Assembly (NCBI RefSeq): GCF_004310865.1 | Contig: NZ_SIXI01000001.1 | Location: forward strand, 682,001 to 746,000 | DNA length: 64,000 nt | Source: Aquabacterium lacunae | GTDB lineage: Bacteria > Pseudomonadota > Gammaproteobacteria > Burkholderiales > Burkholderiaceae_C | Reading direction: 5' to 3' | Part shown: positions 1 to 64,000 of the stretch, one piece after another | Layout of the letters: the number at the start of each line of letters is the position of its first letter | Numbering within the stretch: position 1 is the first letter of the stretch | The notes under the pieces: generated by a model | Seen by the model: only the letters and a program-made list of their open reading frames with translations | What the model was told of the DNA's origin: nothing | The model's database searches: none | Position numbers and translations under genes: made by a program

Positions 1-7
1 GGGCCAT
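1..7 (-). CDS. rpoZ: Possible first codons of rpoZ (partial)
   Basis: On the minus strand an ATG at 7-5 is followed by GCC and is preceded by a good ribosome binding site (TTGGAGATTCC). It lies 92 bases downstream of gmk on the same strand. In many proteobacteria gmk is followed by rpoZ, the RNA polymerase omega subunit, which usually begins Met-Ala-Arg. Only two codons are visible, so the identity rests on gene order and the start signal. Confidence 0.4.
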
Positions 8-99
8 GGAATCTCCAAGAGGCGTTCAGGTGAAAGTGTCGTGTGTTCCGAGGCTGCTCCCAGGGTTTTCCGAGGGAATCAGGCCTGCTCAGAGCCATC

Positions 100-786
100 T
101 CAGAGCAGATCCAGTGCCTTGAACACCGCCGACTTGTTTCGGCGTTGCGCAGAGTATTTTAACCGCTGCGCGTGCACGATGGTCTTCAGATCGAACAAAG
201 CGGTCTCGAACAGGGCATTGACCACGACGAAATCGAAGAACTGGGCCTGGGCCACTTCGATGCGGGCATTGCTCATGCGCAGCTCGATCACCTCGGGGCT
301 GTCTTCGCCGCGGCGGTTCAGGCGCTGCAGCAGTTCTTCGTAGCTGGGCGGCAGGATGAAAATCAGGATGGCGTTGGGGAAGATCTTCTTGATCTGCAGG
401 GCGCCCTGCCAGTCGATCTCCAGCACCACGTCTTCGCCACCCTTGATGCGCTCTTCGATGGCCTGGCGCGAGGTGCCGTAGCAGTTGCCGTGCACTTCGG
501 CATGCTCGAAGAAATCACCGCGCTCGATCATGGCCTGGAACTCCTCTTTCGAGGTGAACCAGTATTCGCGCCCGTGCTCTTCCTGCCCACGGGGCTTGCG
601 GGTGGTGTGCGAGACCGACACCTGCAGGCGCGAATCGATCTCCAGCAGGGCCTTGACCAGGCTGGATTTGCCGGTGCCGCTGGGCGCCGAGACGACGAAA
701 AGGTTGCCGGGGTAGTCCATCTGCGGGGCTCCAGGGGCACTCAGTGGGTCATTGACAGGGGCATTCAGCACGGTATCGGCGCTCAT
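100..786 (-). CDS. gmk: Guanylate kinase
   Basis: Phosphorylates GMP to GDP with ATP in the cytoplasm, a salvage and recycling step of guanine nucleotides. The 228-residue product has the P-loop [10 protein letters not shown] near residue 34 and the GMP-binding stretch [13 protein letters not shown]. It carries about 25 extra N-terminal residues compared with the usual length of about 205. The ATG start overlaps the stop codon of the upstream yicC gene by four bases (ATGA), so the two are translationally coupled. Confidence 0.96.
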
Positions 787-1721
787 TCAAGGTTCTGAAC
801 CTGTTCGCGCATCTGCTCGATCAGCACCTTCATGCTGACCGAGATCTGCGTGAGCTCCAGGGCCGCGGCCTTCGAGCCCAGGGTGTTGGCCTCGCGGTGC
901 AGTTCCTGGATCAGGAAATCCAGGCGCTTGCCGGCCTCGCCGCCCTTTCTCAGCAGGCGCTCGATTTCATCGAGGTGGGCCTTCAGGCGCTGCACTTCTT
1001 CATCGACGTCGATGCGCAGGGCGTATGCGGCGGCCTCGTTCAGCGCGCGCTCCTGGGCGGCTTCGGGCGTGACATTGCCGCCCACAGCCTGCAGGGCCTC
1101 CTGGTACTTGGCCAGGAAACGCTCCTGCTGGCGCTGCACGGCCTGGGGCACCAGGGGCTCGGCCTGGGCGGCCAGCTCGCGCAGCTGCTTGAGACGGTCC
1201 TTGATGATGTCGGCCAGGCGCTTGCCTTCGATGGCTCGCGCGTCCTTCAGGGCTTCAACGCACTGGCGCACCGCCTCCAGGGCGATGTCGTCGAGCTTGA
1301 CGCTGGGGGCCGACTGGCGGCACAGGTTCAGCACTTCGTTGACGGTCAGGCCACCGGCCTTGGGCAGCCAGTTCTGCACCATGCCCTCCAGACGGGCCAG
1401 GGTGTGCAGCTGATCAGGCTGCGGCTGGGGCCAGGCGCTGTCGCTGGTGCGTTGGGCCTGCAGGCGCAACTCGATCTTGCCGCGCTTGAAGGCGGCGGTC
1501 AGCAGGTCACGGAAGGCGGGCTCCAGGCCCCGGAACTCGTCGGGCAGCTTGAAGCTCAGGTCCAGGAAGCGGCTGTTGACCGAGCGCAGCTCTGCCCCCA
1601 CCGAGCCACTGCCGGCCTTGCGCGACGCCCCGGGCGTGTCGGAATCCTCGGGCAACTCGGCGTCGTGGTCTGCCACCGACGACACCACATTGGCGTAGCC
1701 GGTCATGGAGTAGACTGACAT
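783..1721 (-). CDS. yicC: YicC family endoribonuclease
   Basis: The N-terminal SMTGYA motif (residues 5-10), the [12 protein letters not shown] stretch and the C-terminal [17 protein letters not shown] motif identify the YicC family, stress-linked endoribonucleases acting on small and messenger RNAs. At 312 residues it is slightly longer than the usual 290, because of an acidic and glycine-rich insert near residues 18-40. It starts 38 bases from the divergent kinase gene and is coupled to gmk downstream, an order common in proteobacteria. Confidence 0.92.
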
Positions 1722-1759
1722 GGCACCTTTCTCAGCTTCTTCGCGGACAAAAGCCGATT

Positions 1760-2728
1760 ATGTCAAAGCCGAAACCAGCCCCGCTCCCTTCGGGCACGGT
1801 CGTGGGCGGCTACACCGTGGTCCGCAAGCTGGCAGCCGGTGGTTTTGGCGTGGTGTACCTGGCTGAAGACCCCGACCGCCGGTTGGTGGCCCTCAAGGAG
1901 TACCTGCCCGCCTCCCTGGCCGACCGCTCACCGGGCGAGCTGATCCCGCGCGTCAAGCCTGACAAGCAGCCCCTGTACCGTTTGGGCCTGAAAAGCTTTT
2001 TCGAAGAAGGCCGGTCGCTGGCACAGATCGCCCACCCCTCGGTGGTGTCGGTGCTCAATTTCTTCCGGGAAAATGAAACCGTCTACATGGTGATGAACTA
2101 CCTGCAGGGCGACACCCTGCAGGATTTCATCGTCACCGCGCGCGATCTGAAACGCGACAAGGTCTTCCGCGAATCCACCATCCGCAGCCTGTTCGACGAG
2201 ATCCTGCGCGGGCTGCGCATCGTGCACCAGCACAAGATGCTGCACCTGGACATCAAACCGGCCAACATTTTTGTCACCAATGACAACAAGGCCGTGCTGC
2301 TGGATTTCGGTGCCGCACGCGAAGTGCTGTCCAAGGAAGGCAATTTCATCCGGCCCATGTACACCCCCGGCTTCGCCGCGCCCGAGATGTACCGGCGCGA
2401 CGGCAGCCTGGGCCCCTGGACCGACATCTACGCCATCGGGGCGTGCATTTACGCCTGCATGCAGGGCTATCCGCCCAACGACGCGCCACAACGTCTTGAA
2501 AAGGATCGGTTGGGCCTGTCACTGTCCCGATTGCGCAACGTCTATTCTGACAACCTGCTGGAAGTGACGGAGTGGTGCATGTCGCTCGACCCGCTGGCCC
2601 GCCCGCAGAGCGTGTTCGCCCTGCAAAAAGAACTGGCCCGCGAAACCGAACGCCGCTACACCAAACTCAGTTTCTCGGAGCGGGTGAAACTTCAGATCGA
2701 AAATCTGAAATCGGGCACGAAGGCATGA
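1760..2728 (+). CDS. Serine/threonine protein kinase
   Basis: A Hanks-type protein kinase of 322 residues. Visible motifs are the glycine loop LAAGGFGVVY, the ATP-binding lysine in VALKEY (Lys46), the catalytic loop HLDIKPANI, the metal-binding LDFGAAR and an activation segment ending in APEM. No transmembrane or sensor domain follows the kinase fold, so it should be cytoplasmic. The PP2C phosphatase starts 10 bases after its stop, which suggests a kinase/phosphatase pair on shared substrates. The substrates cannot be told from the sequence. Confidence 0.92.
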   Translation: MSKPKPAPLPSGTVVGGYTVVRKLAAGGFGVVYLAEDPDRRLVALKEYLPASLADRSPGELIPRVKPDKQPLYRLGLKSFFEEGRSLAQIAHPSVVSVLNFFRENETVYMVMNYLQGDTLQDFIVTARDLKRDKVFRESTIRSLFDEILRGLRIVHQHKMLHLDIKPANIFVTNDNKAVLLDFGAAREVLSKEGNFIRPMYTPGFAAPEMYRRDGSLGPWTDIYAIGACIYACMQGYPPNDAPQRLEKDRLGLSLSRLRNVYSDNLLEVTEWCMSLDPLARPQSVFALQKELARETERRYTKLSFSERVKLQIENLKSGTKA

Positions 2729-2738
2729 GGGTCTGGGC

Positions 2739-3668
2739 ATGAGGTTCTCGGTGTACCAGGTCAGCCGCAAGGGTGGCCGCGAAAAAAATGAAGACCGAAT
2801 GGGCTACTGCTACACGCGGGAGGCCGGTCTGTTCGCGCTGGCCGACGGCATGGGCGGCCACCCGGAGGGCGAAATGGCCTCCCAGCTGGCTTTGCAGACC
2901 ATGGCCGCGCTGTTCCAGCGCGATGCACGCCCCGGCCTGGCCGACCCGCTGCGCTTCCTGACCGACGCCATCATGGCCGGCCACCACCAGCTGCTGCGCT
3001 ACGCCAGCGAAAAAGGCCTGATCGACACGCCCCGCACCACCATCGTCGCCTGCATCCTGCAAGGCAACACGGCCTACTGGGCCCACTGTGGTGACTCGCG
3101 CCTGTACATGGTGCGAGGCGACAAGCTCATTGCCCGCACGCGCGACCACTCCTACTCCGAGCTGCAGGATTCGCTGTCCACCGTGGTGCCCCTGACCGAG
3201 CGCTACAACCGCAACGTGCTGTTCACCTGCCTGGGCAGCCCCGGCAAGCCCGTGATCGACACGGCCGGCCCCCTGCTGCTGCAGGAAGGTGACCGGCTGA
3301 TGATCTGCTCCGACGGCCTGTGGGGCACCATCAGCGACGAGACCATCACGCGCCACCTGGCCACCCGCACCATCTCCGACGCCGTGCCCGAGCTGGTCGA
3401 AGAGGCCCTGCGCGAAGGCGGCCCCAAGTGCGACAACGTGACCGTGCTGGCCGTGGAATGGGAATCGGCCTCGAACGAAGACACGCCTGGCGTGCGCACC
3501 GAAACCCTGGGCGAAGAGGTGTTTGCCTCGACCATTCAGGCTTCGGTGGGTGATGCAGGCGACAATGCCGACTCGGACGACCTGGACGAAGCCGAAATCG
3601 AGCGATCCATCCGCGAGATCAACGAAGCCATCCGCCGCTCGGCACAGGCTTCGGGCAAGAAGCCCTGA
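2739..3668 (+). CDS. PP2C-type serine/threonine phosphatase
   Basis: A metal-dependent PPM/PP2C phosphatase of 309 residues. Signature elements are KNEDRMG near residue 17, the metal-binding DGMGGHPEG, HCGDSRLY, and CSDGLW followed by DNVTVL. The last 60 or so residues form an acidic, low-complexity tail beyond the catalytic fold. It sits just behind the protein kinase gene and probably reverses its phosphorylations. Confidence 0.93.
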   Translation: MRFSVYQVSRKGGREKNEDRMGYCYTREAGLFALADGMGGHPEGEMASQLALQTMAALFQRDARPGLADPLRFLTDAIMAGHHQLLRYASEKGLIDTPRTTIVACILQGNTAYWAHCGDSRLYMVRGDKLIARTRDHSYSELQDSLSTVVPLTERYNRNVLFTCLGSPGKPVIDTAGPLLLQEGDRLMICSDGLWGTISDETITRHLATRTISDAVPELVEEALREGGPKCDNVTVLAVEWESASNEDTPGVRTETLGEEVFASTIQASVGDAGDNADSDDLDEAEIERSIREINEAIRRSAQASGKKP

Positions 3669-3730
3669 GGCCCCTGGGTCGACCCGCCCTGCCCCGCAGG
3701 GCTTCTGACTGAACCGGTCAAGGTCTGCCC

Positions 3731-4360
3731 ATGCAACTGATCCTCGCCTCGAACAACGCCAAGAAACTGCGCGAACTGCAGGCCCTGCTGGGCCCGCTCG
3801 GCCTGAACCTCGTCACCCAGGGCAGCCTGGGCATCCCCGAGGCCGAAGAGCCCCACATCACGTTCGTGGAAAACGCGCTGGCCAAGGCCCGCCATGCGGC
3901 CGCACAAGGCCAGGGCCCGGCCATTGCCGACGACTCCGGCCTGTGCGTGCGCGCCCTGGGGGGGCTGCCCGGCGTGCGCTCGGCGCGCTACGCGCTGGAC
4001 GCCGGGCGGCACCCGGAAGGCGTGCCGCGCGAGATGGCCGACCAGGCCAACAACACGCTGCTGCTGGAAACCATGCAGGGCCAGACCGAGCGCCACGCGC
4101 ACTTCACCTGCCTGCTGGTGGCCGTGCGCCATGCCGAAGACCCCGAGCCCCTGATCGCCGAAGGCCACTGGGCCGGCCAGCTGCTCGACGCGCCGCGTGG
4201 CAGCGAGGGCTTCGGCTACGACCCGCTGCTGTGGCTGCCCGAGCACGCCTGCTCGGCCGCCGACATGCGCCCCGAACAGAAGAACGCCATCAGCCACCGG
4301 GCCATTGCCTGCCGCCGCATGCGCGAACTGATGGCCCACCACTGGGGGCTGCACGCGTGA
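3731..4360 (+). CDS. rdgB: dITP/XTP pyrophosphatase (HAM1 family)
   Basis: Cleaves non-canonical purine nucleoside triphosphates (XTP, dITP, ITP) to monophosphates, keeping them out of DNA and RNA. The 209-residue protein begins with the family motif LASNNAKKLREL, has the substrate-binding DDSGLCV and the SEGFGYDPL loop, and ends with ISHRA. The stop codon overlaps the GTG start of hemW by four bases. The rph gene, which often sits just upstream of rdgB in Burkholderiales, is not present in the 62-base gap here. Confidence 0.95.
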   Translation: MQLILASNNAKKLRELQALLGPLGLNLVTQGSLGIPEAEEPHITFVENALAKARHAAAQGQGPAIADDSGLCVRALGGLPGVRSARYALDAGRHPEGVPREMADQANNTLLLETMQGQTERHAHFTCLLVAVRHAEDPEPLIAEGHWAGQLLDAPRGSEGFGYDPLLWLPEHACSAADMRPEQKNAISHRAIACRRMRELMAHHWGLHA

Positions 4361-5571
4361 TCACCCTGAGCCGCCCGGGCGCCCTGGCCGCCCTGCCCCC
4401 GCTGTCGCTCTACGTGCACCTGCCGTGGTGCCTCAAGAAGTGCCCGTATTGCGACTTCAACTCGCACGAATTCGCCGCAGCCGATGGCTCGCCGCCTGAA
4501 TCGGCCTACATCGACGCGCTCATGGCCGACCTGGAAGCCAGCCTGCCGCTGGTGTGGGGGCGGCGCATCCATTCGGTGTTCATCGGCGGCGGCACGCCCA
4601 GCCTGTTCTCGCCAGCCGCCATCGACCGCCTGCTGGCCGACATCCGCGCGCGCCTGCCGCTGGAGCACTTCTGCGAGATCACCCTGGAAGCCAACCCCGG
4701 CACCTTCGAGAAGGACCGCTTCAAGGGCTTCCGCGAAGCGGGCGTGAACCGCCTGTCCATCGGGGTGCAGAGCTTTGACGATGCGCGCCTGAAGGCGCTG
4801 GGTCGGGTGCATGACAGCGCACAGGCCATGGCCGCCATCGAAGAAGCTCGCCAGTGTTTCGAGACCTTCAACCTCGACCTGATGTACGCCCTGCCCGGCC
4901 AAAGCCTGGCCGACCTGCAGCGCGAACTGACCACGGCCCTGAGCTTCCAGCCGCCCCACCTGTCGCTGTACCACCTGACCATCGAGCCCAACACGCGCTT
5001 TGCCAACGAGCCCCCGGCCAACCTGCCCGACGACGACACGGCCTTCGACATGCTCGACCACCTGGTGGCGGCCACGCAGGCGGCGGGCATGAAGCGCTAT
5101 GAGGTGTCGGCCTATGCCCGCCCCGGGCACGAAAGTGCCCACAACCTGAACTACTGGCAGTTCGGTGATTACCTGGGCATCGGCGCGGGTGCGCACGGCA
5201 AGATCAGCTTCCCCGACCGCATCGTGCGCACGGTGAAGTGGCGCGAGCCCCGCACCTACATGGACCAAGCCCTGCAGGGCCACGCCACGTCGAACGAGCA
5301 CGAGGTGCCGCTGAAAGCCCGCCCCTTCGAATACATGCTCAACGCGCTGCGCCTGACCGATGGCTTCGAACTGAGCCGCTTCATGGAGCGAACCGGCCTG
5401 ACCCTGGCAGCCATCCAGAAGCCGCTGGAACAAGCCGAACGCAAAGGCCTGCTGGCCCGCGACCTGGCACGCGCGTGGCCCACCGCCCGAGGCCTCGACT
5501 TCCTCAGCGACCTGCAGGCCCTTTTCCTGGACGACGAAAGCACTGGAGAGGCCACCCGACCTCTCATCTGA
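4357..5571 (+). CDS. hemW: Radical SAM heme chaperone HemW
   Basis: A 404-residue radical-SAM protein that inserts heme into respiratory proteins; it was formerly annotated as an oxygen-independent coproporphyrinogen oxidase-like protein. The [4Fe-4S]-binding pattern in HLPWCLKKCPYCDFNSH is the HemW type. The FIGGGTPSL and GVQSFDD motifs follow, and a C-terminal HemN-type domain is present. The GTG at 4357 is chosen because it overlaps the rdgB stop (GTGA). The open frame runs further upstream but only inside rdgB. Confidence 0.93.
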   Translation: MITLSRPGALAALPPLSLYVHLPWCLKKCPYCDFNSHEFAAADGSPPESAYIDALMADLEASLPLVWGRRIHSVFIGGGTPSLFSPAAIDRLLADIRARLPLEHFCEITLEANPGTFEKDRFKGFREAGVNRLSIGVQSFDDARLKALGRVHDSAQAMAAIEEARQCFETFNLDLMYALPGQSLADLQRELTTALSFQPPHLSLYHLTIEPNTRFANEPPANLPDDDTAFDMLDHLVAATQAAGMKRYEVSAYARPGHESAHNLNYWQFGDYLGIGAGAHGKISFPDRIVRTVKWREPRTYMDQALQGHATSNEHEVPLKARPFEYMLNALRLTDGFELSRFMERTGLTLAAIQKPLEQAERKGLLARDLARAWPTARGLDFLSDLQALFLDDESTGEATRPLI

Positions 5572-5714
5572 CGAAAAGCTGCGTCAGAATCAGGGTTTGC
5601 CAACTTGTTCACGGATCTCAGACGGTCCACCATGCAGAACAAGGCTCACGCAGGGCTCGGCATGGGCCGACTGCTTTGCCATAATCTGTTTGAATGAAAC
5701 ACCCAGGTGTCCTT

Positions 5715-6395
5715 ATGTCCGAGAGCATCGCCACCACTTCCTATACCAAGCGCACCTACGGGGGCGTGTCGGGTGAAGAGCGCAGCCGTCAGCGCCGCGA
5801 GCGCCTCATCGAAGCGGGCCTGCAAGTGTTCGGCACCTTGGGCCACGACAAGGCCACCATGCGCGACATCTGCGCCAGTGCCCGCCTGGCCGAGCGCTAC
5901 TTCTACGAAAACTTCTCGAACATCGACGATGCCTTCGAGGCGGTGCACCTGGTGCTGACCACGCAGCTGCAGGCCCGCATGACCGAAGCGATCGCCGGTG
6001 TGGCCAACGACACCCCGCTGCGCAAGACGGCCACGGGCCTGACCGCCTACTACCAGTTCATCCAGGAAGACCCGCGCCGCGCACAGATCCTGCTGCTGGA
6101 CGCCCCTCGCCTGGGCCACAACAACGTGCGCCAGGAAGGCTCGGCCATGAACTGCTTCTCGCACTTCATGGCGTCGGTGGTGCGCCAGCACAGCCGCGAG
6201 CTGCCGCACGACATGGACATCGAGCTGGTCACCACCGGCCTGATCGGCCTGGCTGTGCAGACCGGCATCACCTGGTACCACACAGGTTTCCAGGCCCCGG
6301 TGGCCAAGATCGTCGATCACAACCTGTACGCCTGGCGTGGTCTGGCGCAATGGCTGGACATCCAAGCCGAACGGCCCATGCAAGCCACGGCCTGA
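5715..6395 (+). CDS. TetR family transcriptional regulator
   Basis: A 226-residue TetR-type repressor. The N-terminal helix-turn-helix spans roughly residues 22-68 (RERLIEAGLQVFG to ERYFYENFSN). The ligand-binding half is generic. The ATG at 5715 is chosen over the in-frame ATG at 5694 because an AGGTG sits nine bases before it. It converges with the acyl-CoA ligase gene across a shared terminator, so control of that gene is possible but not shown. Confidence 0.88.
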   Translation: MSESIATTSYTKRTYGGVSGEERSRQRRERLIEAGLQVFGTLGHDKATMRDICASARLAERYFYENFSNIDDAFEAVHLVLTTQLQARMTEAIAGVANDTPLRKTATGLTAYYQFIQEDPRRAQILLLDAPRLGHNNVRQEGSAMNCFSHFMASVVRQHSRELPHDMDIELVTTGLIGLAVQTGITWYHTGFQAPVAKIVDHNLYAWRGLAQWLDIQAERPMQATA

Positions 6396-6428
6396 TCACA
6401 CGGGCCGCACCACAAGGTTCCTGGCATG

Positions 6429-6460
6429 AAAAAAGCCGCTGCACTGCAGCGGCTTTTTGC
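6429..6460. terminator. Bidirectional rho-independent terminator
   Basis: A long, nearly perfect stem (AAAAAGCCGCTGCA pairing with TGCAGCGGCTTTTT) has A- and T-runs on both sides. It lies between the convergent TetR and fadD genes and should serve both strands. Confidence 0.88.
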
Positions 6461-6496
6461 TGTGCGCCAGGGCAGGCCATGGCCTGCCCCAAGGCC

Positions 6497-8191
6497 TCAC
6501 TTCTTTTCGTCGCGCAGTTCGCGGCGCAGGATCTTGCCCACGTTGGTCTTGGGCAGGTCGGTGCGGAACTCGATGTACTTGGGGCACTTGTAGCCGGTCA
6601 GCTGCTCATGGCAATAGGCCTTGAGTTGCTCTTCGCTGAGGGTGGTGTCCTTGCGCACCACGAACAGCTTGACGGCTTCGCCCGACTTGGCATCGGGCAC
6701 GCCCACGGCTGCGCACTCCATCACGCCGGGGTGCAGGTTCACCACCTGCTCCACTTCGTTGGGGTACACGTTGAAGCCCGACACCAGGATCATGTCCTTC
6801 TTGCGGTCCACGATCTTGACCATGCCGGTCTCGTCCATGATGCCCACGTCGCCGGTGCGGAAGAAGTTGTCGGCGGTCATGACCTTGGCAGTTTCGTCAT
6901 CGCGCTGCCAGTAACCCGCCATCACCTGCGGGCCGCGGATCGCGATTTCACCGACGCCGCCAATGGGCAGGTGGTTGCCGTCGTCGTCCAGGATGGCCAC
7001 TTCGGTATTGGGCAGCGGCAAGCCGATGCTGCCGTTGTACTGGGTGTTGTCCAGGCGGTTGGCCGTGGCCACCGGCGAGGTTTCCGACAGGCCGTAACCC
7101 TCCACGATGGCGCAGCCGGTGACCTGGCGCCATTTCTCGGCCGTGGCCTGCTGCACGGCCATGCCACCGCCCATCGACACCTTCAGGCCGGAGAAGTCCA
7201 GCTTGGCGAAGTCGGGATGGTTGGCCAGCGCGTTGAACAGGGTGTTCACGGCGGGGAACTGGTTGATGCGGTAGTTGCTCAGGGTCTTGATCACGGCCGG
7301 CAGGTCGCGCGGGTTCGGGATCAGGATGTTCATGCTGCCCATGCGAGCACCCATGAAGTAGTTCACCGTCAGAGCGAAGATGTGATACAGCGGCAACGCG
7401 CACACGGCCACCAGCGGTTGGCCGCCCAGCTTGCTGAGCTGCGGGGTGAACCAGGCTTCGTTTTGCAGGATGTTGGCCACCACGTTGCGGTGCAGCAGCG
7501 TGGCACCCTTGGACACACCCGTGGTGCCACCGGTGTACTGCAGGAAGGCCACATCGGTGGGCGACTGCGTGGGGCGCTTGTAGTTGGCACCACGGCCCAC
7601 CGACAGGGCTTTCTTGAAGGTGGTCACCTGAATGCCGCCGCTGTTGGGCAGCTCGAAAGCGGGCACCATCTTCTTGACGTTGCGCACCACGAAGTTCACC
7701 AGCGCCCCCTTGGCGAAAGGCAGCATGTCACCCATGGCGGCCAACACCACGTGCTTGACCGGGGTCTTGCGGATGACTTCCTGCAGCGTGACCGCGAAGT
7801 TCTCCAGGATGACGATGGCTTCGGAACCCGAATCCTTGAGCTGGTGTTCCAGTTCACGGGGGGTGTACAGCGGGTTGACGTTGACCACCACGTAGCCAGC
7901 GCGCAGCACGGCGGCAATGGCCACCACATACTGAGGCACGTTGGGCATCATCAGGGCGATGCGGGCGCCCTTGGCCAGACCCAGCGACTGGAAGTAACCG
8001 GCCAGCGCCTTCGACAGTTCGTCGACCTGCGCGAAGGTCCAGTGGGCACCCATGAAGGCGGCCATGTCACGCGAAGCATGTTGCTTGAAGGCCTGCTCCA
8101 GCAGGTCGGTCAGCGAGTTGTAGGTGCCGGGGTTGATTTCGGCGGGAACACCACTCTCGTAGTGGGCGAGCCAGGGCTTGGCGAGGGTCAT
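6497..8191 (-). CDS. fadD: Long-chain fatty acid-CoA ligase
   Basis: Activates fatty acids to acyl-CoA through an acyl-adenylate, the entry step to beta-oxidation. The 564-residue protein shows the AMP-binding P-loop (YTGGTTGVSKGA), the YGLSETSP adenine-site motif, TGD, and the DRKKDMILVSGFNVYP fatty-acid signature with the catalytic lysine near KTNVGKILRR. The ATG at 8191 is preceded by GAGAGGACGACTGAG. The longer open frame to 8332 has no such signal. Confidence 0.93.
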   Translation of the reverse strand: MTLAKPWLAHYESGVPAEINPGTYNSLTDLLEQAFKQHASRDMAAFMGAHWTFAQVDELSKALAGYFQSLGLAKGARIALMMPNVPQYVVAIAAVLRAGYVVVNVNPLYTPRELEHQLKDSGSEAIVILENFAVTLQEVIRKTPVKHVVLAAMGDMLPFAKGALVNFVVRNVKKMVPAFELPNSGGIQVTTFKKALSVGRGANYKRPTQSPTDVAFLQYTGGTTGVSKGATLLHRNVVANILQNEAWFTPQLSKLGGQPLVAVCALPLYHIFALTVNYFMGARMGSMNILIPNPRDLPAVIKTLSNYRINQFPAVNTLFNALANHPDFAKLDFSGLKVSMGGGMAVQQATAEKWRQVTGCAIVEGYGLSETSPVATANRLDNTQYNGSIGLPLPNTEVAILDDDGNHLPIGGVGEIAIRGPQVMAGYWQRDDETAKVMTADNFFRTGDVGIMDETGMVKIVDRKKDMILVSGFNVYPNEVEQVVNLHPGVMECAAVGVPDAKSGEAVKLFVVRKDTTLSEEQLKAYCHEQLTGYKCPKYIEFRTDLPKTNVGKILRRELRDEKK

Positions 8192-8458
8192 CTCAGTCGT
8201 CCTCTCGGGTCGTTCTTGAACAAGGAAGGGCTGGAAGGGAAAGGGCCGCGCGTCTCCACCGCACGATTGCAGGCATTCTGCAATAAACAGACGTGTTTTC
8301 CAGACCACGATGCATGACAAATGACGCCGCAAGCCTGTTGCATGACGCCGGATGCCCCCTGGACAGGGCCTGCACGTGCGGTCTCACCCTGATGTGAAAT
8401 CAAACGTTTCCTTTATCATCCGATGGTCGCAGGCTGGCCCTGCCGGAGAGAGACAAGC

Positions 8459-8989
8459 ATGAGCGCAGGACAAGATTCGCCCGCCTCGCCCAAGCGCCGC
8501 TGGTTCCTGAAAACCGCGGTGGCCATCGGTGTGGTCGGAGGCGCCCTCGGTGGGGGCATGTGGTGGAACCGGGGCTTTGACAAAGGCCGCCTCACGCCGG
8601 CCGGCGAAAAGGTGTTCCGTGGCGTGGCCCGAGGCGTGCTGGCGCAGATGCTGCCGGCGGGCGTCGAGCGCGACCGCATCCTCAACGAGCACATGCAGGA
8701 CCTCGAGCGCCTGTACAACAACCTGCCCTCGGCCAAGCGCGACCAGATCAACCTGGTGGCCAGCCTGCTGGCCAACGCTCCCACGCGCTACCTGGCGGTG
8801 GGCCTGTGGACCTCCTGGGACGAAGCCTCTGACGAACAGATCCAGCAGGTGCTGCGCAGCATGCAGATGTCCGAACATCTGGTGCCCAATGTGCTGTTCT
8901 CGGCCGTTCGTGCCCTGACCACGCTGTGCTTCTTCTCGCAACCCACGCACTGGAACCTGACCGGCTACCCCGGCCCGATGTCGATATGA
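8459..8989 (+). CDS. Tat-signal protein partnered with GMC oxidoreductase
   Basis: A 176-residue protein of no recognised enzyme family. Its N-terminus has a twin-arginine-like signal (PKRRWFLKTA followed by a Gly/Val/Ala-rich hydrophobic stretch), suggesting export in folded form or anchoring in the inner membrane. The ATG at 8459 has GGAGAG eight bases upstream. Its stop overlaps the start of the GMC oxidoreductase (ATGA), so it may act as the small or escort subunit, as in gluconate-dehydrogenase-type complexes. That role is inferred from context only. Confidence 0.75.
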   Translation: MSAGQDSPASPKRRWFLKTAVAIGVVGGALGGGMWWNRGFDKGRLTPAGEKVFRGVARGVLAQMLPAGVERDRILNEHMQDLERLYNNLPSAKRDQINLVASLLANAPTRYLAVGLWTSWDEASDEQIQQVLRSMQMSEHLVPNVLFSAVRALTTLCFFSQPTHWNLTGYPGPMSI

Positions 8990-10602
8990 GCAAGCTCCCT
9001 GACGTTTTCCGCCAAGGCCAGGCACAGCACCAGTGGAAGCTGTTCAATGGTGAACTGGGCCTGCCCGAGAAGATCACCTGTGACGTGGCCATCATCGGTT
9101 CGGGCGCAGGCGCCGGCATCACGGCCGAGCTGCTGACCAAGGCCGGCCTGGATGTGGTCATCCTGGAAGAAGGGCCGCTGCGCACCAGCACCGACTTCAA
9201 CCAGACCGAGACCCAGGCCTACAACGACCTGTACCAGGAAAGCGCCACCCGCGCGACGATGGACAACAGCATGTCCATCCTGCAGGGGCGCTGCGTGGGC
9301 GGCACCACGGTCATCAACTGGACCTCGTCGTTCCGCACCCCGGACGACACCCTGAAGTTCTGGCAAGACCAGTTTGGCCTGAAAGAACTCAACAAGGAGG
9401 CCATGGCCCCCTGGTTCGAAGGCGCCGAAAAGCGCCTGAACGTCGAACCTTGGGAGCCTGCCCCCAACCCCAACAACGAGCTGCTGCGCACAGGAGCCAG
9501 CAAGCTGGGCATCACGGCCAAGGTGATCCCGCGCAACGTGAAGGGCTGCTGGAACACCGGCTCGTGCGGCATGGGCTGCCCGACCAATGCCAAGCAGTCG
9601 ATGCTGATCACCACGATCCCCACGGCCCTGACCAACGGTGCCCGCCTGTACCACCAGACCCGCGCCGAAAAACTCGAGATCAGCAATGGCGAGGTGCAGG
9701 GTGTGGTCTGCTCGGGCATCCGCGTCAATGGCGACCGCGTGAGCGACAAGCAGATGCGCGTGGTGGCCAAGCACTATGTGGTGTCCGGCGGCGCCATCAA
9801 TTCGCCGGCCCTGCTCAAACGCTCGGACACCCCCGACCCGCACGGCATCCTGGGCACCCGCACCTTCCTGCACCCGGTGACCTTCTCGTCGGGCGTGTTC
9901 AGCGACAAGGTGGAAGGCTGGGCCGGTGCGCCGCAGACCATCTACTCGGACCACTACCTGCACACGCAGCCGGTCGATGGCCCCATGGGCTTCAAGATCG
10001 AAGCCACGCCCATGCACCCGGGCCTGACCTCGGTGCTGCTGGGCGGTGTGGGCGCTGACCTGGCCGAGCGCTTCAAGCACTACCCGAACACCCAGCTGCT
10101 GCTGTCGCTGCTGCGTGACGGCTTCCACCCGGACGCCGTGGGCGGCACCGTGATGCTGAACATCGACGGCTCGCCCCTGTTGAACTACCCGATCACGCCC
10201 TATGTGCTGGAGGGCGCCAAGCGCTCGCTGCTGGCCATGTCCGAGATCCAGTTCGCCGCCGGTGCGCAAAAGGTGCTGCCCTACCACGCGCAGGGCCGCT
10301 ACTTCAGCAACATGGCCGAAGCCAAGGCGGCCATCGACCAGTTCGCCATGGAGCCCTTCAAGACCGGTCTGGGCAGTGCCCACGTGATGGGGGGCTGCCG
10401 CATGGGTGGCACCGAAGCGCAAGGGGTGGTACGCGCCGACGGCACCCACTGGCAGGTCAAGAACCTGTCGGTGCACGACGGCTCGCTCTTCCCCACCTCG
10501 CTGGGCGCCAACCCGCAGCTGTCGATCTATGGTCTGACCAACCGCCTGGCCACTCAGCTGGCGCGCAAGCTCACCGGCAAGGATGTGTCGCTGGCCGCCT
10601 GA
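8986..10602 (+). CDS. GMC family FAD-dependent oxidoreductase
   Basis: A 538-residue glucose-methanol-choline oxidoreductase. The FAD-binding Rossmann motif is DVAIIGSGAGAG near residue 30, followed by GGTTVINW and a C-terminal substrate/flavin region (GGCRMGG, HVMG, SLGANPQLS). The cysteine-containing segment GSCGMGCPTNAKQS resembles that of long-chain alcohol oxidases. It has no signal peptide of its own. Coupling to the Tat protein suggests a membrane or periplasmic alcohol or sugar dehydrogenase. The substrate is unknown, but the neighbouring fatty-acyl-CoA ligase makes a fatty alcohol conceivable. Confidence 0.88.
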   Translation: MSKLPDVFRQGQAQHQWKLFNGELGLPEKITCDVAIIGSGAGAGITAELLTKAGLDVVILEEGPLRTSTDFNQTETQAYNDLYQESATRATMDNSMSILQGRCVGGTTVINWTSSFRTPDDTLKFWQDQFGLKELNKEAMAPWFEGAEKRLNVEPWEPAPNPNNELLRTGASKLGITAKVIPRNVKGCWNTGSCGMGCPTNAKQSMLITTIPTALTNGARLYHQTRAEKLEISNGEVQGVVCSGIRVNGDRVSDKQMRVVAKHYVVSGGAINSPALLKRSDTPDPHGILGTRTFLHPVTFSSGVFSDKVEGWAGAPQTIYSDHYLHTQPVDGPMGFKIEATPMHPGLTSVLLGGVGADLAERFKHYPNTQLLLSLLRDGFHPDAVGGTVMLNIDGSPLLNYPITPYVLEGAKRSLLAMSEIQFAAGAQKVLPYHAQGRYFSNMAEAKAAIDQFAMEPFKTGLGSAHVMGGCRMGGTEAQGVVRADGTHWQVKNLSVHDGSLFPTSLGANPQLSIYGLTNRLATQLARKLTGKDVSLAA

Positions 10603-11465
10603 GCCTGCCCCCCGACCGCTTGCACATTCACGGGCCCTTCGGGGCCCGTGGTCATGGTGGCGTCTCGGTGGGCCTGGCGCTGCCCGGCCCCCAGGCGGTA
10701 GCCCACCCAGCCGACACAGGCCGCCAGGGCCAGATGCCGCACCGCATGGCCGCTGATCCAGCCCTGGGTGGTCTCGTAGATCCAGACATCGGCCCAATCA
10801 ACTGTCTGTGCCACGGCAAAGCTGAACTGCGAACGCAGCCAGTCGGCCCGAGACAAGAGCAGATCCCCCTTGAGCGTCCAGGCGCCAGCGGCCACCAGCG
10901 CCAGGGGCGACAACTCCAGCCAGAATAATGGACGCAGATCGCCCGCACCCCACACATGCAGGCTGTAAAGCCACCAGATGCACCCCAGCAGGGAGGCCAT
11001 GACCCCGCACAGCACCGCCACCGGCGAGCCAAATCGGCGGTCGATGCGCTCGCCCAGGAAGGCCAGCGCGAACAGCGCGCAGGCGGCTGACTTGGGCACC
11101 TGGTCCCAGATGAAGGTGGCGTCGCTGGGGGCCCAGTGGTAGACCTGCCCGCCCACCGTGGCCAGCATCTGGCACACGAAAAAGGTACCCCACAGCAGTT
11201 TCAAGGGCTCATGCGCAGGCAGGCGGCTGACCCGCCACAAGCCCCACATGCCGATCGGCAGCAGCGGCATGTGGCTGAGCACCAACAAGGCCGCCGGAAT
11301 GCTCCAGCGGGTGTCAGAGCCCGCAAACTCGTGCATGTGGGGCACCAGATTGACCGGGCCCCAGGCCACCAGCAAGGCGGCGCCCGCCAGCGCCATGGCC
11401 AGCACCATGGCCATGGTGGAGCGACGCAGCAGGGTGTCGGGTGAATCTGGAGGGGTGCGCAGCAT
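10554..11465 (-). CDS. CREST/ceramidase-like integral membrane protein
   Basis: A 303-residue protein with about seven hydrophobic segments. The pattern GGQVYHWAPSDATFIWDQVP followed by a helix, and the late WISGHAVRHL, match the bacterial members of the alkaline ceramidase/CREST hydrolase superfamily, whose conserved Ser, His and Asp bind a metal. The start is uncertain: ATG 11465 is used here, ATG 11414 and TTG 11501 are alternatives, and none has a clear binding site. Its 3' end overlaps the convergent GMC gene by 49 bases. The substrate is unknown. Confidence 0.7.
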   Translation of the reverse strand: MLRTPPDSPDTLLRRSTMAMVLAMALAGAALLVAWGPVNLVPHMHEFAGSDTRWSIPAALLVLSHMPLLPIGMWGLWRVSRLPAHEPLKLLWGTFFVCQMLATVGGQVYHWAPSDATFIWDQVPKSAACALFALAFLGERIDRRFGSPVAVLCGVMASLLGCIWWLYSLHVWGAGDLRPLFWLELSPLALVAAGAWTLKGDLLLSRADWLRSQFSFAVAQTVDWADVWIYETTQGWISGHAVRHLALAACVGWVGYRLGAGQRQAHRDATMTTGPEGPVNVQAVGGQAQAASDTSLPVSLRAS

Positions 11466-11545
11466 GGGCCAGCAAAGGCAGCGGGTTCGAAAACCGTGCA
11501 ATGCTCCGCGAAAGCCCCCGCCTCGACAAGGCGAGGCACTTCAAG

Positions 11546-13459
11546 TTAGGGGGGTGTTTTGCCGGAGTTCAGCCAAGCCCGCCAGCCTCCCCACTCGGTG
11601 ACATCGGTGGCGCCCACCAGGGCCGAGGGCTCGCAGATGAAGCCTGGCACCTCGCGGCCGTCGGCCAGGCGGGTGCGGCCGATGCCCAGCGGTGCCGGGA
11701 TGCCGGCCACGAAGCTGCCGAAATGGGCCACCGGCATCTCCCACACCTCCACCTCGATGGCGGCACCGTCACCCTGCCCGGCGGCCATGCGCACCAGGGC
11801 GGGCCGGCGCACCGGCACAGGGCCCTTGGCCAGTTCGTAGAGGCGGTGGTCGGGGCTGGTGTGGGTGCAGGCCACACGCCGCGCGCCACGCTGCGTGAGC
11901 TGCCAGTTCAAGGGCTGCCCCTGAAGGTGGGCACCGCACACGGCCACCTGAACCATGCCGCTGGGCGCCAGCCCCGGCAGGCTGGCGCGCAAGGCCTCAA
12001 AACCCGTCGATGCGGGCAGCGGCTGCCCGGTGGCGCCCAGCGTGGCCGCTGCAGCACAGCGCTCAGCCAGCGCCCGCTGCCAGCGGGCGGCCAGGTGCAG
12101 CAAGGGCACGTCCTGGTGGGCCGGGCCCATCAAGGTGACACCAAAGGGCATGTCCACCCCTTGATCGAGCACGCGGCCAGAGGGCACGGCCACGCCCACC
12201 CAGTCCAGCAGGTTCAGGTGGTTGGTGTAGCGACCCAGGTGCGAATTCAGGCCGATGGGGTCGGCCAGCAAGGCCTGCAGCCGCGGGTGACAGGGCACCG
12301 TGGGCATCAGCAGCACATCGGCCTGTTGCCACAGCGCCTGGGCCTGGGTGCGCAACGCCTGCAACTGGTACTGCGCCGCGAAGGCATCGGCGGCGGAGGG
12401 AGCCTTGCCGCCGAGGGTGATCTCGCGGGTGACGGGGAAGACAGCCTCGGGCTGGGCCTCGATGAAGTCGCGGATGGCGAGGTAACGCTCGGCCACCCAC
12501 GGGCCTTCGTACAGCAGGCGCGCAGTGGCCAGCAGCGGCTCGATGTCGACTTCGACCACGGCCAGCCCCAGGGCACGCGCGTGGTCGATGGCCTGCTCGA
12601 AGGCGGCTTGCCAGGCCTGCACCGTGGCCGCATCGCCCAGGAACACCCGTTGCGCGGGCAGGGGCACGCCCACACGCGGCACCGCATTGCCCAGGGGTGG
12701 GCGGCCCACGTCAAAGCCATGGGGCTGAGCCGGGCGCGAATAGACATCGAGCGGGTCACGCGCCTGGGCCACGGCCAGCACGCGCAAGGCATCTTCGGCC
12801 GTGAAGGCGAAGATGCTCACCGCATCGAGCGAGCGACAGGCCGGCACCACGCCCTGGGTGCTGAGCAGGCCGCACGTGGGCTTGAGGCCCACCAGCTGGT
12901 TGAAGGCTGCCGGCACCCGGCCCGAGCCTGCGGTGTCGGTGCCCAGCGAAAAGCTCACCTGCCCCAGCGCCAGCGAGACGGCCGAGCCCGAACTGGAGCC
13001 CCCCGAGACGAAGGCCGGGTCCACCGCGTTGCGGCAGGCCCCGTAAGGCGAGCGGCTGCCATTGAGGCCCGTGGCGAACTGGTCGAGGTTGGTCTTGCCA
13101 ATCGGGATCGCACCGGCGTCGATCAGGCGCTGCACCACGGTGGCGCTCTGGGCCGGCACCTGCGCGAACTCGGGGCAGGCGGCTGTGGTGGGCAGGCCCG
13201 CCAGGTCGATGTTGTCCTTCACGGCAAAGGGCAACCCGTACAGCGGCTTGCCTTGCGGGCCCTGGGCCATCAGGGCCTCGGCCCGCTGAGTGAGCTGCTC
13301 CAAGGTGAACCGGCTGATCCAGGCGTGGTGCGGGTCGTCGCCGATGCGGCGCACCACCTCCTGCACCACCTGCACTGGTGTGATGTGGCCGGCCTGCAGG
13401 GCCTCACCCAGGGTCTGCATGTCGAAAGAGATCGCCTGCATGTTGCTTGTGTTGTCCAT
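11546..13459 (-). CDS. atzF: Allophanate hydrolase
   Basis: Hydrolyses allophanate to ammonia and carbon dioxide, the last step of the guanidine/urea carboxylation route. The 637-residue protein has an N-terminal amidase-signature domain: catalytic Lys in FAVKDNID, SGGSSSGSAVS, and GTDTAGSGRVPAAF with the nucleophilic serine. The C-terminal domain is the one specific to allophanate hydrolases. The ATG at 13459 has GGAG seven bases upstream, inside the end of the carboxylase gene, which stops five bases before. It is the last gene of the operon. Confidence 0.93.
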   Translation of the reverse strand: MDNTSNMQAISFDMQTLGEALQAGHITPVQVVQEVVRRIGDDPHHAWISRFTLEQLTQRAEALMAQGPQGKPLYGLPFAVKDNIDLAGLPTTAACPEFAQVPAQSATVVQRLIDAGAIPIGKTNLDQFATGLNGSRSPYGACRNAVDPAFVSGGSSSGSAVSLALGQVSFSLGTDTAGSGRVPAAFNQLVGLKPTCGLLSTQGVVPACRSLDAVSIFAFTAEDALRVLAVAQARDPLDVYSRPAQPHGFDVGRPPLGNAVPRVGVPLPAQRVFLGDAATVQAWQAAFEQAIDHARALGLAVVEVDIEPLLATARLLYEGPWVAERYLAIRDFIEAQPEAVFPVTREITLGGKAPSAADAFAAQYQLQALRTQAQALWQQADVLLMPTVPCHPRLQALLADPIGLNSHLGRYTNHLNLLDWVGVAVPSGRVLDQGVDMPFGVTLMGPAHQDVPLLHLAARWQRALAERCAAAATLGATGQPLPASTGFEALRASLPGLAPSGMVQVAVCGAHLQGQPLNWQLTQRGARRVACTHTSPDHRLYELAKGPVPVRRPALVRMAAGQGDGAAIEVEVWEMPVAHFGSFVAGIPAPLGIGRTRLADGREVPGFICEPSALVGATDVTEWGGWRAWLNSGKTPP

Positions 13460-13464
13460 GTTGC

Positions 13465-16400
13465 TCACTCCAGCACCACCACGTCTTGTCCGGCCTGCAC
13501 GGCCCCGCCTTCTTTCACCAGCACATTCCAGACCCGCCCGGCGCGCGGGGCCGTGATGGCGAACTCCATCTTCATCGACTCGACCACCACCAGCACCTGG
13601 TCGGCCTCGACCGCCTGGCCGGCCTGCACCTGCACCTGCCACACACTGCCCTGCACAGCCGAGACCACACCTTGGGCGCCCTCGGGCCGGTCGTCATCGA
13701 CCACAGGGGCCGCGGCAGTGTCTTCGCTGACGTATTCGGCCTGGCCCGCAGCGCGCCAGCGTTCTCGCTCGGCCTCGAAGGCGGCCTGCTGGCGTTGCTT
13801 GAAGGCGGCGATGCTGTCGGCCTCGCGCGCCAGGAAGGCGCGGTACTCGCGCAGGCTGAAGGTGGTGTGCTCGATGCGCAGCGAGCGCTGACCCAACGGG
13901 AACTCGGCGCGCCACTGCATCAGCTCGTCTTCACTGACGGGGTGGAACTGGAGCTGGTCGAAAAAGCGCAGCAGCCAGGGCTGGGTGAACTCGGGGCCGG
14001 CCTGCGGGCCATGGCGCCACCGGTTCCACATCTGCACGGTGCGGCCCACGAACTGGTAGCCGCCCGGGCCTTCCATGCCGTACACGCACAGGTAGGCGCC
14101 GCCGATGCCCACGGCGTTTTCCGGGGTCCAGGTGCGCGCCGGGTTGTACTTGGTGGTGACCAGGCGCTGGCGCGGGTCGAGCGGGGTGGCCACAGGGGCG
14201 CCCAGGTAGACGTCACCCAGGCCCATGACCAGGTAGCGGGTGTCGAAGAACAGGTCGTGCACGGCCTGTGCATCGGGCAGGTCGTTGATGCGGCGGATGA
14301 ACTCGATGTTGCTGGGGCACCAGGGGGCATCGGGCCGCACCGACTGCATGTATTTCTCGATGGCCAGGCGGGTCTGACTGTCGTTCCAGGCCAGGGGCAG
14401 GTGCACCACGCGGCTGGGCACGGTCATGTCGTCCACCGCGGGCAGCTGGGCCTCCGTGCGTTGCAGCACAGCCATCAGCATGGCGCGGGGCAGCACGGCC
14501 GGGTCGAAGTGCACCTGCAGCGAACGGATGCCCGGGGTCAGGTCGACGATGCCCGGCAGCTCGCCAGCATCGCGCTGGGCCTGCAGGGCCAGCATCAGCA
14601 CGTGCACCCGCAGGCGCAGTTCGATGTCCAGCACCAAGGGGCCGAACTCGACCAGCACGTAGCGGTCACCGGCCTGGCGGATCACCATGGCCGGCACGTC
14701 GTCGCGGGCCGGGTCGGACAGCAGGATGGGGCTGGGGCAGGCCTGGGGGGCGTCCACCGGCTTCAGTGGCAAGCTCGGCAGCTTCGCGGGTGCGGGCAAC
14801 ACAGCGGGCACCGAAGGCGCAGCCTGCAGGGCGGCCAGGGCCGCATCCACTGCGGCGCGGCGGGCCTGGGCGGCATCGGCGCTGATGCGGTGAAAGCGCA
14901 CCGTGTCTCCCGGGCGCAGCTGGCCCAGCTTCCACAGCTCGGCATCGACCACCACCGCGGGGCACACGAAGCCGCCCAGGCTGGGGCCGTCGGGGCCCAG
15001 GATCACGGGCATGTCGCCGGTGAAATCGATGGCGCCAATGGCGTACGCGTTGTCGTGGATGTTCGACGGGTGCAGCCCGGCTTCGCCACCGTCACGGCGG
15101 GCCCATTGCGGCTTGGGGCCGATCAGGCGCACCCCGGTGCGGCTGGAGTTGTAGTGCACCTGCCAGTCGGTCGCGAAGAAGGTGTCCACATCGTCCGGCA
15201 GGAAGAAATCGGGCGCGCCATGCGGGCCGTACAGCACCGCAATGTCCCAGTGGTGGGCAAAGGCAGGCACCAGGGCCGCCGGGGCCTGCTGGCCAGGTAC
15301 GCCTTCATGCGGAGCGGCCAGGTGCAGCATGTCGCCCACGCGCAAGGTGCGCCCGGCGTGGCCGCCGAACTGACCCAGCGTGAAGGTGCTGCGGCTGCCC
15401 AGGTACAGCGGTACGTCGAGGCCACCGCCCACGGCCAGGTAGGCGCGGCAGCCGGTGTCGGCCATGCGGCCGATGCGCAGCACGCCACCGGCCGGGATCA
15501 GGTGCGAGGCCCAGGGGGCCAGCGGCCGGCCATCGAGCGTGAGGTCCACCGGGGCGCCGGTCACGGCCACCACGGCCTCGTGGTGGAAGCGCAGGCTGGG
15601 CCCGCTCATCACGCATTCCAGGGTGGCGGCCTCTGGCGCATTGCCCACCAGGGCGTTGGCAGCGCGGTGGGCGTAGGCGTCCATGGGGCCCGAAGGGGGC
15701 ACACCCACGTCCCAGTGGCCCTGGCGGCCGGGCCAGTCCTGCACCGTGGTCTGCACGCCGCCTTCGAGCACCTCCAGGGCCTGCGCCTGATAGGCCAGGG
15801 TCGACAGGAAGCGCGTGATCTGCCGCCCTTGCTGGAACACCGGATCGGCCACGATGCGGCTCAGGTAGGCCAGGTTGGTCTCGATGCCAGCGATGCGGGT
15901 GTGGGCCAGGGCCTCGGCCATGCGCGCCAGGGCCTGCTCGCGGGTGTCGGCCGTCACGATCAGCTTGGCAATCATGGGGTCGTAGTAGGCGGGCACTTCG
16001 CTGCCGCGCTCCACCCAGGTGTCGATGCGCGGGCCTTGGGGCCACACCACTTCGGTCAGCACGCCGGTGCTGGGCTGGAAGTTGCGGGCCGGGTCTTCGG
16101 CGTACAGGCGCACCTGCATGGAGGCGCCACGCAGCACAGGCTGCAGCGTGTGCAGGGGTGGCAGGTCGCCCGCGGCCAGTTGCACCATCCAGGCCACCAG
16201 GTCCACACCGCTGACCTGCTCGGTCACCCCGTGCTCCACCTGCAGGCGGGTGTTGACCTCCAGGAAATAGAAATGGCCTACGGCCGCGTCGTACACGAAC
16301 TCGACCGTGCCTGCACTGCGGTAGTTCACGGCCTGAGCCAGGCGCACGGCCGTGGCCTGCAGGCTCTGGCGCTGGGCCTCGCTCAGGCCGGGGGCCGGGG

Positions 16401-17121
16401 TCTCTTCGATCACCTTCTGGTTGCGGCGCTGCACCGAGCAGTCGCGCTCGCCCAGGGCGATCACACCGCCCTGCCCGTCGCCGAACACCTGCACCTCGAT
16501 GTGACGGGCCTGCTCGACGAACTTCTCCAGGAACAGGCCGGCATCCTTGAAGTTGGCACTGGCCAGGCGCTGCACCGAGGCGAAGGCCTCGCGCAGTTCG
16601 GCATCGCTGCGCACCAGGCGCATGCCGATGCCGCCACCACCCGCCGTGCTCTTGAGCATCACCGGGTAGCCAATGCGGGCGGCCTCCTGCACCGCCACCT
16701 CGGCATCGGCCAGCAGGCCGCTGCCGGGCAGCAGGGGCACTTCGCAGCGCTCGGCCAGCTCGCGCGCCGTGTGCTTGAGGCCGAAGGCCTGCATGTGCGC
16801 AGGCGCCGGGCCGATGAAGGCAATGCCCGCGTCTTCGCAGGCCTGGGCAAAGCCGGCGTTTTCCGACAGGAAGCCGTAGCCGGGGTGGATGGCCTGGGCG
16901 CCGCAATCACGCGCCACCTGCAGGATCACGTCCTGGCGCAGGTAGCTCTCGCTGGCCAGCGCTTCGCCGATGCAGTAGGCCTCATCGGCTTCGCGCACAT
17001 GGCGTGAGGCGGCATCGGCCTTGGAATACACCGCCACGCTGCGCACGCCCAACTGCCGCAGCGTGCGGATGATGCGGCAGGCAATGGCCCCGCGGTTGGC
17101 AATCAGTACCTTGGTGAACAT
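13465..17121 (-). CDS. Biotin-dependent guanidine (urea-type) carboxylase
   Basis: A 1218-residue multidomain enzyme. Residues 1 to about 450 are biotin carboxylase (start [18 protein letters not shown] loop GGGGIGM). KipA-like and KipI-like carboxyltransferase halves follow, and the C-terminal biotinyl domain carries the biotin lysine in VESMKMEFA (Lys1184). By similarity alone it would be called urea carboxylase. The guanidine-I riboswitch upstream and the two DUF1989 genes fit the guanidine carboxylase branch, which makes carboxyguanidine with ATP and bicarbonate. The stop lies five bases before atzF, and the start lies three bases after the UAAP2 stop. Confidence 0.92.
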
Positions 17122-17124
17122 GGC

Positions 17125-17796
17125 TCAGTCCCAGATCAGGAATTCCACCGGCGTGGGGTTGTAGGCGTTGCAGGGGTTGTTGAGTTGCGGGCAGTTGGAC
17201 ACCAGCATCCACAGGTCCATCTCGGCGCGCAGCTCCACGTACTTGCCCGGGCCCGACACGCCATCGTCGAACTTCAGGCCGCCCTCGGGCGTGACCGGCA
17301 CGTTCATGAAGAAGTTGACGTTGGGCACCAGGTCGCGCTTGCTCAGGCCGGCATCCACCTGGGCCATGGCCAGCAGGTAGTTGTCACGGCACGAGTGCAT
17401 GAACTTCTTTTGCAGCGCGTAGCGCACCGTGTTGCTTTCAGAAGCGCACGCGCCGCCCAGGGTGTCGTGGCGACCGCAGGTGTCGGCCACGATGGTCAGC
17501 ATGGGTCGGCCCTCGTTGCTCATCAGCACCGAGCCCGTGCTCAGGTAAATGCCGCCTTGCGCCAGCATGGTGTCGGTGGCGCTGTAGTGCTCGCCCACTT
17601 CGTGGCGGTTGTAGAAGATGATGTCCACGGCCTGGTTGCCCTCCAGGTCGAGGATGCGCAGGGTCTGCCCCTGCTTGATCTCGGTCAGCCAGGGCTCGCC
17701 GGCGGGCTGGCGGTGGCGGGTGTGTGCCTGGGCCGGGTCCAGCGTGCTGGCGCGCAGGCCTGGGAATGGAAGCGATGCGTTGGTCGATGCGGTCAT
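17125..17796 (-). CDS. DUF1989 protein UAAP2 (carboxyguanidine deiminase subunit)
   Basis: A 223-residue DUF1989 protein of the 'urea carboxylase-associated 2' type. In guanidine users the paired DUF1989 proteins form carboxyguanidine deiminase (CgdAB), which converts carboxyguanidine to allophanate. Motifs seen include [34 protein letters not shown] and [14 protein letters not shown], typical of this metal-binding fold. The ATG at 17796 is preceded by GAGGAGCCCGCC. It sits between the UAAP1 gene (10-base gap) and the carboxylase gene (3-base gap). Confidence 0.88.
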
Positions 17797-17806
17797 GGCG
17801 GGCTCC

Positions 17807-18616
17807 TCAGCACAGGGCGAACACGTCGCTGTTGTGGTGCGCACGGGCGCATTCGGGGCGGAAGTGGCGGCAGTGGTCATCGGCCGGCGCGGGGCCACAG
17901 CGCCAGGCGGCCACGCCCACCTTGCCGGGGGCGTAGGTGGTGCGGGGGTCCAGCGGGTGCGGGGCCGTGCTCAGGGCCACGATCACGTCCATGTCCATGC
18001 GCAGTTCGACCACGCTGCCCTTGGGCGCATGCCCCGGGTGGAAGTGGAAGGCCCCGGCTTCGTCCACGCTCACCTTGCTGAACAGGTTCACCGGCGCGAT
18101 CAGGTCGCGCGGGCCCAGGCCGTGTTTGCCGATCTCGATCAGCAGGCCGTCCTTGCCGCTGCGGTACATGGCGTTGCGGTGCGCCTCGAAACGGCGCTCG
18201 CCATACTGGCGGTTCATGCGCGGCGTGTCGAGCAAGGCGCCCAGCGGGTCGTGCCAGCCCACGGTGTCGTGCGTGACCGAGGCCATGGCCCGGCCCATGT
18301 CGCTCATCAGCACATGGCCTCGGGTGTAGTGCGCCGTGTGCTGGGCCTTCAGGCTGTCGGGCATGTTGTAGCGCTCCAGCGGGTCGTGCGCGGCATACAG
18401 CACCACCGAGGCGTTGCAGGTGTCGTCCAGCGCCGCGAAGCGCAAGGCCATGCCGCGGCGCAGGCGCCAGCTCCAGTGGCCACCACCGGGCACCACCTCG
18501 CTGAACACCACCTGCCCGGCTGGCAGGTCAGGGGCAAAGCGTTGCCAGTGCGGGTGGGCATCAACAGGCTGGTGGGCCAGCGGGTTGTCAAGCAGGTGTT
18601 GGGCGTGTTCAGACAT
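17807..18616 (-). CDS. DUF1989 protein UAAP1 (carboxyguanidine deiminase subunit)
   Basis: A 269-residue DUF1989 protein of the 'urea carboxylase-associated 1' type, paralogous to the next gene. Shared features include [20 protein letters not shown], the [13 protein letters not shown] segment, the WHDPLGAL stretch and [13 protein letters not shown]. Together with UAAP2 it is expected to make the heteromeric carboxyguanidine deiminase. The ATG at 18616 has CTGGGAGACCTC directly upstream. A longer open frame runs up to 19288 but it overlaps the ABC ATPase gene and is not used. Confidence 0.88.
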
Positions 18617-18674
18617 GAGGTCTCCCAGCGGGCGGCCATGGCAGGCGCCCGCACACAGGTCACAGGGGTTCAAT

Positions 18675-18714
18675 GCAAATCGTGTTGCAGGTCGTGAAGC
18701 AGGTCGTGAAGCAG
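18675..18714. repeat. 12-bp tandem repeat in the guanidine operon
   Basis: Two exact copies of GCAGGTCGTGAA (18687-18710) are followed by GCAG and preceded by a degenerate copy (GCAAATCGTGTT). The array fills part of the 104-base gap between the ABC ATPase gene and UAAP1. It has no obvious function and may be a slippage product. Confidence 0.7.
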
Positions 18715-18720
18715 ACGGGG

Positions 18721-19551
18721 TCAGGCCTCGGCCGTGCGCGACAGCTGCTCCAGCAGATCGAGGTCGGTTTTCATGCCCGAGGTCTCCTTGATGCGGTCGA
18801 GAATCTGGCGCTTGAGCTGCAGGAACTCGGGCGCGTGCTTCATGTCCTGCGTGCGCTGCGCCGGCAGCGGCACCTCGTAGATGGTGTCGATGCGGCCAGG
18901 GCGCGGCGCCATCAGCACGATGCGCTGGCCGAGGTAGATGGCCTCTTCCACGTCGTGCGTCACGAACACGATGGTGGCCTTCTCCAGGCGGTGCACGTGC
19001 AGGATGAGGTCGTGCATCACCTCGCGGGTCTGCGCATCCAGTGCGCCGAAGGGCTCGTCCATCAGCAGGATCTCGGGGCGACTCATCAAGGCCCGCGCAA
19101 TGGCCACCCGCTGCTGCATGCCGCCCGACAGCTGGTTGGGCCAGGCATCGGCCACATGGCCCAGGCCCATCAGGCGCAGCAGTGCATCGGCCCGGCCAGC
19201 TGCCGCTTCCACATCGGCGCTGGTGCGCTCGTTCGTGTGCACCTTGAGCTGGCGGCAGAACTTGATGTTCTCGCGCACCGACATCCACGGGTACAGGCTG
19301 TAATGCTGGAACACCATGGCGCGCTCGGGGCCGGGGCCCTTCACCGGCAGGCCATCGACCTGCAACTCGCCACCGGTGTGGTGCTCCAGCCCCCCGATGG
19401 TGCGCAGCAAGGTCGATTTACCGCACCCCGAGGCGCCCACGAAGGTCACGAACTCGTTGGGCTGGATCTGCAGGCTCACGTTCTGCAGAGCGTCGTGCGC
19501 AGCGCCTTCGTAGCGCTTGAACAGCTGGCGCACATCGATCTTGGGCGTCAT
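18721..19551 (-). CDS. ABC transporter ATP-binding protein (guanidine importer)
   Basis: A 276-residue ATPase of the nitrate/sulfonate/taurine importer family. Walker A is [12 protein letters not shown], the signature is [15 protein letters not shown], Walker B is [12 protein letters not shown], and the H-loop is VTHDVEEA. Its start lies one base after the permease stop. The riboswitch upstream of the operon suggests that guanidine, rather than taurine or urea, is the solute. Confidence 0.92.
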
Positions 19552-19552
19552 G

Positions 19553-20383
19553 TCAGCCTTTCAGGTAAAGCCACGGAAAAGCCTTGCGATGCGCCCAGCG
19601 GAACAGCTGGTCGATCACCAAGCCGATCAAGCCGATCAGGATGATCCCGGCGAAGATCTTGTCGGTCTGCAGGAAGCGCTGGGCTTTCAGGATGGCGTAG
19701 CCCAGGCCCGAGTTGGCAGCCACCAGTTCGGCCACCACCAGGTAGGTCCAGGCCCAGCCCATGGTCACGCGCAACGTGTCCATCAGGGCCGGTGCCGCCG
19801 AGGGGAACACCACCTTTTCGACCAGCTCGGTGCGCGTGGCGCCCATGGTCTGCGCGGCCTCGATCTGCGCCATGGGCACGCGGCGCACGTCTTCGGCCAC
19901 CATCAGCACCATCTGGAAGAAGGTGCCGATGAAGATGATGGCCACCTTCGACGATTCGTCGATGCCCACCCACAGCATCACCAGCGGGATGAAGGCCACC
20001 GCCGGCATGTAACGGATGAAATCGGTCAGCGGCTCCAGCAGGGCCTGCACCACGCGGAAGGTGCCGATCATCAGGCCCAGCGGCAAGGCGATCGCCGCCG
20101 ACAGCAGGAAGCCCCCCACCACGCGCCACACGCTGATCAGGATGTCGCCGGCCAGGTCGGCCTCGCGCCACCAATCGACGGCGCGCTGCCAGACCTGCCC
20201 AGGCGAAGGCAGGAACACGGCGTCGGCACCGGCCACCGCCGTGGCCAGCCACCAGCCCAGCAGCGGCAACACCAGCCCGATCAGGGCCAGCAGCGCATAG
20301 GCTTTTGAAGGGATGCTGCCACGCACCACCCACCAGCGTGGGCCGGTGGTGGCGACAGGCGTGGGGCTCGGTGCGATCGCCAT
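19553..20383 (-). CDS. ABC transporter permease (guanidine importer)
   Basis: A 276-residue inner-membrane permease of the TauC/SsuC/NrtB type with about six hydrophobic segments. The cytoplasmic coupling motif reads EAAQTMGATRTELVEKVVFPSAAP. It lies between the solute-binding and ATPase genes with gaps of 7 and 1 bases, so the three form one transcription unit. Confidence 0.91.
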   Translation of the reverse strand: MAIAPSPTPVATTGPRWWVVRGSIPSKAYALLALIGLVLPLLGWWLATAVAGADAVFLPSPGQVWQRAVDWWREADLAGDILISVWRVVGGFLLSAAIALPLGLMIGTFRVVQALLEPLTDFIRYMPAVAFIPLVMLWVGIDESSKVAIIFIGTFFQMVLMVAEDVRRVPMAQIEAAQTMGATRTELVEKVVFPSAAPALMDTLRVTMGWAWTYLVVAELVAANSGLGYAILKAQRFLQTDKIFAGIILIGLIGLVIDQLFRWAHRKAFPWLYLKG

Positions 20384-20390
20384 GCCGAGC

Positions 20391-21395
20391 TCACTTCTTC
20401 AGCGCGTCGGCCAGGAGTGTCGTGTCGATGGCCTTGCTGACATCGGGCGTGCCTTCGATCAGCTTGTTCTCGCTCAGGAACTTCACCACCGTGGGCGCCA
20501 CACCCAGCAGCGACAGGGGCTGCGTGGACGGGCCCATGGCCTCCTGGTTCAGCTTGGCGTCAAAGAAGCGGGTGCCCGGCAGGAACACCTTGTATTCATC
20601 GGGCTTGAGGCTGACCACCTTGGCCATGATGGCCGCCGCCTCGTCGGGCTTGGCCTGGATGAAGGCCACCGTGTCGAACCAGGCCTTGACCATGCCGACC
20701 AGGTCCTTGCGCTTGGCCTTGATGGCCTTGTCCTGCGCCACCAGCAGATCGGGGATCAGGCCCGGCAGGTCCTTCGAGGTGAACAGGGCCTTGCCCTTGC
20801 CGCTGCTTTCGATCTGGTGGATCCAGGGGTTCCAAACCACGGCAGCATCGACACGGCCGCTCATGAAGGCGGCAGCGGCATCACCGGCAGCCAGGTTCAC
20901 CAGCTTGATGTCGCTCACTTTCATGCCGTTTTTGGCCAGGGCATTGACGAGCACAAAGTGCGACACGCTGTACTGCTCCAGCGCCACCGACTTGCCCTTG
21001 AGGTCCTTGAAGGATTTGATCTTGGGGTTGACCACCAGCGCATCGTTGCCGGCCGAGTTGTCGTTGACCAGCACCACCTTCAGCGGCAGGCCCTTGGCCA
21101 GCGGGCCCATGGTGTCGGACCAGGTCTGCGAATTGGCGTCGAGCTGCCCCGCCGACAGGGCCGAGATGGAGTCGGTGTAGTTGGCAAACCAGACCAGCTT
21201 GACGTCGGCACCGTGCTTCTTGAAGAAGCCTTTTTGCTCGGCCACATACCAGGCCACCCAGCCCGGCCAGTCGGAGACCCCGACCTTGACCTCGGCGCGC
21301 GCGGGCGTTGCCACAAGGGCCGATGCGGCGACGACACCGGCCAGGATGCTGGACACCACGCCAGCCGACACACGTTCAAAGAATGATTGGGGCAT
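20391..21395 (-). CDS. ABC transporter substrate-binding protein (guanidine importer)
   Basis: A 334-residue periplasmic binding protein of the NMT1/TauA-like family. It has a Sec signal peptide with likely cleavage after TPARA, then VGVSDWPGWVAWYVAEQKG and a hinge segment containing DANSQTWSDTM. The ATG at 21395 has CTGGAG upstream, and the longer open frame is rejected because it would run through the riboswitch. It is the first gene of the operon and directly follows the riboswitch expression platform. Confidence 0.9.
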   Translation of the reverse strand: MPQSFFERVSAGVVSSILAGVVAASALVATPARAEVKVGVSDWPGWVAWYVAEQKGFFKKHGADVKLVWFANYTDSISALSAGQLDANSQTWSDTMGPLAKGLPLKVVLVNDNSAGNDALVVNPKIKSFKDLKGKSVALEQYSVSHFVLVNALAKNGMKVSDIKLVNLAAGDAAAAFMSGRVDAAVVWNPWIHQIESSGKGKALFTSKDLPGLIPDLLVAQDKAIKAKRKDLVGMVKAWFDTVAFIQAKPDEAAAIMAKVVSLKPDEYKVFLPGTRFFDAKLNQEAMGPSTQPLSLLGVAPTVVKFLSENKLIEGTPDVSKAIDTTLLADALKK

Positions 21396-21420
21396 CTCGA
21401 AGACTCCAGACAGTAGGACC

Positions 21421-21460
21421 AAAAGCTGGGAGGCCACCTCGTCGCGAAGTGATCTCCCGG
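21421..21460 (-). terminator. Putative riboswitch-controlled terminator
   Basis: On the minus strand GGGAG at 21458-21454 can pair with CTCCC at 21432-21428, with TCAC/GTGG extending the stem, followed by AGCTTTT. The GGGAG is also the conserved 3' edge of the riboswitch aptamer. The two structures exclude each other, as expected of a guanidine-on switch. The T-run is short, so translational control is an alternative. Confidence 0.5.
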
Positions 21461-21580
21461 GCTTTTGTCCCGCCGTGGAGCCTGAGTGCCGTCGAGGGCC
21501 CTTGAGGCCGGTTGCTCTCGGACCAGACACACCGCGCGTGGCGACCACTGCACGGCATCGGAACCCTAGCGACCCTTTCG
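21452..21580 (-). promoter_or_regulatory. Guanidine-I (ykkC) riboswitch
   Basis: Reading the minus strand, the three conserved blocks occur in order: GCTAGGGTTCCG (21570-21559), CTGGTCCGAGAG (21526-21515) and a third block at 21476-21453 that contains ACGGCGGGACAAAAGCCC and ends GGGAGA. These are the hallmark segments of the ykkC subtype that binds guanidinium. It lies about 60 bases upstream of the binding-protein gene and should turn on the operon when guanidine is present. Confidence 0.93.
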
Positions 21581-21620
21581 TGAATGCAGCGACTGTGGCT
21601 GCCTCCCTTGCCTGTGATTT

Positions 21621-21636
21621 AGCAAGCAACGTGCCA
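21621..21636 (-). promoter_or_regulatory. Sigma-54 promoter of guanidine operon
   Basis: The minus strand reads TGGCACGTTGCTTGCT, a full match to the -24/-12 consensus with GG and GC separated by ten bases. It ends about 40 bases before the riboswitch, so the transcript would start just upstream of the aptamer. Confidence 0.82.
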
Positions 21637-21699
21637 GGGAGGCACCCCCTGCACAGCGGGCCCGGCGCCGCCCTGCGGCGCGGCTCTGGGACAAACCCA

Positions 21700-21752
21700 G
21701 CGCACCAGACATGTGCACAGGGATCACTTCAGCACCCAACCGGCACCAGACA
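21700..21752. promoter_or_regulatory. NtrC-like enhancer sites of guanidine operon
   Basis: A GCACC-N5-TGTGC half-palindrome lies at 21702-21716, one mismatch from the NtrC pattern GCACC-N5-GGTGC. A second GCACCAGACA is at 21743-21752. They sit about 75-120 bases upstream of the sigma-54 promoter, a normal distance for an enhancer-binding protein. Confidence 0.5.
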
Positions 21753-21769
21753 GGGCATGCACAGGCAAC

Positions 21770-21797
21770 AAAAAACCCCGCCGAGGCGGGGTTTTTT
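21770..21797 (-). terminator. Rho-independent terminator after ompA
   Basis: The stem AAAAACCCCGCC / GGCGGGGTTTTTT has a two-base GA loop and T-runs on both strands. It lies 22 bases beyond the ompA stop codon and separates ompA from the guanidine operon. Confidence 0.9.
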
Positions 21798-21818
21798 CAT
21801 TCAGGCCGAAGCCGGAAA

Positions 21819-22466
21819 TCACTTGGCGCGGGTGCCGACCACTTCGATTTCAACGCGGCGGTTCTTGGCGCGGCCTTCTTCCGACTTGTTGTCGGCCACA
21901 GGTTGGGCTTCGCCCTTGCCTTCGGTGTACACGCGGGTGGCGTCGATGCCCTTGCCAGTCAGGTAGGCCTTGACAGCGTCAGCGCGCTTGACCGACAGCT
22001 TCTGGTTGTAAGCGTCGGTGCCCTTCGAGTCGGTGTGACCGGTGGCGATGATGACTTCCAGATTCAGGCCCTTGACCTTGTCCGACAGGTCGTCCAGCTT
22101 GGCCTTGCCTTCGGGCTTCAGCACAGCCTTGTCGAAGTCGAAGAAGGCGTCAGCGGCGAAGCTCACCTTTTCCACGGCCGGAGCAGCGGGGGCGGCAGGA
22201 GCGGGAGCCGGGGCGGGGGCTGCAGCCGGGGCAGGAGCCGGAGCGGGTGCGGGCGCAGCCTTGGGAGCAGGAGCGGGAACGCCGTCGCAACCTTGCACGC
22301 CGGTGGCCGGGGTCCAGAACTGATCACGCCAGCACAGTTCGTTGGTGCCGTTCTTCCAGACGGTGCCGTCGGTGGCGCGCCAGTTGTCGATGGCTTGGGC
22401 CTGAGCGGCACCAGCCGACAGGGCAGCAACGGCGAACAGAGCGGCGACGCGGTTCAGTTTCTTCAT
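21819..22466 (-). CDS. OmpA family outer-membrane protein
   Basis: A 215-residue protein with a Sec signal peptide (cleavage near AAQA) and a short N-terminal domain with two cysteines. A Pro/Ala linker of about 40 residues follows, then a C-terminal OmpA domain that binds peptidoglycan (FFDFDKAVLKPEG, ATGHTDSKGTDAYN, NRRVEIEVVG). It anchors the outer membrane to the cell wall. The ATG at 22466 is followed by a typical signal sequence; the upstream frame extension is not used. It is divergent from gyrA, as in related Burkholderiales. Confidence 0.93.
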   Translation of the reverse strand: MKKLNRVAALFAVAALSAGAAQAQAIDNWRATDGTVWKNGTNELCWRDQFWTPATGVQGCDGVPAPAPKAAPAPAPAPAPAAAPAPAPAPAAPAAPAVEKVSFAADAFFDFDKAVLKPEGKAKLDDLSDKVKGLNLEVIIATGHTDSKGTDAYNQKLSVKRADAVKAYLTGKGIDATRVYTEGKGEAQPVADNKSEEGRAKNRRVEIEVVGTRAK

Positions 22467-22775
22467 GTGAATCCTCTCGATGATGGAGCAGCCTGGCTGC
22501 AATGGACGCCGTCCGGGCAAGGGTTACCCCGAGCAGCACGTAGTCAATTCATTCTGCCACAGGGGAAACCAATGGGTTGCAGGCACGCCATGTGGGACCC
22601 CGCATAGCAAGGAATGTTGCAAGTGCAACACAATCCCTTTGGGCGATGCCGGGGTGATGGCCACCCATCCTCGGAAAAACAGCCTGAAAAGCCCCCGAAA
22701 AGGCCAGCGCAGCGCGGACTTACAATGGTTGTTTCGTGAAGGCCTGAGAGCCTGTCGCCAGAACACCCGCCACGC
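22467..22775. promoter_or_regulatory. Divergent ompA/gyrA intergenic region
   Basis: The 309 bases between ompA and gyrA contain no gene. A 16-base palindrome TGTTGCAAGTGCAACA lies at 22615-22630. A TACAAT at 22721-22726 is a candidate -10 box for gyrA, without a convincing -35 element. No riboswitch was recognised. Confidence 0.5.
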
Positions 22776-25439
<2,664 letters not shown>

Positions 25440-25514
25440 TGGAACCCCGGGCCTGCTTCTGACACCAACCGGCATAGCCTGTCGCCGACAGGCAAGCCAA
25501 CTCAAGGAAACACC

Positions 25515-26156
25515 ATGAAACTGACGAAGACCGTGTGGGCCGCCGTGATGGCCACTGCCCTGGCCGCCACCAGCCTGACCGCTCACGCTCAGTCGCGCAA
25601 GGAACTGGTTCAGAAGCTGGTGGCCGTGCAGCAAGCCTCGCTGGAAGCCACCGCACGCGGCCTGGCCGAAGCCCCGGCCCGCCAGCTGGTGGCCGCCGCC
25701 CAGCCCATCCTGGCCCAGGCCGTGGCCCCTGAAAAGCGTGAAGCCACCGGCAAGGCCGTCGATGCCGAAATCAAGAAGTACCTCGATGCCGCCGGCCCCA
25801 TCGTGCGCGCCAGCACCAACAAGGTCAGCCAGGGCGCTGTGCTGAGCGGCATCGAAGGCAAGTTCACCGACGACGAACTCAAGCAGCTGGTGACCATGCT
25901 GGAATCGCCCGTGCTCAAGAAGTACCAGACCATGCTGCCCGAGCTGAGCAAGAACCTGGTTGAGCAGGCCGTGGCCGACGCCCGCCCGCAGGTCGACCCC
26001 AAGCTGCAAGCCGCTCAGGAAAACATCCGCAAGATCCTGGACAAGGCGACCGACGGCAAGCTCAGCCAGATGGCCGCTCAAGCCCAGGCCGCACAAGCCG
26101 CCCAACAAGGTGGTCAGCAAGGTGGTCAGCCGGCCGCTCAACCCAAAGGCAAGTGA
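25515..26156 (+). CDS. Exported DUF2059 domain protein
   Basis: A 213-residue protein with a clear Sec signal peptide (cleavage near AHAQ). It is helical and resembles the DUF2059 family, with the segment [23 protein letters not shown] near residue 115. The last 30 residues are Gln/Ala/Gly-rich and low in complexity. Its function is unknown. It lies 75 bases after gyrA and 13 before serC, a position kept in related Burkholderiales. Confidence 0.82.
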
Positions 26157-26169
26157 GCCTTTCTTTCCG

Positions 26170-27285
26170 ATGACGACCCCTCAGCGCCCCTACAACTTCT
26201 CGGCCGGCCCGGCCGCCCTGCCTGAAGAAGTGCTTCAGCAGGCGGCAGCCGACATGCTCAGCTGGCAAGGCAGCGGCATGTCGGTGCTCGAAATGAGCCA
26301 CCGTGGCAAGGAGTTCATCTCCATCGCCGAGCAGGCTGAAACGGATCTGCGCGACATCCTGTCGGTGCCTGCGAACTACAAGATCCTGTTCATGCAGGGG
26401 GGCGCCATCGCCGAAAACGCCATCTTGCCGATGAACCTGTCGGAAGGTGGCCAGACCGACTACGTGGTCACGGGCTCGTGGTCACAGAAGTCGGCCAAAG
26501 AGGCGCGCAAGTACTGCCAGGTGAACGTGGCGGCCACCAACGAGGCCGACAAGCACACCCGGTTGCCCAATTTCGGCAGCTGGCAGCTCAGCGACGACGC
26601 GGCCTACGTGCACGTGTGCAGCAACGAGACCATCCATGGCGTGGAAATGCACGAGCTGCCCGACCTGGCCTCGCTGGGCAGCAAGGCCCCGCTGGTGATC
26701 GACTGCTCGTCGCACATCGCCTCGCGCCCGATCGACTGGTCGCGTGTGGGGGTGGCCTATGCCGGCGCCCAGAAGAACATCGGCCCTGCCGGGCTGACCC
26801 TGGTCATCCTGCGCGAAGACCTGCTGGGCCGCGCCCTGCCGATTACGCCCTCGGGCTTCGACTACCAGATCGTGGCCGACCACGAGTCGATGTACAACAC
26901 GCCGCCCACCTACGCGTGGTACCTGGCCGGCCTGGTCTTCCAGTGGATCAAGCGCCAGCAGGAAGGCGAGCTCAGCGGCCTGGCCGCCATCGAGGCGCGC
27001 AACATCGCCAAGGCCGACCTGCTGTACGGCTACATCGACGGCTCGGGCTTCTACGAGAACCGCGTGGGCGCCGACTGCCGCTCGCGCATGAACATCCCCT
27101 TCTTCCTGAAGAACGAAGCGCACAACGACGCCTTCCTGGCCCAGGCCAAGGCCGCCGGTCTGCTGCAACTCAAGGGCCACAAGAGCGTGGGCGGCATGCG
27201 CGCCTCGATCTACAACGCCATGCCCCTGGCCGGCGTGCAGGCCCTGGTCGACTTCATGAAAGACTTCGCGCAGCGCCATGGCTGA
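26170..27285 (+). CDS. serC: Phosphoserine aminotransferase
   Basis: A PLP-dependent enzyme converting 3-phosphohydroxypyruvate to phosphoserine, and also serving pyridoxal phosphate synthesis. The 371-residue protein begins with the family start [11 protein letters not shown] and carries the PLP lysine in [12 protein letters not shown]. The ATG at 26170 is chosen because the frame upstream runs through the DUF2059 gene. It overlaps pheA by eight bases. Confidence 0.96.
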
Positions 27286-28405
27286 TCAACCCGATCACTT
27301 CGTGCCCGACGGCCGCCCTGTGGCCGAGCAGCTGGGCGAATTGCGCGTGCGCATCGACAGCGTCGACCGCCAGCTGCTGACCTTGCTGAACCAGCGCGCG
27401 CGCCTGGCCCAGGCCGTGGGCGAGGTCAAGAAGATCGACGGCTCGCCCGTGTTCCGCCCCGACCGCGAGATCCAGGTCATCGAAGGCCTGAAGCAGGCCA
27501 ACCCCGGCCCCGTGCTGCCCGACAGCATCGCGCCCATCTGGCGCGAGATCATGTCGGCCTGCCGCGCCCTCGAATCGAAGCAGCGTGTGGCCTTCCTGGG
27601 CCCAGTGGGCACCTTCACCGAACAGGCCGCACTGAAATACTTCGGTTCTTCGATCGAACCCGTCATTTGCGCGAACTTCGACGAAGTGTTCCGTGCCACC
27701 GAGGCCGGCTCGGCCGATTTCGGTGTCGTGGCCATCGAGAACTCGACCGAAGGCGTGGTGGCGCGCTCGCTCGACCTGCTGCTGCAGTCGCCGCTGGTGG
27801 TGGTGGGTGAAACCTCGCTGCTGGTGCAGCACAACCTGCTGCGCAGCACCCCCAGCCTGGACGGCATCACCTCGGTGGCGGCCCACCCGCAGGCCCTGGC
27901 CCAATGCCAGCACTGGCTGAGCCAGCACCTGCCCCAGGCTGAACGCCACGCCGTGAGCAGCAACGCCGAAGGCGCACGCCTGGCAGCCGGTGACCCCAGC
28001 GTGGCGGCCCTGGCCAGCGAGCGTGCGGCCTCCATGTTCGGGCTGCATGTGGTGCAGCGCGCCGTGCAGGACGAAGCCCACAACCGCACACGCTTCGTGG
28101 TGCTGACCCGCCCGGAGCGACAACCACCGTCCGCCCCCACGGGTCACGACTGCACCAGCCTGATCGTCTCGGTCGACAACCGCCCGGGCGCCATGCACGA
28201 CCTGCTGGTGCCGCTCAAGCAGCACGGCGTGTCCATGACCCGCTTTGAGTCGCGCCCGGCACGCTCGGGCCAGTGGGACTACGTGTTCTACATCGACCTG
28301 GCCGGCCATCAGCACGAGCCCGCGGTGGCCGCTGCCTTGAATGCGCTGCAGGCGCAAAGCCGCATGTTCAAACTGCTGGGCAGCTTCCCGCTGGACCTGC
28401 ACTGA
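27278..28405 (+). CDS. pheA: Chorismate mutase / prephenate dehydratase
   Basis: The bifunctional P-protein that takes chorismate through prephenate to phenylpyruvate for phenylalanine. Of 375 residues, about 15-100 form the AroQ chorismate mutase domain ([20 protein letters not shown]), about 105-285 the prephenate dehydratase, and the rest an ACT domain with the phenylalanine-binding ESRP motif. The start overlaps serC and the stop lies 21 bases from the tyrA start. Confidence 0.96.
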
Positions 28406-28426
28406 GTTTTGGGATCTGGATCAGAC

Positions 28427-29317
28427 ATGTTCAACCAGCTCGGACTGATCGGCTGCGGCCTGATGGGCGGCTCGTTCGCCCTGGCCCTCAAGAAGGCCGG
28501 CCTGGTGCGCCGCGTGGTCGGCTACAGCAAATCGCCCTCCACCGTGGAGAAAGCCCGTCGCCTGGGCGTGATCGACGTGGCCGCCGAATCGGCCCTGCTG
28601 GCCGTCTCGGGCTCGGACATCGTGCTGATCGCCGTGCCCGTGGCCGCCACCGAAGGCACCTTCCGCGCCATCCGCCACCTGGTCGATCCGGGCGTGCTGT
28701 TCATGGACGTGGGCTCGACCAAGCGCGACGTGGTCGATGCCGCCCGGCGCGTGCTCAAAGAGCGCCTGCCCTCCTTCGTGCCCGCCCACCCGATTGCCGG
28801 GCGCGAAGTGGCCGGCGTGGAACACTCTGACCCGCAGCTCTACCAGGGCCGCAAGGTCATCCTGACCCCGCTGCAGCAGACCGACCCCGTGCTGGTGCAG
28901 AAAGCCACCGACGTGTGGGCGGCCATCGGCTGCCAGGTGCTCAAGATGACCCCCGAGAACCACGACGCGGCCTTCGCCGCCGTGAGCCACCTGCCCCACC
29001 TGATCGCTTTCGCCTACCTGAACGCCATGAATGGCCAGCCCGCCGGCAAGGAGTTCCTGCAACTGGCCGGCCCCGGCTTCCGCGATTTTTCGCGCATTGC
29101 CGCCAGCGACCCGAATGTGTGGCGCGACATCCTGCTGTCCAACCGCGAAGAGGTGCTGCGACAGTCGGAAGCGTTCCGTGCTGCGCTGGACGCCATGGAG
29201 CGCAGCATGCGAGACTGGAACGGCGAATCGCTGGAGCAGCAGATCCAGTCGGCCTCGTCGTCACGCAGCCAGTGGTCGCTCAATGCCCCACCGGCCAAGC
29301 CTTCGGCCAGCCGCTGA
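28427..29317 (+). CDS. tyrA: Prephenate dehydrogenase
   Basis: Oxidatively decarboxylates prephenate to 4-hydroxyphenylpyruvate for tyrosine. The 296-residue protein opens with the NAD(P)-binding motif LGLIGCGLMGGS and has the HPIAGREVAGVEHS active-site segment. The ATG at 28427 follows GGATC. An in-frame TTG at 28409 is less likely. Confidence 0.94.
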   Translation: MFNQLGLIGCGLMGGSFALALKKAGLVRRVVGYSKSPSTVEKARRLGVIDVAAESALLAVSGSDIVLIAVPVAATEGTFRAIRHLVDPGVLFMDVGSTKRDVVDAARRVLKERLPSFVPAHPIAGREVAGVEHSDPQLYQGRKVILTPLQQTDPVLVQKATDVWAAIGCQVLKMTPENHDAAFAAVSHLPHLIAFAYLNAMNGQPAGKEFLQLAGPGFRDFSRIAASDPNVWRDILLSNREEVLRQSEAFRAALDAMERSMRDWNGESLEQQIQSASSSRSQWSLNAPPAKPSASR

Positions 29318-29456
29318 ACCTTGCCTGCGGCGGCGCGCCCCGGCGCACCGCCACCTTTGAATCCCCCGGCCGCCCGGATGCCCTCCGTGCGGCCCGTGCC
29401 GCCCCGGCGCCCGCCTTGTCGAGCCCCGCAGCGTGCACCTGTTGACTGAACGCGCC

Positions 29457-31517
29457 ATGTACACCACCGCCTTCCTCGACCTGCCCCCGCTGCTCGACGC
29501 CTCGGGCGCCGTGCGCCTGCCCGGCTCCAAGAGCATTTCCAACCGCGTGCTGCTGCTGGCCGGCCTGTGCGCCGGCACCACCCGCGTGCACGACCTGCTG
29601 GCCTCTGACGACACCCGCGTCATGCTCGATGCCCTGCGCACCCTGGGCTGCGACATCCGCCAGGTGCACGAAGGCCGCAACGACGTGCTCGAGATCACCG
29701 GCCTGGCCGGCACCCCCCAGGTGAAAGAAGCCCAGCTGTTCATGGGCAACGCCGGCACGGCCATCCGCCCGCTCACGGCCACCTTGGCCCTGCTGTCGGC
29801 CACCCAGGGCGGCACTTACGAGCTGCGCGGCGTGCCCCGCATGCACGAGCGCCCCATTGGCGACCTGGTCGAAGCCCTGCGCCCCCTGGGTTGCCACATC
29901 GAATGCCTGGGCAACGAGGGCTACCCGCCCCTGAAGCTGGCCGGCGGCTCGCTGAACCTCACCGCCCCCATCAAGGTGCGCGGTGACGTGTCCAGCCAGT
30001 TCCTCACCGCGCTGCTGCTGGCCCTGCCCCTGGTGTCCGACCGCCACGACCTGGTCATCGAGGTGGTGGGCGAACTGATTTCCAAGCCCTACATCGAGAT
30101 CACGCTGAACCTGCTGGCGCGCTTCGGCATCGCCGTGCGCCGCGAAGGCTGGGAGCGCTTCGTCATCCCGCAGGGCAGCCGCTACCAGTCGCCCGGCGAG
30201 ATCCACATCGAGGCCGATGCCTCGTCGGCCTCGTACTTCATCGCCACCGGCGCCATTGCAGGCCAGGGCCACCCGGTGCGCATCGAAGGCGTGGGGCTCG
30301 ATTCGATTCAAGGCGACATCCGCTTCGTCGAGGCCGCCCGCCTGATGGGCGCGCAGGTCACGGGCGGGCCCAACTGGCTGGAAATCCAGCGCGGGGCCTG
30401 GCCGCTCAAGGCCATCGACCTCGACTGCAACCACATCCCCGACGCGGCCATGACCCTGGCAGTGATGGCGCTGTACGCCGAAGGCACCACCCGCCTGCGC
30501 AACATCGCCAGCTGGCGCGTGAAGGAAACCGACCGCATCGCCGCCATGGCCTGCGAGCTGCGCAAGCTGGGCGCCGTGGTCGAAGAAGGCCACGACTTCA
30601 TCACCGTGACCCCGCCGGCCACAGGCGCCTGGCAGCACGCCAGCATCCACACCTACGACGACCACCGCATGGCCATGTGCTTTTCGCTGGCCGCCTTCCA
30701 CCCGCTGGCGCCCACCGTGCCGGCAGGACAGACCGTATCAGTGCGCATCGAAGACCCGCGCTGCGTGGCCAAGACCTTCCCCGACTACTTCGAGGCCCTG
30801 TTCCAGGTGGCGCGCACCGAGCCCCGCCTGATCCCGGTCATCACCATCGACGGCCCCTCGGCCTCGGGCAAGGGCACCCTGGCCAGCGCACTGGCCGCCC
30901 GCCTGGGCTACCAGTTCCTCGATTCGGGCGCCCTGTACCGCATCACCGCCCTGCTGGCCCTGGGCCGCGGCGTGCCGCACGACCACGAAGCCGGCCTGGT
31001 GGCCCTGGCGCGCCAGCTGGGCCACGAAATCCCCCTGCGCTTCGAAGGGGAACACGTCTGGCTGGACGGCGCCGACGTGTCGGCCGAACTGCGCCAGGAA
31101 GAAGTCGGCCAGACCGCCTCCAAGATCTCGGCCTTGCCCGGCGTGCGCCAGGCGCTGGTCGAGCAGCAGGTGGCCTTCCGCCGCCTGCCCGGCCTGGTGG
31201 CCGATGGCCGTGACATGGGCACCGTGATCTTCCCGGACGCGGGCCTGAAGGTGTTCCTGACCGCCTCCGTGGCAGAGCGCGCCGAGCGCCGCCATAAGCA
31301 ATTGATTTCCAAAGGGTTTTCTGTTACCCTCGACGAGATTTGCTCCGATCTGGAAGCGCGTGATGCCCGCGACAAGCAGCGCACCGCGTCGCCGATGGTC
31401 CCGGCAGCAGACGCCCGACTGCTCGACAACTCGCACCTGAGCATCGACGAATCCGTCGAACTGGTGCTGGGCTGGTGGACAGACGGGTGGCCCCATGTGG
31501 TCGCGCCCCAGGCGTGA
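29457..31517 (+). CDS. aroA-cmk: Fused EPSP synthase / cytidylate kinase
   Basis: One 686-residue polypeptide carries two enzymes. Residues 1 to about 450 are 5-enolpyruvylshikimate-3-phosphate synthase ([45 protein letters not shown]). From about residue 457 the protein is cytidylate kinase, with the P-loop [16 protein letters not shown] and a C-terminal [12 protein letters not shown] segment. There is no stop codon, frameshift or long linker between them. Separate aroA and cmk genes adjoin in many relatives, so this is a fusion by stop-codon loss. The ATG at 29457 is preferred to the GTG at 29433. Confidence 0.95.
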
Positions 31518-31540
31518 TCGCGCAAGGCACTTCAAGGCTG

Positions 31541-31606
31541 TGACACGCCTTGGCAGCCGCCCGGTTGCCAGGCAGGTCTCGACCCCGCCCGGGGTTGCGC
31601 GTGTCA
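31541..31606 (+). ncRNA. Candidate structured leader RNA of rpsA
   Basis: An outer 8-bp helix (TGACACGC 31541-31548 with GCGTGTCA 31599-31606) encloses two arms. One arm spans 31549-31572 with about ten pairs, and the other spans 31581-31596 with five to six. Both are capped by the tetraloop GCCC. This three-way junction lies between cmk and rpsA. It could be an S1 autoregulatory leader or simply an intercistronic structure. Confidence 0.5.
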
Positions 31607-31687
31607 TGTTCATCAACTCAACCGCTGCCTCGTTGTTCCCTGGCGAGCCCAGCGTCACCGTCGGTTCACGCCGACACAGGAACCTTC

Positions 31688-33373
31688 ATGTCTGAATCTT
31701 TTGCCGCCCTTTTTGAAGAGTCGTTGCAGCGCGCCAACATGCGCACTGGCGAAGTCATCACCGCCGAGGTGGTGGCTCTGGACCACAACTTCGTGGTCGT
31801 CAACGCCGGTCTGAAGTCGGAAGCCTATGTGCCCATCGACGAATTCAAGAACGACCAGGGCGAGATCGAAGTCCAGGTGGGCGACTTCGTGTCGGTGGCT
31901 GTTGACGCCATCGAAAACGGCTACGGCGACACCATCCTGTCGCGCGACAAGGCCAAGCGTCTGGCTTCGTGGCTGTCGCTGGAAACCGCTCTGGAATCGG
32001 GCGATTTCGTCACCGGCACCGTCAACGGCAAGGTCAAGGGCGGTCTGACCGTTCTGGTCAACGGCATCCGCGCATTCCTGCCCGGCTCGCTGCTGGACAC
32101 CCGCCCCGTGAAGGACATGTCGCCCTTCGAGGGCAAGACCATGGAATTCAAGGTCATCAAGCTGGACCGCAAGCGCAACAACGTCGTGCTGTCGCGCCGT
32201 GCTGTGGTGGAAGCTTCGATGGGCGAAGAGCGCGCCAAGCTGATGGAAACCCTGCGCGAAGGCGCCATCGTCGCCGGCGTGGTCAAGAACATCACCGAAT
32301 ACGGTGCGTTCGTGGACCTGGGCGGCATCGACGGCCTGCTGCACATCACCGACATGGCATGGCGCCGTGTCCGTCACCCGAGCGAAGTGGTGACCGTGGG
32401 TCAAGAGCTGACCGCCAAGGTCCTGAAGTTCGACGCCGAGAAGAACCGCGTTTCGCTGGGTCTGAAGCAGATGGGCGACGATCCGTGGGTGGGCGTCTCG
32501 CGCCGTTACCCCTCGGGCACCCGCCTGTTCGGCAAGGTCACCAACATCGCTGACTACGGCGCTTTCGTCGAGATCGAACCCGGCATCGAAGGCCTGGTGC
32601 ACGTCTCCGAAATGGACTGGACCAACAAGAACGTGGCCCCCAACAAGATCGTCAACCTGGGCGACGAAGTGGAAGTCATGGTCCTGGAGATCGACGAAGA
32701 CAAGCGTCGCATCTCGCTGGGCATGAAGCAGTGCAAGCCGAACCCCTGGGACGACTTCGCTCAGAACTTCAACCGCGGCGACAAGGTCAAGGGCCCCATC
32801 AAGAGCATCACCGACTTCGGCGTGTTCGTGGGTCTGGCCGCTGGCATCGACGGTCTGGTGCACCTGTCCGACCTGTCGTGGAACGAACCCGGCGAAGCCG
32901 CCGTTCGCAACTACAAGAAGGGCCAGGAAGTCGAAGCCATCGTGCTGGCCATCGATGTCGAGCGCGAGCGCATCTCGCTGGGCATCAAGCAGCTGGACGC
33001 TGACCCGTTCACCAACTTCACCACCCTGAACGATCGCGGCGCGACCGTGACCGGCGTGGTCAAGACCGTGGACGCCAAGGGTGCCGAAATCACCCTGGGT
33101 GACGACATCATCGGTTACCTGCGCGCCTCCGAAATCAGCCGTGACCGCGTCGAAGACGCTCGCAACGTGCTGAAGGAAGGCGACGAAGTCACCGCCGTGA
33201 TCGTGAACGTGGATCGCAAGACCCGCAACATCCAGCTGTCGATCAAGGCCAAGGACAACGCCGAGCAACAAGAAGCTCTGCAGTCGCTGCGCGCCGACAC
33301 CACCAAGGAAGGCTCCGGCACCACCAGCCTGGGCGCCCTGCTGAAGGCCAAGCTGGACCAGAACAACGGCTGA
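31688..33373 (+). CDS. rpsA: 30S ribosomal protein S1
   Basis: The large RNA-binding protein that brings mRNA to the small ribosomal subunit. The 561-residue product shows six S1 repeats, for example [20 protein letters not shown] and [20 protein letters not shown]. The ATG at 31688 has an AGGA upstream, and the protein begins [12 protein letters not shown] as in other proteobacteria. Codon use is strongly biased, as expected for a highly expressed gene. Confidence 0.97.
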
Positions 33374-33393
33374 TCGCCCACGTTCTGACCTCT

Positions 33394-33480
33394 GCAGCCC
33401 CCAGAGAGGTCTGACCCGACACCCGTCGGGCCAGGCAGCCCTGGGGGCTGTGATGAGCAGGCCGCCGGCCTTTTCATCAC
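33394..33480 (+). terminator. Structured rpsA-ihfB intergenic hairpins
   Basis: CAGCCCCCAG (33395-33404) pairs with CTGGGGGCTG (33441-33450), enclosing an inner CCCGAC/GTCGGG stem. A second hairpin, GGCC-GCC-GGCC followed by TTTT and framed by TGATGA/TCATCA, follows at 33451-33479. The second one is a likely, perhaps leaky, terminator of rpsA. Confidence 0.5.
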
Positions 33481-33513
33481 AGCCCCCGCCACAAAATCTG
33501 CGTTGTTCGTTCC

Positions 33514-33825
33514 ATGACCCGTTCTGACCTCGTGGCCCAACTGGCCGAGCGTTTCGGCCAGCTCACCCAGCGTGACGCCGAATTCGCCGTCAAGACCATC
33601 CTCGACGCCATGTCCGAGGCCCTGGCCAGGGGGCACCGCATCGAACTGCGCGGCTTTGGCAGCTTTTCGATCAACCGCCGCCCGCCCCGCATGGGCCGCA
33701 ACCCGCGCTCGGGCGAGCAGGTGCTGATCCCTGAAAAGCTGGTGCCCCACTTCAAACCCGGCAAAGCCCTGCGAGAATCGGTGGACGCGCCCGGCGGCAA
33801 CGCCGCGCGCCCTGACAAAGACTGA
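33514..33825 (+). CDS. ihfB: Integration host factor subunit beta
   Basis: A 103-residue HU/IHF-family DNA-bending protein, the partner of IhfA. It begins [14 protein letters not shown] and carries the beta-arm signature [26 protein letters not shown], with the arm tip in RNPRSG. It lies in the standard position after rpsA. IHF commonly helps sigma-54 promoters, of which this window has two good examples. Confidence 0.95.
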
Positions 33826-33866
33826 CCTTTTGGTCTTCTGAACTGCCACGCACCGGGAGCACGCCC

Positions 33867-34226
33867 TTGATCCGCACCCTGACCTGGCTCTGGCGAGCCG
33901 TTCTGTTCCTGATCCTGTTCGCCTTCGCGCTCAAGAATCAGCACGCGGTCGAGGTCAAAGGGTTTTTCGGATACAGCTGGCAGGCCCCCATGGTGTTCGT
34001 CATCCTGGGTGTGTTCGGTGTGGGCTGTGCCGTCGGCGTGGTGGCCATGGTGCCCAGCTGGTGGCGTCACCGCCGCGATGCCCGCAAGCGCCTGCACCTG
34101 ATGGCCGATGCCACAGCCAATCAGGCCCGTCAGCAAGCCCAGGCCGAACGCGACAACCCCACCACCCTGCCGTCGCAGCTGCCCGCCCCGCCCGATGTGG
34201 CTGCGCCGCGAAAACCTGCTCGATGA
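33867..34226 (+). CDS. lapA: LapA/DUF1049 membrane protein
   Basis: A 119-residue inner-membrane protein with two transmembrane helices (about residues 8-26 and 45-68) and a charged cytoplasmic tail rich in Ala, Gln and Arg. This matches the lipopolysaccharide assembly protein A family, which partners LapB. The start codon is TTG at 33867, with GGGAG seven bases upstream. The lapB gene follows after 62 bases. Confidence 0.88.
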   Translation: MIRTLTWLWRAVLFLILFAFALKNQHAVEVKGFFGYSWQAPMVFVILGVFGVGCAVGVVAMVPSWWRHRRDARKRLHLMADATANQARQQAQAERDNPTTLPSQLPAPPDVAAPRKPAR

Positions 34227-34288
34227 CCTGCCCGCTGATCTGCACACCGATCTGCACCCGCTGACACTGAACCCACTCTGGGGCCCGC

Positions 34289-35452
34289 ATGGACTTCGAT
34301 CTGCAATGGCTGCTGCTGGCCCTGCCCGCGGCTTTCCTGCTGGGCTGGCTGGCCTCGCGTTATGACCTGCGCCAGCTGCGCGATGAAGAAAAGGCCTCGC
34401 CACAGGCCTACTTCAAGGGCCTGAACCTGCTGCTCAATGAACAGCAGGACAAGGCCATTGACGCCTTCATCGAGGCGGTGCAGCACGACCCCGACACCTC
34501 TGACCTGCACTTTGCCCTGGGCAACCTGTTCCGCCGCCGTGGCGAGTACGAGCGGGCCATCCGTGTGCACCAGCACCTGCTGGCCCGCGCCGACCTCAAG
34601 CGTGAGGAACGCGAACGCGCCCAGCACGCCCTGGCACAAGACTTCATGAAGGCAGGGCTGTTCGACCGTGCCGAAGAAGCCTACCTGGCCCTGGAAGGCA
34701 CAGCCTTTGCCACCGACGCCCGCCTGGCCCTGCTGAACCTGCACGAACGCTCGCGCAACTGGCGGCCGGCCATCGAAGTGGCCCGCCAGCTGGAAGCCGC
34801 CGGCACGGGCTCCTTCGCCGCCCGCATTGCGCACCATTGGTGCGAAGTGGCCCAGGAAGCCGACGCCCGTGGCCAGCATGAAGAAGCTGACATGGCGCTG
34901 GCCAAGGCCCGAGAGGCCGCGCCGCAGAACGCCCGCGCGCTGGTACTGCAAGGCCAGCGGCTGGTGAGTCAGCAACGCCATGCCGAAGCGCTGCGCCTGT
35001 GGGACGAACTGATGGCCGTGAACCCCGAAGCCTTCGCCCTGATCGCGGGCGACTACGCCAAAGTGGCCCAGGCTGCAGGACCCGAGGCGGCAGAGCAGGC
35101 CCTGCGCAAGCTCGACGCGCTGTATGGACAAGCCCCGTCGATCGACGTGCTGCAAGCGGCCAACAGCCTGCAAGGTGATGCCACCTTGCGACGCGCACGC
35201 CTGCACCAGCACCTGCAGACCGAGCCCTCGCTCACCGCTGCCCAGGGCTTGCTGCGAGAGCGCCTGAACACGGGTGTGTCATTGAGCAATGCCGAGCTTG
35301 AGCGCCTGCAGGAATCACTGATCAAGACCGCTCGCCCTCTGCAGCGCTACCGCTGCGCCGCCTGTGGCTTCGAAAGCCAGCGCTACTTCTGGCAGTGCCC
35401 CGGCTGCCACGGCTGGGACACCTACCCGCCGCGCCGCCTGGAAGAGCAGTGA
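34289..35452 (+). CDS. lapB: Lipopolysaccharide assembly protein B
   Basis: A 387-residue protein with one N-terminal transmembrane helix (FDLQWLLLALPAAFLLGWLASRY), then tetratricopeptide repeats. A C-terminal rubredoxin-like metal site has two CxxC motifs (CAACGF and CPGCHGW). LapB (YciM) guides FtsH-mediated breakdown of LpxC and so balances lipopolysaccharide against phospholipid. Length and domain order are as in other members. Confidence 0.94.
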   Translation: MDFDLQWLLLALPAAFLLGWLASRYDLRQLRDEEKASPQAYFKGLNLLLNEQQDKAIDAFIEAVQHDPDTSDLHFALGNLFRRRGEYERAIRVHQHLLARADLKREERERAQHALAQDFMKAGLFDRAEEAYLALEGTAFATDARLALLNLHERSRNWRPAIEVARQLEAAGTGSFAARIAHHWCEVAQEADARGQHEEADMALAKAREAAPQNARALVLQGQRLVSQQRHAEALRLWDELMAVNPEAFALIAGDYAKVAQAAGPEAAEQALRKLDALYGQAPSIDVLQAANSLQGDATLRRARLHQHLQTEPSLTAAQGLLRERLNTGVSLSNAELERLQESLIKTARPLQRYRCAACGFESQRYFWQCPGCHGWDTYPPRRLEEQ

Positions 35453-35498
35453 GACCGACTGGCGGTGCGCTGAGGACAGACTGCCCACGCTCGACTTG

Positions 35499-35531
35499 GC
35501 ACTGAGTCAAAACGCGGACTGCACTCAGTGC
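35499..35531. terminator. Inverted repeat between lapB and copper chaperone gene
   Basis: GCACTGAGT (35499-35507) is complementary to ACTCAGTGC (35523-35531), a perfect 9-bp stem with a 15-base loop. It overlaps the last codons of the copper chaperone gene. It lies between convergent genes but has no T-run, so it is only a possible transcription stop or pause site. Confidence 0.4.
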
Positions 35532-36163
35532 TTGTGGTGGTGGTCGTGCCCACTGTGGTCGTGGTGATCCCCATGGTGCCCCTTGCCGCCCTGGCCGCCA
35601 ACCTTGGCCTGGCCCCCTGATGCAGCAGGTGCAGCCACCTGAGCCATCGCCGACACCTGGACGTCGAAGACCTGCCCGTTGGCGCCCTTGAACTTCAAGG
35701 TGAGCGGCACCTGGCTGCCCTTGTCGATGGGCCGCTTGAGGTCCAGCAGCATGAGGTGATTGCCGCCCGGCTTGAGCGTGGCCGTCTCGCCAGCGGCGAT
35801 CGGCAGCTCGGCCAGCGCCCGCATCCGCATCACGTCACCGTCCATCTTCATTTCATGCAGTTCGGCCTTGCCCGCCACGGGCGATGCCAAGCCCACCAGG
35901 GTGACGGCCTCCTGGGCCTGAATCTGCAGGTAGCCACCTGTGCCCTGCTGCCCCTTGACCGTTGGGCGCACCCAGGCCTGAGACACCACCACCGGCTGCG
36001 ACCTGGCGGCCGTTGTGGTTTTACCGGCAGTCGCCTGGGCATGGGCAGGCGCGCCCGCCCAGATCAGCGCACCCACCAGGCAGGCCCCCAGAGCCCACGC
36101 CATGGCGGCGGGTTGAACACGGGTGATCACGGTGGTGCAGGCTGAGCGAATGGGCTGGCGCAT
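35525..36163 (-). CDS. Periplasmic copper chaperone PCu(A)C
   Basis: A 212-residue exported protein. The signal peptide ends near APAHAQA. The PCuAC domain shows its copper-binding Met/His pattern in AELHEMKMDGDVMRMR and GGNHLMLLDLK. The C-terminal tail is histidine-rich (GHHGDHHDHSGHDHHHKH) and could bind further copper. The family delivers Cu(I) to cytochrome oxidase. The ATG at 36163 has CTGGAG upstream. No oxidase genes lie nearby. Confidence 0.92.
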   Translation of the reverse strand: MRQPIRSACTTVITRVQPAAMAWALGACLVGALIWAGAPAHAQATAGKTTTAARSQPVVVSQAWVRPTVKGQQGTGGYLQIQAQEAVTLVGLASPVAGKAELHEMKMDGDVMRMRALAELPIAAGETATLKPGGNHLMLLDLKRPIDKGSQVPLTLKFKGANGQVFDVQVSAMAQVAAPAASGGQAKVGGQGGKGHHGDHHDHSGHDHHHKH

Positions 36164-36258
36164 GGAATCTCCAGAATGAGGAAGGCTGAAACCAGGGCAC
36201 CAGTCTAAGCCGCCCCGGGCCCACACACCTTGCGCCTGAGCAGAGCCCCCGATGGGAC

Positions 36259-38495
<2,237 letters not shown>

Positions 38496-38525
38496 GCAAC
38501 CCCACCCCCTACCAAGAGGCAATTC

Positions 38526-40061
38526 ATGAGAAAACTCATTGCGTCGCTCGCGCTGGGTCTTGCTGCCTTCGGCCTGTTCGGCACGGCACAAGCTCAGGAC
38601 GCAGCAGCATCTGCAGCCGCAGTCGCATCGGCTGCTGTCGAAGCCGCATCGGCTGTCGCCACGGCAGCCCCCGCACAAGAGGCCGCTTCGGCCGCTGCAG
38701 AAGCCGCCCCGGCCGCTGCCGCCCCGACGCCCAACAAGGGTGACACCACCTGGATGATGGTCTCCACCCTGCTGGTGATCCTGATGACCCTGCCCGGTCT
38801 GGCCCTGTTCTACGGCGGCCTGGTGCGCAGCAAGAACATGCTGTCCGTGCTGATGCAGGTCATGGTGACCTTCTCGCTGATCGTGGTGCTGTGGTTCGTC
38901 TACGGCTACTCGCTGGCATTCACCGAAGGCAATGCCTTCATCGGTGGCCTCGACCGCGTCATGATGAAGGGTGTGTGGGACAACGCCGCTGGCACCTTCG
39001 CCAACGCCGCCACCTTCAGCAAGGGTGTCGTGATCCCCGAGATCGTGTTCGCTGCCTTCCAGGCCACCTTCGCCGGCATCACCTGCTGCCTGATCGTGGG
39101 TGCCTTTGCCGAGCGCATCAAGTTCTCGGCCGTGCTGGCTTTCATGGTGCTGTGGTTCACCTTCAGCTACACCCCGATCGCCCACATGGTCTGGTTCTGG
39201 ATGGGCCCTGACGCCTACAGCTCGGCCGACGTCGCAGCCGAAATGACCTCCAAGGCCGGTCTGATCTGGCAACACGGCGCGCTGGACTTCGCCGGCGGCA
39301 CCGTGGTGCACATCAACGCCGCTGTGGCCGGTCTGGTCGGCGCCTACATGGTGGGCAAGCGCGTGGGTTACGGCAAGGAAGCCTTCACCCCTCACTCCCT
39401 GACCCTGACCATGGTCGGCGCCTCGCTGCTGTGGGTGGGCTGGTTCGGCTTCAACGCCGGCTCTGCCCTGGAAGCCAACGGTTTCGCCGCCCTGGCCTTC
39501 ATCAACACCTTCGCCGCCACCGCCGCTGCTGTGCTGGGCTGGATCCTGGGTGAAGCCCTGCTCAAGGGCAAGGCTTCGATGCTGGGTGCTGCTTCGGGTG
39601 CTGTGGCCGGTCTGGTCGCCATCACCCCCGCCGCCGGCAACGTCGGCATCGGTGGTGCCCTGATCATCGGCCTGCTGGCGGGTCTGATCTGCCTGTGGGG
39701 TGTGACCGGTCTGAAGAAGCTGCTGGGCGCTGACGACAGCCTGGACGTGTTCGGTGTGCACGGCGTGGGCGGCATCCTGGGTGCCCTGCTGACCGGCGTG
39801 TTCAACTCGCCCAACCTGGGTGGCCCCTCGCTGGTCGCCGACTGGACCACCGTGGCCATGGTCAGCGCTGCTGACTACTCGATCGCCAGCCAGGTGTGGA
39901 TCCAGCTCAAGGGCGTGCTGATCACCATCGTCTGGTCGGCCGTGGTCGCTGCCATCTCCTTCAAGATCGTGGACCTGGTCATCGGCCTGCGTGTCCCCGA
40001 AGAAGAAGAGCGCGAAGGCCTGGACATCACTTCGCACGGCGAAACCGCCTACCACAAGTGA
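38526..40061 (+). CDS. amtB: Ammonium transporter
   Basis: A 511-residue trimeric ammonium channel. After a cleavable signal peptide (ending near AQAQ) comes an Ala-rich stretch of about 45 residues, then eleven transmembrane helices with DFAGGTVVHINAAVAGLVGA and the VFGVHGVGGILGALLTG region, which holds a pore histidine. Transcription with glnK is expected under nitrogen limitation. The low-complexity Ala/Glu/Pro segment before the first helix is unusual but seen in related Burkholderiales. Confidence 0.96.
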   Translation: MRKLIASLALGLAAFGLFGTAQAQDAAASAAAVASAAVEAASAVATAAPAQEAASAAAEAAPAAAAPTPNKGDTTWMMVSTLLVILMTLPGLALFYGGLVRSKNMLSVLMQVMVTFSLIVVLWFVYGYSLAFTEGNAFIGGLDRVMMKGVWDNAAGTFANAATFSKGVVIPEIVFAAFQATFAGITCCLIVGAFAERIKFSAVLAFMVLWFTFSYTPIAHMVWFWMGPDAYSSADVAAEMTSKAGLIWQHGALDFAGGTVVHINAAVAGLVGAYMVGKRVGYGKEAFTPHSLTLTMVGASLLWVGWFGFNAGSALEANGFAALAFINTFAATAAAVLGWILGEALLKGKASMLGAASGAVAGLVAITPAAGNVGIGGALIIGLLAGLICLWGVTGLKKLLGADDSLDVFGVHGVGGILGALLTGVFNSPNLGGPSLVADWTTVAMVSAADYSIASQVWIQLKGVLITIVWSAVVAAISFKIVDLVIGLRVPEEEEREGLDITSHGETAYHK

Positions 40062-40119
40062 TCTGAGCCCCCCGGTTGATGCGTCACCCGGGCGCCTGAA
40101 CCGGTGGCGGCATGCCACC

Positions 40120-40157
40120 CCAAGCCGCCCCGAGCACGCCTCGGGGCGGCTTTTTTC
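40120..40157 (+). terminator. Rho-independent terminator after amtB
   Basis: AAGCCGCCCCGA (40122-40133) pairs with TCGGGGCGGCTT (40141-40152) around a seven-base loop and is followed by a T-run. It closes the glnK-amtB operon. Confidence 0.92.
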
Positions 40158-40263
40158 ATGGGGGCTGTGCATGGGTGGGGCTTGAAGCCTGCAGGCTTGC
40201 CCCGATCTCCCTAAAATCAACTGGCCTTTTCACTTCCAGCGCCCGCCCAGGGCGATGTGCCCC

Positions 40264-41559
40264 ATGGTTCCCCACCTCATCACCGCGCTGACCGGCCCCA
40301 TCAATGAACTCGAGCAGCGCATGCTGGAATCGATGCCGGCCATCGAGCGCTGGTTCCGACTGGAGTGGATGGAACACACCCCCCCCTTCTACACCTCGGT
40401 CGATGTGCGCAATGCGGGCTTCAAGCTGGCGCCGGTGGACACCAACCTGTTCCCGGGTGGCTTCAACAACCTGACGCCCGAAATGCTGCCGCTGGCCGTG
40501 CAGGCAGCCATGGCCGCCATCGAAAAGATCTGCCCCGAGGCCAAGAACCTGCTGCTGATCCCCGAGCGGCACACACGCAACCCCTTCTACCTGATGAACG
40601 TGGCGCAGCTGGTGCGCATCTTCACGGTGGCTGGGCTGAATGTGCGCCTGGGTTCGCTCGATGAAGCCATCACCGAGCCGACCACGGTGAACCTGCCCGA
40701 CGGCGACACGCTCACGCTGGAACCGCTGGTGCGCACGCAGCGTCGCCTGGGGCTCAAGCACTTTGACCCCTGCACCATCTTGCTGAACAACGACCTGTCG
40801 GCCGGCATTCCCGAAGTGCTGCAGAACCTGCACGAGCAGTACCTGCTGCCACCGCTGCATGCGGGCTGGGCGGTGCGGCGCAAGAGCCAGCACTTCGATG
40901 CCTACGAAGAGGTGGCCAAGAAGTTCTCCAAGCTGTTGGGCATGGACCCTTGGCTGATCAACCCCATGTACAACGTGTGCGACGAGGTGAACTTCCAGGA
41001 AGGCACCGGCACCGAATGCCTGGAAACCCAGGTCGATGCGCTGCTCGGCAAGATCCGCCGCAAGTACAAGGAATACGGCATCAACGAAAAGCCCTTCGTG
41101 ATCGTGAAGGCCGACAACGGCACCTACGGCATGGGCATCATGACCGTTCGCGATGCGAAAGAAGTGGCCGATCTCAACCGCCGCACCCGCAACAAGATGA
41201 GCGTGGTGAAAGATGGGCAGCAGGTCAACCGCGTGATCATCCAGGAAGGCGTGCCCACCTACGAACAGGTCAATGGGGCCGTGGCCGAGCCGGTGGTCTA
41301 CATGATCGACCGCTATGTGGTGGGCGGCTTCTACCGCGTGCACGCCGAGCGTGGGGTGGACGAGAACCTCAATGCCCCAGGCGCCAGCTTCGTGCCGCTG
41401 GCCTTTGCCGAGCCCGCCCAGTTGCCCAAGATCGGGGCCAAGCCGGGCGCCAGCGCGCCGAACCGTTTCTACATGTACGGGGTGGTGGGCCGCCTGGCCA
41501 TGCTGGCCGCCAGCTACGAAATGGAAGCCACCGACCCCCACGCCGAGGTCTACGACTGA
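40264..41559 (+). CDS. gshA: Glutamate-cysteine ligase
   Basis: The first enzyme of glutathione synthesis, joining glutamate and cysteine with ATP. The 431-residue protein belongs to the proteobacterial GshA family distinct from the E. coli type (start MVPHLITALTGPINELEQRM, later KADNGTYGMGIMTVRD). The ATG at 40264 is preferred because AGGG lies 11 bases upstream; ATG 40255, in frame, has almost no spacing to it. The gshB gene lies two genes downstream, beyond kup and a BenE transporter. Confidence 0.92.
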   Translation: MVPHLITALTGPINELEQRMLESMPAIERWFRLEWMEHTPPFYTSVDVRNAGFKLAPVDTNLFPGGFNNLTPEMLPLAVQAAMAAIEKICPEAKNLLLIPERHTRNPFYLMNVAQLVRIFTVAGLNVRLGSLDEAITEPTTVNLPDGDTLTLEPLVRTQRRLGLKHFDPCTILLNNDLSAGIPEVLQNLHEQYLLPPLHAGWAVRRKSQHFDAYEEVAKKFSKLLGMDPWLINPMYNVCDEVNFQEGTGTECLETQVDALLGKIRRKYKEYGINEKPFVIVKADNGTYGMGIMTVRDAKEVADLNRRTRNKMSVVKDGQQVNRVIIQEGVPTYEQVNGAVAEPVVYMIDRYVVGGFYRVHAERGVDENLNAPGASFVPLAFAEPAQLPKIGAKPGASAPNRFYMYGVVGRLAMLAASYEMEATDPHAEVYD

Positions 41560-41652
41560 CCCCCCGCCTGGAGGCTGCGGATTGCCGCAGTGCAACAAAT
41601 TGTGGCGAGAACAGGCGCACAATGTGCACCTCTCGAGCTGAAACAAGTTCCT

Positions 41653-43539
41653 GTGCAATCTCATTCCCAGGCCTCGATCGAGGGCAAACAGCTGGCCGCG
41701 CTCACCCTGGCCGCCATCGGCATCGTCTATGGCGACATCGGCACCAGCCCGCTGTATGCGCTCAAGGAGGTGTTCAACCACGGACACCTGCCCCTCACCC
41801 CTGAAAGCATCTACGGGATCCTGTCGATGATGTTCTGGACACTGACCATCGTCGTGTCCCTGAAGTACGTCACGCTGATCCTGCGCGCCGACAACAATGG
41901 CGAAGGCGGTCTGATCGCCATGCTGGCCCTGGCCTCGCGGGCCGTGGCCGACCAGCCAGCCTTGCGCAAACGCCTGCTGGCGCTGGGCATCTTCGGCACG
42001 GCCATCTTCTTCGGCGACGGCGTGATCACCCCGGCGATCTCGGTGCTGTCCGCTGTGGAGGGCATGGAGGTGGCAGCCCCGGCGCTGGAACGCTTCGTGG
42101 TGCCGATCACGCTGGTGGTGCTGACCGCGTTGTTCATGGTGCAAAAACATGGCACCAGCGGCATCGGCAAATTCTTTGGCCCGATCACGGCCCTGTGGTT
42201 CCTGGTGCTGGCCCTGCTGGGCATCGTCCACATCGTCAAGAACCCGGCCGTGCTGGCCGCCATGAACCCGCTGTACGGCCTGCGCTTTGCCTTCGAGCAC
42301 CCGGGCATGGCCTTCGTGGCGCTGGGCTCGGTCATTCTGTGTGCCACCGGCGCCGAGGCGCTCTATGCCGACATGGGCCACTTCGGCAAGAAGCCGATTC
42401 GCCTGGCCTGGTTCAGCCTGGTCATGCCGGCCCTGGCGCTGAACTATTTCGGGCAAGGCGCCATGCTGCTGGCCCACCCTGAGAATGTGACCAACCCCTT
42501 CTTTGAAATGGCGCCGCACTGGGCCCTGTACCCCCTGGTGGGTCTGGCCACCTGCGCCACGGTGATCGCCTCGCAAGCCCTGATCACGGCGGCGTTTTCG
42601 GTCACCAAGCAGGTGATCCAGCTGGGCTACCTGCCCCGCCTGCGCATCCTGCACACCTCCGAAAAGGAAACCGGCCAGATCTACATCCCGTTCGTGAACT
42701 GGGTGCTGTACGGGTGCATCGTGCTGGCGGTGGTGTTCTTCGGCTCCAGCGGCAAGCTGGCTGCAGCCTATGGCATCACGGTCACGCTCGACATGTTCAT
42801 CACCACCGTGATGACCTTCTTCGTGATCCGGTATGCCTGGAAGCTGAGCCTGCCCGTGTGCCTTGCCGCCACCGGCTTCTTCCTGGTGATCGACCTGCTG
42901 TTCCTCAGTGCGAACGTGATCAAGATCGTCGATGGCGGCTGGTTCCCGCTGCTGATTGGCGTGGTCATGTTCACCCTGATGATGACCTGGCGCGACGGTC
43001 GCCACCTGCTCAGCGAGCGCCTGCGCTCGGACGCCATCGAGCTGCGCCCCTTCCTGGACGCGGTGTTCTGCAGCCCGCCGCTTCGCGTGGAGGGCACGGC
43101 TGTGTTCCTCAATGCGGACGCCGGCACCACACCCAACGCACTGCTGCACAACCTCAAGCACAACAAGGTGCTGCACCAGCAGAACCTGTTCGTGACCGTG
43201 CGGTCGCACGAGGTGCCCTACATCTCGGATGCCGAACGCGTGGAAGTGGAGGACCTGGGCAACAACTGCTGGCAGGTGATGCTGCACTTCGGCTTCAAGA
43301 ACGAGCCCGATGTGCCCGAAGCCCTGAAGCTGCTGCAACCCAAGGGTGTGCAGCTGGACGACATGCAGACCAGCTACTTCCTGTCGCGCGACATCGTGAT
43401 CCCCACCATCGGTGGCGGCATGCTGCCCTGGCGCGAAAAGCTGTTCGCAGGCATGCACCGGAACGCAGCGGGTGTGGCCGACTTCCTGAATCTGCCCACC
43501 AACCGCGTGGTCGAACTGGGCTCGAAGGTGGAGATCTGA
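41653..43539 (+). CDS. kup: Low-affinity potassium transporter Kup
   Basis: A proton-coupled potassium uptake system with about twelve transmembrane helices. The family signature [19 protein letters not shown] is near the N-terminus, and [17 protein letters not shown] follows. The 628-residue length from the GTG at 41653 fits the usual 620-630. An upstream GTG at 41590 would add 21 residues, and no ATG start is available in frame, so the exact start is uncertain. Confidence 0.93.
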
Positions 43540-43540
43540 C

Positions 43541-44737
43541 GTGTTGCGCCAGGTCCTGAAGGACACCAGCCTGGCGGCGGTGTCCGCAGGCTTCGTGGCG
43601 GTGCTGGTGGCCTTCACCAGCACCATCGCCCTGGTGTTTCACGCGGCCACGTCGCTGGGGGCCAGCCCCGAGCAGGTGTCGTCCTGGGTATGGGCCCTCG
43701 GGCTGGGCATGGGCGTGGGCTCGATCGCCCTGTCGCTGTGGCTGCGCATCCCGGTGCTGATCACCTGGTCCACCCCGGGCGCAGCCGTGATCGCCTCGGC
43801 CGCCCAGGGCGTGAGCCTGCACGAAGCCGTGGGGGCCTTCATGGTGTGCGGGGGGCTGATGGCCCTGTCGGGCCTGACCGGTGCGTTCGAGCGCCTGATG
43901 AACCGCATCCCGGTGGCGCTGGCCGCGGCCCTGCTGGCCGGCATCCTGGCCAAGTTCGCGCTGCTGGCCTTTGCGGGCGCCGCCACGCACACCTTGCTGG
44001 TGGTGCTGATGCTGTTGAGCTACCTGCTGGGCCGGCGCCTGTGGCCCCGCTATGCGGTGCTGGGTGTGCTGGCCACCGGTGTGCTGGTGGCCTGGCAGCA
44101 AGGCCTGGTGCACACCGACACCCTGGGCTGGGCCTGGGCGCAGCCGGTGTTCGTGGCGCCACACTGGTCGTGGCAGGCCGTGCTGGGCATGGGCCTGCCC
44201 CTGTTCATTGTGACCATGGCCTCGCAGGCCGTGCCCGGCGTGGCGGCCATCCGCACGGCGGGCTACGAGGCGCCGGTATCGCCGCTGATGAGCTGGTCCG
44301 GGCTGGGCACGCTGGTGCTGGCCCCGTTCGGCGGTTACGCCTTCAACCTGGCGGCCATCACGGCGGCCATCGTGCTGAGCCCCCACGCGCACCGCAACCC
44401 TGCACAACGCTACACCGCCGCCGTCATGGCCGGGCTGTTCTACCTGCTGATGGCCGCCGCCGGTGCCGCCGTGGCGGGGCTGCTGTCGGCCTTTCCGGGC
44501 ACGCTGGTGATGGGCGTGGCCGGCCTGGCCCTGCTGGGCACCATCGGCTCGGGCCTGGCCACGGCCCTGAAGGCCGACAGCCACCGCGAGGCCGCCCTCA
44601 TCACCTTCCTGGTCACCCTGTCGGGCGTGACCCTGTGGGGCGTGGGCTCGGCCTTCTGGGGCCTGGTGGCCGGCAGCCTTTCGCTGTTCGTGGAACACTA
44701 CAAGGCCCCCAAGCCCGACGGCAACCTCAGCCCCTGA
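43541..44737 (+). CDS. benE: BenE family benzoate/H+ symporter
   Basis: A 398-residue, almost wholly hydrophobic transporter with about twelve helices. It matches the BenE family, for example [20 protein letters not shown] near residue 70 and [15 protein letters not shown]. The start is GTG at 43541, one base after the kup stop, with GGAG inside the kup end. No benzoate-degradation genes are nearby, so the substrate may be another aromatic acid or anion. Confidence 0.9.
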
Positions 44738-44745
44738 TTTCAGCC

Positions 44746-45699
44746 ATGACCGCCACCGCCCTCCTGTTCGTTGCCGACCCGCTCGACACCTTCAAGACCT
44801 ACAAGGACAGCACCTTCGCCATGATGCGCGAGGCACGTCGCCAGGGCATGGCCGTGTGGGCCTGCGAGGCCCGCAGCCTGCGCTGGCAGCAAGGTGGTAG
44901 CGTGGTGGCCGACGTGCAGCAGATCGAGCTGACCGGCGATGCCGACGCCTGGTACACCGTGCAGCAGCAGGCCACGCGTGCACTGAACAGTTTCAGCGCC
45001 GTGGTCATGCGCAAAGACCCGCCCTTCGACACCGAGTACCTGTACGCCACGCACCTGCTGAGCCAGGCCGAACGCGAAGGTGCACGCGTGTTCAACAAGC
45101 CGCAAGCCTTGCGCGAACATCCGGAAAAACTCGCCATTCTCGAGTTCCCGCAGTTCATCTCTCCCACCCTGGTCAGCCCCGACATGGCCGCGCTCAAGGC
45201 CTTCCACGCCGAACACCACGACGTGATCCTCAAGCCGCTGGACGGCATGGGCGGCATGGGCATCTTCCGCGTGAAAGACGACGGCCTGAACCTGGGCAGC
45301 ATCCTGGAAACGCTCACCGAGCAAGGCACCCGCACCATCATGGCCCAGCGTTACCTGCCGGCCATCGTGCAAGGCGACAAGCGCGTGCTGCTGATCGACG
45401 GCGAGCCCGTGCCCTTCTGCCTGGCCCGCATTCCGCAAGGCGGCGAAGTGCGCGGCAACCTGGCCGCTGGTGGTGTGGGCGAGGCACGCCCGCTGACAGA
45501 ACGCGACCGCGAAATTGCCGAGGCCCTGGGCCCCGAACTGGCCCGCCGCGGGCTGCTGCTGGTGGGCCTGGACATCATCGGCGAGCACCTCACCGAGATC
45601 AACGTGACCAGCCCCACCTGCTTCCAGGAGATCACCGACCAGACCGGCCACGACGTGGCCCGTCAGTTCATCGATGCCCTGAAGCGACGCCTTGGCTGA
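44746..45699 (+). CDS. gshB: Glutathione synthetase
   Basis: Adds glycine to gamma-glutamylcysteine, completing glutathione. The 317-residue ATP-grasp enzyme has [18 protein letters not shown], the glycine-rich loop [11 protein letters not shown] and the metal site [13 protein letters not shown]. It starts eight bases after the BenE gene. The last 32 bases overlap the convergent response-regulator gene. The manX and ptsH genes that often follow gshB in Burkholderiales are absent here. Confidence 0.96.
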
Positions 45700-46432
45700 A
45701 GGTGGTCAGCAGGCCCAGGCGGTTGGCCTCGTAGACCGCCTCGCTGCGTGAGTGCACGGCCAGCTTGCCGTACAGCTTCTTGATGTAGGTTTGCACCGTG
45801 TGCACGGTGATGCCCTGCAGGCGCGCGATCTCGGCATACGAAAAGCCGCGGGCGATGTACTCCAGCACTTCCTGCTCGCGCTTGGTCAGGCTGACCGTGG
45901 GGTCGTTGACCGGCTCGTGGCCAAGCGCCTGCAAGTGGCTGTCGTTTGACATGGCCACACCTGGTTCAGAAGGCAGTGGCGTCCGCGTCGGCATGTGGGG
46001 CTGCATACGGCGCAGCAGGTGCCGAGCGATCATGGGGGAGATGGGCGAAGCACCTTGCTTGACCGCCAGCAGCGTCTGGGCGATATCGGCGGCCTCGTCG
46101 TCCTTGTGCACATAGCCCACGGCACCCGCCTCGATGCTGGCCACGACATTTTCCTCATCGCCGAACATGGACACCACCAGCATGTCGCATTGGGGCCAGC
46201 GCTGCTGCACCTCGCGCATGAGTTGCAGGCCGCTGCCATCGGGCAGACCCAGATCGACCAGCAAGAGGTCGGCTTCATGCTGGGCGAACCAGGCACGGGC
46301 GGGCTGCAAGGACGCGAAAGAGCCGGCCAGCGCAAACTGCATCTGGTCCTTCACGCACGATTCGAGGAACTGGCGGGTGTCGGGGTCGTCTTCGACCACC
46401 ACCACGCGCCAGACGATGGGTACTGCATTCAT
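45668..46432 (-). CDS. LuxR/NarL-type response regulator
   Basis: A 254-residue two-component regulator. The receiver domain (residues 8-125) has the acidic pair EDD, the phosphoacceptor aspartate in [13 protein letters not shown] and the conserved Lys in YVHKDD. The C-terminal LuxR helix-turn-helix spans about residues 185-245 ([15 protein letters not shown] to [16 protein letters not shown]). It is the cognate partner of the sensor kinase gene, which ends in a four-base ATGA overlap with this start. Confidence 0.94.
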
Positions 46433-48549
46433 GCTGCAGAGGATAAATCAGGCCGAGGGCTGGCGTGAGGCTGTTCAGCTGCCAGCAGTGGCAGGCTGAT
46501 GCGAAGTTCCAGGCCACCATTGCTGGCGGGCAGGAATTCCATGCGCGCGCCCACCTGCTGCGCACGGCTGCGCATGGTGTGCAGCCCCTGACCTTCGTAG
46601 CCACCTGTGCCCTGCCAGCCATTGCCGTTGTCGATCAGGCTGACACGGATGTGGTGACCCAAATCACGGGCAGAAAGCACCAGGCGCGTGGCACCCGAAT
46701 GCTGCAGTACGTTCGACAGGCCCTCGAACAGGATGTACTGCAACTGCCGCAGTTCGGGCGGCTGACCATGCGGCCACGCCGGCAAGCGTTCAACGTCCCA
46801 GATCAGCTCGATGCCCGACGCGCGCAGGCGGGGCGCCAGCCGGAAGCGCCAGCTGGCCAGCAGACCCTCGACATCGCCGGGCTGCAGCGACAGGGCATCG
46901 ATCGACAGCTTCAGCTGGTCAAGCGAATCGCGCAGGGTCTGCGTCACCATGGGCACGTCCAGTCGGTCGTTGCTTTTCTGGGAGGTCTGCAACAGCCGAA
47001 GCGCTGACGTCAGGTGAGCCCCTACCCCGTCGTGCATGTCCTTGAGGATGCGGCTGCGCTCGGCCGACACGGCCTGAGCCCGCTCCAGCGCCGCCAGACG
47101 TTCGAAGCTTTCCCGCAGGGCCTGCTCGCGCTCAGCCACCCGCTGAGCCAGGTTGCGGTTCAAGTCATTGAGCGCGCGGCGTGAACGTGCATGGTCGCCG
47201 GCCACGATCACGGTCAAACAGATCATGGTGAGCGGGCCCGTATAGAACAGCCAGTACACCGAGTCAAAGGGCAGTTGATTGGCCATGATCATGATGTCGT
47301 GCACGCCCGACGGCAGCAGGGCCATCACGCCCGTGATCAACCACTGGCCGTCCTTGCGACGGTAACGCAGCACATGCCAGAGGGCCACACTCATGCTCCA
47401 GATGGCCACCAGGTAGATGGTGCCGTACAGCACGGTGCTCATCCAGTAGCGTGGTGCCACCGCGCCGTACACGGGAATGGCCACCATGAGCGTGTACACA
47501 ATGGCGTCGATCCACAGGCGGCGCACGCCGGCGAACCGGAAGAAGTACAGACACAGCAGCAGTTGCGACACCACCCACAAGGTGTAGCAAAGGGTTTCCC
47601 AGGGGTAGGTGGGCAACCAGGGGTTCGGCGTCACCCCCATCATGCAGGACAGGGCCCAACCCAGGGCCGACAGGCCCATGAAGCCCACGGCATCCTGTTC
47701 GCGGTCGCGCAGCCACACGATCAGCATGAACACGCCCAATGCCGCCAGAGCCACATTGGCCACCTGCACGCCCTCCATCTGCACCCAGTAACGCAACTTG
47801 TACGTGCTGGCCAGCATCGACAAGGGGCCCACCTGGATGGGAGACAGGCCATTGCGCGACACGTAGCCGCTGACCACGCGCACATGGACCACGTTGTCAC
47901 CTTCGCGCCATTGGCTCGGCTGCACCGTGGTCATCAAGGGCACATACCAGTTGCGGGTGACGGGCTCTTCGAGCGAGCCTGTGTAACCCATGGGTTGCCC
48001 GTTCACCCACACCTGGGCATTCATCACCGCACGAGGCAAGTACACGGCCCAGGGCTGAGAGGGCACCTGCGGCATGCGCACCTTGAACCGATACCACATC
48101 GTGCCCTCATGTTGCGGGTGCGTCTGCTGCCAAAGATGAGGCAGACGAACATGCAACCAATTGGCCGTGTCGGGTGGGGGGACGCCATCGGGTCCGCCCG
48201 CGCCCACGATCACGCAAGCTTCCGACAATTCCGTCACTTGCCGGTCAGACACCTGCACGGCATGGAGCACCGGCCGGGGCCACACGGTCACGCCCCCCCC
48301 ACCGCTCGCGGGTTCAGTGTGCGCCGAATGCGCAGCGGGCGTGTTGGCGGCCTGCGCCATCGGAAGCACGAACACAAGCCACAACAACACCAGGAACAAA
48401 AGGTGCACGATCATCCGACCTGGCCACCGGTGGCTCGGCACGTCAGAGGTTCCCTGTGGGGTGTGCGTCAGTTCATGCGCATGCATGGGCGGCATTGTCG
48501 GGGTGTCAGCAGCCCTTGCCACCCCCTCAGCCCTGTGATTCGAGGACAT
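46429..48549 (-). CDS. 7TM sensor histidine kinase (HisKA_3)
   Basis: A 706-residue membrane kinase. An N-terminal hydrophobic anchor (near residue 50) precedes a periplasmic domain (about 70-230) that looks like the jelly-roll sensors of 7TMR-DISM proteins. About seven transmembrane helices follow (about 245-440), then a coiled coil. The NarX-type phosphoacceptor region carries DMHDGVGAHLTSALRLLQ and is followed by a HATPase. The ATG at 48549 is preceded by GAGGGGAGGCAA. The signal sensed is unknown. Confidence 0.9.
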   Translation of the reverse strand: MSSNHRAEGVARAADTPTMPPMHAHELTHTPQGTSDVPSHRWPGRMIVHLLFLVLLWLVFVLPMAQAANTPAAHSAHTEPASGGGGVTVWPRPVLHAVQVSDRQVTELSEACVIVGAGGPDGVPPPDTANWLHVRLPHLWQQTHPQHEGTMWYRFKVRMPQVPSQPWAVYLPRAVMNAQVWVNGQPMGYTGSLEEPVTRNWYVPLMTTVQPSQWREGDNVVHVRVVSGYVSRNGLSPIQVGPLSMLASTYKLRYWVQMEGVQVANVALAALGVFMLIVWLRDREQDAVGFMGLSALGWALSCMMGVTPNPWLPTYPWETLCYTLWVVSQLLLCLYFFRFAGVRRLWIDAIVYTLMVAIPVYGAVAPRYWMSTVLYGTIYLVAIWSMSVALWHVLRYRRKDGQWLITGVMALLPSGVHDIMIMANQLPFDSVYWLFYTGPLTMICLTVIVAGDHARSRRALNDLNRNLAQRVAEREQALRESFERLAALERAQAVSAERSRILKDMHDGVGAHLTSALRLLQTSQKSNDRLDVPMVTQTLRDSLDQLKLSIDALSLQPGDVEGLLASWRFRLAPRLRASGIELIWDVERLPAWPHGQPPELRQLQYILFEGLSNVLQHSGATRLVLSARDLGHHIRVSLIDNGNGWQGTGGYEGQGLHTMRSRAQQVGARMEFLPASNGGLELRISLPLLAAEQPHASPRPDLSSAA

Positions 48550-48638
48550 TTGCCTCCCCTCAGCCGGTGGGTGCCCTCACAATCCAGGGTTCGCCCCGTT
48601 CGGGGTTCCACGCTGCTGTCCGCTTTCCCGATCATTTC

Positions 48639-50582
<1,944 letters not shown>

Positions 50583-50606
50583 TGTGCAAGGGGTGCAGAC
50601 GGTGGC

Positions 50607-51410
50607 ATGATCGCGCACCGTTGCATCACCGCTCTGAGCTGTCTGACCATGTCGAACATCCACATCGAACAGAAAAAAATGCCCTGGGGCCTGCTGTTGG
50701 CCGGTACAGCCGTGGCCGTGGCCGGTGTCACATGGATGATGTGGCCTGACAGTGGCATCTCCTCCAGCTCGGCCGAAATGCCCGCCAGCGCGACCACCAC
50801 AGTCAACGAAAGCACACCCTCACAGGCATTGCCTGACCAGACCCAGCGGGAGGCCGACATGGCCGCCGACATGGCCAACATCCAGGCAGCAGTCAACGGG
50901 GAGCGATCGCTGGGCACCCTGTTCGACATTGACGCCCAGGGCAAACTGTCCATCAGCAGTCGCACCAAAGATGCGATGGTGATGATTCTGGAACCGTTCC
51001 CACAGGGGCCCAGCCCGAAAGACTGGGAGTCCCTGGAAGGCCGCATCAACAAGGACCTGCCCAAGGCGGCTGCACAGCATGCCATGCAACTGCTGCGCAG
51101 CATGAACCAGGTCAATCTGGCCATTGAGCAGCTCAAGAAGGCCAATCCGAACGCCGAAGCGGAGGGCAAGACGTTGGAGCTGTTCGCACAACTCAAGACC
51201 ATCCGACGTCAGCACTTCGACACACAGACCGCCAATGCGCTGTTTGCAGAAGAAGAGGGCTGGGCTGATTTTCTGTTGCGTGCGCAATCGATCGACCCAG
51301 AAGGCAAGCTGAGCGAAGAAGAACGCCGCTCACGCCTGGAAAAGATGATCGCCGGGTTGCCCGATGGCATGAGGGCCAAGGCCACCGAGGTGCTGCTTCC
51401 CCCGCAGTGA
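50607..51410 (+). CDS. Divergent lipase-chaperone (LifO)-like protein
   Basis: A 267-residue protein (253 if it starts at ATG 50649). One N-terminal transmembrane helix (PWGLLLAGTAVAVAGVTWMM) anchors a periplasmic helical domain. The order of segments resembles lipase foldases: SLGTLFDIDAQGKLSI, an RTKDAMVMILEPF motif region, IRRQHFDTQTANALFAEEEG and LPDGMRA. It is shorter than the usual 340 residues and ends before the final helical arm. The canonical FDYxLSAxGE motif is not preserved. No lipase gene lies in the window. The family call is an inference. Confidence 0.55.
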   Translation: MIAHRCITALSCLTMSNIHIEQKKMPWGLLLAGTAVAVAGVTWMMWPDSGISSSSAEMPASATTTVNESTPSQALPDQTQREADMAADMANIQAAVNGERSLGTLFDIDAQGKLSISSRTKDAMVMILEPFPQGPSPKDWESLEGRINKDLPKAAAQHAMQLLRSMNQVNLAIEQLKKANPNAEAEGKTLELFAQLKTIRRQHFDTQTANALFAEEEGWADFLLRAQSIDPEGKLSEEERRSRLEKMIAGLPDGMRAKATEVLLPPQ

Positions 51411-51423
51411 AACGGATGTCGCT

Positions 51424-53223
51424 TCAGGCGGCTGATGCCACCTTGGGCGCCAGGCTGGCGCCCATGCTGGAGAGCAGCTGCTGACAGGCCTGCTCGGGCT
51501 CGTCGGCCGACAGCACATCGGGCACGATGGCCTGCATGCGGCGGGTGTCCACCCGCAGCACGCGCTGCTTGACCGACGCCACCTGCGTGGGGTGCATCGA
51601 GAAACTGCGCAGCCCCATGCCCAGCAGCAGCTCGGTGAAGGCCGGGTCACCGGCCATTTCGCCGCACACACTCACCCCCTTGCCGGCCGCACGTGCCTGT
51701 GCAATGGTGTTGGCCAGCAACTGCAGCACCGCCGGGTGCCAGGGATCGTACAGATGGGCCACGGCCTCATCGGCCCGGTCAATGGCCAGGGTGTACTGGA
51801 TCAGGTCGTTCGTGCCGATCGACAGGAAATCAAAGTGGCGCAGGAATAATGGCAGGGTCATGGCTGCGGCAGGCACCTCGATCATGGCGCCCAGCTCGCA
51901 CGGTGCCCACACCTTGCCCGATTCGGTCAGCTGGCGCTGCACATGGTGGATCTGCTCCAGCGTCTGGCGGATCTCCTGCAGGCTGCCCAGCATGGGAATC
52001 AGCACCTTGACCGGCCCATGCGCGGCTGCACGGTACAGCGCTCGCAGCTGACGGCGGAACATGCTGGGCTCTGACAGGCTCCAGCGAATGGCCCGCAGGC
52101 CCAATGCCGGGTTCAACACCGATTCGTGGCGCAGCTCGCTGGGCGTCATGCCTTCCAGCGGCTTGTCGGCCCCGATATCGACCGTGCGGATGGTGACCGG
52201 CAGGCCTTTCATGCCCTCCACCGCACGGCGGTAGGCGTTGTACTGCTCCTCTTCGTCGGGCAGGTTGTCCCCGCGCCCCATGAACAGGAACTCGCTGCGG
52301 AACAGGCCCACGCCCGCCGCTCCCGACTCCAGGGCCGGCTCGGCATCTTCAGGCAATTCGATGTTGGCCAGCAGCTCGATGCGCTCGCCATCCAACGTGA
52401 CGGCGGGCGTGTGGCGCAGGCGGGCCAGACGCGAACGCTCCAGCTCGCTCTGGCGCTGGCGGAATCGGTACTCCTCCAGCACGATGGGCGACGGATCGAC
52501 AATGATCAGACCGGCGTCACCGTCGATGATGATGCAGTCGTCCTGGCGGATCAGGTTGCTGGCCTGGCGGGCCCCCACCACGGCCGGGATGTCCATGCTG
52601 CGCGCCACGATGGCCGTGTGCGAGGTCTTGCCGCCCACATCGGTCACGAAGCCGGTGAACACGCTGCGCTTGAAATGGATCATGTCGGCCGGCGAAATGT
52701 CGGCGGCCACCAGCACCAGAGGCTCGTCGCCGCCGAAATCGCTTTGCGCCATGTCCGAGGCGGCCGTGGCCGCAGCGGTCTCGTCACGCCCCAGGCAGCG
52801 CAGCAGGCGCTCGACCACCTGCTCCAGGTCGGCCTTGCGCTCGCGCAGGTAAGCGTCTTCCATTTCGTCGAACTGGCGCGCCAGCACCTCCAGCTGGGCC
52901 GACAGCGCCCACTCGGCGTTGTAGTGGCGCTCGATGATCCAGTCGGAGGCCGCGCCGATCAGGGCCTCGTCCTGCAGCAGCATCTGGTGCACGTCCAGCA
53001 GGGCGGCCAGTTCGGTGGGCACGTCAGAAGGCAGGTCGCGCTTGAGCAGGTCGAACTCGTCGTTGACCACGTCGCGGGCGGTGAGCAGGCGAGTGACTTC
53101 GGCCTCGACCCGCGCCGGGTCGATGAAATGGTGCGGCACGTCCACGCGGCCGGACGCCACCAGCACCGCTCGGCCGATGGCCACCCCCCGCGACACTGGC
53201 AAACCGAAGATCTGGATGCTCAT
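51424..53223 (-). CDS. ptsI: PTS phosphoenolpyruvate-protein phosphotransferase (enzyme I)
   Basis: A 599-residue enzyme that takes phosphate from phosphoenolpyruvate and passes it to HPr. The phosphohistidine motif GGKTSHTAIVARS is present, as are the GVGLFRSEFLFMGR and RTVDIGADKPL segments of the PEP-binding domain, and the catalytic region FLSIGTNDLIQYTLA with CGEMAGDP. HPr (ptsH) and EIIA (manX) are not adjacent, which is unusual for beta-proteobacteria. It converges with the lipase-chaperone-like gene. Confidence 0.96.
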   Translation of the reverse strand: MSIQIFGLPVSRGVAIGRAVLVASGRVDVPHHFIDPARVEAEVTRLLTARDVVNDEFDLLKRDLPSDVPTELAALLDVHQMLLQDEALIGAASDWIIERHYNAEWALSAQLEVLARQFDEMEDAYLRERKADLEQVVERLLRCLGRDETAAATAASDMAQSDFGGDEPLVLVAADISPADMIHFKRSVFTGFVTDVGGKTSHTAIVARSMDIPAVVGARQASNLIRQDDCIIIDGDAGLIIVDPSPIVLEEYRFRQRQSELERSRLARLRHTPAVTLDGERIELLANIELPEDAEPALESGAAGVGLFRSEFLFMGRGDNLPDEEEQYNAYRRAVEGMKGLPVTIRTVDIGADKPLEGMTPSELRHESVLNPALGLRAIRWSLSEPSMFRRQLRALYRAAAHGPVKVLIPMLGSLQEIRQTLEQIHHVQRQLTESGKVWAPCELGAMIEVPAAAMTLPLFLRHFDFLSIGTNDLIQYTLAIDRADEAVAHLYDPWHPAVLQLLANTIAQARAAGKGVSVCGEMAGDPAFTELLLGMGLRSFSMHPTQVASVKQRVLRVDTRRMQAIVPDVLSADEPEQACQQLLSSMGASLAPKVASAA

Positions 53224-53454
53224 GCGGTCAATCGTAACAGCCTGAGGCGGGCACAGGTTTCAGGATTTGTCCAGGGGCGTTCGACCTGCGTCAAAGGCAC
53301 ACGATCCAGGCCCGCCAGGCGGTGCCTGATGGCCACCCCACCGGGCTGGCGTGATCAGTCCACGTCATGGATCTGACACAGACGCGTCATGGCCCGGTCA
53401 CGGCCACTGCCGAGACTGCGAGGCATCACGAACGACACACCCAATGGAGATGCC

Positions 53455-54300
53455 ATGCGGGACCTGCCTCTGCCCACCCTGCCGCTGTCCGAGCTGACCC
53501 CCTCGATCTCGCGCAGCGCCACGCTGAACCGGAGGTCACTTCACGGCCGCTCCGACGAACAAACCCAGGGCCTGGAAGTCGTTTGGGCACGCACTGAGGA
53601 AGATGTTCGTGCGGCACAACGCCTGAGGTTCAAGGTCTTTGCCGAAGAAATGGGCGCGCGCCTGACCGTGCCCCCCGGCAGCCCGGCCGGCCACGACATC
53701 GACCTGTTCGACCCCTACTGCGAACACCTGCTGGTGCGACTGAAGGACGAAACGGGTGAGCCTGGCGAAGTGATCGGCACCTACCGCGTGCTGACCCCAG
53801 CAGCCGCCCGCCGCGTGGGCGGCCTGTACTCGGAAACCGAGTTCGACCTGACCCGCCTGCGCCCGCTGCGCGCCAAGATGGTGGAACTGGGCCGCTCCTG
53901 CGTGCACCCCGAGCACCGCCAGGGCGGCGTGATCATGGCCCTGTGGGGCGCCCTGGCCGAGTTCATGGTGCGCAACGACCTGGACACCATGGTGGGTTGC
54001 GCCAGCATCAGCATGCGTGATGGTGGTCATGTGGCCGCCAGCCTGTACGAGCAGCTGCGCCAGACCCACCTGGCCCCCATCGAATGGCAGGTGCGCCCGC
54101 GCCTGGCCCTGCCGGTGGACGAGCTGGAGCGCCATCTGCAGGTCGAGCCGCCCGCCCTGATCAAGGGCTACCTGCGCGTGGGTGCCAAGATCCTGGGCGC
54201 CCCGGCCTGGGACCCCGACTTCCACACGGCCGACCTGCCCATGCTGATGCGCATTGCCGACCTGCCGGCCCGCTACCGCCGCCACTTCCTGGGCGCCTGA
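53455..54300 (+). CDS. GNAT family N-acyltransferase
   Basis: A 281-residue protein of the GNAT superfamily, related to OlsB-type N-acyltransferases that put long acyl chains from acyl carrier protein onto amino groups. Seen are AAQRLRFKVFAEEMGARL, LVRLKDETGEPGEVIGTYRVL and VELGRSCVHPEHRQGGVIMAL. The ATG at 53455 is chosen because TGGAGATGCC precedes it; the longer frame from 53389 is less likely. The real acceptor is unknown. Confidence 0.82.
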   Translation: MRDLPLPTLPLSELTPSISRSATLNRRSLHGRSDEQTQGLEVVWARTEEDVRAAQRLRFKVFAEEMGARLTVPPGSPAGHDIDLFDPYCEHLLVRLKDETGEPGEVIGTYRVLTPAAARRVGGLYSETEFDLTRLRPLRAKMVELGRSCVHPEHRQGGVIMALWGALAEFMVRNDLDTMVGCASISMRDGGHVAASLYEQLRQTHLAPIEWQVRPRLALPVDELERHLQVEPPALIKGYLRVGAKILGAPAWDPDFHTADLPMLMRIADLPARYRRHFLGA

Positions 54301-54310
54301 CGCAGCACAC

Positions 54311-54335
54311 CGCCCGGCCCTCAGCCGGGCGTTTT
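54311..54335 (+). terminator. Rho-independent terminator after N-acyltransferase
   Basis: CGCCCGGC and GCCGGGCG form an eight-pair stem with a CCTCA loop, followed by TTTTT. It separates the acyltransferase from rsmB. Confidence 0.9.
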
Positions 54336-54406
54336 TGTGGGCATCCACAAGGCGGCGGTGCACCGCAAGGCCCTGAAAGCCCCGTTCAGGGCCTAGACTG
54401 CGCGCC

Positions 54407-55777
54407 ATGTCTCGCCCGCCCTCTTCCGCGCCTTCCTCGGCTGCAGCGCCTGCCTCCGGCCAGGCCCTGCCCCTGTCTCGCCTGCTGTCGCACACGGCCG
54501 ATGCCGTGGCCGCCGTGCTCAAGGGCCGCTCGCTCACCGATGCCCTGGCCGCCTGCCCTGCCGCAGCTCGCCCGGGCACCCAGGCCCTGAGCTTTGCCGT
54601 GATGCGCGAACTGGGCCTGGCGCGTGCCCTGCGCCGCCAGCTGGTGCCCAAAGCCCCGGCACCCTGGGTGGATGCCCTGCTGATCACAGCCCTGGCCCTG
54701 TCGTGCGGCAGCGCGGCCACGCCCCATTACGACGCCCACACCCTGGTGGACCAGGCCGTGACCGCCTGCAAAAAACACGCGAAGGCCGCCAGTGGGCTGG
54801 TCAACGCCGTGCTGCGTCGCTTCCAGCGTGAACGCGAGGCCCTGCTGGCCCAGGCCCGGCAAGACCCTGAAGCCCGGTGGAACCACCCGCGCTGGTGGAT
54901 CGAACGCCTGCAACACGACTGGCCAGACCACTGGCAGGCCCTGCTGGCCCACAACCAGCAAGCCGCCCCCATGATGCTGCGCGTGAACCTGCGCCACCAA
55001 AGCCTGGCCGCCTACAGCGAGCGCCTGAACGCCGCGGGCCTGGCCCACCGCTGTTTCGGAGCGGCCGGCATCGTGCTGAACCAGCCGGCACCCGTGCAAG
55101 CCCTGCCCGGCTTTGCCCAGGGCGATGTGTCGGTTCAAGACGCCAGCGCCCAGCAGGCCACCCACTGGCTGCTGCACGCTCACCAGGCCGACGGCACCCC
55201 GCTGCCCGCCTTGCCGGCCGGCGCCCGCGTGCTGGACGCCTGCAGCGCCCCGGGCGGCAAGACGGCCCATGTGCTGGAAGCCGCCGACGTGTCGATGTGG
55301 GCCCTGGACACCGACGCCAGTCGGCTGCAACGCGTGCAGGACACGCTGGGCCGCCTGGGCCTGCAGGCCCGCACCACCGCGGTCGACGCCAGCGACGTGC
55401 CTGCCTGGTGGGACGGCGAGCCCTTCGACGCGATCATGCTGGACGCGCCCTGCAGCGCCTCGGGCATCGTGCCGCGCCACCCCGATGTGCGCTGGTTGCG
55501 CCGAGACACCGACATCGACACCCTGGCCGCCACACAAGACCGGCTGCTGGACACACTCTGGCCCCTGCTCAAGCCAGGCGGACGCCTGCTGTACTGCACC
55601 TGCTCGCAGTTCAAACAAGAGGGTGAAGACCGCATCGAAGCATTTTTGCAACGACAGCCCGGCGCCCGCCGCGGGCTCGCCCCCGGCCACCTGCTGCCTG
55701 TGGTCGAATACCCCGAGAGCCACCCCTTGGTGGGTGACGGGTTTTTCCACGCCCTGCTGATCCGCCCGGAGGCCTGA
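54407..55777 (+). CDS. rsmB: 16S rRNA m5C967 methyltransferase
   Basis: A 456-residue protein that methylates C967 of 16S rRNA. The N-terminal NusB-like domain is followed by a SAM-dependent methyltransferase with motif I VLDACSAPGGKTAHV. It has the two catalytic cysteines, one in DAPCSASGIVPRHP and one in LYCTCSQFKQEG. DUF4390, ntrY and the ntrX-like gene follow on the same strand, a conserved Burkholderiales order. Confidence 0.95.
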   Translation: MSRPPSSAPSSAAAPASGQALPLSRLLSHTADAVAAVLKGRSLTDALAACPAAARPGTQALSFAVMRELGLARALRRQLVPKAPAPWVDALLITALALSCGSAATPHYDAHTLVDQAVTACKKHAKAASGLVNAVLRRFQREREALLAQARQDPEARWNHPRWWIERLQHDWPDHWQALLAHNQQAAPMMLRVNLRHQSLAAYSERLNAAGLAHRCFGAAGIVLNQPAPVQALPGFAQGDVSVQDASAQQATHWLLHAHQADGTPLPALPAGARVLDACSAPGGKTAHVLEAADVSMWALDTDASRLQRVQDTLGRLGLQARTTAVDASDVPAWWDGEPFDAIMLDAPCSASGIVPRHPDVRWLRRDTDIDTLAATQDRLLDTLWPLLKPGGRLLYCTCSQFKQEGEDRIEAFLQRQPGARRGLAPGHLLPVVEYPESHPLVGDGFFHALLIRPEA

Positions 55778-55829
55778 GGCCTGCGGGTTCCTGGGCCTGC
55801 CCCGCCCACCCGCCGACAGCCCTGCCACG

Positions 55830-56414
55830 ATGCCTGCCCCTGAGCGACGACGCGCCTTCATCGCCCTGCTGGCCAGCCTCCCGCTGGCCGGATGGGTGGC
55901 GTCTGCGCGGGCGCAATCGGCCCCGCGTGTCAGCATGGAGCTGCAAAACCTGCAGGTGCAGCGCACCGACGAAGCCCTCAGCCTGAGCTACCAGGTGCGG
56001 GTGGATCTGCCCAAAGACCTGGAAGACGCCTTGCTCAAGGGCCTGTCCATCGTGTTCGTGGCACGGGCCAACCTGTACCGCAGCCGCTGGTACTGGACCG
56101 ACAAACCCCGCGTGGAAGCCGAGCGCCGCTGGCGCCTGAGCTACCAGCCCCTCACCCGCCACTGGCGCGTGAACATCGACGGCCTGAGCCGCAGCTACGA
56201 CAGCCTGCGCGAGGCCATGGGCGTGATGCAGCGCGCCGGCCAGTGGCGCCTGATCGAACCCGGCCCTCCGCCCGACGACCGCGAGCACTACCTCGAGTTC
56301 AGCTTCGAACTCGACAAGGACGAACTGCCCCGCCCCCTGCAACTCAGCCTGGGGGGCAGCAGCGACTGGAACCTGGCCGTGCAGCGCCGACTGCCCGTGC
56401 CCCTGAACCGCTGA
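55830..56414 (+). CDS. Exported DUF4390 protein
   Basis: A 194-residue protein with an N-terminal signal (ERRRAFIALLASLPLAGWVASARAQ). The mature part matches the DUF4390 family: LSYQVRVDLPKDLEDALLKG near residue 45 and RYRLSYQ-like segments such as RWRLSYQPLTRHWRV. Its function is unknown. It lies 52 bases after rsmB and directly before the ntrY-like kinase, and may help that sensor in the envelope. Confidence 0.85.
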   Translation: MPAPERRRAFIALLASLPLAGWVASARAQSAPRVSMELQNLQVQRTDEALSLSYQVRVDLPKDLEDALLKGLSIVFVARANLYRSRWYWTDKPRVEAERRWRLSYQPLTRHWRVNIDGLSRSYDSLREAMGVMQRAGQWRLIEPGPPPDDREHYLEFSFELDKDELPRPLQLSLGGSSDWNLAVQRRLPVPLNR

Positions 56415-56447
56415 TTGCCAGCCCCTCGCCTTGCCCCCAGACACCCC

Positions 56448-58742
56448 ATGAGCTCTCGCAACGCCCGCCGCTGGACGGTCATCGTGGCCTCGGTCTTCAT
56501 GGCGGCGGCCGCGCTGGTGCTGGCCTTCATGCTGGTGTTCGCCACCGAGAACCACGAACGCTTCGAGCAGCACTTTGAATGGCTGTACTGGGTGAACGTG
56601 TCACTGGCCGGCCTGCTCACGCTGGTGATCGTGCTGGCCCTGGGGCGGCTGTACCTGCGCATCCGGCGCCGCAAATTCGGCAGCCTGCTGCTGCTCAAGC
56701 TGGTGGGCATCTTCGCCACCGTGGCGGTCATTCCTGGCCTGCTGATTTACGGCGTGTCGTACCAGTTCGTGGCCCGCTCCATCGAGACCTGGTTCGACGT
56801 GCGCGTAGAAGGCGCCCTCGAAGCCGGCCTCAACCTGGGGCGCGGCACGCTCGACACCCTGGCCCGCGACCTGGGCAACAAGACCCAGGTGGTGGCCGAA
56901 CGGCTGGGCACCAACAGCCGCCGCGGCCCCGAAGGCCAGCCCACGGTGCTGGAACTCGAAGAGATCCGCGAGCAACTGGGCGCCGAAAGCGTGTCGATGA
57001 TCGCAGACAACGGCAGCGCCACCAGCGTGGCCGGCACCGCCACCGACCGCAGCCTGACCACCGAGCGCCTGCCCGCCAGCTGGCGCCAGGAAGCGCGCAA
57101 CAAAGGCGTGATGGCCCAGATCGATGGCCTGGAAGACGCCGGCAAGCGCCCACGGGTGGTGGCCCTGGCCTGGCTGCCCGACCGCAGCTTCAGCCTGCAG
57201 GCCAAGGGCTGGTACCTCTATGTGGTGCAGGCCCTGCCGGCCGACCTGGTCGACAACGCCCTGAACGTGCAGACGGCCTACCAGGAATACCAGCAGCGCG
57301 CCCTGGGCCGCCAGGGCCTGCGGCGCATGTACATCGGCACACTCACGCTCACGCTGGTGCTGGCGGTGTTCGCCGCACTGGGCCTGGCTGCATTGCTCGG
57401 CCAGCAACTGGCGCGCCCCCTGCTGCTGCTGGCCGAAGGCGTGGGCGACGTGGCCCGGGGCGACCTCAGCCCCAAGCCCATCTTCGCCTCGAAAGACGAA
57501 CTGGGCGGCCTGACCCGCGATTTCGCCGCCATGGTGCAGCAGCTGGCCGATGCCCGCTCGCGCGCGGCCCGCAGTGCCCGCCAGCTCGACAACGCCCGCG
57601 CCCGCGTGCAAACCATCCTGGACAACCTGAACTCGGGCGTGATCGTGTTCGACGCGCAGGGCCACATCGACACCGTGAACCCCGGCGCCACCCGCATCCT
57701 GCGCGCGCCCTTGTCGGCCTACCGGGGCCAGCCCCTGAGCGCCGTGCCTGGCCTGCAGGACCTGGCCCGCGGCATCAGCGACCGCTTTGCCGTGTACGCC
57801 AGCGACCCCGAGCCCGGCGAGCGCCAGCAGTGGCAGGAATCGTTCGAGCGCCCCACGGCCGACCCCGACATCATGCAGACCCTGCTGGTGCGCGGCGCCG
57901 ACCTGCCCTCGCAGGCCCACCTCATCGTGTTCGACGACATCAGCGAACTGGTGTCGGCTCAGCGTTCGAAAGCCTGGGGCGAAGTGGCCCGCCGCGTGGC
58001 CCACGAGATCAAGAACCCGCTCACGCCCATCCAGCTCTCGGCCGAGCGCCTGCAGATGAAGCTGGAAGACAAGCTGGACGAGGCCTCGCGCGGGCTGCTG
58101 CACCGCAGCGTCAACACCATCGTCAACCAGGTGCAGGCCCTCAAGCGCCTGATCAACGAGTTCCGCGACTTCGCGCGCCTGCCCACCTCGCGCCTGGCCC
58201 CGCTCGACCTGAACGCCCTGGTCCAGGAAGTTCTGGGCCTGTACGGCCAGGCCATCGAAAGCGGCATGCTGCTGGTCAACCTGGAGGCCGACCTGCCGCA
58301 CATCGAAGGTGACGCCACCCTGCTGCGCCAGGTGGTGCACAACCTGCTGCAAAACGCGCTCGATGCCGTGCAGGACGCACCAGCACTGGGCCGAGCCCCC
58401 CAGGTGTCCATGACCACGGCCTGGCGCGGTGCCCACGATGGCAACCCGCCCTCGGTGCGCCTCATCATCCGTGACAACGGCCCGGGTTTCCCGGAAAAAG
58501 TGCTGCAGCGCGCTTTCGAACCCTACGTGACCACCAAGCACAATGGCACAGGCCTGGGACTTGCTGTGGTCAAGAAGATCGCCGACGAACATGGCGCCCT
58601 GATTCGGCTCAGGAACCTGTCAGACTCCGGGAATCCCTCAGCTCCCCCCGGTTCAAAGGGGGCGCAAGTTTCGTTATCATTTTCAAAGCTGTCATCCAAT
58701 CAATCTCAGGGAAGTGCGTTGCTGTCCGAGCCACCTGCCTGA
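56448..58742 (+). CDS. ntrY: NtrY-type sensor histidine kinase
   Basis: A 764-residue membrane kinase. Transmembrane helices lie near residues 8-30, 45-65 and 85-105, with another at about 300-325, and a periplasmic region sits before the last. HAMP follows at about 325-375, then a PAS-like segment. The HisKA box is RRVAHEIKNPLTPIQLSAER, and the HATPase has LLQNALDA and GTGLGLAVVKKIA. The ATG at 56448 is preferred over the in-frame TTG at 56415. The partner is the downstream NtrX-like gene, 15 bases on. Confidence 0.93.
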   Translation: MSSRNARRWTVIVASVFMAAAALVLAFMLVFATENHERFEQHFEWLYWVNVSLAGLLTLVIVLALGRLYLRIRRRKFGSLLLLKLVGIFATVAVIPGLLIYGVSYQFVARSIETWFDVRVEGALEAGLNLGRGTLDTLARDLGNKTQVVAERLGTNSRRGPEGQPTVLELEEIREQLGAESVSMIADNGSATSVAGTATDRSLTTERLPASWRQEARNKGVMAQIDGLEDAGKRPRVVALAWLPDRSFSLQAKGWYLYVVQALPADLVDNALNVQTAYQEYQQRALGRQGLRRMYIGTLTLTLVLAVFAALGLAALLGQQLARPLLLLAEGVGDVARGDLSPKPIFASKDELGGLTRDFAAMVQQLADARSRAARSARQLDNARARVQTILDNLNSGVIVFDAQGHIDTVNPGATRILRAPLSAYRGQPLSAVPGLQDLARGISDRFAVYASDPEPGERQQWQESFERPTADPDIMQTLLVRGADLPSQAHLIVFDDISELVSAQRSKAWGEVARRVAHEIKNPLTPIQLSAERLQMKLEDKLDEASRGLLHRSVNTIVNQVQALKRLINEFRDFARLPTSRLAPLDLNALVQEVLGLYGQAIESGMLLVNLEADLPHIEGDATLLRQVVHNLLQNALDAVQDAPALGRAPQVSMTTAWRGAHDGNPPSVRLIIRDNGPGFPEKVLQRAFEPYVTTKHNGTGLGLAVVKKIADEHGALIRLRNLSDSGNPSAPPGSKGAQVSLSFSKLSSNQSQGSALLSEPPA

Positions 58743-58757
58743 GGTCCATCAGAATTC

Positions 58758-59681
58758 ATGGCCACCATCCTTGTAGTTGACGACGAACTCGGCATCCGGG
58801 CGCTGTTGTCAGACATCCTGACCGACGAAGGTCACACCGTAGAACTTGCCGAAAACGCTGCGCAGGCCCGTGCCATGCGTGAGCAGTGCAAGCCCGATCT
58901 CGTGCTGCTGGACATCTGGATGCCTGATGTGGACGGTGTCACCCTGCTCAAGGAGTGGGGTGCCAATGGTCAACTCACCATGCCGGTGATCATGATGTCG
59001 GGCCACGGCACCATCGACACGGCCGTGGAGGCCACCAAGGTGGGCGCCCAGTCGTTCCTTGAAAAGCCGATCACCATGCAGAAACTGCTGCGCTCGGTGG
59101 ATCAGGCCCTGGCCAAGCCCGCCCCTGCGGCACCGCCCCCCGCCGTGCGCCCTGTGGCGCTGGGCAGCAGCCACATGGCCAATGTCACCCCGATCACTGC
59201 CGCGCCGTCGTACGCCGCAGCACCGCAACTGGTCGCCATTCGGGGCGGCGAGTCGCTGGGCGGACACATGAACGGCATGGGTGGCTCGCACATGAGCACC
59301 CACATGGGTCACCACATGGGCAGTCCCATGGGCAACCATGCCGGCAGCCACATGGGCGGCATGGGCGGCATGGGCGCACCCGGCACGGGTCACCTGAGCA
59401 GCCACATGAACGGACACCTCAATGGCCACATGGGCGCACACCATGGGGTGGGCGGCAGCACCGGAGTGCTCTCGCACGAGCAGCTGTTCGAACTGGACCG
59501 CCCCCTGCGGGAAGCCCGCGACGACTTCGAGCGCGCCTACTTCGAGTTCCACCTGGCCCGTGAAGGCGGCTCCATGACCCGCGTGGCCGAGAAAACCGGC
59601 CTGGAGCGCACCCACCTGTACAGAAAGCTCAAACAATTGGGCGTCGATTTGTCGCGCAACCGCAAAACGGCTGCAAATTGA
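58758..59681 (+). CDS. NtrX-like response regulator lacking AAA+ domain
   Basis: A 307-residue regulator. Residues 1-120 are a receiver domain with the phosphoacceptor Asp52 (LLDIWMPDVDG). Residues about 168-231 form a linker with 13 His and 11 Met among glycines, including seven His-Met pairs. About residues 265-300 form a Fis-type helix-turn-helix (VAEKTGLERTHLYRKLKQLG). The sigma-54 AAA+ ATPase of true NtrX is missing, with no frameshift or remnant. It therefore cannot activate sigma-54 by itself. The linker looks metal-binding. Confidence 0.9.
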   Translation: MATILVVDDELGIRALLSDILTDEGHTVELAENAAQARAMREQCKPDLVLLDIWMPDVDGVTLLKEWGANGQLTMPVIMMSGHGTIDTAVEATKVGAQSFLEKPITMQKLLRSVDQALAKPAPAAPPPAVRPVALGSSHMANVTPITAAPSYAAAPQLVAIRGGESLGGHMNGMGGSHMSTHMGHHMGSPMGNHAGSHMGGMGGMGAPGTGHLSSHMNGHLNGHMGAHHGVGGSTGVLSHEQLFELDRPLREARDDFERAYFEFHLAREGGSMTRVAEKTGLERTHLYRKLKQLGVDLSRNRKTAAN

Positions 59682-59683
59682 TG

Positions 59684-59689
59684 TATAGT
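59684..59689 (+). promoter_or_regulatory. Candidate -10 box for tRNA-Phe
   Basis: TATAGT lies 45 bases before the tRNA, directly after the regulator stop codon. No convincing -35 element was found at a normal distance. Confidence 0.35.
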
Positions 59690-59733
59690 CTAGATCTTCG
59701 CTGATCGCTGCAACGCAGAAATCAACGAAGCAA

Positions 59734-59809
59734 GGCCTGGTAGCTCAGTTGGTAGAGCAGCGGATTGAAAATCCGCGTGTCGGTGGTTCGATTCCGCCCC
59801 AGGCCACCA
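59734..59809 (+). tRNA. tRNA-Phe (anticodon GAA)
   Basis: The 76-base cloverleaf is complete. The acceptor stem GGCCTGG pairs with CCAGGCC, the anticodon stem GCGGA/TCCGC holds the loop TTGAAAA with anticodon GAA, and the T-loop reads GGTTCGATTCC. The CCA end is encoded (59807-59809). It is followed by an integrase gene on the same strand and is the likely integration target. Confidence 0.97.
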
Positions 59810-59841
59810 GATCCAAGCCCTTGAGAAATCAAGCGCTTACG

Positions 59842-59872
59842 AAAGGCGGCCACACAGTGGTCGCCTTTTTTC
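59842..59872 (+). terminator. Rho-independent terminator after tRNA-Phe
   Basis: AAAGGCGGCCAC pairs with GTGGTCGCCTTT around an ACA loop, with a T-run. It lies 33 bases beyond the tRNA. Confidence 0.88.
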
Positions 59873-59892
59873 TTTGGGTCTCACCCCGCTGT

Positions 59893-59914
59893 CTGACGTT
59901 TTTCTGACGTTTTT
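59893..59914. repeat. 11-bp direct repeat upstream of integrase
   Basis: CTGACGTTTTT occurs twice head to tail with no spacer. The 11-base period places both copies on the same helix face, so it may be a protein-binding site such as an integrase arm site. Confidence 0.8.
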
Positions 59915-60017
59915 GACCGGCGGCACCCCAAAGACACTCAGATCGTGCCCCCTCATGCTGGGTGCCACGCAAGGTGTCATGCACCTTCGGGTCTGTTTGG
60001 GCGCAAAGAGCTATACG

Positions 60018-60041
60018 CAACTCCACTACCGGAGTTGTTTT
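60018..60041 (+). terminator. Stem-loop with T-run before integrase
   Basis: CAACTCC (60018-60024) pairs with GGAGTTG (60031-60037) around ACTACC, followed by TTTT. It resembles a small terminator or attenuator 110 bases before the integrase start. Confidence 0.45.
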
Positions 60042-60067
60042 GTGTTCCCTGCACCTTTTGCCCCAAT

Positions 60068-60100
60068 CTGCGCAACCTGCGCAACCTGCGCAACCTGCGC
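60068..60100. repeat. 9-bp tandem repeat upstream of integrase
   Basis: CTGCGCAAC is repeated three times without spacers, then CTGCGC. It ends 50 bases before the integrase start codon. It could bind a protein or be a slippage product. Confidence 0.88.
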
Positions 60101-60150
60101 CCCGCTCGACCTGAGCGCCTTGAGCGTCCTCCTCACCCGCAGGAGGCTCC

Positions 60151-61506
60151 ATGGCTAAGCCCTACCTTGAACCCCGCACCCAGGCGTGGAGCTTTCGCCT
60201 GCGCATTCGAGGCGAAGACATCTACCGCACCGGCTTCAAATCAGAAGCCCTTGCACGCAAGGCCTTGCTTGAGCTCACACAGTGCCTGAAAGCTCCTGGT
60301 CGCCCCGCCCTGGCAGGCCCCTGGAAAACCACCCTCGCCCAAGCCCTGCTCGACTACGCCTGCGAGCGCTTGCCCTCGCTCAAAAGCGGCGAACAAGAAG
60401 CACGGCGCATCAACCGCTTCCTGAGGCACGCCAACACCCCGCTGCTGGCCCTGCAGCCGGTCACGCCCAATGCCTGCGACGCCCGCAGCAATGAGTCCCA
60501 GTCCGTCTACTGGCGCGTCGCCTGTGTGCCCCCCGATCCCGAACGCCGCATCCCCAACGGTCTGCACAAGCACCGACAAGCCCAACAACAAAACAGCGCC
60601 GCCAGCGAGCTCCTGCGCGCCCAACTGGCCAATAGCAAAGTGGCCGACATCACCAGCCACACCATCCAGCAACTCATCGATGCCGTCGTCTCCGAAGGCG
60701 CCAGCGCATCGACCGTGCGACTGGAACACGCCATCTTGCGCCAGTTCTTCAACTACGCGCGCGACACCTGGCACTGGAAATTTGAAGTTGGCAACCCCGC
60801 CACCGGACGCAAGCTGCCCACGGTGGACAACGCGCGCGACCGTGTGCTGACCAACAAGGAATGGCATCGACTGTGCGAAGCACTGAAGGCCACACGCAAC
60901 CCTTATGTGCCTCTGGCCCTGGGCCTGCTGCTGGAGTCGGCCATGCGCTGCTCGGAAGCGCTGGTGCGCATCGCCTGGAAGGATTTCGATGAAAGCCAGT
61001 GCCTGCTGCACCTGCGCGCGGCCAAAGCCGGCAAACGCTCGGTGCCGCTGAGCCCCGGCGCCATGGTCGTGATGCGGCAGCTTTGGCACCACGCACGCGC
61101 TGTCGGGCCCGTCTCTCCCGACAGCCCGGTGTTCAATTTGAGCTACGAAGCCTTGAAGGCCGCCTGGCAGCGCGCCTGCGAGCGCGCCGATGTGCATGGC
61201 GTGCGCCTGCACGACCTCAGGCACACCAGTGCCACCCGGTTCGCGCTGGAGCTGCACGGCAACATGCCCGCCCTGAAAGTGATCACCGGCCACAAGACCG
61301 ACTCGCAGCTGCTGCGGTACGTGAACATCAATGCGGGCGACGTGTCTCGACTGCTGCATAGGCGCCCGCTGGATCACGATGACGCCCCGGCGGGCTTGCG
61401 GGTGATCCGGGCCGAACAAGTCTGGACACTGCCCAACGCACCGGCACCGGAGCTTGACGACTTGCCAAGCAACGTGATCGCCCTGGCCAGCCGACAGCGG
61501 CGCTGA
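60151..61506 (+). CDS. int: Tyrosine site-specific integrase
   Basis: A 451-residue phage-type integrase. It has an N-terminal arm-binding part, a core-binding SAM-like domain (about residues 145-220) and a C-terminal catalytic domain. The catalytic residues are Arg266 (SAMRCSEAL), Lys in AAKAGKRS, His354 and Arg357 (HDLRH), His381 (ITGHK) and the nucleophile Tyr390. About 45 residues after the tyrosine form an extra tail. AGGAGGCTCC before the ATG is a strong binding site. It reads away from the tRNA, as is usual for tRNA-targeting islands. Confidence 0.93.
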   Translation: MAKPYLEPRTQAWSFRLRIRGEDIYRTGFKSEALARKALLELTQCLKAPGRPALAGPWKTTLAQALLDYACERLPSLKSGEQEARRINRFLRHANTPLLALQPVTPNACDARSNESQSVYWRVACVPPDPERRIPNGLHKHRQAQQQNSAASELLRAQLANSKVADITSHTIQQLIDAVVSEGASASTVRLEHAILRQFFNYARDTWHWKFEVGNPATGRKLPTVDNARDRVLTNKEWHRLCEALKATRNPYVPLALGLLLESAMRCSEALVRIAWKDFDESQCLLHLRAAKAGKRSVPLSPGAMVVMRQLWHHARAVGPVSPDSPVFNLSYEALKAAWQRACERADVHGVRLHDLRHTSATRFALELHGNMPALKVITGHKTDSQLLRYVNINAGDVSRLLHRRPLDHDDAPAGLRVIRAEQVWTLPNAPAPELDDLPSNVIALASRQRR

Positions 61507-61541
61507 GGGCAGACGCACTCCATCAGAGGCAGGCCTGACGA

Positions 61542-61585
61542 GATGAGTTCGCGATGAGTTCGCGACGAATTCGCGCTGACTGCGC
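61542..61585. repeat. 11-bp direct repeats downstream of integrase
   Basis: Two exact copies of GATGAGTTCGC (61542-61563) are followed by GACGAATTCGC and a weak fourth unit, GCTGACTGCGC, all in phase. They lie between the integrase stop and the HNH gene. They are candidates for binding sites of an excisionase, integrase or replication protein. Confidence 0.85.
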
Positions 61586-61674
61586 AAGGCCTGCGTATCG
61601 CTTCACTCACCGGGCGTGCACCCGGAGCAACCGCTCGAGCCCCATCCACGCCCGGTTCAGACCCCGCACACATC

Positions 61675-62355
61675 ATGCAAAAGAAGTTCTCGCCCGATTC
61701 ATTCATCGGCATGCACGCATCGCATTGCTTTTGCCCGTCATGGCTCAGCCGCACAGGAACTGGTTACCCCTATCTGTCAGGCTCCGGCAACATCGGCATG
61801 GTCCCTGCCCACAGGGCTGCATTTCAACTGTTTCTGGGCTTGCTCGAGCCCGGTCAGATGGTGCTGCATCGGTGTGGTGACCCCGGCTGCATCAACTTGT
61901 GGCACCTGTACATCGGAAACAGCCAACAAAACTCCCGAGACCGGATCCTGCACAGGGATGCCCAAACACGGTGGGGGCCCCTTGCACTGCATTACCACTC
62001 AGAAGCGGGCCTTCATGTGTCGATGCGGCAGCCTTTGGCCATCAGCTGGCATGTCTGCCGTGTGGCCGACAGATTTGAGGGCTTCGATCCGTCGCAGTGT
62101 TTCACGCCGAACTGGCTGCAGCTGACGTCAGACGGGTACCTTCAACTGCCGCGAACGAACGCACTGGGTGTTTTGGCTGGCGCTCATCGCCTGGCCTATT
62201 CCATGTATGTGGGGCGATTGAGCAAATACGACGTGGTCGAGCAAAAGTGCGGCAACCAGCTGTGCATCTGCCCATTTCATCTGAGCATCACAGGCCGCAT
62301 CAGCCAGCTGGATTGGGAACAGCGTTACGACGGGCGTTTCAAGAAAATCGTCTGA
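61675..62355 (+). CDS. Tandem double HNH-like nuclease protein
   Basis: A 226-residue protein with two copies of an HNH-type zinc module exactly 125 residues apart. Copy one has AHR (His46), then VLHRCGDPGCINLWHLYIGN with His65, Cys67, Cys72 and His77. Copy two has AHR (His171), then KCGNQLCICPFHLSITG with Cys192, Cys197 and His202. The His65 counterpart in copy two is Gln190, so copy two probably binds zinc but does not cut. The fold resembles phage and homing HNH endonucleases. The target is unknown. Confidence 0.75.
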   Translation: MQKKFSPDSFIGMHASHCFCPSWLSRTGTGYPYLSGSGNIGMVPAHRAAFQLFLGLLEPGQMVLHRCGDPGCINLWHLYIGNSQQNSRDRILHRDAQTRWGPLALHYHSEAGLHVSMRQPLAISWHVCRVADRFEGFDPSQCFTPNWLQLTSDGYLQLPRTNALGVLAGAHRLAYSMYVGRLSKYDVVEQKCGNQLCICPFHLSITGRISQLDWEQRYDGRFKKIV

Positions 62356-62375
62356 CTGCAGGGCGATTGCATGGC

Positions 62376-62397
62376 GCACAGCACACTGCTGCTGTGC
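62376..62397. repeat. Inverted repeat
   Basis: GCACAGCA and TGCTGTGC form a perfect 8-bp stem with a CACTGC loop. It is the first of a cluster upstream of the HUH Rep gene. Confidence 0.75.
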
Positions 62398-62499
62398 CTG
62401 CAGCAGATATTTGTAAAGACGGGCCGCGTTTTGGCGCCCTCTCGCTATACAGGTCATGCGAGATTGCGCCCCTCACCTCACTGAGGCCACTTGGCCCCA

Positions 62500-62526
62500 C
62501 TCCATCTGCCAAACGGCCAGATGGAG
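62500..62526. repeat. Inverted repeat
   Basis: CTCCATCTG (62500-62508) and CAGATGGAG (62518-62526) are perfect 9-bp arms around nine bases. The loop CCAAACGGC can add two more pairs. A candidate nicking hairpin. Confidence 0.85.
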
Positions 62527-62569
62527 AGCTTGCTGCCGATCATCGGTGACATCCGTCAGATTGCCGCAT

Positions 62570-62593
62570 GGGAATGGTTTTCACACCATTCCC
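62570..62593. repeat. Inverted repeat
   Basis: GGGAATGG and CCATTCCC form a perfect 8-bp stem with the loop TTTTCACA. It lies 44 bases after the preceding inverted repeat. Confidence 0.85.
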
Positions 62594-62913
62594 TTGACTA
62601 CTCGCGCGCAAAAACACCGCCGCCTGATGACATTCAAAGCCTGCCTGGATCGAAGAAAACGATCAGCGAATGTCGTCACGAGAGCCGCTTGCAACCCTGC
62701 TCGATGTTGGGCAGCCAGGTGTCATTCACACGCGCGCCGCGCACGACATCACTTGCTTGGACTTTCTGAATCCCATTTTCTCGGCTCGAAATCGCACGCC
62801 GGCATTCCACAAACCACTCACGGTGCCGGCAGTGGTGAATTGCGAGTTGAAGAGCGAGCGTGCAGCCGCAGGCTCGTTCCAACCTACTCGAATACCCGAA
62901 TCGGACTGTCAAC

Positions 62914-63636
62914 ATGACCAAAGAAAAAAATCCCCCTGCTCATGGCAGCAAAGAATTTCTTGAGCTTGTCAACAAGAACGAATCAAGTCAGAAAATCAGC
63001 CGGATCAAGAACATGCAAGCCAAGCTGAGAGCTGTGACGAAGCAGCATTTCCGCATTGCAAAAGAACAGCGTCTTTCGGCCTTGGCCCTCACCCTCACCC
63101 TTCGAAAAGGTGAAAACCCTCAAGGCAAGCAGATTTCGCAATTCATGGACAGATTGCGAAAGCACTTCAAAGGTCATGTCCCTGTGCTGCCCTACACGTG
63201 GGTTCTGGAAAAAGGTGGGCAGTTCCATTACCACCTGACGGTGTGGTTGCCTCGCGGCAAGAAGATCTCTCACGCGGACCTCGAACGCTGGTGGCCCCAC
63301 GGTTTCACGCACACCGAGATGTGCCGCGACCCTGAGGGTTGGACCCGTTACATGCGCAAATCGCCCACCAAAGATGACCTGCCCAAAGGCATGCGCGCCT
63401 ATGGCTACGGCGGCATGGACCCAGATGCCAAGGTGGCGGTTCATGACCAATGCCTGCCGCAATGGGTCAAGAAAATGGCCCCCTTCTTGAGCAGCCTTCG
63501 GCGGTGCCCCGGCGGTTACATCGACACGATGAACGGTGTGATCTACCAATGCCCCGTGATGTGGACAAGCAAAGGATTTGTCGCCAAATTCTCAGAACCA
63601 ATGCGTGCGCCGGCGCCATTGCCTGTCACCGCGTGA
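62914..63636 (+). CDS. HUH replication-initiator-like protein
   Basis: A 240-residue protein with the three motifs of rolling-circle HUH endonucleases: motif 1 ALALTLTLRKG near residue 52, the metal-binding His105-Tyr106-His107 (QFHYHLTVWLP), and motif 3 Tyr146-x-x-Lys149 (TRYMRKSPTK), where Tyr146 would be the nicking residue. The layout resembles the ORF2/G2P-like Rep proteins of filamentous phages and small plasmids. The ATG at 62914 is chosen over the GTG at 62860. No ssDNA-phage structural genes are seen before the window ends. Confidence 0.72.
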   Translation: MTKEKNPPAHGSKEFLELVNKNESSQKISRIKNMQAKLRAVTKQHFRIAKEQRLSALALTLTLRKGENPQGKQISQFMDRLRKHFKGHVPVLPYTWVLEKGGQFHYHLTVWLPRGKKISHADLERWWPHGFTHTEMCRDPEGWTRYMRKSPTKDDLPKGMRAYGYGGMDPDAKVAVHDQCLPQWVKKMAPFLSSLRRCPGGYIDTMNGVIYQCPVMWTSKGFVAKFSEPMRAPAPLPVTA

Positions 63637-63694
63637 TTGGAGCGCTTGCTGTTGCACAGACCTCGCCTTTGCCAGATGAATCATGCCGGGCTCA

Positions 63695-64000
63695 TCACAG
63701 GCTTTGCCTGTTGACGTGTGCACTTCGAGCCCCCTTGCTCCGCAGTGCCTCGTACAACTCGGCAGGCCCCAGCAAGAGCCCCTTGAGCCCCTGGCGAACC
63801 TTCTCGGAATCCAGTGCCTGCTTGCTCATGGTCGAGAAGGCATCGAATGCATCGATGATGGCATTGAGCTGCTCTGACGTGAAATCTGGTGAGTTGCTGA
63901 ACTGCTCTTTCGTGTTGTTCATCGCCTGTTGAACCAGCAGTTCCGACTCCATCATCTTGCCCTTGATGTTGTCCACGAAAGCCAGCATGTCATGGTCGGT
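63695..64000 (-). CDS. hsdR: C-terminus of type I restriction enzyme R subunit (partial)
   Basis: Minus-strand frame open to the window edge, ending at the TGA at 63695. An internal ATG at 63988 could also start a 97-residue protein. The sequence has KMMESELLVQQAMNNTKEQF, then NSPDFTSEQLNAIIDAFDAF and LLLGPAELYEALRSKG. It resembles the helical C-terminal end of HsdR, the ATP-dependent translocase and nuclease of type I restriction systems. The motor domains, hsdM and hsdS would lie beyond 64000. Confidence 0.62.
   Translation of the reverse strand, partial: TDHDMLAFVDNIKGKMMESELLVQQAMNNTKEQFSNSPDFTSEQLNAIIDAFDAFSTMSKQALDSEKVRQGLKGLLLGPAELYEALRSKGARSAHVNRQSL

Follow-up and report, generated by a model that had tools for sequence, protein, structure and literature searches.

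A guanidine-assimilation operon of Aquabacterium lacunae under urea and sulfonate names, with a predicted sigma54 promoter before its guanidine-I riboswitch

Gene content of the operon

The window analysed here is a stretch of 64,000 nucleotides from Aquabacterium lacunae (contig NZ_SIXI01000001.1, positions 682,001 to 746,000). On its minus strand, from 21580 to 11546, a guanidine-I riboswitch is followed by seven co-directional genes separated by gaps of at most 104 bases (Table 1). Pfam and NCBIfam matches give the order binding protein, permease, ATPase, UAAP1, UAAP2, carboxylase, and allophanate hydrolase; the start codons of the seven genes were picked by us. The carboxylase is full-length (TIGR02712, 1872.9 bits against a cut-off of 1303.85) and is followed by the hydrolase (TIGR02713, 748.3 bits against 511.05). 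The pair of DUF1989 proteins, a family that we take to be COG3665, adjoins the carboxylase, and both members score above their NCBIfam cut-offs (UAAP1, 327.1 bits; UAAP2, 339 bits). For the permease and the ATPase, no NCBIfam model was over its cut-off. The first-pass annotation of this DNA had described a riboswitch-headed operon with an ABC importer, two DUF1989 proteins, a biotin carboxylase, and an allophanate hydrolase, a description confirmed by Rfam, Pfam, and NCBIfam, and the gene set of the guanidine pathway that it proposed is complete by gene calls and domain matches and lies in one tight array. The interval given there, 13459..21395, spans the carboxylase to the binding protein and leaves out the riboswitch and the hydrolase; 13459 is the start codon of the hydrolase and 21395 that of the binding protein.

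Table 1. Features of the guanidine operon and its upstream region (positions in the window)
Feature	Position	Strand	Basis
Predicted NtrC-like dyad TGCACA-N5-GGTGCG	21701..21717	-	10/12 consensus match
Predicted sigma54 -24/-12 promoter TGGCACGTTGCTTGCT	21621..21636	-	Perfect match to consensus; conserved in relatives
Guanidine-I riboswitch aptamer	21452..21580	-	Rfam RF00442, 79 bits, model 1-107 of 107
Terminator-like hairpin sharing last aptamer bases, probable off-state	21421..21466	-	Fold
Periplasmic binding protein, SsuA/NMT1 type, putative guanidine binder	20391..21395	-	Pfam/NCBIfam; substrate inferred from context
ABC permease	19553..20383	-	PF00528
ABC ATPase	18721..19551	-	PF00005
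UAAP1, DUF1989, predicted carboxyguanidine deiminase subunit	17807..18616	-	TIGR03425, over cut-off
UAAP2, DUF1989, Cys/His-rich predicted carboxyguanidine deiminase subunit	17125..17796	-	TIGR03424, over cut-off
Guanidine carboxylase, BC + CT-AB + CT-CD + biotinyl domains	13465..17121	-	Pfam, NCBIfam, residue, tree
Asp699 codon, guanidine/urea discriminating position	15025..15027	-	Computed from start at 17121
Allophanate hydrolase with AH_C domain	11546..13459	-	Pfam, NCBIfam

The riboswitch scores above the gathering score of 63 bits (E 2.1e-12). Across the 3.9 Mb genome, it is the sole guanidine-I match at E 0.001, and searches for guanidine-II and guanidine-III riboswitches gave none at the same threshold. 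One SMR gene is present in the genome and does not adjoin the guanidine-I riboswitch. An OmpA-family gene (22520-21819) lies upstream of the operon, and between the two is a terminator-like site (21787-21775) of a kind that shuffled sequences also yield about once; with this arrangement, it is plausible that the operon has its own promoter.

The fold shows a possible terminator-like hairpin in which AAAAGC..GGGAG, at the end of the aptamer, is paired with CUCCC.GCUUUU. Its z-score against shuffles is not significant (-1.29), and a similar hairpin was obtained for 30 of 103 riboswitches as against 40 of 1030 shuffles (2 of the 105 riboswitches were untestable). According to the available parts of two papers, this class lets transcription proceed only with guanidine (PMC11410670), and one guanidine-I riboswitch is presumed to act by destabilising an intrinsic terminator (PMC12508155). 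The bases shared between aptamer and hairpin fit an ON-switch, in line with these parts of both papers, and the modelled hairpin is the probable off-state.

Carboxylase substrate and the urea alternative

We aligned the window carboxylase over residues 2-1216 with the urea amidolyase of Kluyveromyces lactis (KlUA; PDB 5i8i, 3va7), which in 5i8i carries its carboxylase as the C-terminal part of a longer chain. Asp699 of the window enzyme aligns with Asn1330 of the yeast enzyme. Asp at this position (TIGR02712 position 701) separates guanidine from urea carboxylases according to the methods of PMC11410670, and the same rule is stated in the available part of a review (PMC12186494).

This position was then followed through related loci. 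A scan of named genomes left 80 loci from 596 matches, of which 48 (L040-L087) entered the context tables; L088-L119 were left out, their listed matches being mostly the biotin carboxylase part alone. Another 300 genomes of the order gave 45 over the TIGR02712 cut-off, for which wider stretches were fetched, and two loci (L132 and L133) were dropped before counting as duplicates of L056 and L046. With the window counted in, this left 92 carboxylase frames no shorter than 700 aa, of which 81 are Asp-type and 11 Asn-type. In the fetched DNA, a covariance-model search placed a same-strand guanidine-I riboswitch upstream of the carboxylase at 62 of the 81 Asp-type loci vs 1 of the 11 Asn-type loci (Fisher p 2.4e-5, kinship ignored), and DUF1989 genes lie upstream at 77/81 vs 1/11. 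Nearly all Asp-type enzymes carry the motif HDN, and 10 of the 11 Asn-type enzymes carry HDC. At these 10 HDC/Asn-type loci, the hydrolase lies upstream rather than downstream of the carboxylase, and neither riboswitch nor DUF1989 genes were found in the fetched DNA of any of them. The eleventh Asn-type enzyme, from a Hyphomicrobium MAG (L064), sits within an otherwise complete riboswitch operon and is an exception to the Asp/Asn rule or an assembly error. No guanidine-I riboswitch was found at 19 of the 81 Asp-type loci, in some cases because the contig ends, so that absences at relatives' loci are not firm; six riboswitch-less loci searched with Rfam had no other guanidine riboswitch at the gathering score.

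A tree of 86 rows was built by a quick method without bootstrap and rooted at the midpoint; it comprises the yeast enzyme and 85 carboxylases of the 92 frames, those below 1000 aa (among them the entry standing for both frames of L121) having been left out. The yeast enzyme and 10 Asn-type enzymes lie beyond one branch with 100% SH-aLRT support, on the opposite side of the tree from the window enzyme, which groups in the Asp part with Asp-type enzymes of Hydrogenophaga and other Burkholderiales (SH-aLRT 99). The best match among the named genomes, where near-identical records may be missing, is the carboxylase of a Hydrogenophaga MAG, at 73% identity. The first-pass annotation had proposed guanidine rather than urea as the substrate, had recommended comparing active-site residues with characterised enzymes, and had named clustering with true urea carboxylases as the outcome that would speak against it. 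At the sequence level, all three of its claims hold: guanidine as substrate, the complete pathway, and the mislabelling. On the substrate, the published discriminating position is Asp in the window and Asn in the yeast enzyme, and the tree sets the window in the Asp part.

By residue and tree, the enzyme is a predicted guanidine carboxylase. That the operon is instead a true urea carboxylase or urea amidolyase operon, as its automatic names and the TIGR02712 score have it, is highly improbable given Asp699 in place of Asn, the position outside the yeast/Asn side of the tree, the guanidine riboswitch at the head of the operon, and the DUF1989 pair that is found at 0/10 HDC/Asn-type loci. A urease alpha gene is also present elsewhere in the genome, which would make another route for urea superfluous. 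We rejected the true urea carboxylase on diagnostic residue, tree, and context together.

Another reading takes a substituted guanidine as the physiological substrate, with guanidine as just the inducer or an intermediate. Such operons of halophiles do contain methylguanidine-demethylating genes, according to the part of PMC12508155 available, where the guanidine-I riboswitch is also described as discriminating against methylguanidine. With gaps of no more than 104 bases, the operon here has no room for extra dioxygenase or lyase genes among its seven, and we regard this reading as very unlikely. Guanidine use itself is almost certainly what the operon serves.

In UAAP2, C117, C136, C202, C209, H110, and H134 are invariant in 77 of 77 sequences, window included, and no Cys appears among the listed conserved columns of UAAP1, from 75 sequences; on this sequence pattern, the metal or catalytic subunit is probably UAAP2. 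K81, S155, S156, and S179 of the allophanate hydrolase are invariant in 72/72 sequences, window included, which we take to be in line with the amidase triad.

The automatic names say otherwise. TIGR02712 labels the carboxylase 'urea carboxylase', and TIGR03425 and TIGR03424 label the DUF1989 proteins 'urea amidolyase associated protein' (UAAP1 and UAAP2), all over cut-off; the binding protein passes the 'aliphatic sulfonate' model TIGR01728 (204.4 against 163.5), and taurine and nitrate transport models score on it, yet below their cut-offs. Mislabelling had been predicted, correctly for the urea carboxylase name; for the importer, the taurine or nitrate name expected is replaced by the sulfonate one. 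Since TIGR02712 is passed by Asp-type and Asn-type enzymes alike, its label does not discriminate between them, and with urea and sulfonate names from NCBIfam on such operons, guanidine use is easily overlooked in genomes. The operon is a mislabelled guanidine-assimilation operon of an already described kind.

Sigma54 and NtrC sites upstream of the riboswitch

A site matching the sigma54 -24/-12 consensus at 12 of 12 positions stands 40 bases before the start of the aptamer model (Table 1). The sigma54 and NtrC consensus strings and the NtrC spacing used in scoring are those we presume to be standard. Within the window alone, one site with at most one mismatch is no more than chance would give (1.51 expected), so the case for sigma54 rests on position and conservation. 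After removal of four duplicates, the collection for this test held 105 distinct guanidine-I riboswitches, drawn from the carboxylase loci plus the 29 riboswitch-bearing genomes among 369 of the class. For 81 of the 105, the 200 bases upstream contain a sigma54 match that reaches 10/12 or better and keeps both GG and GC. Of these 81, 72 lie 29-78 bases from the riboswitch; the median spacing between promoter site and riboswitch is 43 bases. A match is present in 55 of 64 genus-level groups. At the same threshold, the reverse strands gave 2/105, mononucleotide shuffles 13/2100, and intergenic stretches elsewhere, each no longer than 300 bases, 23/537, at least five of these 23 preceding urea-carboxylase operons by position. 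SMR-exporter riboswitches had been considered as a negative control, but SMR exporters were absent among the first genes listed; reverse strands, shuffles, random stretches, and other intergenic regions served instead. Of the 24 riboswitches below 10/12, 11 belong to ammonia oxidisers, Cohnella and cyanobacteria account for two each, and six of the remaining nine score 9/12.

Similar sites occur where the riboswitch does not. In the 760 bases before the first gene, a match of at least 10/12 was found for 11 of 15 riboswitch-less Asp-type operons (all with more than 64 bases upstream, two with less than 760; four further Asp-type loci were too short) and for 8 of 10 HDC/Asn-type urea operons. 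From these sequence counts, sigma54 seems to mark a nitrogen-assimilation role and the riboswitch to mark guanidine. It is very likely, on position and conservation, that the upstream site of the window is a sigma54 promoter.

As to the activator, the window has an NtrC-like dyad (10/12) 64 bases upstream of the sigma54 match, which is weak taken singly, and its genome encodes RpoN as well as an NtrC that passes the TIGR01818 cut-off. Such dyads are enriched in relatives: at least 10/12 is reached within 250 bases upstream in 26 of 72 operons, against 51/2160 random stretches and 20/2160 shuffles. Across the collection, NtrC is over the cut-off in 51 of 52 genomes outside the ammonia-oxidiser genus (the window genome and 50 of 51 others) and in 0 of the 6 genomes of that genus, all six of which have RpoN. 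At the 11 ammonia-oxidiser riboswitches, no sigma54 match reaches 10/12, as against 12/12 here. These 11 come from four named Nitrosomonas loci and from six genomes that share a genus. Five of these genomes sit within the Nitrosomonas clade of the tree; the sixth (G063), which is not in the tree, was assigned by its genus code. An APC permease is under the control of eight of the 11, as the available part of PMC11410670 already describes for ammonia oxidisers. Because the NtrC and sigma54 counts follow lineage, the contrast with ammonia oxidisers is suggestive, not proof.

NtrC is probably the activator of the predicted promoter. A different enhancer-binding protein might drive it, or the site might lie beside an unrecognised sigma70 promoter. 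For such readings speak the NtrC-like dyads, which reach 10/12 in just 26 of the 72 operons, the two further NtrC-like regulators that score below the cut-off in the window genome, and three riboswitches (L173, L186, and L194) whose sigma54 score is below 9/12 although their genomes have NtrC over the cut-off. Against them stands the distribution of NtrC itself, over the cut-off in nearly all genomes covered outside the site-less ammonia-oxidiser genus and in none of the six within it, and in a Burkholderia, NtrC-dependent 'urea carboxylase' genes have been reported (PMC5491218, in the part available). A crude scan of 21300-21900 found no sigma70-like site, with 0.1 expected by chance. On balance, we consider either variant unlikely, and NtrC remains our preferred activator.

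Proposed regulation and known systems

On the sequence features assembled here, the operon very probably serves to assimilate nitrogen from guanidine and answers to two inputs, guanidine itself and nitrogen starvation. Nitrogen starvation would activate NtrC, and RNA polymerase with sigma54 would fire the promoter upstream of the riboswitch, giving a transcript that, by the covariance model, would begin with the guanidine-I aptamer. When guanidine is absent, the aptamer's 3' bases would fold with the sequence downstream into the terminator-like hairpin; with guanidine, the aptamer would keep those bases and transcription would continue, as expected from the behaviour of the class. The ABC importer would take up guanidine. 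By analogy with characterised homologues, the Asp-type biotin carboxylase would convert guanidine, ATP, and bicarbonate into carboxyguanidine, the two DUF1989 subunits would deiminate carboxyguanidine to allophanate, and the hydrolase would split allophanate into two ammonia and CO2. More broadly, a two-key design, with an NtrC-sigma54 promoter leading into a guanidine-I riboswitch, is likely for guanidine-assimilation operons of Beta- and Gammaproteobacteria, and two examples are alphaproteobacterial; the Nitrosomonas group, in which no NtrC passes the cut-off, has the riboswitch without a sigma54 match.

Several described operons are close to this one, as judged from the available parts of the papers. 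The operon of Vreelandella boliviensis (PMC12508155) shares the guanidine-I head, ABC importer, cgdA/B, gca, and atzF, and has an internal guanidine-II riboswitch with mgdH/mgdL between gca and atzF; here, the gap between the corresponding carboxylase and hydrolase genes is 5 bases, and the genome has no guanidine-II match. The guanidine carboxylase operons of Raoultella, Klebsiella, and Erwinia (PMC12186494) are alike in genes and chemistry, with importer and deiminase under guanidine-I and carboxylase and hydrolase under guanidine-II, whereas a single guanidine-I riboswitch stands ahead of all seven genes here. Ammonia-oxidiser operons (PMC11410670) share the guanidine-I riboswitch and the guanidine carboxylase pathway and have an APC permease in place of the ABC importer. 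What is added to the known kind of operon is the predicted sigma54/NtrC promoter directly before the riboswitch.

Published work already describes control of 'urea carboxylase' genes by sigma54 or NtrC, and the parts of the papers available do not tie it to guanidine. A sigma54 regulon study (PMC12316311) lists 102 sigma54-regulated COG3665 genes, 59% of them identified as 'urea carboxylase', and 'guanidin' is absent from its main text; RNA-seq of a Burkholderia ntrC mutant (PMC5491218) found 'urea carboxylase' and related transporter genes to be NtrC-dependent. In titles and abstract openings, among the matches listed and with subscription papers outside the scope, we found no link between a guanidine or ykkC riboswitch and sigma54, NtrC, or RpoN. 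The two-key reading may be new.

If true, the sigma54/NtrC promoter would explain why 'urea carboxylase' genes appear in NtrC and sigma54 regulons. Promoter and riboswitch together would make an AND-gate in which nitrogen status is read at the DNA level and substrate at the RNA level. Judging by how the ammonia oxidisers differ, promoter type may tell whether a bacterium treats guanidine as a starvation nitrogen source.

Carboxylase variants and the ORF after the hydrolase

In a Hyphomicrobium sp. locus (L064), the carboxylase carries Asn at the position that discriminates guanidine from urea carboxylases, within an operon complete with importer, DUF1989, hydrolase and riboswitch. The tree groups it with an Asp-type Hyphomicrobium enzyme; the Asn is either an error in the MAG or a true exception to the published Asp/Asn rule. 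At L121, a complete guanidine carboxylase stands divergent from a 796-aa carboxylase frame (motif HDVPYSIGAVDFTGDLPV), which has a riboswitch and DUF1989 pair of its own. In the profile search this frame matched only model positions 432-1200 and thus lacks the biotin carboxylase domain. In the window, the hydrophobic ORF after the allophanate hydrolase, for which a Pfam search returned no match, could be co-transcribed with it.

Features discussed, with coordinates
Feature	Coordinates	Strand	Remark
L144 guanidine-I riboswitch	10394-10277	-	
L121 locus	G063:C9:81674-100282		ammonia-oxidiser-group genome
L064 carboxylase	10001-13597		Hyphomicrobium sp. D1_Bin_42
315-aa hydrophobic ORF	window 10554-11501	-	44 bases downstream of hydrolase, same strand
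L201 guanidine-I riboswitch	2099-2000	-	

Guanidine-I riboswitches before other genes

Sigma54-like matches of 9-12 of 12 accompany the riboswitches of L187, L195, L196 and L199. The proteins behind them resemble one another and look like guanidinase-type ureohydrolases; that of L195, the one compared with Pfam, belongs to the arginase family. The L201 riboswitch (sigma54 match 10/12) precedes a fatty-acid-desaturase-family protein (PF00487). Behind that of L144 (11/12) stands a 295-aa Gcw_chp protein, which we read as porin-like and which is a possible outer-membrane entry for guanidine.
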